Positions 1-64,000 of a stretch of 64,000 nt of DNA are shown here, piece after piece. The notes beneath the pieces are model-generated. The model did no database searches, was not told the origin of the DNA, and was given only the letters and a program-made list of their open reading frames with translations. The stretch is from Lineus longissimus (lineage: Eukaryota; Nemertea; Pilidiophora; Heteronemertea; Lineidae). Positions within the stretch are counted from its first letter, which is position 1, and each line of letters starts with the position of its first letter. Made by a program: the position numbers and the translations under genes. Location: positions 1,860,001-1,924,000 of the forward strand of contig NC_088312.1 of the NCBI RefSeq assembly GCF_910592395.1, in the 5' to 3' direction.

Positions 1-200
1 TTGGCGTGTCAGGAAAATGCACACCTCTATATCATTGAACAAAAGTGGGCAGTGAAATTATTTGAGATATCTGGTAGCTAGAATTTGACAAATGGCACAA
101 AATACTTGCGATTGTGATAGAAACAGAGTAGGTATGCAAGTACTAGTTTTCTTCCAACACTGGGATGGTGACTAACTTTGATCCAATACGTCTTTTACAG

Positions 201-1370
201 ACAACAGTGGTGGAGGACCACGTCCGAGATGGTCAGGTATGCTCTTGACACACTGGGCGGAGTATTTTTTCACCCAGGGTTTCAAATCTGGAGAAATGTC
301 TTTTTGACCCAATGTGTCCAATGAAATGTTGTGGGGAATTCCTGTCATTATCTTTGCTTGGCTTTCAGTATTTTTTCTGATGAACTTGATGTCAAAAACT
401 TGCCCCTAAAATACCTTTCTAACTCCATAGTTATCCGGCATTGTGGATCAGGATATTTTTACCGGTATATGCTGTCCTTCAGTACAAAAACATAGCATTG
501 ATGTGAATTTGTTCGTCTAGGTTTCAGTGCGAGCTGGGTTAGAAGAGCGCAGGCAGGTTTGCATAAGACGAGACAGATTGCGCAGTTCTTGTGAACCCTG
601 ACCATTTTCACCCATAAGCCTTTCTTTCTAGTTTCATCTCTTTCATCTCTAGTTTCGAAGTACCATGTCTCGGGCAAGTTTGATATTGCAGAAGTTCCAA
701 ATGAAATCTTGTCATATGCAAGTTTGCCTGCTCATGTTATCCATCATTATTTACATGTGATTTGTTTCGTTACAGGTGGCGGTGGACGATACCAGCCATA
801 TTGACTGGATTGAGCAATGAGCTGTAAAAAGATTTCCCCGGAAATTGACATTGTTGTGACTTTTGACATTGTGAACTAGTAGTGGAAAGAGCTGCTCTAT
901 AAAGTTACTATTCATGGGAGGACGACAGAGCAGTGGACCGAGATTCTTCCTGCATACATATCGCAGAATATCAGCTGTAGCAGACAAAGTGAGAACCAGA
1001 TGGACTAAACTTTCTGTTTTCAAGAGATGCAATAAGGATCCGAATACATAGCAGGGGAACTTAAACATCTTGTTAAAAGTTACGAACAAAAGATCTGGAT
1101 ATGTGAACATGATATTTTCTGATATGTTCAAGGTTAGAAAATAATCATACTTACAAAATTTTCATCTTCATCGATCATTTTTATCATCAAAGGATTTCTT
1201 ACCAGACACTTCTTGCATTTTGTACATATATGATATTTTATTTTATAAGGAATTGAAATTGTCATGTCTACATGCGGCTGTTAAAAGATCTTGGGTATGC
1301 AGGATGGGCAGTTTAACATTCATCATGTAGATTTTCATGTCTTTTTTGGTTGAAAATGTGATGTAATAAA
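201..1370 (+). CDS. 3' end of a Gly/Arg-rich protein with PY-type C-terminus (partial, last two exons plus 3'UTR)
   Basis: A 36-nt exon (201-236, after a pyrimidine tract and acceptor, before GTATGC) joins in frame to an exon beginning at 776 that reads to TGA at 802-804. The joined C-terminus is NSGGGPRPRWSGGGGRYQPY. The 3'UTR runs to an AATAAA at 1365-1370. The Gly-rich tail ending R-Y-Q-P-Y fits the R-x(2-5)-PY nuclear import signal found at the extreme C-terminus of hnRNP D/AB and FET-type RNA-binding proteins, so an hnRNP-like protein is the best guess. The RNA-binding part would lie upstream of the window. The family call is inference from only 20 residues; the two-exon end is better supported because phase, splice sites and poly(A) signal agree. 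Confidence 0.4.
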
Positions 1371-2092
1371 CAGAAATATTACACTTTAGTGTTGTACTGA
1401 TCATAGTAGGTATTTGATACACCTTTGGAAACCATGAAATAAATCTTGATTTTAATTATGTGAATACATCTTTCGTTGTACTGAGTTATTTCATTAAAGT
1501 GTTGAATAATTTCACACTCCTGGATCTGTTCAAATGAGGGGAACTCCCAAGGATTATGTGGGAGGAGAGCAAGCAAGAAAACGTCATAGACTCGCTATTG
1601 TCTATTGTATTGTTCGAAAAAAAGAGGTATGAGGGACACCAAATACGTTACACAAGCTCAGGCCCGGAGTCTTGAGAGGGCATAACACAAAAGATGAAAT
1701 CGCAGCTACCTTCGGGTTGGCTTAACCCTGGCTTTCGAGGTCTGGCCCAGAAATGAGTGTCAAACGGATTACTCTTGCGATAATTGGTCATGGTCATGTT
1801 GCAAAAAAATGACATGATCACATTTGACTCCATCAAGAACTCCATTTTGTGTTCCTGTATTCCCTGCATGATGCGAGTGTTTCAGGATTCCTTCATGCTC
1901 ACAGTCACAATCAGTTTGTCATCGAAGGACAAGAAAACCCGTCCCTACGGCAAGTGTGGAATGGGTCGCTGTGATGAACACCAACAACATCGGCACGGGA
2001 AATTGTCTTGAGATTTATTTGAGAATTTGGTGCTGAATTGCACACTTATTGTTCATTTCTGGCTGGCAGTTGCCGGTGCTGACGTTAAAATT
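1371..2092. other. Intergenic gap / POLR3B 5' region
   Basis: AT-rich sequence between the poly(A) signal of the upstream gene and the POLR3B start. It should hold the POLR3B promoter and 5'UTR. I see no clear TATA box, CpG-dense core or other gene. Confidence 0.5.
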
Positions 2093-11217
<9,125 letters not shown>

Positions 11218-11665
11218 ATAATGACACAGAGGAATACAGCACATTGGGAATGCTTGCTTCGAGGGTGTTCATTTGAGTCTGGGGCTTTCATATCATTGCA
11301 CAGTCTTAATGATATCTGTATCTAAATATGAATTGTCTGAATCAAATTTGTTGGTGTTTTTATGCTGCTAAGCAAAACAACTTCAGCTGTAAATTAATTG
11401 GGAAGGAAGCAGGTCTTGGATTTTCTTGTGCTCTGCACAGCTGGATGTGATCAGCAGCCAAGAACTCATTGTTAATACACGTCCTGGATGGACTCAGAAG
11501 TTCAAGGGCTTCAAGACTATCAGCAAGATGAATAGGTTTTGCTGTGTGAATGAAGAAGTGGGTATACACTTTCAGTGTGTAAAGAAGGCAATGTCCAAAA
11601 ATAGGAAAAGCTACATATGTTATCTTTTCATTTATGAGACTTCATAAATAAACAAAATCCTGAAA
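11218..11665 (+). other. POLR3B 3'UTR with poly(A) signal
   Basis: Non-coding sequence after the TAG stop, ending just after an AATAAA at 11647-11652. No conserved protein reading is present. Confidence 0.65.
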
Positions 11666-11865
11666 AAGTGAAATCTATGTCTTCTTTCTGTCTAGTTGCA
11701 TCCTCTGTGATTTTGTCATCAGTTTGCAACCTGTGGCTGCCATGTGATGCAAGCTCAAGTCCTGCCGAGCCATCGCACAGGAATTTTTATTGGTTGTGCG
11801 ACTTCAAATATGACCCTGCCCAAGAAGGCCAAGCACTATTTCTGAGGGTGCACCTAGCTTGAGAA

Positions 11866-13060
11866 GGTTGCCTTTAAAGGGCAGTAATCTGTAGGCCATC
11901 CTGCATGAAGTCGCCCTTTCAATGATGGGGACATGAAGTGCAGTTCCTTCTAAAGGATGTAAATATTCCATCTGAAGGACAGTGTGATGTTCTTTATGGA
12001 GGAGTACTCTCTTTGAAAGGCAGTTATTCTAAGGCAGTCTTCAATCAAGAACCCCTTATTGAAAGGCTATCCCATTGAATAGCAGCACCGTTGGTCTTCA
12101 AGACCTAGATGGAGTATTGTCTTTGAAAGGCAAGGCTGTCCTCTACTGAGATCTCTTCATTGAGAGGCGTTCCCCTTGAAGTACAGCACACAAGCCGTGT
12201 AGATGCCCACCCAGATGGAGTACTCGATTTGAAAGGCAAGGCGGTTCTCTACTGAGAACTTCTTATTAAGGGGCTATCTCACTGAAGTACATCACCTTTT
12301 TAGTTGGTTTTCATCCGTGGTACAGTAGGTCTCCACAGACCACATGCCTTCGATGCCCATCAGGATGGGGTGTTCTCTTTGAAAGGCAGTAATCACAAGG
12401 CTGTCCTCTTTTTATTGAGGGACTATACCACTAAAGTACAGCATGGGTCCAAACTTTTGATCGGTCTTCATGCCTGATTGGTCTTCATCCCACAATCCTT
12501 ATAGATGCACACGGAGATAGAGTACTCTCTTTGAAAAGCAAGACCACAAGCCACAAGCCTTAGATGAACACTGAGATGGAGTATTCACTTTGAAAGGCAG
12601 TAATCCCAAGGCTCTCCTCTACAGAGCACTCTCTACTGAGATGCTATCTGAGTGAAGTACAGCATGTGTCCAAGCTTTTGGTTGATCTTCATGCTTGGTA
12701 TACTAGGCCTCCACAGCCCACCACCCACAAGCCACCAGCCTTAGATGCACACTGAGATGGAGTATTCACTTTGAAAGGCAGTAATTGCAAGGCTCTCCTC
12801 TACTGAGACTCTTTATTGAGATGCTATCTGACTGAAGTACAGCATGTGTCCAAGCTTTTGGTTGATCTTCATGCTTGGTATACTAGGCCTCCACAGCCCA
12901 CCAGCCTTAGATGCACACTGAGATGGAGTCTGCTCGTTGAAAGGCAGTTATCACAAGGCTGTCTTCCACTGAGATCTTTATATTGAGAGGCTATCTCACT
13001 GAAGTCCAGCACGGGTCCAAGCTTTTGATACAAGTACAGCATGAGTAGAAGGACATTTTC
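11866..13060. repeat. Degenerate tandem repeat, variable unit of roughly 60-190 bp
   Basis: The block CTTTGAAAGGCAGTAAT / AAGGCTGTCCTCTACTGAG / TATTGAGAGGCTATCTCACT / GAAGTACAGCATG recurs about nine times. 'TTTGAAAGGCA' or close variants begin near 12013, 12121, 12229, 12379, 12529, 12590, 12770 and 12940. The two units around 12590-12940 are nearly identical, including a stretch on 'AAGCTTTTGGTTGATCTTC'. There is no open frame. The repeat fills the gap between the convergent 3' ends of POLR3B and DONSON. Confidence 0.75.
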
Positions 13061-13281
13061 CAGATCTCAAGACTGGTACCAATGCTTATGATTTCAGTCT
13101 TAAAAGGGCATTCTGGTGAGCAAAGTGGCACCAAGAACTTGATTTTGCCAAAGGTTTGGGTAGCAGATTTCTTGCATGCACCTCTTCAATAGTGCAAGGA
13201 CCATGCGATACATCTGGTGATTTAATGAATTCCCCATTCACCACGTCCAAAAAGTAACAACAACTGATAACAATGCGTCAG

Positions 13282-13554
13282 TTTATTTAGATTTATTATT
13301 TAGATAAATCTTAAAAGAGAATCTTACATGTAAAAGTGAATATTACAATAGGTATATAAAACTATAACAAACTGCACATTTATGATTGCACAGGGCATCG
13401 TGGTGGTTGACCTGGTTGTGACATTACTAACAGCTAATAACTTGGTACATATTTTGCCATTATCGTAATCCATAAGGTGTAAAAATGAAATATATCCATA
13501 GCCTATGATATCATATACAATTGGAAAGATCAGGACAGTTCTAAATTTTGCTTA
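13282..13554 (-). other. DONSON 3'UTR
   Basis: A minus-strand AATAAA (plus-strand TTTATT at 13282-13287) lies about 270 nt after the DONSON stop. The two genes therefore converge, with POLR3B's poly(A) signal about 1.6 kb away. Confidence 0.5.
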
Positions 13555-16500
13555 TCAACCAGTAGTCCAACTGAAAAGATCCTCTTTACACACAATTTCT
13601 CGTAATGCGATCCGTTCCAGCTCTAACTTCTGTTGGCAGTATTCTTTACTGAAGGTTGTTAGTCCACAGTCATTCAAATCTGCAGATTCATTGTCACAGT
13701 TCTTATGGAGTAAATTGAAAGAAGTGCTCGAGTCCTGCACCCCGAGTGTTGCGGAGTAATCTCCTTTTTGCGTTGCCTTGAGAAGATCACAGATGAGAAC
13801 CTGGGTGTTGGGCAGAATGGGTCCCTCTAGTTCCATGCTGTAACCTTTCTGGTTTGTCTTGTGAGGCTGGAGGCGGAGGAGACCATGCTTGACCTGCAAA
13901 AGGTAGTATATTACATTAGAGTAACAAGTGCTGTGCAAGTAGTACATATCTCAATGAATTCTTAAGCCAATGTCATATATCATTTGAGATACAACTTTGT
14001 GAACAATCAGCTCATGGAAATACATGTAGCTCAATTTTGACTTGGACCCCACAAGCCAATTTCGACAGAGCCGGTCACACTCATCACCATAGAAAGACTG
14101 GACATCTGTCATTGGGGAAAGGGTCACAAAGAATATATCAAGTACAACTTTGAAGTTGCTTACCTTCAATGATTTTAGCGTTGATCCTTTAAATGCGACA
14201 GGTGCCAGTATCGTTGGTGGTATACCATACTGCACCCCACTGCTAGCAAAACAGCTCCTGCAGTTCAGCAGGTAATTGAACAGGGCCTGGGTACTGGAGC
14301 TTTCTACATACACCGTGGACTCAGGTTTGTTGTCAATGATTTTGTACCCCTCACGCTGCCTGAGTAAATGTTAGGGAAAAGCAAACATTGTCATAGGTTC
14401 AGGTCTTTTGTCGAGGTTGTAAGGCCAGCAAAAAGGTTTTGGCCAAGCCAAACTGCAATATACTTTTTTTTCAGTGGTTCTCAAGTTGTTTTTACTTCTC
14501 ACAATACTTCCCATGATGATGACACTCTTACACGTCACAATGATGCAGTTGCCAATAAATTGTGCAAAGTTTTGAAAATAGTGATTTCGATAATGGTAAT
14601 TTAACTATCGTTTCAAGGATACATTTTGATCTTCTCAGGCCGAAGTTCTGGGAATTTTTTCTTGTCAAGTCCTATACTCTCAAGCCATGACTGAGCCCCC
14701 TCATCTGTCTGGTCAATATCCTCTTCATCCTCATCATCGCATGCTGCCTTGTCTGAATGACTGGTCTCAGCGGGGGCTTGTTGCCTCAAGTTACCCTGGG
14801 TTATGTCCTCCTCTGGCTTAAGTGGCATTGAGAAGTCAATACCTGCGGAGAAGCAAACAAATATGAACATTAAACCATTGAGTAATATGCCCTATTTTAT
14901 AGTATATAAGCTGGAATTTTTATCACAACTACCATAATTGGGTGCTCCTAAAATGAATTGATGACAATTGCAGCAATGATGCTCTCAATCTCTTTCCTAT
15001 CGATTTCTCAGTGAACCAAGCAGACAAGTTTTCAGGAACTTGAAGGTCCTATTGGTGCTGTTTACCTTCATTCCGTAGTGACTCCCTGAAGCCTCTTGTT
15101 GTTGGTGTGACTATGGCATTGAACTGCGGGAGTCCACACACAGCAGACGCCCTGAAGAGCACTGTGAATAGGTGGGTACACATGTAGAAGTAAGGGCAGT
15201 GCTGAGCCTTCAATAACTGGAAAGCTGATGTGAAGCTGTTTGTCCTGGAAAACAAGCAAAATGTGTTTAGGACCGCTACTTGGGTAGAAATTGTAACTTT
15301 ATAATCAAATGTAACACATTTTGTATTACATGACTTATAAAACATTAAAACCGCTGAGAGTGATCAAAATGATATAGGGGAAGTTTATTGTGCTGAATGT
15401 GATCATGCAAGGCATGTGAATTCGACATTCAATGCATTAAAGTTCTATTGTACTTACCAGTCTGTATGCAGCATGTTGATTACACCAATGTGTTTAGGAC
15501 CGCTACTTGGGTAGAAATTGTAACTTTATAATCAAATGTAACACATTTTGTATTACATGACTTATAAAACATTAAAACCGCTGAGAGTGATCAAAATGAT
15601 ATAGGGGAAGTTTATTGTGCTGAATGTGATCATGCAAGGCATGTGAATTCGACATTCAATGCATTAAAGTTCTATTGTACTTACCAGTCTGTATGCAGCA
15701 TGTTGATTACACCTTCGTCTTGTAGTAGAGGAACCAATTTTCTGGGAAAATGGAAATTTCAGATTGTGTTAAAGAAAATGCCACAGTACGCTAATCACAA
15801 AATAAGCTGGACGAATCAAGGGCAAAAGGAACAGTAGCTGTTCAAGGACCACATGGTGGTGGACGATTCTAGCTATGAGATGGGGTTTATTAGGACAACA
15901 CTCACCCTATTTTATTGTCTGTGACCATTCTTGGAAACAACTTCAACCATGGGAGATTTGGGTGCATCCAGTACATACAACACTGCTGAAGGGCTGTCTT
16001 ATGGTCACTAGTCACATCATCCTGCAATGAAGAGAAGAAGTAAGCACAGACTTAAACATCTGCATGAACACTGTCAAATATGACAGCTGGTCCTAACAGG
16101 CTGGAAAAGAAAAGAAAGCTGAGAAGTCAAGGCTCTCGTAGTAATCCTTGTGATCTACCCTAGTGACTGAAGAAGCCTGGCGTCGTACTCAACTCAGATT
16201 AGTTTTCTATAATCTAATAGAGACTGAAAGACTAACCAGAGTTCAACTCCAAAGACCAGATCCATGACAAATCAGCTGGGATACAGTATGCACAGCATAC
16301 TTCTCGGAATCGACATATTCAATGTTACTGACCGGAGAAAAGTCCACCTGCCGAGTTCGAACAAAGGCACTTAGTCCAGCTGCCTCTTCTGTTGTCTTCA
16401 GAGGAGATGACCATGAAAATGGATGAGATGATACAAATCGGATCTTCATTTTCAGACTCCAGTCAAGAGGCAACCTATCTTTTCCACTTGGTAAAGGAGC

Positions 16501-17520
16501 TTCCTCTGGTCCGTCAAATATTTCAGGAGAGGAAGGTTCCTACAAAATTGAGATAATTTTTTATGAAGTCCAGTCTAGAATGGACTCTGGAATTTTGTAA
16601 TGAAGAAAAAAACAGCGCCAACACCAAAACCACTATGTTTGTGAAAGTTTGTCGATTACAACCTCTCCTGAACAAAACTTAGTTTTCTCTCTTACCTTCA
16701 ATGGGCTTGGTAACTCTGTTGAACGTGTTGAACTTGTTTTTCTCAGTTTTCTAGGTTTGGTAGGAGAAGCTGGGATAAGAAATTGGGAAGATGGGCTGTC
16801 CTTTTCACACTTGTCATTGACCTGTAAAACAAGAAAGCATTGATAAACAATCGCTTTTGAAATCGAGATATGAAGCTTGCAAATCAGGAATATTGGGTTC
16901 AGGATGAGCAGTCAGGGTTAGATCTAGGATTTCTCAAGTGGTTCCAGTTTTAGACAAATTGGGTTAAGTAATTTCACCTTTCAGCCTATTTTATTCATGG
17001 TCAGAAAGCTGTTTATCCCGACTGGTCTCTTGGCCAAGTGGCGGTCACTCGGGTCCAAGCAAGGCCAACCAGTTTATGGATCCGTCTGAAGTCATAATTT
17101 ACAAGAAGAGGCAGCAAACACAATATAATTGAAAAACAGCCTCAATTGGATCCAGCAAAAAGTCTTTACCTGCAATTTATTATCATTATCAGCACTTTTC
17201 AACATCCGAAAGAGCATGAAGTCACTGTCATCAAAGTCGCCACCCTCATCACCATCATGTCCAATATGGAGCTTTTTTCGTGGTGAACAGCTGAATGGGT
17301 TGCGTCGCTTCATCGACTGTCTGACGGCATCTTTGTCAGTCTCAGCCAAAGGACTCGGCGACTGGTTATGTGGCTTGAGGGGCCGGGTATCACTGGTTGA
17401 GCTGCGTCGCTTGGCCCGTCTCAATTTCATGATATCCGAGGGTCTCTTCCATACTGGACTTGACCGGGGACTCTTGGCCGGTGAGGATACCGGCGGTGTG
17501 TTGGTGCTGAAAGTGCTCAT
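13555..17520 (-). CDS. DONSON: Protein downstream neighbor of SON, replication fork protein (9 exons)
   Basis: DONSON helps assemble the replicative CMG helicase and stabilises stalled forks in the nucleus. Exons in transcript order: 17520-17170, 16821-16696, 16539-16333, 16021-15906, 15741-15685, 15244-15066, 14842-14623, 14359-14164, 13893-13555; total 596 aa plus stop (vertebrate protein about 566). Diagnostic blocks match the family in order: PLDWSLKMKIRFVSSHPFSW, a Leu/Pro stretch with WMHPNLPWLKLFPRM, HCPYFYMCTHLFTVLFRA, TPTTRGFRESLRNEG, GIDFSMPL followed by an acidic DEDEEDIDQ segment, GIPPTILAPVAFKG, and the C-terminal LEGPILP...LNDCGLTTF...LREIV. The N-terminus is Ser/Pro/Arg-rich and apparently disordered, with RRNPF as in vertebrates. 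The third intron uses a less common GTCAGT donor and the seventh a weak AT|GTATCC donor; both are required by frame and homology. A 227-bp duplication overlaps the fifth exon (see separate entry). Confidence 0.93.
15260..15713. repeat. Exact 227-bp tandem duplication over DONSON exon 5 and intron
   Basis: Positions 15260-15486 and 15487-15713 read the same, by eye without a mismatch. The unit contains intron 5 sequence plus the 3' part of coding exon 5 and its splice donor (plus-strand TACTTACCAGTCTGTATGCA). On the coding strand the full exon 5 uses the upstream copy (15685-15741). The second copy leaves an exon fragment with a donor but no matching acceptor inside the intron. Confidence 0.9.
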
Positions 17521-17652
17521 CTTTGCATAATCTATAGTAAAAAAATTAAAATTTTTTTTTTTTTATTACACCAATATACATTCAGAATTATCTTTTTCGC
17601 GGACAATGGAAGAAGCAACATGGTAAACACACCTATCTACTTCACGGCCTGA

Positions 17653-17788
17653 GACATTGGGTGATATGAATATGAATAAAGACTAGCAAATGCTTTTACT
17701 CCTGTTTTGTACAGGAAGGCCTAGTGTAAATGTACATGGAGATTTAGATAAAAGCATTTGCTGGTCTTTATTCATATCACCCACTGTC
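17653..17788. mobile_element. Fold-back MITE, copy 1 (~130 bp)
   Basis: Long terminal inverted repeats, TGGGTGATATGAATAAAG... at 17658 and its complement ending at 17783, with similarity extending about 5 bp further on each side. Arms are about 35 bp around a ~50-nt centre containing TGTACA twice. This copy has a 7-bp internal duplication (ATATGAA) in the left arm. Two sister copies lie at 29.3 and 44.1 kb. No coding capacity and no clear target-site duplication. Confidence 0.8.
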
Positions 17789-18769
17789 ACAACCTTAACT
17801 TGACTTAAATACTTGTTACTCTAAGCTTAGTAGTTAAGTTATAGGCCTTGGCTTGCCATTATCACTGATCAAGAAGTCAGAAGAGGAACGTCAAGTGTGG
17901 CATTCCCCTCCCCTCCCCCTAACTGAGTCGTAGGCATGATGAAAGAAACATTTGAACAATTGGCTAAATGAGATGAGATGTTCTCTACGAAATCGCCCAA
18001 AGTTTGTGAGGGACTGAGTTTCGTCCAAAAATAGATCTGTTTACACACAAATGGCAATACATTGCAGGTGTACGTCGACGGGTCATTGTCGGACGTCAGT
18101 TCGTCAAGAAAACCAAAGGAATTGAAGAATTCATTGAACTCATCAACACATCATTAGTTTTCAGTGAAGTGCAACTGTATTCCTAGGTAAATCACTTTGG
18201 TATATAGAGAGTAAGATTACAATTAACTCACGTTAAAGTTTGAGTTCCGGGGAGGTAGCGTTGTCAGTACGTTGGTTTAGGGGCGCAATAACCTAGCTTA
18301 TAGCGAGCAATTAGTACACTAAGATTTCAGTGATTAACATAATAGTTGCAAGTATTTGGCATTTTAGACTCATAATTCGTGCTATAATAACTACGTTGTA
18401 AACATAATGCTCAAAATTGATTCATGAAAAAGTTGTTAGGGCAATATCAAGCAAGCAGTAATGGAAAAAAGTGTAATTCCATTAACTGAATATTGTTTTT
18501 AGACACTATAACATTTTAGGCCTACTTTTCCGTAAACCACGAGAACAATGTATGTGAAAAAAACAACACATATAAGTGAGGCGCCGAGTATACAGTAATT
18601 GTAAGGTAAAGAAAAGCTCGGTCTCTAAAATCTGGAGGTCCGGAGTCCGTAACTGTGACGGTCACGAGAGTGATTTGTCCTTACGGATAGATCGAGAGGG
18701 CGGTTTGGGGTTCCGCCGACGGTGATCGCATGCATTAGTCGTATCCCCGAAACCTTACAACGCGAACAA
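17789..18769. other. Gap between DONSON 5' end and satellites
   Basis: AT-rich sequence with no supported gene. It becomes locally richer in CG dinucleotides from about 18610, next to the 56-bp satellite. Confidence 0.4.
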
Positions 18770-19135
18770 AGCTCGTGGCATCCATGACGGTATAGGAATT
18801 GACGGTGAGGTAACAAAAAAACTCGTGGCATATCGGATGCGCATCCGATGACGGTAAAGAAATTGACGGTAAAGGATCTCGTGGCATATCGGATGCGCAT
18901 CCGAAGACGGTAAGGGAATTGACGGTGAAGGATCTCGTGGCATATCGGATGCGCATCCGATGACGGTAAAGAAATTGACGGTAAAGGATCTCGTGGCATA
19001 TCGGATGCGCATCCGAAGACGGTAAGGGAATTGACGGTGAAGGATCTCGTGGCATATCGGATGCGCATCCGAAGACGGTAAGGGAATTGACGGTAAAGGA
19101 TCTCGTGGCATATCGGATGCGCATCCGATGACGGT
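18770..19135. repeat. 56-bp satellite with an 18-bp perfect palindrome per unit
   Basis: Units begin (TCGTGGCATATC...) at 18823, 18879, 18935, 18991, 19047 and 19103, with a degenerate unit before at about 18771. Each carries the self-complementary ATCGGATGCGCATCCGAT or its one-base variant ending CCGAAG. Two unit types alternate: type A has GATGACGGTAAAGAAATTG, type B has GAAGACGGTAAGGGAATTG. The order is A-B-A-B-B'-A, a 112-bp higher-order pattern. An AT dinucleotide run (19139-19162) follows. Confidence 0.92.
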
Positions 19136-19189
19136 TTTATATACATATATATATATTATATAAATGTGCAAGCTCTAGTGAGCTCACAC

Positions 19190-21022
19190 AACTGTTTGAC
19201 AGTCCTGGCTCCTCCATCGTGCTGACAACATGATGAGAGAGATGAGACAGTCACAGCCATTGGCTGCTCTGCCAAGTTGTTAACATGGTGAGAGAGAGAT
19301 GAGGAAGTCACAGCCAGGCCGAATACGTCCTGGCTGCTCCACCGTGTTGACAACATGATGAGAGAGATGAGGAAGTCACAACCAGGCCGAATCAGTCCTG
19401 GCTGCTCCACCGCGTTGACAACATGATGCGAGTGATGAGACAGTCACAGCCAGGCCGCATCAATCTTCGCCGCACTGCCTAGTTGTTAATAAGGCGAGAG
19501 AGATGGGACAGTCAGAGCCAGGCCGAATCAGTTCTGGCTGCTCCACCGTGTTGACAATAATTATGGTGAGAGAGATGAGACAGTCACAGCCAGGCCAAAT
19601 CAGTCTTGGCTGCTCTGCCAAGTTGTCAACATGGTGAGATCGAGAGATGAGGAAGTCACGAGTCTTGGCTGCTCTGCCAAGTTGTCAACATGGTGAAAGA
19701 GATAAGGAAGTCACAGCCAGGCCGAATCAGTCCTGGCTGCTCCACCGTGTTGACAACATGATGAGAGAGGTGAGGAAGTCACAGCCAGGCCGAATCAATC
19801 CTGGCTGCTCCACCGTGTTGACAACATGATGAGAGATGAGACAGTCACAGCCAGGCCACATCAGTCTTCGCCGCACTGCCTAGTTGTTAATATGGTGAAG
19901 GGTGAGACAGTCACAGACAGGCCAAATCAGTCTTGGCTGCTCTGCCAAGTTGTCAACATGGTGAGAGAGATGAGACAGTCACAGCCAGGCCGAATCAGTC
20001 CCGGCTGATCCACCGTGTTCACAACATGATGAGAGAGATGAGACCGTCACAGCCAGGCCAAATCAGTCCTGGCTGCTCTACTAAGTTGTCTACATAGTGA
20101 GAGAGATGAGGCAGTCACAGCCAGGCCGAATCAGTCCTGGCTGCTCTATTAAGTTGTCTACATAGTGAGAGAGATAAGGAAGTCACAGCCAGGCCGAATC
20201 AGTCCTGGCTGCTCCACCGTGTTGACAACATGATGAGAGAGATGAGACAGTCACAGCCAGGCCGAATCAGTCCTGGCTGCTCCACCGTGTTGACATGTAC
20301 AACATGATGAGAGAGATGAGACAGTCACAGCCAGGCCAAATCAGTCCTGGCTGCTCCACCGTGTTGACTTGTACAACATGATGAGAGAGATGAGACAGTC
20401 ACAGCCAGGCCAAATCAGTCCTGGCTGCTCTACTAAGTTGTCTACATAGTGAGAGAGATAATCAGTCCTGGCTGCTCCACCGTGTTGACAATAATTATGG
20501 TGAGAGAGATGACACAGTCACAGCCAGGTCAAATCAGTCTTGGCTGCTCTGCTAAGTTGTCTACATGATGAGAGAGATAGGACAGTCACAGCCAGGCCAC
20601 ATCAGTCCTGGCTGCTCCACCGTGTTGACAACATGATGAGAGAGATGAGACAGTCACAGCCAGGCCACATCAGTCTTGGCTGCTCCACCGTGTTGACATG
20701 TACAACATGATGAGAGAGATGAGACAGTCACAGCCAGCCAGTCACAGCCAGTTTTGGCTGCTCTGCCAAGTTGTCAACATGGCGAGAGAGATGAGGCAGT
20801 CACAGTCAGGCCGAATCAGTCCTGGCTGCTCCACCGTGTTGCCAACATGGTGAGAGAGATGAGATGGTCATAGCCAGCCAGAATCAGTCTTGTTCGCTGC
20901 TCCACCGTGTTGCCAACTTGGTGAGAATGATGAGACGGGTCACAGCCAGGCCGAATCAGTCCTGGCTGCTCCACTGTGTTGACAGCATGGTGAGAGAGAT
21001 GAGGACGGTCACAACCAGGCCA
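19190..21022. repeat. ~68-bp minisatellite, about 27 copies
   Basis: Consensus unit elements in order: ATCAGTCCTGGCTGCTCC, ACCGTGTTGACAACATGATG, AGAGAGATGAGACAGTCACA, GCCAGGCCGA. Two variants intermix, one with CTCCACCGTGTTGACAACATGATG-type centres and one with CTCTGCCAAGTTGTCAACATGGTG-type centres. AGCCAGG and CCTGGCT can pair across the unit junction as a short hairpin. Open frames here are short by-products of the repeat, not genes. Confidence 0.92.
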
Positions 21023-21113
21023 GGTTTAAAGCACAAATATCAGGAATATCACATCAAAAGAATCATTTAATCTAGATACATGAGAAATTTCTTTCAAGAG
21101 CATGCATCGATTT

Positions 21114-21161
21114 GGAGCGAAACGACAGGGGGCGAAAAGATCAGGGAGCGAAACAACCGCA
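21114..21161 (+). repeat. 16-bp GAGCGAAAC triple repeat upstream of MGST3
   Basis: Three head-to-tail 16-mers: GGAGCGAAACGACAGG, GGGCGAAAAGATCAGG, GAGCGAAACAACCGCA. They end about 60 bp before the MGST3 start codon. A 34-nt part recurs inverted at 43841-43879 with two mismatches. It could be a promoter/5'UTR element or a dispersed simple repeat. Confidence 0.65.
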
Positions 21162-21219
21162 ATCCGGAATCGTTTCAGGTCGAGACCTTTTGAAGGGGTC
21201 AAGGCTGATTTAAAGGTCC

Positions 21220-22763
21220 ATGATGGTGGAGCCAACTCCAGCACTCGTCTTCTACACCATGACTATCAACGCTGCCTACGGTTATTGCATCCTTGTTGTG
21301 TGTCTTTCTTGGTTGATTCAGACTTGGCTTGGCATAAACGTTCTCAGAGCAAGACGAGCTTACGATGTTCAGGTTAGGAGACTCCAAACAGAGCAAGAAA
21401 TGGATGACGTTCACTTCATTTTCTGCTTTGTAGCAGACGGTCTCGTCATGATGATCACCACTCTGCTGAAATATAGCAGACGACACTTTCTTCGCATTTT
21501 TCAGTTTCTATTGCACCTTGTCTTTGTGTTTACTGTGCGCCACACAGAATTTTGCTGAATGAGAAACTGAACCCTAGATTTTAAGTTTTGAAAAGTAGGG
21601 CTGAAGATTTTATACTCTAAGTTGCATTAGAATATGAGAAAAAAAAGGATGGGCAGTATCGAGTAGTTGTCAACCATGTTTAATAAATCAGTAATCTCCC
21701 CAAAGTGTCAAGTTGAAAGGTATACAGTAACAAAATTCCTTTATTTTCAGAACCCAAGAGTTTATGGCGACCACATGTTCAACTGCATTCAGAGAGCATA
21801 TCAAAATTCGTAAGTGTTTTGGATTGGAAGTTCTGAAAATGAGCTGGTTGTAGAATATTTTCATGATTGCCCTATCATCTTTCTTTATTTTCGATCTTTG
21901 GGTGTGGCCAGGTTGCTTGGTGTCCTATAGAATTTTATTTTAAAGTATGAGAAATTAGATTTCCCCGATACAAGCAAAGACATACAGTTACAGCAAAGGA
22001 CTAGGCCTACCCAAGAGAGGAGAGTCGATCTTGAGGGCTTCATCAAGAAGTTTTGGCCAGCTCTTTTAACTATGGTTTGACTCGTGAATTTTCATCTTTC
22101 AGGATTGAAAATTATCCATCATTTGTGGCGCTGATGCTGATCGGAGGCTTGCACTATCCTGTAAGTTGTCAACTAGGATCGCACTCTTCTATTCTAGACA
22201 GTTATATATGTTTTGATTGCATCGATTTGAGCAGAAAGGGATTCAAGCCAACTCATTACGACAATTATACAACTATTCCATGTAACTTTTTTTTGGCTTA
22301 ATTGATATTGATGCTTTCATTGTATTACCATTTCAGCGGATGAGTGCCTTTGGAGGTTTTCTTTGGACAATTAGTCGAATTTTCTATGCAAGGGGCTATT
22401 ATTCTGGAGGTAAGAGATTTGGTACCTGTCTTGTTCTATTGTAATATTGTTTTGGATTGTGAAGGTTGTCAAGATAACATGTTTTATTGAATTCTCAATC
22501 TGGCTATAAGCAGCTTATATATGGGCACTAAGCTGAACTTTGGGGAGCCAGAAACCTGCACAGCTGTTCCAGGGAGCTTCGGGCCCTAGCTAAGAACAGT
22601 AACGTGTGGTTATGCCCAAAGTTCTTTTTCCTATACCTGTTATTGTTATCTGTTTTTTTCAGACCCCTCCAAGAGACTGAAAGGTGCCTTTGGTTACCTG
22701 GGTATGTTCATCATGTTCATGTGTACATTCATTACGGGGCTAAGCACACTTCAGTGGGTATGA
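21220..22763 (+). CDS. MGST3: Microsomal glutathione S-transferase 3 (5 exons)
   Basis: A MAPEG-family integral membrane enzyme of the ER/outer mitochondrial membrane with glutathione transferase/peroxidase activity towards lipid substrates. Exons: 21220-21372, 21751-21809, 22103-22160, 22337-22409, 22663-22763; 147 aa, against about 152 in vertebrates. The start is the first of two adjacent Met codons (MMVEPTPAL). Exon 2 gives the hallmark FNCIQRAYQN (Arg/Asn glutathione-binding region), continuing to ENYPSF; exon 4 gives ARGYYSG, joined to DPSKR, matching the vertebrate YGYYTGEPSKR. Four hydrophobic helices are visible. The chain ends LSTLQWV and lacks the Cys-rich acylated tail of mammalian MGST3. 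Confidence 0.93.
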
Positions 22764-23935
22764 CGCCATGAGGGCGGGGCTGCCCCACAGCAGTCCTCAC
22801 AAGCTTTCAGACAATGGCATGATCTAAATCCACATGATCTTAATCGTCTACGTCGTCCTCCCTTTTAGAAATACATGTTGTATTTGTTTCACTGCCTGAT
22901 TCTTGTTGTTCACAAGCTTGAATGTTGAAGGTAATTTTGTGTTATTGGAGGGGGGAGCAGGGGCAGTAAGAAGAATTAACGAAAGGTTTCAGGGAAATAG
23001 TAGCCTAAATAATCAGTTTCATTTTGTATTTTGTCTTATCCTTAATTGATCTATATGTGCCATAACTTGATGCCTCAATAGACTTTGTAAGGAAATGTTT
23101 TAAATGCAATACAGGTACTGCTTTCAACATTGTTGATCATGCCAACCATTACTGGATGAAAACTAACTGAAGATAATTATGGTCATGTACACCTATGTGT
23201 ATGTTCCCTATGTATATTTCCATGCACACATATTGATAAATCATCATCGTTCATTGATTTCTTGTGTAATATCATCTTCAGGAATAAGTCACGTTTGAGG
23301 CTATGTTCAACATCAATGTTATCATATTCATAGCCTTTGGTTATACATTGTTGTTTGATTTTCATTTTGTGGAATATTCTGGAAATTGTGTCGAAACAGT
23401 AGCGAGAATCATGATTATACATGGATATGAAAACTTGCCATGTCTGAAAATGTTCGGAGCTGCAGAGGTGCAGTGATTTCTTTAGTGTCTTTCCTCTCGG
23501 GTTTCTGTCTTGGTATGACGTAAATTTGTCGCTGTCAACGAAATAGGTGTAGCAAACAAATAAAGCTTGTCCTCTGAGATAGTGACCAAATGTTTGCTTC
23601 GTAAGATTGATGTTGTCCAAAAAGTATTGCATAATGGGCACAGGCACCGGTAAACTTTGTAACTAACCAAAATCGATGCAAATTTGGGTGATGATGCAAT
23701 TTTACCAAAACTCAATAAAATTTAATGTTAATATTAGTGAAAATATTTGATTGTTAGTGTGTAGGCCTACACAGTATTACTTACTGCCTAAATGTGCCTT
23801 TTTACAGCTACTATATGATTGTATTACTCTCTTTTGGATGCACTTTTCACAGATTTTTATGTTTTCTATTCACTGTTTATTGTGAAACATGTTGTTCTTA
23901 TTTGTATACAAATAAAAGTTTAGCAATGGTTAAAT
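22764..23935 (+). other. MGST3 3'UTR with poly(A) signal
   Basis: About 1.15 kb of non-coding sequence ending after an AATAAA at 23911-23916. A 154-codon open frame on the opposite strand (23183-23647) has no recognisable protein features and is treated as chance. Confidence 0.6.
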
Positions 23936-23967
23936 AACATTTTTGACTTTGTCTCTGAAAAATCACT

Positions 23968-24335
23968 GGAATGATGTATAAACCGTTCCTTGCTGAACAA
24001 GACTAAGTGTCTTTGGCGTGATCTCGAAAAATCCCTAGCTGAATGACAATAAATGTCTCACGGATCAGGATGATGTCACAACCCCTTGCTAAATGAGATA
24101 TTAGAAATTTCATCGGTGACAGGGACGATGTTGCAACCATATGCTGATAATGTTATCATGACCAGGATGACGTCGCAGCTCCTTGCTAATTGAGACACTA
24201 TATGTCATCGTTGACTGCATGGGATGATGTCTCTGTCCTTTCCTGAATAAGACATCAAATGTCATTACTGACTGGGATGATGTCACAACCATTTGCTGAA
24301 GGACACAGTAAATGTCATCACTGACTGGGATTAGG
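23968..24335. repeat. Degenerate tandem repeat, unit ~45-65 bp
   Basis: GATGATGTCACAACC...TTGCTGAA/TAATGAGACA...AAATGTCATC...TGACTGGGAT recurs about six times with much divergence. The GATGATGT core or variants lie near 24069, 24125, 24168, 24232 and 24277. Confidence 0.65.
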
Positions 24336-25878
24336 TATGGAAATCAATCCGCTTCCAGACTGTTGACCAACCTCTTGTCAAACTTTCACCTTTACTTTTA
24401 TCACCAACCCATCCAGACTCGTTGTGGTTCATCTTCCCAATATCCGGTAATATGGGTAGATATTACGGGACTTCTTGCGACTGTGGACCAACAAGCCTAT
24501 CAATTGGGGAATGAGTCATGAAATTTTTGTTTTATTTGAGCTTTCAACGGGGGTATACTGACAAAGAGAAACAAAAGAGGCAATTATAAAATCAAACCAT
24601 ATTTATTCCAATTGCTACCAGAGCACATATGTTTATATATAATTTTCATTTCATGATTTAGCCTTTTGTCACACAGAAGATAGGATTTGCGGCGAATGTA
24701 TCATTTCATTATGCAGTGGTTGATGTGAACCCTGTTCCCCGCTGTCCAGGTGATTAACAATATTGTTAATTTCACCATGCTATGAATCGACCAGACAGAA
24801 GACTAATTTTTCTCGTCACTACAGGGTTAACATTGAGTGCGGATGATCAAATACCTTCCCATCCTCAAAATGAGGATCCAATCTATGTCGTCCCTATGTA
24901 AATGAAGAGTTCATAGGGTGCTCTCCCTGATTTCCAATCAGATCATATCATATCATGGTATTCTGAATACATTTTTGAAACAATAGATGGCATGGCAATG
25001 CAAACTGTTGAGAACATCAGTGAAGTGGGGGGCTCTTTCTTCAGAGTTTTATTTGTATAGCCTACATATTAGGATCCTTGATAAAATGCTGTTCTCAAAC
25101 TCCCTAATCAAATACTGTAGAACCCTTGAGTCATTGCAGCAAATGATAATCGGAAACTTAAATGACGTCACATGGAGCCTTTTACAAAACGAATATCGTG
25201 TTCCAAAGGAACTGGCATGCCCTTCACCCTAATTGTTCAATTAGTGGGATCTAATAGATCCTTCCCGCCAGAATCGTCATTTGGACACCTGGGAATGTGC
25301 AGTAGCTCACTGCTGGGTGGGGGCGTTGAATCTTCCACCCAGCAAAATGTGCATGCGAGTTGCCCAAGACAGCGGACAGCATCACAGTTCAAAAGTCACA
25401 TGGGGGGTGATAAATTCTGTTACCATTTGCAACAAGTTTGATAAATAGCCTCTACACAGATTTTACACAGCGTTTAAAAAAATGCCCAGCAAATCCAATC
25501 ACTGATGAAATTGAGCAACATACATTGAAGCACTTGGTCCCGAAATCATACGTAAAGGCACTTAACTGATCCATTGATGCATAGGTAATTAGCAGAGAGA
25601 AAAATTCATGACTATACCTTTCAGTTTTCAAATTAATAACGTATAAAAACTGACGAAAATTATATGAAGTTTGACCAAGTACTTGAGAAATTACACTTTC
25701 TGTTTATAGCAACGAACAATAGCAATCAACATAGGCTTTTGATAACAACTGAACAGTAACACAATTGGAAAATATATGTCATTCAATTCAATGTACGCAT
25801 AGATGCTGATATAAATAATAGATATACAAATACTAATACTAGTACGCAAACCATCAAAATTGTCAGTGCGTGCATGAC
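24336..25878. other. Gene-free stretch
   Basis: No open frame here has recognisable protein features, splice-linked partners or homology visible by eye. Composition is AT-rich. Confidence 0.4.
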
Positions 25879-25881
25879 TTA

Positions 25882-26250
25882 TGCAAGTATCAATTCGTTT
25901 CTTGTACCCCCCTCCTCAAGGGTAGTTAAGCTATCACCACTAATCTTTGCCGATGCTTGAGTAGTATTTATTTTTCCTTTAGTGAAAATTTGGCAAAGCT
26001 GGAAAGAATAAGGATGCTAATGTGTCGATGTCTTGTCGAACATACAGCCTTAGCCAGTAAAATTAGTCCGGTTACTTTATTTGATGGTGATAACTGATAT
26101 ATTGTTGATGGTGATGTCTTGACGAAAGAAAAAGTAGCATTGGTGAAAAAAGGGTGATGCTTGAGCCTTAAGATGTCGTTATAGGGTGATAAGGTGTCGT
26201 ACCCTTGAGGAGGGGGGGGGGGGGGTACAAGACACGAATTGATACTTGCA
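25882..26250. mobile_element. 369-bp TIR element with TTA target duplication
   Basis: The left end (25882-25925, TGCAAGTATCAATTCGTTTC TTGTACCCCCCTCC...) and the complement of the right end (26198-26250, ending GAATTGATACTTGCA) match over about 45 bp. They differ mainly in the length of a C/G run. Both ends are flanked by TTA (25879-25881 and 26251-26253), as expected of a PIF/Harbinger-like MITE. No ORF. Confidence 0.7.
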
Positions 26251-26253
26251 TTA

Positions 26254-27710
26254 CATGTATGTGTTTCAAAGCAATTTATATTTTATCACAGTTTTGTACA
26301 GAATTTAACTGGAATTCAGCAACTGCAGCTGCATTGCTTAAGTTATCAATTAATGTTTTCGACGTACATGAAACTAACTATCTTGAATACATCTTTCTGG
26401 GATACTTCATATGAAATTACAACCTTTTGATACAATATTACAGATAGAGTAAGAAAGCAAAAAGACTCACACGAAGGGATGAAAAACTTGAGAAGAGTGT
26501 TTATATGATTATACTGACTAAAACCTTGCTTTCTCACAAGTAGGTACTGGTTCCTCTTGTCACACCCCAGGCTTAAGCCAGCTAGACGACACATCATCGA
26601 CCACACCACTTAATTTCACACTCCTCTGAGAGCACTTCATCCAGCAATTTCTGGTGCAGGAAATCTCGCTCACATTTTCCGAAAGGTAGGTTATTCCAGG
26701 GGTTATATGACATGTTGGAGGAGCTATCAATACCATGACATAGTGTCATGGATGTATCGCTATTCTGTCAGACAGAATGCACCATATTTTGTTTGTGGGA
26801 ATGGTTGAATTTTGTAGCTGCAACTGCAATTATAATTGCTGCAATGTGCGACAAAAATATGTCACGTTGACGGTAAACCAGCAATCGCTGGGTTTGACAT
26901 TGATCTCAGGTTGCTTCGCTTACTCAACTAGTGAGAAGATAGGCCAATCAATCCCGTAGTCACTCTCCGTCTTAGCCATCTGTTCTGCTTGGCCAAGCCT
27001 AACAGTATCCCTGGGACGCAGCCACCATGAATACAGGATATGAGGGTAATGTATGAGGTAACACTGCTTGGGTGATCAGGGAAATAAGCGAGGTCGACAA
27101 CAAATCGTCTCTAATTGGCAATCTGAACTCTTTAATGATGTTGTATGACAATTTTACGGGGTCTATTGGAAAAGCAGCAATCAAATCAGACAGTAGCCTC
27201 GCGTAGGGAAATCAGCATGGTCGGCAACAGAGCGTCTCTTAGATCATAATCAGAACTCTTTACTGATGCATGATGCATGAAAATATGTGGGGTCTATCAC
27301 AACTAATACATGTAGCCAGATCTAAATTTCTTATGGACACATATACAATGGTGTCTCCTAATTGGATTTTTAGAAGAAAACTCTATTGTGAATCTCACCA
27401 AGTACCATCAGTGTTTCCAGCCTCTTGATAGATCTCTGCTTAAACTCGGTGTCATTCAAACTGGTTTCTGCCAAAAGAGCAGTACATTGCACTGAATACC
27501 AAAGCCAGGTTAACAGCCGCCTGGCCGGGTCGATGCCAATGACATGTTTCTTCCCACTTTCCACTTCCCAGACCAACTCATCCTCTTCCTAAACCTTTGA
27601 CTGCATGCCCAGGGATGTCCACATTGATTGTCAACTTTAGGAACACCACTTCGCAGTCACAGGGAATATCACTCATTTCCAGTTTTCCCTTAACTTATCA
27701 TAATCTCACA
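26254..27710. other. Gene-free stretch
   Basis: Only short unsupported open frames. Nothing resembling a conserved protein or structural RNA was seen. Confidence 0.4.
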
Positions 27711-27712
27711 CT

Positions 27713-27884
27713 AAAAGGCCCAAATTCATAAAGGGCGTTTAGCTCAAAACAGCATTTAACTACTGAATAGACAGGTTCAGGTCCTGCATGTAAATCTTCA
27801 CAGGATATGAATAGGCCCTGAAACTGATTAGAGAGAAGTTACACACGTCTAACCCTTAAACACCCTTTATGAATTTGGCCCTAA
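27713..27884. mobile_element. ~170-bp short TIR element (MITE-like)
   Basis: AGGCCCAAATTCATAAAGGG at the left end pairs with TTTATGAATTTGGCCCT at the right end. The match extends to ~28 bp (…GCGTTTA versus TAAACAC…). No coding capacity. Flanks are A/T-rich (CTAA / TAAA), so a target duplication cannot be assigned firmly. Confidence 0.6.
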
Positions 27885-27934
27885 ATGTTTACATTTCATT
27901 TCATCTCATCAAAATGTCTACTCTTTTTCCAAGA

Positions 27935-28672
27935 TTATCGCAACAGATTAAAAGTTGAGTGTCCTGCATGCACCCCATGGCCGTACATCATATTCCTTGT
28001 TTCATCCTTATAGACATCAGGTATAAATCCTATCGGTGAACTCACCATTTTTACCGTGCTAGCACCACCATGTAGACGCTTTTCAAAATCGATCAACTGC
28101 TTCCAAAATCCTACATTTGGACGGATGACAGAGCGACGTGCTTTCGTGTAATAGTACGCCTCTCGTAAATTCATTCCCTGATACTTCATCAGATACGCCA
28201 TGACGAGGCTGGCAGAACGTGACACACCTGCTACACAATGGACTAGGGTTTTCCCACCGCGACGACGCACTTGGTGGATTTTGTCTGCACAACGATCGAA
28301 ATACGGACCCAGAGAAGCAGTTGGTAAATCATCCACTTGAATCTGTACGCACTCAATATCATGGCATTTTATATTTGCTATTTCAATAGTACAATTTATC
28401 ACAGAAGTTATTCCGAGCTGTCGTAGTCTGTCCATTTTTCTTGCCATTACTCCGCAAAGGAACAAATGATCGTTGATTTGAGCGATCTGGCCGAACGCAC
28501 CTTGATACATCTTGGAACTCTGACTGGACTCACTACAATTATAAAAGGGGAGATACATGTAGTTACAATAGATGAAAATCAGTGTAGTGAAAAACAGTGT
28601 TACACTGTACAATGTTCGAATTCTGAACTTAAACACAAATAAATTTCTTTTGGGAATGGTCCTGAACACCAT
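27935..28672 (-). CDS. Membrane-anchored dual-specificity phosphatase, DUSP14/18-like (single exon)
   Basis: A 245-aa atypical DUSP that should dephosphorylate Tyr and Ser/Thr on proteins. The active-site loop HCVAGVSRSAS has catalytic C146 and R152; general-acid Asp is D114/D115 in VDDLP. The stretch RPNVGFWKQLIDFE and the C-terminal MVSSPIGFIPDVY match DUSP18/21. Unlike those soluble or mitochondrial proteins, residues ~20-42 form a hydrophobic helix (LYSVTLFFTTLIFIY) after a basic N-terminus (KRNLFVFKFRIR). A signal anchor is expected, with a luminal or cytosolic face to be settled. It is intronless, as are many DUSP18/21-type genes. A second, related DUSP lies 4.2 kb away on the same strand. 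Confidence 0.9.
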   Translation of the reverse strand: MVFRTIPKRNLFVFKFRIRTLYSVTLFFTTLIFIYCNYMYLPFYNCSESSQSSKMYQGAFGQIAQINDHLFLCGVMARKMDRLRQLGITSVINCTIEIANIKCHDIECVQIQVDDLPTASLGPYFDRCADKIHQVRRRGGKTLVHCVAGVSRSASLVMAYLMKYQGMNLREAYYYTKARRSVIRPNVGFWKQLIDFEKRLHGGASTVKMVSSPIGFIPDVYKDETRNMMYGHGVHAGHSTFNLLR

Positions 28673-29298
28673 GTATGTTGGCAGGGGGAAATAATGTACT
28701 ATACTTTCATGTTATTTCTTGACATTTTAATCAAACAATTTGAATACAAGTTTTTATTAAATGAGAGAAACAGCAATAAATTTGATGGATTCTTTCCATG
28801 GTTACAGTTTTTGTGCATCATTTTCAACAGAACACCATTAGCAAATAAATAATTGCTATCACGCATTAAGTTTTGATATCCTATTACAACTTGGTACGCA
28901 TTCTTTAATGAGCGTAATGCTATTCACCACCTGGGTCTGCATTCTTTTAATACTCTTTGAAGAACATAAATTTTCTTGGGTAGCTTTTCTTTAACGATGT
29001 AACATTAATATGAATACAGTAGCTGTGTTGATGAATGAAATGTTCATATCAATTGACTGGCATAAAATTCCTTGCTATGCCTTTGTCTTGAACTAAAGAA
29101 CTACCTGTCTGATAACCTAAGGGTGGACCGAGTAGTTCAAATGTTTTTCCAGCATTTTTCCAACATGCATTTTAATGCCAAAAAGATTTTTCAATTTGCA
29201 TTGAAACATTTTATACTAACAAGAGAAACTGGAAATATGGACTCACGAAATTAAATACCCGGTATGTTAAAAGACAATATCAATGCCAAAACACGCAA
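28673..29298. other. Gap between DUSP and fold-back MITE
   Basis: AT-rich sequence holding the presumed 5' region of the DUSP gene. No further gene seen. Confidence 0.35.
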
Positions 29299-29418
29299 TG
29301 GGTGATATGAATAAAGGCTAGCAAATGCTTTTACTTCAATTTTGTACAGAAAGGCCAAGTGTAAATGTACATGGAGTTTTAGATAAAAGTATTTACTACT
29401 CTTTATTCATATCACCCA
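29299..29418. mobile_element. Fold-back MITE, copy 2 (120 bp)
   Basis: TGGGTGATATGAATAAAG at the left end pairs with CTTTATTCATATCACCCA at the right. Arms are ~35 bp around a centre almost the same as in the copies at 17.66 and 44.14 kb. Confidence 0.85.
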
Positions 29419-29659
29419 ATGTCTTTTTTCTGGTATCACAACATTTTATGCCCAAGTAACATGATACTCATAGCTTTTTTCATATGATTTTTCTCTTAAC
29501 ATATTTCCGTTGTTCAATAACAATCAACCACTATATACAAAAAAATATCAGCGGTTGCTATTATAAGCATTCAGATACTATTTCATGGGCATGGCACAGT
29601 ATCTCAAAGTCTGGGCAGTATACTGGTCACACGTTATGAACCACATCGGATGCTAATTC

Positions 29660-30706
29660 ATGCTAGCGAATAAAATGATCAACAAGGGTTGGTTGAATCA
29701 AGCAGAAATGACGTCGAGTGCGAGTGCGGCGTATTATAATTCGACTGCATCATCTGGACATAATGAACCAGACAAACTGGCACTGGACGTCCTGGCAACT
29801 TTACTCATAATTTCTCGACGAGTGTTACCTCCATTTCTCATCATCACTGGCCTTTGCGGGAACTACCTAAGCTACCGGCTGATGAAAAATGATAAGTACA
29901 AAAACTCGACGACCTGCTACTTCATGCGCTGCGTTGCATTTGGGGACACTTTGTATTTGGTCCTCGACGTACTGTTGTCTTATGTAGTGGATTTCATAAA
30001 GGAAGAAGTTATGCAATCAAGTCACCGGAAGGGATTCTGCTTCTTCTACATCTACTGTCTGTACTTTTGTGGCAGCATTTCGCCCTGGTTTCTTGTTGCT
30101 ATGTCAATCGACCGCTTTGTGGCAGTCACCTGGCCGCTGAAAGCGAGGACGTTCTCCACAATCAAGAAAGCCTGGTTTGTTACTGGGTTGATCTATGCTG
30201 TGTCGATCATATGGACACTAACCAACAGTCTGCGAACAAATTTCAATCCGAATTCTGTGTTCATTTGTCCGTTTCTATTCCCGAAACTAGCCAACATGGC
30301 CAAAGTGGCCCGGGCGTTCTACGTGACCTATGTCCCTGTTATAGCTCTCACATTGTTTAGTATTGGTACTGTCTCTGCACTGCAACGAGCGCGGAAACAA
30401 CGAGAAGTACTGAAAACATCGGAAAAGCCCAACTCGGAAAAAGAATCTTCTATAACAAAGATGATGGTCCTAGTTAGCTTGACCTACGTTATCTCGAGCA
30501 TGCCCTTCCGCATTTATGAAGTTTACTACATTTTCAATGAAAGGGTGAGAAATGAATTGACTGCAGCTCAGGATGCATTGATTTATAACCTTGCAGACAA
30601 GTGCGATGCTCTTAATTTCAGCATGAATTTCTATATCTACATTATGGGATGCAAACGGTTTAGATCGGAACTACGAGGATTGCTATGTGGTGTAAATCGA
30701 AATTGA
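29660..30706 (+). CDS. Class A GPCR, FMRFamide-receptor-like (single exon)
   Basis: A 348-aa seven-helix receptor of the plasma membrane, probably for a neuropeptide. The N-terminus carries N-glycosylation sequons (NSTA, NSTT region). TM1 has GLCGNYLS. C127 and C203 can form the TM3-ECL2 disulfide. DRF (151-153) replaces DRY. TM6 reads SSMPFRIYE and TM7 NFSMNFYIY replaces NPxxY. These features fit the FMRFamide-receptor/orphan peptide-receptor expansions of annelids and molluscs. An in-frame Met at residue 17 is an alternative start. An AATAAA at 30816-30821 follows the stop by ~110 nt. The GPCR at 61.8-63.7 kb shares its TM6/TM7 signatures but has introns. The ligand cannot be told from sequence. 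Confidence 0.88.
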   Translation: MLANKMINKGWLNQAEMTSSASAAYYNSTASSGHNEPDKLALDVLATLLIISRRVLPPFLIITGLCGNYLSYRLMKNDKYKNSTTCYFMRCVAFGDTLYLVLDVLLSYVVDFIKEEVMQSSHRKGFCFFYIYCLYFCGSISPWFLVAMSIDRFVAVTWPLKARTFSTIKKAWFVTGLIYAVSIIWTLTNSLRTNFNPNSVFICPFLFPKLANMAKVARAFYVTYVPVIALTLFSIGTVSALQRARKQREVLKTSEKPNSEKESSITKMMVLVSLTYVISSMPFRIYEVYYIFNERVRNELTAAQDALIYNLADKCDALNFSMNFYIYIMGCKRFRSELRGLLCGVNRN

Positions 30707-30821
30707 AATGTCAACATGATGCATGTGATACCACAGGAAGTCACATGATGCCGAGAATTCCACCACTCTGGAATGGTAGTAGAGGGTGGTATAGACGTCC
30801 CTACATCCTGATCCCAATAAA

Positions 30822-32894
30822 AATGTCTGCTGAATCTTAATGCAGATTTGTCCAAATGCTTATAATAAGGCTTGACTTCGCAAATCCCGACAGCACTTTC
30901 TGATGGTAAGCACTTGGAACTTGTTGTTGCTTTTGTGAAAACAAGTTTATCATGTTTTGGATATATCCCCGGCAGGCTCGTATTTCACCAGTGATATTTT
31001 GTTAAGTCAGTTTAAAAGTATCTGTACCCAGTTCAGCATTCATTGAGGTAAAAATATCGTGACCTATAACCTCTTCCACCTTTGGAACAATTTGATTACC
31101 TCCCTGCAAGTAAAGCTGAAGAAGAAGTCCTCTTTTATAAGACTATAGAAATCTCATCTCACTATCAACAGCAGCGATGCAACAGCAACGATTTGTTCAT
31201 CTTTAATAACAGTTAGTTTCCAAATCGTCATACTGATTCTTCAATTCAGTGGGTGGTTCTTAGATCTCATATGGTTGGTCTTGACTTGAACCTACCATTG
31301 GCGTCTTTGAAAACCCTCCCACTGACTCTCACACTCGATGACCACCCGTTGGCCAATACTTCATCAGCGGTCAATATAAAGTTGCTGATGCGTACGGGGC
31401 AAAGATGGCATTTCAGTACAACTATTGAGGAGAGGGCTAATGGTACGGTGACCAGTCACGTAAGTATTACAAAGCAATAAAATGCGGTTACTAAAACGCC
31501 ACCTAATCAGTGGACATTCATTATTCATATCAGCTTTGGCAAGCTTATTATTGTGTTTGTCCATCTCTTTATCAAAGATGCATGACGTCCTGACTAGTTT
31601 GTTCTGTCAGATTACTCACCCTATTCCTAATCAAGCCAGTCCCCTTGAGCAATGAATATTCTGAGGACATCTCACCAGGGAAAGTCATTGGCAAAGCCAG
31701 GTTTATTAGTAGAGGAGGTTCCCTGTGGGAAACATGCTGATCGGGACCGCACCTTCTGCTCTTCATCGATGAGCTGTGATCATGATCCTCTTTCCAAGGC
31801 ACATCCCCGACAACATACATATTCTGCATTCAACTCCGGCCATATTGTCATAGACCAACAGTATTTCCCACTGAGCTACGAGGCATATCCCCTACTATAT
31901 CTCCATAAAGTCCAACCATATTGCCACAGACCAGCCCTATTTCTCGTCAAGCTACAAGGCACCTCTCCTGCAATATCTTAATACTGCAACAATATTGCCA
32001 CAGACTATAAGCCTGGTTGGCTCTGAGCTATGAGACACCTCCCTTTATAGGTGGACTTTACATCACCATATTGTTGTAGTTCAGCCATGTTGACCAAGCT
32101 GTGAGGCACCCACCAATTTCAATTAAGACTGCTCTTTGATGACCTGCCAGAAAAATCTATAATCCTGGCATTAATACCATGAATGAGGTGACATTTGGGC
32201 ATGTTTTCCCAAGCCGTACATTTCTTTAGAGCAGCGCGATTTTGAGTTGTTTTACTGGAGGTTGGGATGAACATAAAAAATCGATCGGCACCCGCTGAAT
32301 ACTGGATTGGGACGAGATGACCTGGAGTGCATTGAGCACGGTACATTGTTATTCAATTAAAGCAACTTAGTATTCATTTATTCTAATGCATGTCACGGAA
32401 TGCCAGAACTTCAGACAAACAGTCTGGACTTCAGCATGCAGCTCTGATGAGAATTGTTAGCTTGGAATACCCTAAAGGAGCATGATGACAAAAATTCAGA
32501 TATTGAATGCTGGACTGATAGGTCAGCAGGTCCGTTTTCAAAGATATACATGTACAGTCAGAATGTTTTTACTCGACTTGTACCAATCCATGCCAAGAGT
32601 TTACCAAACGGTGTTTACATTATTACAATCCAATTTCACTTCATCGCAGGCGTGTTGACTTCTCATGAATATCTTATGACTTATTTTGCTTCCATTTGAG
32701 CGGCTAGGTCAAGCATATCACATCTCAACTACGATAGAGGCATGGAGCTCAACATTGTTGCCTGTGTCAGCGCTAGAAGGAGGGCTTTGGTGACTCAAAG
32801 TAGAGACGAAACGTCAAGCTGGGATGATCTTGTCGCCCCACCAGTTACGCCAAAGAGAGTTACGAAAATGAGCTACTTACAATCTTCACGTTTG
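30822..32894. other. Gap between GPCR and second DUSP
   Basis: No supported gene. It contains the ~76-bp repeat annotated separately. Confidence 0.4.
31839..32112. repeat. Degenerate ~76-bp tandem repeat, ~3.6 copies
   Basis: CATATTGCCACAGACCA...CTGAGCTACGAGGCA-type units begin at about 31839, 31917, 31990 and 32067. They have diverged considerably. Confidence 0.6.
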
Positions 32895-33560
32895 TCATGA
32901 GAAGGGTTTTATGATAAAGAGGGCGCCAATCACTGTCACAGCTAGGGGTATCATCAATAAGAGGATCAACTTCGTCTCCCAAGTCAATCGGCACGAGCAG
33001 ATACCATTTTGGCCAGAACCGTCGATGTGCAGAATACTGGGTACTTCCAATCCACTGTAATTCACCATAGTCACACTGTTAACTCCGTATAAGCGTTTTT
33101 CATACTCGATCAGAATCCGCCAAAATCCTATGTTGGGGTATATCACGGGCCGTTTAGACTTAACAAGTTGGTAGGCATTCTTTAGAGTATATTGGCAATA
33201 TTTCATAAGATATGCAAGGCACACTGTAGCTGAGCGACTAGCCCCTGCGACACAATGTACTAAAGTCCGACCCTTTTCCTGCCGCACCCGGTATATTTTA
33301 TCGGCGCATAAATCCAAGTATGGTTTGATGTTCTCCGCACAGGTGTCATGCACTGGGTACTTTATGTACTGAATATGGCCACAACCCAAATAGACTTTGT
33401 CGAGTTCTATTGCAACGTTCAGTACACATGTGATTCCTAGTTCTAGAAGTCGATCCTTTTTAACTGCTGAGCCGCCGCACAAGTATAAGTAGTCCGTAAT
33501 CGGCGCAATTTGACGGACGTATTTCTTCATGTTGTTTAGTTTGTCTAAGACCTCCTTCAT
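32895..33560 (-). CDS. Tail-anchored dual-specificity phosphatase, DUSP14/18-like
   Basis: A 221-aa atypical DUSP. Catalytic loop HCVAGASRSAT has C103 and R109; the general acid is D72 (PVHDTC). RPVIYPNIGFWRILIEYE is the usual helix after the loop. A C-terminal hydrophobic helix at ~197-217 (LILLLMIPLAVTVIGALFII) ends four residues from the stop, the layout of a tail-anchored protein. A CSC motif just before it could be acylated. The catalytic domain would face the cytosol. A minus-strand acceptor-like CTTCAG at 33606 suggests a 5'UTR intron. It is a divergent paralogue of the DUSP at 28 kb, which has its anchor at the opposite end. Confidence 0.88.
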   Translation of the reverse strand: MKEVLDKLNNMKKYVRQIAPITDYLYLCGGSAVKKDRLLELGITCVLNVAIELDKVYLGCGHIQYIKYPVHDTCAENIKPYLDLCADKIYRVRQEKGRTLVHCVAGASRSATVCLAYLMKYCQYTLKNAYQLVKSKRPVIYPNIGFWRILIEYEKRLYGVNSVTMVNYSGLEVPSILHIDGSGQNGICSCRLTWETKLILLLMIPLAVTVIGALFIIKPFS

Positions 33561-34009
33561 TCTTCATACCTCACTACTGCGGCCTGACGCACCTCGACCA
33601 CAAACCTGAAGGAGCAAAACCACAGAATCAGAGGAAGACCAATACGCCGACATTGTTCATGCTACAGCAACTTTTCACTAAAATATTGAAGTGGTTTCAA
33701 ATCAGCTGTCATGAACTGCGGGGAATTGGGAGTACCAAATTGAGGAGCTATGTCTCCGAAGCATCTTAAGGTGGACGCCATCTCGTGTAACACATTGAGT
33801 GAAGGGGGTTCAACCACGCACCGCCCGACCAATTTCTTTGATCTGACTCTGCATTCTACCATGCCATGTGCAATCAATTTAGCACACCAAAACAGCAACA
33901 TCCGTAGGAACTGGATGATTACCAATTCAAGTAATGTATAATTCAAGGCTTGGCGTAAGAACAGATGACAGCCTACACTACCCGAGGTTCATCCTAGGAG
34001 ACAGCATGG

Positions 34010-34520
34010 TGATGCCAGAGTCAATAGAGGCACTTAGGAATGTTAAGTTGGCCATTTTATTGGAAAAGAGTAACCGAACCCTCTAGTAAGTATACTCGCG
34101 TCTCTAGAGGGAAAATGTTGGTGATATATGATGCCATTGTTAAGACAATGATCAATGTTTAGAATCTACAAAAAGTTGATTATAGGTTGGCCAATTCAAG
34201 ACAAATACAGTCTATGCCCCTCGGCATTGATATATGATGACATTGTTGTGATAATGACCAGTATTTAGAGCAAATAACAAGTGAATGAGACGTTGGCCAT
34301 TTATTGGGAAACATGGTAAAAGAAAATGGTCAACTCCGCTACTGATCAAGTCTCAAGACTGCAGACTGCATGATCGTGCCTGGTTGGCCAGACTCGGTGA
34401 TATGTGATGCCATTGTGTCAATTAGAATGATCAGTATTCAGAGCCAAGAACAAGTAAACGAGACTTTGCCTATTCTGTAAGAAATGTTGTAAAGGAAATG
34501 ACTCAACTACTGCACTGGCC
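34010..34520. repeat. Degenerate interspersed/tandem repeat
   Basis: GTGATATATGATGCCATTGT...AATGATCAGTATTTAGAG...ACAAGTGAATGAGACGTTGGCC recurs three times, near 34124, 34226 and 34397, with substantial divergence. Confidence 0.55.
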
Positions 34521-37500
34521 AGAAGTAACTAACCATTCTTGAGGTCAACTCTCTTCTATTAAGAGTCCACTTCGAAACTTGATTCAAGCGAAATATTCAT
34601 GATAATCTAATTCTACCAGACAATTTACAATATTCAAAATTCATCACTACCGACATACCATTCGTTCTGAGAAATTTCAAGAAACTGACTATATTATCAT
34701 ATTGCCCATATTCAGCCAAGCTAGAAGCTAAATCCCAAGAGCCATAACAGGAATATTTATCAGCACCACTGAGAAGAATGTAACCTAAACATATCTGGAA
34801 GAGAATATTGCAGAATCAGCTATTTTGGCGCAGGTGTTTTGAACACGTCTTATAGAAAACCTGCAAATTTTTTCATCGTGGCATCAAAATGGTGATTTCA
34901 ATATAATCTTTCACGTCTATCACTCATAATTCCTATTGCAAGGTCAACACTTGTGCAAATGTCTCAAGATATTTGAAAATGTTGCTTCCATGAAATAGAC
35001 AGGCATCACGTTTCAGAACAAGGAGACACATGGGACTATCAAGTTAACAACATTAGCCAATCCCAAGAAATAGAAGCCATGTTTGGAATGCATAATTCTT
35101 ACATCTACAGGGTTGTTATGATGAAGTTGTTTGAAAACAGTTGATTATTAAATGAAACATTCATGATACGATTCTAAGTGCACTTGTGCCAGCAGTTGGA
35201 ATGGAATACAATAATTTCAAAGAATCCAAAGACGAACATTTGGGAGTTTTTTTGCTGAGACTGTCATACCTGAAATATCATCCAAAGACTAATTTATCAG
35301 AAAACGCAATAAAGAGAAAAATGCAGAAATAAATTATATCCAACGTTGAATCATCTGAACACTAACTTTCACAAAAAACCCACAATACATGCAAACGAAC
35401 CGAAAACCATCCTACAAACACTTGATATTATTTATACACACACAAGATGATACACTAAATTACAAGAAAACCTGATCGAAAGTGCAGATGGCAAGAAAAT
35501 ACTTGATCCACCAGTTGCTCGCCAGAAAATGTGTTGCCAGCCTAACAATGTGCATACTAAAGAAGGAAAGGGATGAGTTCTGTTCAATCCCTGGATATAT
35601 CTAACAAGTGAACATGGTCATGGAGGTACCTCCTACTCAGATTTGTGTGCAAATAAGAAGCAAGTTAATGAGCGACGTATTCCCATGCCAGAGCACGCAG
35701 TTTGATCTCCTCAGAAAAAGCACGATGTCTACACTCCCACAGCTTCTCTGGAAATATTGACAAATGCGCTCCTCGGCAATAATATACGCGATAGATCTCG
35801 TCAGATCATTACGGCACGCTAGCTGAAGCCAATACCAACAAGCTGAATGTAGTTTTGATCTCCTGAATAAACAGGCATTACCGATGATAAAACATCTTTC
35901 CGCATCCAGTGCCTCCAAACAAATGCTATACGCAGCACAGTTAGAAGAATATATGAGCTGGTTCCCCTGTGAATCCATCATCAGACTGACTTAAGCTTGA
36001 CTAGCGAGAACGAGAGTCAGCGGGAAATAAATTTGCTTGGTAGCATTAGCTATGCATCAGGTGTGGACATTGGCGATTTGAGACAAGAGTTGATCAGTTG
36101 TTAACTGAGAATGCTGATGTGAATTCTGAAAGTGAAATGTTCTGTAGCAGCTTGAGTAAAACTAAGAGATTTTATATTTTGCATCTTGTATGGACATTGG
36201 CGATGTGAGAGAGTGCTGATCAGGGGTTGTTAGCAGAGCAGTGCTGGTGTGAACCCAGATTTTTTTATTGAGTGAGCAAATTCTAGCAATACTGTTGTGG
36301 ATCCAGATACATTTATTGTTCCTTTTGAAAACTGAAGTGTTCTGCTGCCTGAGGTTGAAAGTGGTTTTAAAACATTTTCAAAATGTTGCACAAAATGCCA
36401 TTTTATGAATAATTTAAACTTTCAATATTGTGGAATTTTTTACAAAATATCAAGTTGTCTAGCGCTTTTACAACCACAATAATTAATAAACCACTGCAGC
36501 CAGTGCAACATCAATATTTTATTCAATTACATTCCATCCTGAATGCATGGATGTCATGTACATGTAAGTGTAAACAAGACCGGTCTGGAATTACCATAAA
36601 ACACGCAACCGTCTCATTATAAACCACGGCACATTTGCGGTTCTTTATGTTTAGAGGTATAGAGCTCTTTTGAAGTTTTTCCAATCATTATGCTAAGTTC
36701 ACAAATCCTACGTCAAGTTAATCAGGCTCTCTTAAAGGGAAACTATAGGCATTGACAAACCATGCATTGGGTTGGTGAGAAGCTTTTGAAAACACCAGAT
36801 GTACGTCACCACTTGCAGCAAACCCAGTTCAAATCTCAGCAAACCTTCTAGTATGCATGTTACACAGCAATGCTAAATGCTCCCCTGTACAGAATAAAAG
36901 AAGACTGTCTGTGCGGGTTGCCAACTTCATTTTGAACCCTGCAGGGACTTTTTGTAAATAATTACTCTATTCTTCAACACATTTATTCAACCACCGCTGA
37001 GTTTCATGCATCAGTTTCCGCAAAACTTTTGGCAATGCGTTGTGGTTTGAAACCTGTTGGGACAGTGCCGTCATAAATAGATTATATCGCTTACAATAAT
37101 CTAAGAGTAGTGCGGCAAGTATAATCCACAGGGATTCCTCATTGCCAGATTCACGGAGATATTGCTGAAGGTATATTGTTTGATCACATCAGATGCTGTT
37201 TATGTTGACGATTGCTTTGCGTCAACTCGCACTGTTGATACACCAATCTACTGGTCTCCCTCTAACATGTCTAATTCACTTTAACCCAATAGCGTCTTAG
37301 TGCAAACATTTTAGATTAAGGTTTACCCACAATCCTCCTTAGAGGACTTTGAATCAGTGGAATTGGCAGCAGTTCAAACTTTATTTTCATCCTTCGTATT
37401 CAGTTACGCATGTCTGATGTGGTGTCTCGTCTTAATTCATGTGAGGAGGCGGGTGAAAGAATAAGTAAAGCTCAAGCCAACAATTTTCCCAATCCAATCA

Positions 37501-40500
37501 GGGTGATTATTTCCCCACCCTAACCATATCGTCTTGCTCTTAATCCTGCCGCACAATTATCTTTCCACTTGAGGGATGTTCAGCTTGGAACTCCATTAGC
37601 AAAGGAGAGACAATCCTGATGAATGTACTGCCACGATCACTAGACAGCCCTAATCAAACAAATGGCGGAGAAAAATAACACTGCCTTATCCTGTCTAATT
37701 GGCCAACATCGTGAAGGCAAAGCATAAGCTATTTTTCTCTCTGGCTTCCCCAGCAAGTCTGAATCACCCAGCCATAATTGGCATAAGAGGCAAAGAGGCA
37801 AGGATAACAGTCATTTTTGACATCCTGTCTCAACAATTTCCCCCAAAAAAACCTTCGAGAGTTTCTTTACAAAATGAGACATACAGGTTTTGGCTATTTT
37901 GAGAAAAATGGCTGAAAAGTGTGGATGAGCCTTAATTGAAACAAGATCCACAGAATGATCTAACTGACTGAGATGGAAGTGTGATAAAAAGGTATCTCGT
38001 TCCTCGCCTTTTCCATTACGAACACATATCACATTCTGTCTGCCTCTATATACAAATAGATTGTTGTCAGCCAAGAACGGGAAATTGGGCTCATTGATTT
38101 TCGCGAGAATTTATGAGCTTCTTGACCGTATCCGCTTCGACGGCCATCTTCTGTTCACCCGAAAAAAACGCCTGTTGCCCTCGATCAGGATTTGTATGAA
38201 TGATGAGAAGCCTGGTTATCCATGTGGAGAGTTCAGAAACATTACATGTCATAAACAGTTTCCACAGTCTCCCATATTTCCTTGTACTAGTGCAATGATC
38301 AATCAAGCAATACCAGAGCACTTTCAAAAATCTTAAGTCGGCATGGTGGCGGTATTGTTGATTATTTCCTTTGAAATCTTTTCCATGTTCTTGGAAGGAA
38401 ACAAAGCATGCTCATTTATCACAACGGTTGATTATGTTCCGTTGATTTTCGTCTCATTTTCACTGCTTATAACCAACCAGGGAGCAATTCATTACCTACA
38501 CTATACGACCAATGACATGTTACAACATGACCGAGCTAAGAACAACATAATTTTTTGGACATAACATGACATGGCGAAAGATTTAATGATTTAATAGCAT
38601 GATGCCGACGAATATTACCATTACCGCCAGTTGGTACAGAAATGGCCTGGGTGTCGTTACAGGTTGAATTTATTGGTGGATCTCGCATGTATTTGAGATG
38701 GTATGGGTCTGTGGTCAGTGAGAGCACAGGTGATGAATCTTCAATTCTCACTTGTGGTAGATGCAACTATAGCGTGATGGGGGATATTCAGATTCAGAAG
38801 GGCCAGCTACCCTGGCCGCTGCCCCGAGCGATTACCATATTTTGGATAAAACTGCTCCCGATTCCCTTTTCCCATCAAAAGGAGAAAAACCCTCCCTTTT
38901 CAAATCCTGGCAAAGCTTGGGGTTTCAGAAAGGTCATATGGTGATGGGAAGAACAGAAGAAAGGAATCAACAAGATCAGAAAGGAGTATACATTTAGTTA
39001 ATCCTTAGGTCAGTTACCGCTCAACAATTGGTCAATTAGCTTATAAGACAGCCACTTTAAGAACTTAAAAGGTTTTTGGACTATTTATAGTTCCATTCTT
39101 TCATTCTGATGACGTCTTTTTGATGATTTATTGATTAACTGCTTAATCCTGTTTATCATGATAATCTGATCCCTATCATCAGTCAAGACTACAGACAATT
39201 GTTTTTAAAATGTTACAAGGTTAAGATCTTTCCTGTAGCACTACCCCTAAGGACCCGATTAGTGTTGATTATATACATGACTTCAACACATCAGTGACCA
39301 ATCACACCCAAAACCAACAATGACAATGGCAGCCTACCAAACCCACACCCATAATGCAATACATCCCAAACTGCCAAACATGTGCTGAGATTATCAGAAT
39401 GGAGTTAAGCAACAGATCACACGCTTTGCGATGGCAGAATGATGGCCAGGGACAGACCTGAACAACCTGGAGATCCACACCAAGATTCCTGTCTCTGCAC
39501 CACCCGGAAATTTATTACAAAGTGAATCTAATAACCCAAGGAAATGATAATAATTCCTTCCGTAATAAAAAGACAGAGACAAGCAATGAAGATAAACTGG
39601 AAACTGCGTTTTTCAAGTAGAATTTGGCATGATAGGTGTGACAGAGTGCAGTCTTAAAGGGCACGGAGGACAGACGACAAGTTCTTGGCTCTAAGACTGC
39701 AAGGGAGATCATGCTAGAGTACGCCATATCACCGCTGTTAATGAGCACCATTATCATCGATGACATCATAGCGAGAATTATCTTGACATGACCGAAGTTT
39801 GAACTTGGGTAAATGGCCATTCACACGATCGACCAGAATACTTGGTTAGATGTACATTCAGTATAGTCTCCATGTCTACCACTCTATAAACTCCGATGTA
39901 CAGGACTGAGCTCGGGCTCTCTGTTCGTCATGCTAGTCAGTCACCCGAACCCACTTGAGTGGTACAACTCAAGGGGTGAGCACACAACTTCGCCAAATTG
40001 GTTCTAGACATGGCGGCAAACATACTGAGCGAATCAATTTTTGCGGAGGCCGCTGCTCCATTTTGCATAAATCAGTGGGCCCAGGAGGAGATGAAGCCAC
40101 ATATCTTCTTCTGTGTTCAGCCTGCTTCTCTTTTTAAGGTCTTGCTTCGTTAATCACAGTTCTCCCTTGACGTTCCTGAATTGTTTTCGCATATCCTGGT
40201 GCGTGGGAAGTCAAATCTTCACATGACATGCATGACATGTTATATTCTGAATGAAAGCTCATCGTAAGTCTGCCAACGATGTCTGGCAATGTGACCATAA
40301 CAGCATTGGATGAGTATATCACCCTTTACTTTCCTCAAAATGGCTTTCGCTTCCATTAAATTTGGGTTACCATCCCCCTCCTTCTCAAGCTATGGTCTTC
40401 TTAAATAAGGTCCTGCCCTTTTGCCCCCAAGGATGAGAATACCCTGCCCATTTCAAACGCTGACCAAAACCCTATATATCTACAGAAAGCTTTCATGTTT

Positions 40501-43500
40501 TCTTGAATACAAAATATGCTATCCCACAATCTGCCGACATGAATTATACATGTCTCCTGCAAAATAAGCGAAATATTGGAGTCGACTAGAAATCACTAGG
40601 GAACAGCAGCCCAAAACAAAATATTAAAAAAAATCACCAGAAGAGAGTTATAATGTAAATAAAGGATGACCCACTATCCCTCGAGACAGTAGAGGACCAT
40701 ATCAATCGTTAAGTCTGACTGAAGGCAATATATTATGTACCCAATAATCATGTTATGCTGCACAATTTGCATGATAAATAAATGACCAGTGTGGCTGCCT
40801 AAAAAAATAAAATAATCTAGACTCTATAGACAAGGCCGTTGTGAAGACAGATTACCATTAACTCCAAGTTTCAGTGAATTTGCTTGCATTATAACTGCAC
40901 TTGTGTATTTCTATCCAGGGTCACCAGTGAATACATTGACATGATTGGCTTACCCCTTGAAAGAAAAGAGAGTTTAATGAATTCTGCTTACCTTTAGCAG
41001 TGTGGGACTGATCAAAAATCAATCCAAAGTGATGACACGGGCACATAAAATTACCACAATGCCATGGCTTTGACCCAACAGACAAGCCAACAAACAGCTA
41101 GATGTTGTAATTGTGTACATATCAATCATGCTATCTGCTGGATGTCACCCACAAAGGCTCAAAAGATTTATCTTTCTATGCTTGTTTGAACAAAGGCAAT
41201 GACATATGATTGCCTGTTCTTAAAGGCTCTTGGGCATATTTGCGAATCATATAAATGAATGATTTTATACTCATATCATCCAGTAATACACGGTAGATGT
41301 ACTGGTCATGCCCTTCCATTGTCACCCAGGTCTTTATCAGAACAAGCCTTTGTATATTGGCGATTTCCACTACTTGAATGGAGTGTTAACTGTTGGAATA
41401 CGAAAGAATTTAACAAAATTAACACATGGGAAAAAGCCAACGTGATCTTCAAGCAAACAAACCAGGCAGTTTGCACGGAGAGTAAAAAGTAACATGGGCC
41501 AACTATTTCCTCATGAACTATAGCTGAACCTCATCCTTTGCAGTGTTATTAAAAATCAGCCTGGAACAACCAATCAAATTTTAAACTGTCACATCTTGAC
41601 ATCTGAACATAGTGCAAAGTACTCTAGACTTGGATGGAATGGCTTGAAGACCAGTAATCCCCATTCACTGCGCCTGTTTTCGACATTTACCAATTTCTTC
41701 CAGTCACACATCGATTATTCTGCCACTCGAGTTTTTTTGGTTTTCGGATACAGATTCATACAGAGGCTATCAAAAGACCTAGATAACATAGAATGATTTT
41801 CCTCAGACTCCCTGAGTCAAGGTTTCTCCTTTGACAAAACAGCTATGTAGCGCTTTACTTCCATAAATGAATTTCAAACTTATTTAAGATATAATACCCA
41901 CTTAAGAAATATCCAATTACTGGTTGAAATTTGTATTGATCCGTGTCGCATCAGGCTGTCGACTTGCCCAAGACCCATAAGCCGATTTTTTTCATTCATA
42001 TCACAAGTACCACGACATGTTTTGAACTGTGAATAATACGAGATTAGAGCTGGATTTCTATCTTCTGATATACGCATGTACTAACTAAAAGCCAAGACAG
42101 AGGTCTAGAGCAGATGGTATCTCTTGGTATGGAGTCCGAATATTTAGAATGAGTACAAGTCTGTTTGATGACATGGCCATTAAATCTATGCTTTAAAAAG
42201 TCATCTGTTGACGGCAGGGACGTAGATTCACGCAAAGAATGTTTTAAGCAAGACTAGTATTAGTATAAAGGCCTGTCTCCACATAAACTTTTCACACAGC
42301 ATATACCAAGGGCCATTGTCTGTAGATATCCTACTCTTATAATGTTCATAAGTGAACCAATATTCATATGTGATTACTTCTTATATCCCGTCCAATTGAA
42401 CCGAACCTAAAATCAATTCAATAACTATAGGCGACTAGTAACTTCTTCCGATCGGTGGAAATAAGTATGGATTTTCAATCTCAGGTCCAATGCATCCATA
42501 TCTTATAATACATTGGTCTGGTTATCGCTGGAGTTATATCTAAAGATTTTTTCCTTATGACTCGGACGAGTTAGTGTGCAGTATTTAGGTTATGTGCCTA
42601 TGGCATGGCAAAGGGTGACAAAGCTAAGTCATGGTAAAGAAGGAGCGTCTCAAAATAGTGCCAGGCCGGTTCAAATGTATTATATAATATATGTTTTATT
42701 GCAGAGTTCCTGTGGAGTAGAATTCGAAATCCCAGGGATCACTAGGAATAAAGAGTGCGAAATAACAGCATACATGCCAAGCAGATCACCACTTACCTTT
42801 TAGGAAAAGTTTTGATGAAACTATCAAACTTGTGTCATTTTCTGTAAATAGAAAACAGGTTAACCCTTTGAGTGCCATCATTTTCTCTCAGCTGGCATTC
42901 ATGCAGAAAGGTCACAGTTTTGACAGCAAGGAAGTCTCATGTCAATTTCAGAAGTCCCCTTGTTGTTAACAACCAACCCATCCTGGTTAATGTCAGGGGG
43001 TGGCTATCCAAACTAGCATCAGACTGAAGTCAAGAGTCTTTAAAACTTACTTACACAAAGCAGGGGAGTGTACTGTAATCACAACGATTGCAAAACACAA
43101 AACCAACATGATTGATAGTTTGTTGGCCACTGAATCTTGCCAGTAGTTTTTCTAGCACAATGGCTAATCATGGCAATATCATGATTTTCTTTCAGACCTG
43201 TCAATCATTGCCTTATTTAGTTCTTGAACTCAGCATGGTCAGACTCCATGGCTCAAGAATGACTTTATAGTCTCTGTACAAACATCTGTTCCACTCTCTG
43301 CTTACACAGGCCACTAATGCACTATTGATAAAGCCCCACTCCCAGAATATGAATATTGGCGTAATCACAGGCATGTGAAGATAGCATCAATCCAATTTCA
43401 CAGGCCCGTGAACTGCTCAAAAATGAAAAGGGGTCAAGGGGGATGAGCCATAACAGTTTAAATGCACCAAATTATGATTTTTCACTCTGCTTGGTATCAA

Positions 43501-43840
43501 TTTAAGTCAACAATCCGGATATTGCCTGAGGACTTTCATTCTAGTGGGACTTACACTTCCACTTACACATCGCATAACACACTCAGAGTGGGCATGGGGT
43601 CGATATCATAATACATACAATACATACATGACATTCAAGAGCAAATCCTACCTCAAAAACCACCTTCTTTTGAAGTGTGAAATAAGGAGTGTCAAGTAAC
43701 GAATGTCGGGTGACGAAATCAGGAAAAAATAGCGATGATTGAACGTCAGAATCGTGAAATATCAAGCTGTGTATTGTTGCTATTTACATGCAAATGCCAT
43801 GCTGGCAGACAGCTATAAATAGAAGCTACCCGAGCGGAAT

Positions 43841-43879
43841 TGCGGTTGTTTCGCTCCTTGACCTTTTCGCCCCCAATCG
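43841..43879 (-). repeat. Inverted second copy of the GAGCGAAAC 16-mer motif
   Basis: On the minus strand GGGGGCGAAAAGGTCA followed by AGGAGCGAAACAACCGCA matches 21129-21161 at 32 of 34 positions. Confidence 0.65.
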
Positions 43880-44139
43880 AAATCGGCTCAGTATTTTTTC
43901 GCACTGCGGTCAAAAAGGACAGTGATATCGAGTGAAGACTTGTTAAATCAGTCTTGTCTAATTATTGATGGTTACATCTACAGTCGTGCTGAGGAAATCA
44001 GAGGTTATTGTTTGCTGTTCGCTTCTCCGGCCCTTACTTCATTAGCTGGGTCAAGTTGCTTTCTGTGCCAGCTAGGTTGTGAACTGTCGTTAGTGTGGCC
44101 TGGTCGGGATGTCTACTTTCAGACAGGCCAGGTGTAAAC

Positions 44140-44256
44140 GGCTGATATGAATAAAGTCTAGTAAAGGCTTTTACTTCAATTTTGTACAGAAAGGCCTAGT
44201 GTAATTGTACATGGAGTTTTAGATAAAAGCATTTGCTAGTCTTTATTCATATCACC
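44140..44256. mobile_element. Fold-back MITE, copy 3 (~117 bp)
   Basis: Left arm GCTGATATGAATAAAGTCTA and right arm CTTTATTCATATCACC, with a centre nearly the same as in copies 1 and 2. The outermost bases are more decayed. Confidence 0.8.
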
Positions 44257-45095
44257 ATGTCTCTGTGGCAGCGAGGCTGTGAACTGTCTTCTCTGTGGTC
44301 ACGTCGAGTTGTCTCACCCTTCAGGTAGGCCAGGTTGTAACCTAATTGTCACAATGATAGTCAGGCTAAATAACACAATAATGTCGGGAAGGTGGGAGAC
44401 AGAGTTAAAGACAAGAATCTTTCAAACACACAAGACTCAATCTGAAGAAGTCATACACTATAAGTGTCTTCTCTGTAGCACTGAGGGTCGAGCTGTTGTG
44501 TCAGATCTACATTGCACGATTCAAGGATGAGACGGAAAATTCGATCGACCATGTTCTTACATTGAGTGTTGACTGGTTTCAGATCTCAGATCTGAGCTGG
44601 TAACCTGTGGGTCAGTCTCCGGTCATGTAATGATGAAGCAGAATACAATTTGTAGTGTCTCCTCCAGGGTTGTGACTGTCTTCGGAGAGTGTGTGACTAA
44701 TATACATAAGTTGGTCAATTTGACACATGCAAATCTCTCCGATTTTCATGATCAAGAAGACCCCAGCAGCGTCGCCTACCGCCCCGCCCCACCCTCCCCC
44801 TGCCTGATGAGATGCATACGAACTTAAGTTATAATCCAATTCAGTATTACTGCCTCATTGGCAGAAGTCATTTCTGAAGGACACGCCCGTACGTCATTCC
44901 CAGCTGCACTCACCTGCTCTTTTCGTCACAGGTAGGTGCTGCCATCCAGCTAAGAAAATGGAACTAGACCATTGCCTGAATATAAATATCATGCCCGTGT
45001 CTAGGGCGGGGACGACTTAATACAGCTGGGACCTCTGAACCAGCTCCCGCAGATGCGTCAGGACAAGGCATGCAAGCATGAACTTGTTTTTATGT

Positions 45096-45201
45096 AAGGT
45101 ACTGATATGACAAACCACAGATCTGTGGCTAAATCTGTGGCTAATCATAATCATATGATAAACGACAGATCTGTGGTCAATCATAAGCATATCAGTACCT
45201 T
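45096..45201. repeat. Nested inverted repeats (106 bp)
   Basis: AAGGTACTGATATG at the left end pairs exactly with CATATCAGTACCTT at the right. Inside are ACCACAGATCTGTGG and ACAGATCTGTGGT palindromes and repeated AATCATAA/ATCATATGAT. The whole can fold into a long hairpin. Confidence 0.7.
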
Positions 45202-46293
45202 GTATACCAAGAAGTTTATATACGTTCCTACCAGCATTACTCCCATGGGTACGTCTTATGTGCGTATTATGTAGTACCAATGGTCAACGGCAGAGGAGCT
45301 AGGGAGGACTCAATACACAATCTGCTGCAGGGTCCTTGTACAATCTGTATACATACATTTTCGTGATTTAAAAATAAAATCAATGCTGGGAAATTATCAA
45401 ACTTTGCAGAAGTGTAGTCTTATATCTTGTCAATGTCATAAGTGAGTTTGAAAAAGTTCCAATGTTTCTAAATTGTTTAATTAGCGTTTTCATGAGACAT
45501 GTCAGAATTTGACATAAAAAGGGAGGGAACGAAATGCCACAAAAACATCAATTCGGATTTGCAATAATAAACGTTTCTATCAAATAGAGATAAGGAGCGC
45601 ACACTACGCCCGCCAATCTCTGGATCCGCGTTCGGTGAGCCACCAGTAACCTGTTGTGTACATATCAGATCCTGATAATGCCAATACTCTTATTTTATCG
45701 ATATTTTGCGTTCCGTGTTTTCATTCAGTTCAAAACACTGAGATGTATCTAAGCAGGTGTAGGGATGGCATAATCATATACTCTTATCTGTAGTTAGTTC
45801 ACTTTGATATAGAAATCAATATTTTACTAAAGGTTTCACAACGTGATGAGGATAATGGTGGACAAATTGAGCTGACTACTGGTAAGTGACATCTTCTTTT
45901 TCGACTTGACTGTCGTTGGTGGTAGTCATGTTGGCATGTGGCCACGCTAAAAAGAAATGATTGGCCCTGTAGTTGGAAGCTCGGGTTTATAATTCAGTGG
46001 TTGAAAGGATGAGCTGGTACATTCGGGTATTTTTTCTTCATTTTAAGTGCGAATCACTGAGTTATTGGGTTAAAGATTATTTCACAGCGCATTAGCATGG
46101 TCATCCTTTAAGTGTAACGTAGATTTATATAAGCTTATGCGTTGTTTGCACACGCAAGGAACTGCTTGCTTGCCAATCCATTCATTGTTTGTTCACCTCC
46201 AATTTATTATGTCAACTGAATTTACTGATTTATTGATGTCTTGGGTTATCCGGTTCTGAGCTCAGTCCAGTGCCACCGTCAGGGTTTACTAAT

Positions 46294-47223
46294 ATCAGGG
46301 GCGTATAGTTTTTTGGTCGGGGGGGGGGGGGACTAAAGTTATGGTCAAAAAACAATCTTTGGTGACTTCTGCCTTTTGCCCCCCCCCCCGCTCTTTCCTG
46401 CATTCTCACTTCAAATCTAAATGAATTTCTGCTGAAAAGAGACTGAACAAATATAAATTTCGTACCACATATAAGCTACACTCACCAGTCTCATATTGTT
46501 AATCACGAGTCGAAGGTCACTTATCTCATGCAGCAGCAGGTCTCCAATTGATATCAACACAGGTCGATAAATCGAATTTGAGATAAGATGGTTTCTCATT
46601 CACGATTATGGAAATTGGAGAGGTTTAGATTTTGATCCTAGAATCAGAACGAGAACGAGGTCACATTTTTTCATGGTTTGACGTCATCGAGTCTTGCTTT
46701 GTATATTATTTTTTTAGGCATACAAGGCATAAAGACACACATGCATGCAATGTCTGTTTCATTGTATTTCAGACAAGAGGCAACGCGACGTTCGTCTTCA
46801 AAATGCCACGAGCTCGCTGTTCTTAGATCCGCCGAATCTAATCCTCTCTATTGACTATATACACCCAGGGTTATTGATGAGTTAGCGTGGATGAGGGAGC
46901 TCTTCATTCACCGCCTCGCATAATCACTTCGTTAAAGGAGGGCAGAATGTAGCAATATCTTTCTTAATTGATGATATATGGCATTGACTGCAACTATGCA
47001 CGTATTGATGAGTTAGCGTTGATGAGGTGTCGCATTGATCACATCATTCTTCGTTCTTTCAAAACTTTGACAATAACTGGTAGCATTGGTGTCTTTGAGT
47101 CTCCACTTGCACCGCTCTTTATATCTTGAGTCACAAATCGATTTTCAACGTATAAAAAGAAGGTACACTGTAATAGGGAGAGAGGGGGCATTGTCCCCCC
47201 CCCCCGCTAGTTACGCCCCTGTA
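46294..47223. mobile_element. Candidate ~930-bp non-autonomous TIR element
   Basis: The left end reads TATCAGGGGCGTATAG followed by a 14-G run. The right end reads a C run followed by CGCTAGTTACGCCCCTGTAT, the complement of the left end. TAT flanks both sides. TIRs of the CAGGGGCGTA type are common in invertebrate MITEs. Inside, TATTGATGAGTTAGCGT occurs twice (46873, 47002). No transposase reading. Confidence 0.45.
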
Positions 47224-49090
47224 TTTAGAGAGGTGGGGCCTGCTAGAAAAATATTTGCTGTGGCAAAGAAGAGCGACGGCCAAAGCAGTGCCCACTCTGA
47301 AAAGAGGAAGACTCCATCTATAGCAATGTTTTCTTGATAAAATTATGTCTTCACTCGCAACTTTATTGCTTCTTGTACTTGCAGGGACTCAACGTATAGG
47401 AGACAGTTTCAGCCGTTACTCATTTTGCATCAGTTCTTGACTTCCCGCCCGGAAAGTTTCGCCCGTGGAGCTGCAGTTGGATTACATGTCTCGGACGGGA
47501 ATAAGACTGGGTCACTCCTGAAACAGAAATAGTAAAGACTCCGTGAAATGAAGTGAATCTACGATTGAATTACGGACATTCTAACTCTGACTGCAGTTGC
47601 GGATTATACCCGAATCAAGTCGATCACCGATGAATTGATTGGTCAAATCGACCAACAAATGGGTCCTCGGAGGTAAACGCAGATGCAGTGGATGAGCAAA
47701 TAAGGCAGACTGGAGCGGCATGGCCAGGTCCCTGTTATTGCGGAAGGCACAAAAATAAAATAATAAATTGCTTTAGCGAATGTCAACAAGCGCGGAGCTT
47801 TGCTTACCGTATCTCGGACACTCATCGGGTCGTCGCTACTGTTGATTTGTGGCGTTGCTAGGGTATTGTTGGTGCAAATCGATTTTTTCTTACGGCGAAT
47901 ATTTGTACATTGTCTGAGAGCTGGAAATTGAAGATATTATCGACCGGATAAAGTTGTTGTCGATTGATGAATGAAGTGAATAGGCCGTTTATGAAACACG
48001 ATTACATTGTATACAGCATCGCGCAAGGTCGTTTGCTACATATTCCCCGATATATATATAAATGCAGCTGGCGATGGAGAGCAGTATTTCACACACATTT
48101 GACTCGTTACAGGATTGCCTCTCCATGATGTGCTAATCAATCTAATTGGTCTCAGAGGAGTGTCACTCATACGACAACTAGTTATTCGTGGAAGCTGAAT
48201 CGTGGATGGACAGAGGAACGCCCATGTTGATAGTTTGTATGTCCATTTAGAGCCAACAAAAGGTTTAACTATCAGTTCTTTGGTTACCTTTTGTAGTGAT
48301 TGCAACATCTCATTACTCGTGTGATTGCTATTGATCTCTCGTTTATATCAACAAGGTAGGTGTTAATACAAAACCCTGGCATATATATACGGAATCGTTG
48401 GATCCACTCTAGATTCACTAACGGCTTGGTTGGTATTTTCAAACGAGGATGACATTGGATTACCATTTTTGTGACACAGGCAGAAGCTAGTTTACTTCTC
48501 AGGATAATAGTAAGAATTAGAATCATATAGGTCTATGCATATGCTCGTACACGCAATAGGTATGCTTTCACTTGGATAAAAAAAGGTTTTGTGCAATCAC
48601 GGAGATACGATGTGATCTTTGCCATCTTGTTTTAGAATCCAAATGAAATGTCAGGTGACCGGATGTAGCTGTGGCGCCATCGTAGTTCAGCTTGATGCAT
48701 CTCTACTGATTTGAGGTACCCGATACCCGTATTCTAGTCTGTTTCAAATTGGAATGAACAGTATCGGGCGTGAGGTTTGAATAAGGATTGATGGAAGGTA
48801 TCTGATCAAATGTTGATTGTGCAAAGCAGAATTCAGATTGGTTTTTCAATACGAGCAGCTGAAGAATCAGTCGACCGACCAGGTGTTAAGGTCGATGCCA
48901 GAACGAAAGGGTCTCTCATCTGCTGCACTGGGAGTGATGTACATTAGAGTTGCAATTGAAATGCCCATTTCAATGCAATTGGCAATAAAAGATGCTTGAT
49001 TTGAGCGGTTATTCTTGGAGAGCGGTTATTCTTGAGAATAACCCAAACTTGATTGAAGTATTCTAGCAATGGTCGGAATATCAGCGAGGA

Positions 49091-50560
49091 ATGGAATCCG
49101 ATGGACAAAATGTGATGACGTACAACGAATTCCCGAGTTATTTCTCGGCGTCGCTCGGAGCCTTTTTGATGATAGAGAACATCTTTGGCTTGACCTTTAA
49201 CCTCATGGTTCTGGTCGTCTATCATTTGAGCAGACGGTCATTGACGTCAGTTGGCAACATCATCATTACGAGTCTGAGCATTTTGGATCTTCTTGTTGGA
49301 TTGACCACCATTCCTTTGACATTCACAATCATGGTGACGTCTCGGATGCAGAGCCGTCTGTTCTGCTACTTTCACGAAGCCTCGATTTCGTTTGCGAGTT
49401 CGGCCAGCGCGATTAATCTCATGATGATTAGTTTGGATAGGTATGACACTATAATAACACCACTGAATAGGAAATTAACAATGAATAATGTGAAATATGT
49501 GTTGATATTCATTTGGGTGATTTCGCTTGTCGGATTTTGTACGCCATTTTTTGGCTATGAGGCTTCCGGTACAAGGGATGAAAGATCAATAACGGGTAAT
49601 TTGTCTGAACTGCCGTGCTTCGAATGGTTCAACATATCACGCAAAAACAAATACTTCTATGAACTATATTACGTGATTCTGTACATAATTTCGAACACGG
49701 TGATGATATATTGTTACTTTAGAATATTCCACGAAGCGAAATCAAGACTCAGCTTTCGGACTGCGCTTGTAAAGGCAACATTTCTTAACATTCCCGGGGC
49801 TAGAACAGAAAATTCTTCCGTGCAAGCCTCAAAAGCTCACGAGCGACGAATGACAAAAATGACAATGATGATAGTTAGTACTTTTATGATATGCTGGGGA
49901 CCTCACGCCATATTAAGCGTTGTCATGGTTATTTTAGATAGTACTTTGTTACTAGAACAGTTACAACTATGGTTCTTAGCGCTGGCATATTTCTCCACCG
50001 TGTTGCATCCGCTGCTGTACGCTTTCATGCGGCAGAACTTCCGGCAAGTTTTGACTGATCGGTGGAGAAGCCGGCGCTCGACGATACGCGTTTCTCCTGT
50101 CACCGACGAAGTAAAACAAATATCAATGATTTCTCCGCTGAATGCGACCAGGGATGACAGTCACGCGAGTTATCACCATAATGGACGCTCGGTGTCCGTC
50201 GTTGCCAATAATCACAAAGTGGATACGCCACCAACGGTCATAAGCACGACATCTCGTGTCACTACCATATCCAAACATCAGCGCAGTATCAGCCAGATTG
50301 TTGACCGTGATAGCCATTGCAACTTTGTTCCGTCGAACGGGAGTATGGACTCTCTCATCAGAATTGGCGGGTACACTGGCTCAGGGAGCTTGGCGGCCTC
50401 CCTAGGCGAGAGCATGACCGGACAGTATGTTGTTATCAACTCAGAGAATATAGACAACTTGCCGAGCAATCTTCGTCCATATGTGATAGAGGAAACGTCA
50501 TATACAAAGACTGAAGACAGTCAGGATGAAACTGGTATGACAAGAGTCGAAAGTTCCTAG
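49091..50560 (+). CDS. GPR22-like class A orphan receptor (single exon)
   Basis: A 489-aa seven-helix receptor. The block CYFHEASISFASSASAIN followed by LDRYDTIITPLNRKLTM matches vertebrate GPR22 (CFHEACVSFAS...LDRYDISVKPANRILTM). TM7 HPLLYAFMRQNF also matches the unusual HPLLYAFTRQKF of GPR22 in place of NPxxY. DRY is at 116-118 and a K/R-rich AHERRMTKM precedes TM6, as in GPR22. The C-terminal tail (about residues 320-489) is long and Ser/Thr-rich, much longer than in vertebrates. The intronless coding region also agrees with vertebrate GPR22. An AATAAA lies at 50677-50682. Ligand unknown; vertebrate GPR22 is neuronal and cardiac and couples to Gi. Confidence 0.88.
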   Translation: MESDGQNVMTYNEFPSYFSASLGAFLMIENIFGLTFNLMVLVVYHLSRRSLTSVGNIIITSLSILDLLVGLTTIPLTFTIMVTSRMQSRLFCYFHEASISFASSASAINLMMISLDRYDTIITPLNRKLTMNNVKYVLIFIWVISLVGFCTPFFGYEASGTRDERSITGNLSELPCFEWFNISRKNKYFYELYYVILYIISNTVMIYCYFRIFHEAKSRLSFRTALVKATFLNIPGARTENSSVQASKAHERRMTKMTMMIVSTFMICWGPHAILSVVMVILDSTLLLEQLQLWFLALAYFSTVLHPLLYAFMRQNFRQVLTDRWRSRRSTIRVSPVTDEVKQISMISPLNATRDDSHASYHHNGRSVSVVANNHKVDTPPTVISTTSRVTTISKHQRSISQIVDRDSHCNFVPSNGSMDSLIRIGGYTGSGSLAASLGESMTGQYVVINSENIDNLPSNLRPYVIEETSYTKTEDSQDETGMTRVESS

Positions 50561-50682
50561 AAGTCTGAAGGATTCTGCAAGCAGACGATGCTGATTAGTC
50601 ATATATATTTACCCAGGATCTTGGTATATTGTACAGCTTGCTGCAACGTTTTTGAGTGTTCCTATTCCTCAGTAGAAATAAA

Positions 50683-52199
50683 GGTTTTTGAGCCTCATAT
50701 TTTTAAAAATTTTACCTGTAGGTATATCCCCATGTGCCATCTGTCGCCGTAAAGTTATTCGAGTTACGATATCGAACAATAGATGTCGCAACTCATGTTA
50801 ACTACACGTGTACCTGTACGTCGATGTGCAAGCCATATTGTAATTGAATGAAATCAGTGTACTAAGCATTGTTTGTAGAATTCTATTGTTTGTAACCAAA
50901 TGAACGGCAGCAGCCTGAAATAAAAATTTTAAAAACGCGCTACAGGAATAATTTTGCTTCATTTCTTCTGGCTAAACAAAGTAATGTTCAGGTGATCGAA
51001 CTTTCAAGGGCAAAAACCGGAGATGTTCTCTGCAAACCAAAGTAGGCCTATAACATGTTAAGATGCCGAACATGTCTGAAGACCAAATTTAAAGGGGCCT
51101 TTAGGTAGGCGTGAGGGAAACAAATTGTAAGTGTTCACTAACAGTTGACTCGTATGCACAGTATGCTGGGGGGGGGGGGGGTCCTGGTTGTGTTTGGTAC
51201 AGCGATAGCCATACAGCAACATCGTGGAACTTTATCCTGTGACCGACTTTCTGGCTGCTGTCTCTCGTCTCTCATGTACTGAAATTCCAGGGAATTCTTG
51301 AGTTTTGACCTATATTTGGACAGCTTTTAGCTCACCGCCATTGTCTACGGACGCCGATCAGGATTTGATGACATAAGCTCATATTTGTGAGCTAAAATGG
51401 CTACAGAATACACAGTGCTAATCATTCACGTGGCCAATAAAGCTTTGTAAGATGATCCGCTCTGTTTCGCTTCATCGGAAAACAATGGAATTCGGCCGTG
51501 CTTATTACCATGGACAGGGCTGAGGTGACTACCTAAAGCCTCTATATTACCAAAGGAAATATGGGCCTATTCAAGTGTGTTCCATTGAAGCGGAACCAAG
51601 TAAAATATCTTGCAATGCATTGTCCGTCAGTGGAATCACCACACTGGTAGTTTTTACGATAAAATGGAAGAAAGCAACAAAACAATTCTTACTTTTGACT
51701 TCTATATTAGTCACATTATTCACATATAGTACAGAATATCAGCTGACTGGTTAGTGGTTGATTTAATTGGTTGTGTTTTTGTCCTAGCCAGTAGTTAACA
51801 TACAGAGTGGGAAAAAGCAACGAAACGGAGCATTTCTGCCTCGAAAGATCTACATTCATTACAACTTTAAGTTATCACAAAAATAGGCAGGTTTCACCAC
51901 CCTTGATACGAACAGCTACGAACTGAGAAGAATGAAGTTTGAAGATTTATCGGAGAGTTCTCAGTCCAATTCCTCAAGTTACTTTCGGTAAATTAAGTAT
52001 GAAAGCTGATTTACGAATGAAAGAAATGAGAGAAAAACCATGGAGAAGTCTTTCCTTTCGTTGAGGTTATGGTGAGTGAAGACTTGAGCACTGAACACAC
52101 CAGTGGCCAGTCATTTCCAAGAGAAGAGTTTCGAATTTGTTCATGGATATATGAATAAGTCATTTCGACTTATGAAAAGGTTCTGAGATTTGAAATCAG
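50683..52199. other. Gene-free stretch between convergent GPR22-like and Cys-rich genes
   Basis: No supported coding region. A 13-G run lies at ~51169-51181. A CCAGT/TCCAG short repeat lies at ~52272-52297, just beyond. Confidence 0.4.
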
Positions 52200-52559
52200 T
52201 TTATTTCTTGTGTTACCACGCTATTCATATATTTAGGTCAAGCACCATTGAATTTTTTTCAAATGTTCGGATAGTTCAGTCCAGTCCAGTCCAGTTCATT
52301 CCAACAACTGATAAACGTGAGCTACTACAGCCGTCTTGACGATAAGGGGCTCTGAAAGTACAGGAAGAAGGCAACATTTTAATGATCACGGATTCTTTTC
52401 GTGCAGAGCATACTACGGACTTTAATCTTGACGCCTCTACTTTTCAGTCGAATCTTTGCGCGTGAGCCAATAAAGTGATCATCTCAAAAGACTAATTAAA
52501 GGCATTTCATTTTACGAGAAGAATCCAACAATATCATGCACCTTTGCTCTCCTATGTGC
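52200..52559 (-). other. Probable 3'UTR of the Cys-rich gene
   Basis: Lies between the read-through stop at 52560 and the minus-strand AATAAA (52205-52200). No further six-Cys exon is visible. A small 3' exon cannot be excluded. Confidence 0.4.
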
Positions 52560-55500
52560 TTAAAAAATACCATCAAATATTTCAACGGCACATTGAAATA
52601 CGAGATATTTCCTCACCTTTGAATCCTTCACAATTTGAATGATCTTCTCGTAACTTGCGAACTTCACTAGGTCTGACTGGGAAGGAATAGGGGCTGGAAA
52701 AGAAAGTTAAATCATGCAAATATTCAGATGAATTGTGCCCTCCTTATCATGCACATTTGTAACATTCACGAATGAAGGCAAGTGCCTTAATAGCTTGTCC
52801 AATTTATATAAACGATAATGACTATAACTATTTTAATAATGAAAACAATTCTGTTGTCATGAAACTGACTCACCAATTTTGGATTTCGTATCCTCCTCAC
52901 CAACACATTGACCAGCACACTTTAATCCTTCGAACCCCACCTCCTTCAGCCAACATTTGACATCTGTGTGACATTTGTTGAACCAATTCAAGATTATTGA
53001 GACATCCTTCCCGAGACAGCGAGGCATACAGTTCACGAAGTCGTTGTTGACCGGAGCTGAAAAGGTATACTGCTGTCAGTAAATAGTGTAGACGGAAATG
53101 ATGGGAATAATCTGATGGACGTTCTTCTGTTTGGGAAGTCAAATGAATGGAATAATTCTTGATTCTAACAACAACATGGGGAAGGCCATTACCCTTTTTC
53201 AATGACTTTTGATCGTTGAAATCTCAGACTAACTCCCTGAACATAAGAGTAATGTTAGATGGACATTCTTGCGATGAGAACAGATCAATACCCCGCAAAA
53301 TGAATACAGGAATAGCACCGAACAATACTGTGTAGTTTTCCAATGTTCTTATATGGAATGGTTGCAAATAGCAAACTCTTGAATTTGGAAATATCTGAAG
53401 AGTGTAGTTTTGGAAATTAAACGTACTTAATTCCAAAGTCGTACGTATATCTTCCTCATCTTCCCTTGCGAAGAGACAATGTCCAGCGCACTTCAATCCC
53501 TCACTCCCGGCCTCCTTCAGCCAGCATCCGATATTGGTGTGACATTTATTGTACCATGCAAGAATTTCTGAAATGTCCTTCTTTAGGCACTCAGCCATAC
53601 ATTTCAGAAAGTTGTTGTTGACAGGACCTGAAATCATATGAATTAATGTTTATTACAATCAAGATGACCGGGTTTTATGCACTTAAGAAAAGGAAATCGT
53701 TTGTAAAGACTGTTCCGTAGGGCCGGAGACGCAAACATTCACTCTTGATTTCCTCAGGAAGACAGGTGAATATCCACATTAGTCCCATTGGATGCTGATG
53801 GTTTGCCAATGAGCCTCTTCATGTGACAATCGACTGCATTGTATTTCTACCGGTTGCTAATTTTTGTGGCTACTATCAACATGCCACTCATGAAACATTT
53901 AAATAGGCACTTTGTGAAGTTTGGCTGTACAGTGACATTGTTCCCTGCAAGACGTCGTATATATACGGCAATGAATATGAACTGTGCATGAGGTTGGCCG
54001 ACAGTCTCTAAATTAACGATTTTGAGCACAAATACAATGTAGTTATTTATATCATATTAACAGAGCACATGTATTTCTATTGAACAAATTTGTTAATATG
54101 CAACATTAAAGCTAAAAGCATATTGCGTTGTGATCCCTAACTCTATAGTCAGTCGTCTGTTTAACTGTTAAACATACATGCAGACAAAATGCAAACTTTA
54201 CCTGTTTCGATGGTACTAGTTGCAGTCTTCTCATCCAACAAGAAGCATTTTCCGACGCATTTCACTGCTTTCCAACCTGCCTTCTTAACCCAACATGTCA
54301 CACTCTTCTTGCACTCGTTGTACCACTGCTTAATCTCGTTGTAGTCCTTGCCAATGCATACTGCCATACATACGAGGAACCCTATGACTTCTTCTTTATC
54401 AGGCTTTTCAATAGCTTAAATTGGACAGAGAAAACTTAAGCCGTGTGGGAACGAGAGAACGGGAAATACGTAAGTCATGTAAGTGGGAAGGAGAGAACTC
54501 AAATGGGAAAGCTATCAAGTTGCATGGAAGAGATTTATTGGGAGTTGGTTAAGAACTGTCTTGTTGGAAAGAAAGTTACTTAATCAGAAACGAGCCGCAG
54601 TGGTGTTAGTGGCTCAGGTCTCTGACTAGCGATCATGAGGTCTCCGGTTCGTAGATATTATACTGTAACCCAACGTTTACCTTTCAAAACCTTACCTGTT
54701 TCAACAGCAGGAGTAACGGCCATCTCCTGTGTCATGTTGGTCTCCGACAGGATGCACTTTCCGACACATTTCAAAGCTTTCTTGCCGACTTTCTTCACCC
54801 AACACTTCGCCTTCTTCTTGCATTCTTTGTACCACGCCTTGATTTCTGTGATGGTCTTACCGAGACATTTTGCCATACATAGGATAAATCCAGAGTTGTC
54901 TTCAGGCTCAACCAAACCTATACATGAAAAGAGCAAAGGTATACTTAGTGTTAGTATAGACACTCGCTTGTCTCGTGTATGTTGGATTTCGTCTTCGGTG
55001 ACTTCATGGTCTGTTCATGAGTCTGAAGGCAAGATATTATGACTCTGATCTTCTTTCAAAACATTAGAAATTAAATTTGCTTCGCTTCTACCTCCTGGTT
55101 CTGCAGGGATATGTCGAGGCATGGCCTTGCTAGCTCCCTCCCATGCATGATCATCCTTTGTTAGAGTGAGTTCCACGAATACTTTTAACAAAATCTGCGA
55201 AATAAAGAGAAAAGGTTAAGAAACGTACTTTCAGTAGCGAGCAAAGCAGTGGTTTCATCCGCCTTGAGGCATTTTCCAGCACATTTCAGACCCTGCAGCC
55301 CAACCTTCTTCATCCAGCATTTGGCATTTTTCTTGCATTCTTTGTACCATTCTTCCACCTGCTCCAGCGACTTTCCCATACACTTCGCCATACATTTCAC
55401 AAACTCAGGTACATCTGACACAACCAGGGACGAGGACTCGATTGCTGTCAAAAAGGAATAAATACATTCCGAAGATGAATTGTCATGGCAGCTTGTCTCG

Positions 55501-57733
55501 TGTATGTTGGATTTCGTCTTCGGTGACTTCATGGTCTGTTCATGAGTCTGAAGGCAAGATATTATGACTCTGATCTTCTTTCAAAACATTAGAAATTAAA
55601 TTTGCTTCGCTTCTACCTCCTGGTTCTGCAGGGATATGTCGAGGCATGGCCTTGCTAGCTCCCTCCCATGCATGATCATCCTTTGTTAGAGTGAGTTCCA
55701 CGAATACTTTTAACAAAATCTGCGAAATAAAGAGAAAAGGTTAAGAAACTTACTTTCAGTAGCGAGCAAAGCAGTGGTTTCATCCGCCTTGAGGCATTTT
55801 CCAGCACATTTCAGACCCTGCAGCCCAACCTTCTTCATCCAGCATTTGGCATTTTTCTTGCATTCTTTGTACCATTCTTCCACCTGCTCCAGCGACTTTC
55901 CCATACACTTCGCCATACATTTCACAAACTCAGGTACATCTGACACAACCAGGGACGAGGACTCGATTGCTGTCAAAAAGGAATAAATACGTTCCGAAGA
56001 TGAATTGTCATGGCAGCTTGTCTCGTGTATGTTGGATTTCGTCTTCGGTGACTTCATGGTCTGTTCATGAGTCTGAAGGCAAGATATTATGACTCTGATC
56101 TTCTTTCAAAACATTAGAAATTAAATTTGCTTCGCTTCTACCTCCTGGTTCTGCAGGGATATGTCGAGGCATGGCCTTGCTAGCTCCCTCCCATGCATGA
56201 TCATCCTTTGTTAGAGTGAGTTCCACGAATACTTTTAACAAAATCTGCGAAATAAAGAGAAAAGGTTAAGAAACTTACTTTCAGTAGCGAGCAAAGCAGT
56301 GGTTTCATCCGCCTTGAGGCATTTTCCAGCACATTTCAGACCCTGCAGCCCAACCTTCTTCATCCAGCATTTGGCATTTTTCTTGCATTCTTTGTACCAT
56401 TCTTCCACCTGCTCCAGCGACTTTCCCATACACTTCGCCATACATTTCACGAACTCAGGTACATCTGACACAACCAGGGACGAGGACTCGATTGCTGTCA
56501 AAAAGGAATAAATACATTCCGAAGATAAATTGTCATGGCAGCTTGTCTCGTGTATGTTGGATTTCGTCTTCGGCGACTTCATGGTCTGTTCATGAGTCTG
56601 AAGGCAAGATATTATGACTATGATCTTCTTTCAAAACATTAGAAATTAAATTTGCTTCGCTTCTACCTCCTGGTTCTGCAGGGATATGTCGAGGCATGGC
56701 CTTGCTAGCTACCTCCCATGCATGATCATCCTTTGTTAAGAGTGAGTTCCACGAATACTTTTAACAAAATCTGCGAAATAAAGAGAAAAGGTTAAGAAAC
56801 GTACTTTCAGTAGCGAGCAAAGCAGTGGTTTCATCCGCCTTGAGGCATTTTCCAGCACATTTCAGACCCCGCAGCCCAACCTTCTTCATCCAGCATTTGG
56901 CATTTTTCTTGCATTCTTTGTACCATTCTTCCACCTGCTCCAGTGACTTTCCCATACACTTCGCCATACATTTCACAAACTCAGGTACATCTGACACAAC
57001 CAGGGACGAGGACTCGATTGCTGTCAAAAAGGAATAAATACATTCCGAAGATAAATTGTCATGGCAGCTAAGGGTGCTTTTCTGATTACGTGATTTCACA
57101 GAGGCTGTGAAAATATGGTCTCATTCGCAATTGACAGCTGATTTCTTGGCATGTATCAATCGAAACGGCATCATCAACCTTCAGAGGCAAAGGCTAAAGC
57201 AAGAGACTAGATACTGTAATTCTTGGGATTGAAATGTATTGCCACCTACCGGTCCACACCAATAGCTCTTCAGGGGCGGGGTCCTTGCATCCACTGGCAC
57301 ATTTCTGCACTCTGTCACCGAGATGCTCCCCCCAGCAAGTTGCTGAGTCCTTGCAGATCTTGTAGACCGCTGTCACACGATCTTGCTCGCCTCCTCCAAT
57401 AAGGCATTTGCTCATGCACCCGACGAAAGTCTCGTCATTTCTCGTGGATGGAGCTGAAAGTGCGGGAGAGATTTTAGTTTGCTGTTTGCATTGAATGTTC
57501 GTTGTGGCGATTAGATCCGCCTCCAACAGAATCAAGCCTGCTACAGTCACTTGTAGCCAATTTGATTATAAAAAAGAAGTTTTCAAACCTGCAATTTTAG
57601 TTGACAAACTGGTTAGGAGCATAAAGGACGGAAAATCTAGGAATTTGTCGCGATAGTTACTACCATCGAACTTACCAGCTGATGAAACTGCAACAGAAAC
57701 CAGAAGGATCGTGATGAAGTAGACCGATGTCAT
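52560..57733 (-). CDS. Secreted multidomain cysteine-rich protein, nine six-Cys repeats (unrecognised family)
   Basis: Exon 1 (57733-57676) encodes a signal peptide (MTSVYFITILLVSVAVSSAG). Nine exons follow, each one domain: 57453-57250, 57020-56805, 56494-56279, 55969-55754, 55444-55229, 54917-54696, 54414-54202, 53627-53427, 53056-52874. A short helical exon starts at 52693 (PIPSQSDLVKFASYEKII...). It either splices at 52617 or reads to a TAA at 52560-52562, so the 3' end is uncertain. All domain exons are phase 1-1, so they add or drop without breaking frame. Spacing is C-x3-C-x14-C-x5-C-x11-C-x3-C (x16 in the first domain), with W-[YF] before C3 and W just after C4. Domains are Lys-rich (CKKNAKCWMKKVG) and linkers acidic or Ser/Thr-rich. 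Predicted secreted protein of about 680 residues. The CxxxC pairs recall helical-hairpin peptides, but I cannot place the family; structural, defence or venom-like roles are all open. A minus-strand AATAAA lies at 52205-52200. Confidence 0.82.
54600..54660 (+). other. tRNA-like fragment (possible SINE head) in an intron of the Cys-rich gene
   Basis: TTAGTGGCTCAGG resembles a Pol III A box and GGTCTCCGGTTCG, ~37 nt downstream, a B box. The order and spacing are as in tRNA-derived SINEs. The rest of a cloverleaf is not convincing, so a functional tRNA is unlikely. Confidence 0.3.
54966..57067. repeat. Four near-identical 525-526 bp tandem units, one Cys-rich exon each
   Basis: Units start (GCTTGTCTCGTGTATGTTGG) at 54966, 55491, 56016 and 56541. 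Each contains a 216-nt domain exon plus flanking intron, and the copies differ at only a handful of bases (for example CTGCAG/CCCGCAG in the exon and GTACG/GTAAG at the donor). The fourth unit stops being similar at about 57067. The duplication breakpoints lie in introns. Confidence 0.95.
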
Positions 57734-57861
57734 CTTTGAATCGCCGAGTGATTGCTGTAGCAAAGGTCCGAACAGACCGATCTCCTAGGAGCAAGTGACA
57801 ACTCCAACTCACGCCCACCAATTTATCACGAAGATGTCCTGATTATCTGTTCATGTCCCTA

Positions 57862-57875
57862 AGCTCTTATACCTA
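57862..57875 (-). promoter_or_regulatory. Candidate TATA box of the Cys-rich gene
   Basis: The minus strand reads GGTATAAGAG about 135 nt upstream of the chosen ATG. Position and sequence suit a TATA-driven promoter, but no transcript start can be verified here. Confidence 0.35.
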
Positions 57876-58877
57876 AGTCACGATTTATCGCAACACTTCC
57901 CTGTCTGAGTCAGATGACTTGCTGGCATCGGGTGGGGTTTTCATACAGAAATGTTATTTGGGATTTCCGGAAATTAGTTTAATGAGCACTCCGATTCTAT
58001 TACATTTCACGTGCATTATTTGTAAAATCATTCGGGTCAAGTGCTGTTGCGACCAATTTCCCCCCTCTTCTATTTAGGAAGGAAAACCTATAGCTGTCAC
58101 TCGATAACTATATTTTGCGGCCAGAAAAACAGATTCTCCTTCTCGTTATTACCAGTCAAGCGAGGTTCCCCGCACGGGGTGTTGTCGCCAATTGAAGCGA
58201 CAGCCCTGGCGCCTGTAAGTATGATATCATGAAGATTTTTAATGAGGTTCCATTATGGTACTTCAATGAAGGAAATACAATTCTTCACAAAATATTTTCC
58301 ATGATAACATAATCATATGTACCCGTACTAGCTGGACAACACTGACGACCAAAAACAATTTCCGGAAAATATGAAATTTGAAATTTGCGATTAAGCCAAA
58401 CTACATGTAATTTCTCAAGCCTCTAGTGACCACGTTATCAAAAATTCGCCTCAATAAACCCGGCCGTTGACTATCTATCTTAGTTAGCAAAGCGGAAAAT
58501 GAGATGACATTTTTTTAACTTTGGAGATTAAATCGGCTTTAAAAATGGATGTAAACTTGCAGTCATGATGCTTTAATACTGGTTATCAAATATACATAAC
58601 TATAGCACAGGCATCTTCATCATGTCTTAGATTTCCTACTTTGTGCAAACATCAGTCATGGACACGACTGGTATCAAAGGGCCTTTCTATTGAGGACGAC
58701 TTCCTTGTGGCGTGACAGAGCAAGATAGAGTCAATGGGCAATCGACGGACGAGTTCGTACTAGTGCAAATCATTGGTATGCCTGTCCTCAATACCAATTC
58801 GTCGCCAAAAACGTGCAGATATAATAAATTCTTTTCATGTCATGTCATCGTAAGAGCACATAGTATATATTCTCCTT
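57876..58877. other. Gap between Cys-rich gene and glycosyltransferase
   Basis: No supported coding region. AT-rich, with short open frames only. Confidence 0.4.
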
Positions 58878-60191
58878 TCATCTTAGAACCTTATCGCGTT
58901 CCCCTGGTCCAAATATGGCGTTCTTGGTATTCAAAATTCGCCATATTCCTTTTTTCATCAAATTGCACTCAAAATTTGATAGCAGTTTGCAATTCTTGAC
59001 TTTCCGACTTCCAAACCAAAGCTGGTGTTGCTCATCCAACAAAAGTCCGGGGATTGTAGCCACACAGGAGCAATAGTACAGCAGATCTAGTTCGTCAAAC
59101 CTTACTTCTGGAGCACGCGACCAGGGGTAGTATCTGCTACTATTAAATGGGTACAGGTTCACCCGCTCGACTTTGAGCTTCACGGCGCAGAAAGATATGT
59201 AAGCATCTTCTAAATGGAAGTACGGGATTTGCTGCGAGATTTGAACAATATCCAAAGCTGTTTGAAGAGTCATGAGGTACCCCGCATTCGGGGAGCAACT
59301 CTTCGAGTAGTATTTGAGAGGATATGATTGGTAGCTCACGAATTGTGGAGATGTCTTGTCTCTGTTAACAATCGAAACATCTCTGCAATGTCCAACGATT
59401 TTATAGGTCAAGTCATTTGTATCTATAATTTGGAAAAGATTTCGAATGTTTATCAAAATATCATCCGCGCTTCTCATCACGTACTTTGCATCCGGGCAAT
59501 TCTGCACCGCCCAATTTAGGGCAAATATTGCCTTAAGCGTGAGATTACTTCTTGAGTCCCATAGGCCACTCACAATAATGTCGCCATGTTTTTTACTCTC
59601 CGAAGGCGCTCCTTGCCGGCCTAACACAAAATATATGCGAACATTTGAGCTATTTCCCCACGTTTCACGAATAAGAAATCTCCTAAAGGTGTCCTGTGCC
59701 TGGCTGAAAATCATGATCACAAGTCCACCTTCATCTTTTCCAAATTGGCACTTCTTGCTTCTATTTGGGCCTCCCTCTTTTTTCTCACTGACTTCTCCCC
59801 TCCGTCGTTGGGGTGACTGCTGCAATTCCAGAGGGAAACAGTCGGTGCATTTTATCTTCTCAATGTAGTCCAGAGCGGAATCTTCTGCGAATGCCCGCTG
59901 CCATGTATCCGAAACTTTAGACCATATCATCAAAGTCAGGATTACAACTATAAGAACATTAATCCGGCACGCCCAGCTTGAATAGACTATCCTCTGGCGA
60001 ATGATCTTGGGGTGACAATTCTGAAAGATATATAAATATGTATGCATAAATTCTATTGTCATCACTTATACAGACACGACTGATCAGCCAAGATATCAAG
60101 ATCCTTTATACTTTCTCATACACCTTGTGGATATTGCGGTACTTACCCGCATTGTGAGGTGGCGCATCGTCAGTTGCGCTGTCCGCATCAT
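58878..60191 (-). CDS. Divergent GT31 (beta-1,3-galactosyltransferase-like) type II membrane glycosyltransferase (2 exons)
   Basis: Exon 60191-60147 encodes MMRTAQLTMRHLTMR, then GTAAGT. It joins in frame to 60020-58878 after TATCTTTCAG; total 395 aa. A single hydrophobic anchor at ~34-49 (INVLIVVILTLMIW) gives Golgi type II topology. Family motifs: RETWG at 133-137, YFVLGR at ~145-150, ADDILIN at 200-206 in place of the usual DDDxxxN (first Asp is Ala), and EDAYIS at 286-291 for EDVYVG. The enzyme should add a hexose in beta-1,3 linkage to a glycan in the Golgi, but the altered DxD motif leaves activity uncertain. Upstream of the chosen Met the frame is closed by TAG with no other ATG. A read-through start in the intron (60065) gives the same length by chance. 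Confidence 0.8.
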
Positions 60192-61684
60192 GCGCGCCTT
60201 TCGTACCGCTCCGGAGATTAAGACATTTAGAAAGGTCTAATGACTTCGTGAGACGGTATGTTGATAACGCAGGAACGTTTGCTTTCAACGTAAGTGTGAT
60301 ACAGAACGAAGGTCTAAGAATTATTATATCCGCCTTTGAGAAAGTTGCCGAGTACATTCATATGTTAAAAACAATGTTGTGCACACTGCGATGGCCTTCT
60401 CATCACTTATTTGGTCTTCATGTACATGACATTCAGTCAAGTCAGTATCATGTATACTAATACATATAACCTATAACATGCTAATCAAAAGCATCTAACA
60501 AAGCTATATGTTTGCAATCATGGACTTGGGCTGACATATCACACAATGCCTATTCAGTAACATGGTCTATATAGCGTCGTCACGGACTTGTGCCTTTACT
60601 CCGAGAATATCGCCTCTTTCACAACCGCATGCTGGGGTAACGATAATTGGGAGAGGGAATGATCCGTGTCGTTGTAAGAGAGGAAATACATCCAGGCCCA
60701 AGGCGTTTTTCCTCTTTTACATCGTGACGGGCGCCAAAAGATCCAGCATCCATCAAAATATTATGGATGATTAGGCAGGCGTTTTTGAGATATGAACTAC
60801 GCGGGCCCTTTTGCTCACTCCATATGTAAAAAATGATCATTTTTTGTTGTCTAATTTCCTTTTGTAGATCTGAATAACAGCCCAATGATCACCAACCTCC
60901 CAGGGACAGCCACTGTGACTGAGAACATATCCGTTGACACCCTCGTCTTTCCCCTAACACAACAGACGCTGATGGTGACAGTGACCTCATTCTCACATGG
61001 TATAACTCCTTCCAAATAGCAATGCCACATTCTTCTCAGCTAGCAGAAGCAGAAGAAGGTCACCAAATCATTAGTTCATGCTATAACATATAAGTTAGCA
61101 TGGGTCTTATAAGAGACGTCGTAAGGGGTTAGGTTTAAAAGCGACTTTTCACATCTGACAAAATTTCGTATAAATATCATCTGTATACCTTTGATCATGA
61201 CGATTCCTTTTTTTGTTCACAATTCCGTATATACACCTCGAATATAATGAATAGCTCCAATTTTGTTATCATCTGCATCTGTGATGTTGGTATAATGGGA
61301 TTTGACTGAGGTAACACTAATGTATACAATGTATTTTAAAGCCATCAGTGCTTTACGGATGGTTTCCAGGTCGAAATTTCCGACAAGATTATTATATTAT
61401 GTTCTTATTCAGTTTCATGAACATCTGCAATCCTTTCAAGATTCTGGTAAGATTCTGGTTTGAGATGATTAATCAGAATCTCACCAGACACTTGGAAAGA
61501 CTGTATATGTAGAGTGAGCCCTGATTTGTGGATCGATCGTGCTCAAACGACTCAAGTGTGAAGTTATACGCTACAAACTCATCAACAGAAAAATTGTTTC
61601 AGATCCGTTTTTGTTGCATTATACTTCATCGTGTTCCACAAGATCCCTAAGATCCCCAAATCCAAATACACATTCAAATAGATC
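60192..61684. other. Gap between glycosyltransferase and GPCR
   Basis: No supported coding region, only short chance frames. Confidence 0.4.
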
Positions 61685-61772
61685 TTTATTTGCGTCTTTG
61701 AATCAAGAAAGCGCTGTGTTCTCAGACGCACGATCGAGTGACTAGGAAAGGAAATACATGAACCTGGACATT

Positions 61773-63670
61773 TCAAGTGTTCCTTTTGACCGATTGCGTA
61801 CATGCTGAAATATCATCATGCTTTTTTTCTTTGCACATGAAGCAGACTTTCAAGATGTTGACCGCATCATTTCGGAACTTTTTTCCACCAATACAATAAA
61901 GATAAAAGTTTACACCAAAATTAAGAATCCATATATCAGCTAGGATAATGTACCCAACCTTATAACGCATGAACCAGACAACCTGGCCAAAATCCCAAAT
62001 TTCCTTTAGAGCCGGGAGATCAAACAGCATCTCGTACAGGCGCAGCGGGATGGAGCAAACGACGTATGCGCTGCTGACTAGTATGAGCATGCGTGTTAGA
62101 TGACTTGTTTCCTGTTTCCGTTTTGCGTCGCTGGGAGCAGATGAACCAGTCATCTGTTTGTGTTTGTGTGATGCTCGTTTGACTGTGATTATGATCCAGA
62201 TATTCATAAACATGATGACTGCAAATGGTATGAGAGTCCCGAAGAACAGCTGGAACATTGAGCCAAACATCTCCAGGGCTGGATTGCCCTTTACATCCGG
62301 CTGGACTGATTCAACACCTTAAAAAGAGCAATCCAAGCACGTGGCCTGCCATGGTCAGAAGTCAACATTTCAATTCGTCCCAGGGTCACCAACATTCTAC
62401 TCCCATGAGTACAAGTAGCAAGCTATTGCTGTCGACGTTGCTCTCAACAGTCGTAGAAAGCGCTTTCCTATCATTGACTATGCCGTTAGTGAGGTCCATT
62501 CAGTGACAAGATTATTTCCCGGACATTCTATCGTACGGTAGGACAATTAACTTTTTTGACAACGACATGACCCGTGGAAGACGTTTGAAATATGTTGTGC
62601 TTTGATTAAAGCACAAGAGGCATATGCATGATGACTATGATCTCCTGGCCTCGCCATATACCCTGGATTATTGTGTCTAAGAGGTAAAGGGAGAGGGTCA
62701 GGAGATGAACAACATGCCTGGGCAAGCTTCCTGGATAAAGGCCAGTAAGTTAAAAGTGAATGATGAGTTAAAATATAAACAGTGCAATAAAAGTCTGCTA
62801 ACGTTTGTACCCTGTTTCAACATACTTACCAGTGCTTTCATCAAAGTTGTATTTATATACAAAGAGAACGTTAGAGTTGAGACCAAAAATTAGCACGAGG
62901 GTCATGAACACTGTGACCTTGGCTCTTGCCGTTGTGCAGATTCGTCCTGCCGCCATTGGGAATCTGACAACAATCAGACGATCCACCGACATCTCCATAA
63001 GAAAGAACCCGGATGAAATGGCAAACGAGTACTCCAGGTACCAAATAACCCTGAAAATGTATTTTGTTATAGTGGCTGATGAAAGAAATTAATGGTAGTG
63101 CCTTCAAAAACGCCGCCCGAGAAAGGATTCGGCGAGTCTCATGTCTTATTCCGGTGAGCCCTTGCTCCCCCCGCCAGCTAAGCCCATGCCCATTACACGA
63201 GGGCAACTAAGATATGGAGGCGAATCAAGCTCTTCAGTTGGTGACTGGTCCAGACCATAACCTATCGGGAAAGGTCGGTCACGAACGAGTCACAAACGCA
63301 TCGGCAACAGCTGATTATTTCCAACAACTGTGATTTCCGAACCTGCGATGGTGACTTACTCCAAAAACTTTCCGATGTTGCCACCAAGAAAATTCCTCAC
63401 CGGATCAGACTCGAAGACAACGGCAATGGTATCGCCCGTCAAGAAAGTCATGGTGTCCACCACTGCCAGTGCCGCCATGTATACGGATGTTGATATCCTC
63501 CTGTTGTCACTACGCATGGTAATCAGGAATGACATAATATTCCCCGGAAGGCCTATAACGGTGGCGACGTAGTATAAGTAATTCAGGGCAATCCAGTAGA
63601 TCGTCTCCAACAGCTGCACCTCCCCAGATTTGGTCGTGCAGGGGACACCAGTCGTTACAGAATTATTCAT
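61773..63670 (-). CDS. Class A GPCR, FMRFamide-receptor-like (3 exons)
   Basis: Exons 63670-63360, 63050-62830 and 62317-61773 join in frame to 358 aa with GT-AG introns (phases 2 and 1). Seven helices are visible: TM1 GLPGNIMSFLI, TM2 AALAVVDTM, TM3 ending SVDRLIVVRFP (DRL 127-129 for DRY), TM5 LIPFAVIMFMNIWIII, TM6 SSAYVVCSIPLRLYE and TM7 NFGVNFYLYCIGG. NFYLY replaces NPxxY. An N-terminal sequon (NNSV) is present. TM6-TM7 closely resemble the single-exon GPCR at 29.7 kb, so the two are paralogues in a lophotrochozoan-type peptide-receptor group. A minus-strand AATAAA (61690-61685) lies ~83 nt past the stop. Confidence 0.87.
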
Positions 63671-64000
63671 AATTAATCCAAAATGAAGCTTCGCCCCACT
63701 ATATCAACAGCAAATGGTCATGTACGGTATTCAAATGCGGACTAACTGATTCACGAAACGCCGAATGGAGAATTTCCCATTCAGTAAATTTCATACTATC
63801 CTGACGCACTTTTACGGCAAAAAAAAGTTGTTTTAAACTGCTATCTGTTATGTGATATATTGATGATATAGGTGGGTATGATCACCGCACGTTGTCAGAC
63901 CGTTTTATAACGACACACCTTGTACGTGACAGTAACTTGACCAACAAGCTATATTTGTATTAAATCTAAATGCAGCGATTCCCTGGTTTGCTGATTTCTA
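63671..64000. other. 5' flank of the GPCR gene
   Basis: AT-rich upstream sequence expected to hold the promoter. No other feature seen. Confidence 0.35.

What the first reader, a model, noticed from the sequence alone, without database searches (positions are those of the whole stretch)
52560..57733. Undescribed-looking secreted protein built from nine six-cysteine Lys/Trp-rich domains
Every domain keeps C-x3-C-x14-C-x5-C-x11-C-x3-C (first domain x16), with conserved W-Y before C3 and W after C4. Lys-rich helices alternate with acidic linkers. The signal peptide and one-domain-per-exon layout point to a modular secreted protein. I cannot match it to any named domain. Candidate roles (host defence, mucus or shell matrix, venom-like cocktail) are inference.
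Basis: partly seen in the sequence, partly recalled or inferred. Interest (0 to 1): 0.88.

Follow-up and report, generated by a model that had tools for sequence, protein, structure and literature searches.

The report
Nine-module cysteine-rich ribbon-worm secreted protein
A bootlace-worm gene encodes a probably secreted protein made of nine copies of a small, disulfide-rich, mostly positively charged helical module that matches no named family in the libraries searched, and a second gene carries about thirty more copies joined by mucin-like linkers; its role is unknown, most likely in the worm's slime or defence.

Summary
On the minus strand, 57733-52560, a leader exon, nine domain exons and a tail exon join in one open frame (692 aa). 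All ten introns are GT-AG and phase 1, and every domain keeps C-x3-C-x14(16 in D1)-C-x5-C-x11-C-x3-C. Diverged domains show purifying selection. The genome is that of the bootlace worm Lineus longissimus, chromosome 5.

No Pfam-A model, PDB sequence or PDB fold matched convincingly. Two AlphaFold models show the same four helices. The large protein database was switched off, so "undescribed" is not fully tested.

New here: a chromosome 14 locus carries 32 cores of the domain, 27 in a 512-bp array (17 of 27 identical over the unit) with Thr-rich, sequon-rich linkers. With one query domain, no third locus rose above noise.

Best guess: a multivalent, cationic secreted mucus protein that binds polyanions. 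Main rival: a precursor of helical antimicrobial or cytolytic peptides, laid out like plant alpha-hairpinin precursors. Function is inferred only.

The parts
57676..57733 (-). Exon 1: start codon and signal-peptide-like leader
   Evidence: donor gtaagt, phase 1; hydrophobic N-terminus (mean Kyte-Doolittle of residues 2-18 is 1.89); no signal-peptide predictor was run
57250..57453 (-). Domain exon D1 (C-x3-C-x16-C-x5-C-x11-C-x3-C), most diverged, near-neutral core
56805..57020 (-). Domain exon D2, core net charge +9
   Evidence: AlphaFold2 model of this domain
56279..56494 (-). Domain exon D3, near-identical copy of D2
   Evidence: 3 of 216 exon differences to D2
55754..55969 (-). Domain exon D4, near-identical copy of D2
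   Evidence: 2 of 216 to D2, 1 of 216 to D3
55229..55444 (-). Domain exon D5, near-identical copy of D2
   Evidence: 2 of 216 to D2, 0 of 216 to D4
54696..54917 (-). Domain exon D6, core net charge +12
   Evidence: query of the genome search
54202..54414 (-). Domain exon D7, core net charge +6
53427..53627 (-). Domain exon D8, core net charge +1, sister of D9
52874..53056 (-). Domain exon D9, core net charge +2
   Evidence: AlphaFold2 model
52560..52693 (-). Tail exon: ~45-residue C-terminal segment with one unpaired Cys, and the stop codon; an alternative donor at 52616 would shorten it
   Evidence: AATAAA/ATTAAA signals on the minus strand at 52426, 52383 and 52205

Best explanation
SHOWN: a gene on chromosome 5 of Lineus longissimus encodes nine tandem copies of a small six-cysteine module behind a signal-peptide-like N-terminus. 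One further locus of this family was detected, on chromosome 14, with a signal-peptide-like exon and about thirty modules joined by Thr-rich, sequon-rich linkers. PREDICTED: each module folds into four short helices. INFERRED: nested disulfides C1-C6, C2-C5 and C3-C4 staple the first and last helices, whose CX3C pairs face each other as in helical hairpins. INFERRED FUNCTION: both proteins are secreted whole, like beads on a string, into the epidermal or proboscis mucus. There the stable, mostly cationic modules act together as a multivalent binder of polyanions (acidic mucin glycans, sulfated polysaccharide, microbial surfaces), so that the chromosome 14 protein is a mucin-like slime component and the chromosome 5 protein its shorter, little-glycosylated, charge-balanced partner.
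For: Gene structure and pattern. Second locus: of 44 matches, 33 lie in C14:11657496-11674736, 9 are this gene, 2 are noise; profile matches; 32 cores. C14 linkers: 33% Thr in the array unit, 4 N-glycosylation sequons per 83-residue unit, and one 82-residue stretch that is 50% T+S+P. The cationic core is kept in the bulk of copies of both loci although the linkers differ: +8 to +12 in D2-D6, +10 in the C14 array unit. The linkers between the nine domains hold no pair of basic residues; the KK pairs lie inside domains and the one RK pair in the tail, which speaks against cleavage at dibasic sites. Two models with four helices. L. longissimus releases substantial amounts of mucus when provoked (PMC5864730, passages), and mucins are reported from other nemerteans (PMC7460313 and PMC9132205, passages).
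Against: There are no expression, proteomic or biochemical data. The chromosome 5 linkers are acidic and only 15-32% T+S between domains, with a single sequon in the whole protein, so this protein itself is not a classical mucin. D1, D8 and D9 are nearly neutral. The C14 locus holds broken exons, one domain exon without an in-frame donor, and two array units whose spacing is off by one base, and I built no full gene model for it, so it may be partly decayed. Disulfide pairing was not seen, because no coordinates were returned. Other secretory sites (gut, gonad, body fluid) are not excluded. That the two genes work in one tissue is pure inference.
Confidence: 0.4

Rival explanations
1. Precursor of cationic helical defence peptides. 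The acidic linkers neutralise the cationic modules until unknown proteases release them as antimicrobial or membrane-lysing peptides, in the manner of plant alpha-hairpinin precursors or as multi-module kin of the nemertean cytolysins.
For: Cores of D2-D7 at +6 to +12 between linkers of -2 to -6. [quoted passage not shown] ours has linkers of 18-29 aa between domains and a short tail. Nemertean A-toxins are very Lys-rich with three or four disulfides, parborlysins were modelled as all-helical, and a parborlysin fraction permeabilises bacterial liposomes (PMC6410017, PMC11126048, passages).
Against: No pair of basic residues in the linkers between domains. The chromosome 14 relative has glycosylatable Thr-rich linkers, unusual for a propeptide. 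Three of nine modules have nearly no net charge. In the one plant cassette tested the uncut form had very little activity, so processing would be required. Cytotoxin A-III measured by CD has 37% helix and 14% sheet, not the all-helical content predicted here.
Confidence: 0.28
2. Multivalent venom or toxin protein of the SCREP type: tandem modules bind one receptor or channel with high avidity.
For: Architecture fits the published SCREP description of secreted cysteine-rich tandem repeats (PMC6262176, abstract, section 6 and passages), and the animal is a toxin-bearing nemertean.
Against: Most tandem-repeat toxins named in that abstract are two-domain spider peptides. Nine and about thirty modules, many near-identical, suit a matrix protein better. 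No resemblance to a solved toxin was listed by sequence or fold.
Confidence: 0.12
3. A diverged member of a named six-cysteine helical family (saposin-like, nemertean cytotoxin A or another) that the available libraries cannot reach.
For: The symmetric cysteine order allows the nested 1-6, 2-5, 3-4 pairing of saposin-like proteins (recalled), and the models have four helices. Large sequence databases could not be searched.
Against: No Pfam match at E<=0.1 for any of 13 single domains; no PDB sequence match below E=0.4; no fold match with E<=0.001 among 19 and 25 hits.
Confidence: 0.15
4. Artefact: the exons are unrelated open frames or pseudogene pieces not joined in a transcript, or the copy number is an assembly error.
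For: No transcripts seen. D2-D5 and the C14 array are nearly identical, which can strain an assembly. Some C14 exons are broken.
Against: Ten consecutive phase-1 GT-AG introns and one open frame, purifying selection, 0 chance matches in 30 simulated windows, 79-fold long-read coverage of the published assembly (PMC8593623, passages).
Confidence: 0.03

Closest known systems
Plant alpha-hairpinin multimodular precursors (Sm-AMP-X, Tk-AMP-X, EcAMP)
   Same: Signal peptide, many small helical CX3C...CX3C modules in tandem, linkers of similar length (16-27 aa in EcAMP), short C-terminal segment (PMC7191063, passages)
   Different: Alpha-hairpinin motif is C-x3-C-x4-20-C-x3-C, or a 6C form with three CX3C-spaced cysteines on each side (PMC11591084, passages); here 32 residues, two of them further cysteines, lie between the CX3C pairs. 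The chickweed, wheat and barnyard-grass genes are described as intronless; here each module is an exon. No such chain among the PDB hits.
Nemertean cytotoxin A / parborlysin (worm cytolysin family)
   Same: Secreted in heteronemertean mucus, Lys-rich, three disulfides in A-II, A-III and probably most parborlysins, parborlysin modelled as helical (PMC6410017, PMC11126048, passages)
   Different: Single proteins, parborlysins of about 88-97 residues with net charge +16 to +19; here a 692-residue protein of nine modules of about 70 residues. Sequences were not at hand, so homology was not tested.
SCREPs (secreted cysteine-rich repeat proteins)
   Same: Secreted tandem repeats of one disulfide-rich domain (PMC6262176, abstract, section 6, passages)
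   Different: SCREP is an architectural class, not a homology family; the domain here is unmatched and predicted to be helical.
Gel-forming mucins with cysteine domains between PTS stretches (recalled)
   Same: The chromosome 14 relative alternates a cysteine module with Thr-rich, sequon-rich linkers in a nearly identical tandem array
   Different: No known mucin domain was matched in the domain exons scanned, and the chromosome 5 gene in the window has acidic linkers and one sequon.
Neurotoxin B-IV / nemertide beta helical hairpins (solved structure 1VIB)
   Same: Small disulfide-cross-linked helical protein of heteronemertean mucus (PMC6410017, PMC5864730, passages)
   Different: Eight cysteines, about 55-57 residues, single domain. 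Not among PDB sequence hits of the profiles at E<=10; I did not check separately that 1VIB is in that copy.

Membership tests
SCREP (architectural class) | Secreted (signal peptide) | tested here: met
   Hydrophobic N-terminal exon ending ...SSA before the first domain; by inspection, no signal-peptide predictor was run
SCREP (architectural class) | Tandem repeat of a cysteine-rich domain | tested here: met
   9 of 9 domains with six Cys each; definition from PMC6262176 section 6
Plant alpha-hairpinins | Cys motif C-x3-C-x4-20-C-x3-C, or the 6C form C-x3-C-x3-C-x4-20-C-x3-C-x3-C | tested here: not met
   Here C-x3-C-x14-C-x5-C-x11-C-x3-C against the motif in PMC11591084
Plant alpha-hairpinins | Helix-loop-helix module | tested here: inconclusive
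   Models show four helices in D2, and four plus a low-confidence fifth in D9
Nemertean cytotoxin A / parborlysin | Single small protein (parborlysins ~88-97 residues) | tested here: not met
   692-residue nine-module protein against PMC11126048 Table 2; release of single modules not testable
Nemertean cytotoxin A / parborlysin | Sequence homology to cytotoxin A-III | not tested
   No cytotoxin A sequence was fetched or typed; none was met in the libraries searched
Saposin-like proteins | Recognised by a Pfam saposin model | tested here: not met
   No saposin model among the Pfam hits listed for 9 and 13 members (filters drop most matches above E about 0.1)
Saposin-like proteins | Saposin fold with nested disulfides 1-6, 2-5, 3-4 (recalled) | tested here: inconclusive
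   Fold comparisons decide nothing; pairing not observable
Gel-forming or secreted mucins | Long Pro/Thr/Ser-rich O-glycosylatable stretches | tested here: not met
   Not met for the window gene (15-32% T+S in linkers between domains); the C14 relative has them in part (33% Thr in the unit linker, one 82-aa stretch 50% T+S+P)

The most novel reading that the evidence does not exclude
A new, lineage-restricted disulfide-stapled four-helix domain is the building block of a previously unrecognised class of ribbon-worm slime proteins. One gene is a mucin-like concatemer of about thirty homogenised modules; the other is a nine-module polyelectrolyte of alternating cationic knots and acidic linkers. 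Together they form the cross-linked, antimicrobial matrix that carries the worm's known toxins.
Probability: 0.25. Interest if true: 0.68.

Novelty: new variant of a known kind. Interest (0 to 1): 0.5.

Why it matters
The bootlace worm is known for abundant toxic mucus, and the passages read here on that mucus concern mainly its small toxins. A defined, testable protein family with recognisable module peptides would let existing mucus proteomes and transcriptomes be re-read for structural or antimicrobial matrix proteins. The module is also a small disulfide scaffold without a detected solved relative, and the 512-bp array looks like a clear case of concerted evolution of protein-coding exons.
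Full report
WHERE IT IS. The window is G000:C5:1860001-1924000 of a genome of 391,118,348 bases in 30 contigs. The paper on the bootlace worm Lineus longissimus gives 391 Mb in 32 scaffolds for its first version, and its Table 2 sizes agree to about 0.01 Mb with the five contig lengths seen here: C6 21.66, C8 20.96, C9 20.54 (table 20.55), C13 16.85, C14 16.76 Mb (PMC8593623, passages; contig lengths).

THE GENE. On the minus strand, eleven exons from 57733 to 52560 join into one open frame of 692 codons plus a stop. All ten introns have GT donors and AG acceptors and lie in phase 1, so each domain exon is symmetric and can be duplicated or skipped without loss of frame. Exon 1 is a hydrophobic leader. 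Exons 2-10 carry one domain each. The last exon gives a tail of about 45 residues with a single Cys. An earlier donor in the tail exon makes the C-terminus uncertain.

THE DOMAIN. Nine of nine domains keep C-x3-C-x14-C-x5-C-x11-C-x3-C, with x16 in D1. Besides the six cysteines, invariant in all nine are a Phe three residues before C1, the Met after C1, the Trp after C4, one Gly and the Lys before C5. The exact x14 pattern was found 8 times in the window and 0 times in 30 simulated windows. Six of eight exon pairs computed have dN/dS of 0.15 to 0.45; the other two were saturated at synonymous sites. D2-D5 are near-identical: exons differ by 0-3 of 216 bases; the introns that follow differ by 1 to 6 of 309 among D2-D4 and by 28 to 30 when the last one (D5) is compared. 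So the gene grew lately by tandem copying of an exon with its intron. No other copy of the domain lies in the window.

CHARGE. Cores of D2-D6 carry +8 to +12, D7 +6, D1, D8 and D9 only +1 to +2; the linkers between domains carry -2 to -6. There is one N-glycosylation sequon in the whole protein, and no pair of basic residues in the linkers between domains.

FAMILIES. Pfam-A gave nothing credible for any domain, nor did PDB sequences, nor a one-pattern scan of GTDB species genomes.

A SECOND LOCUS. Searching the worm's own genome with D6 gave 44 matches: 9 in this gene, 33 in C14:11657496-11674736 (one of them with a stop inside), and 2 at noise level. A profile of the nine domains confirms the C14 matches, the best at E=9.2e-18, and adds one more upstream at 9.7e-07 that lacks part of the pattern. 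A pattern search counts 32 cores, one of them with a lost cysteine and one with x15. Twenty-seven lie in an array of 512-bp units; measured over the whole unit, 17 of 27 (reference included) are identical, 24 of 27 differ by at most 3 bases, one by 25, and two have spacings of 511 and 513 bases that shift their linker. Some exons at the array's ends are broken or diverged, and one domain exon showed no in-frame donor; I built no full gene model. A signal-peptide-like exon lies upstream. The array exons checked are again phase 1 on both sides. Linkers in the array are 33% Thr, each unit has 4 sequons, and one linker of 82 residues is 50% T+S+P. The unit core keeps a charge of +10. A tree of 14 domains separates the two loci (82/93, rough, fork drawn as open), so each array probably expanded on its own. 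Genome searches with other query domains did not complete, so further relatives may exist.

HOW IT MOST LIKELY WORKS. What both loci share is the leader, the module, its cysteines and, in the bulk of copies, a strongly positive core; what differs is the linker. That suggests the module is the working part and valency matters. My best-supported reading is a secreted multivalent polyanion binder in mucus (0.4), with the chromosome 14 protein mucin-like. The strongest rival is a precursor of cationic helical defence peptides (0.28): the layout of leader, tandem CX3C modules, linkers of similar length and a short tail is strikingly that of plant alpha-hairpinin precursors, where the one uncut cassette tested was nearly inactive (PMC7191063, passages). 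The lack of dibasic sites and the glycosylatable linkers of the relative count against it. A multivalent toxin (0.12) and a hidden member of a known family (0.15) remain open.

AGAINST THE KNOWN. The alpha-hairpinin motif (PMC11591084, passages) is not met. Nemertean parborlysins are single proteins of about 88-97 residues with +16 to +19 charge (PMC11126048, passages), so this is not one as it stands, though common descent was not tested. It meets the loose SCREP description (PMC6262176, section 6), which is an architecture and not a family. Papers on nemertean toxins and mucus seen in passages (PMC6410017, PMC9415933, PMC10674772, PMC9132205, PMC11768458, PMC7460313, PMC12846013, PMC5864730) did not mention such a protein in the passages seen; figures and supplements were not seen.

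VERDICT. The added value is the species, the second array locus and the mucin-like clue. Novelty is rated as a new variant of a known kind: a probably undescribed domain in a familiar architecture.

Noticed in passing
G000:C14:11658599-11672162 (loci L034-L036): 27 exon-plus-intron units of about 512 bp, 17 of 27 identical over the whole unit: strong concerted evolution or very recent expansion of coding exons.
   Followed up: partly
L034:8100-8340 and L036:2500-2680: Broken or degraded copies of the domain exon at the edges of the C14 array (stops or shifted frame). Described only.
   Followed up: no
window 58881-60065 (-): Galactosyltransferase (PF01762, E=3.7e-30) open frame about 1.1 kb upstream of the gene; a glycosyltransferase next to a secreted-protein gene, perhaps by chance.
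   Followed up: no
window 49067-50557 (+), 29657-30703 (+), 61776-62318 (-): Three open frames matching the rhodopsin-type GPCR model.
   Followed up: no
window 27938-28711 (-) and 32898-33563 (-): Two single-frame dual-specificity phosphatase open frames some 4 kb apart.
   Followed up: no
window 18822-21022: Long degenerate tandem-repeat arrays with periods of 56 and about 68 bp, and a perfect 227-bp duplication at 15260-15713.
   Followed up: no
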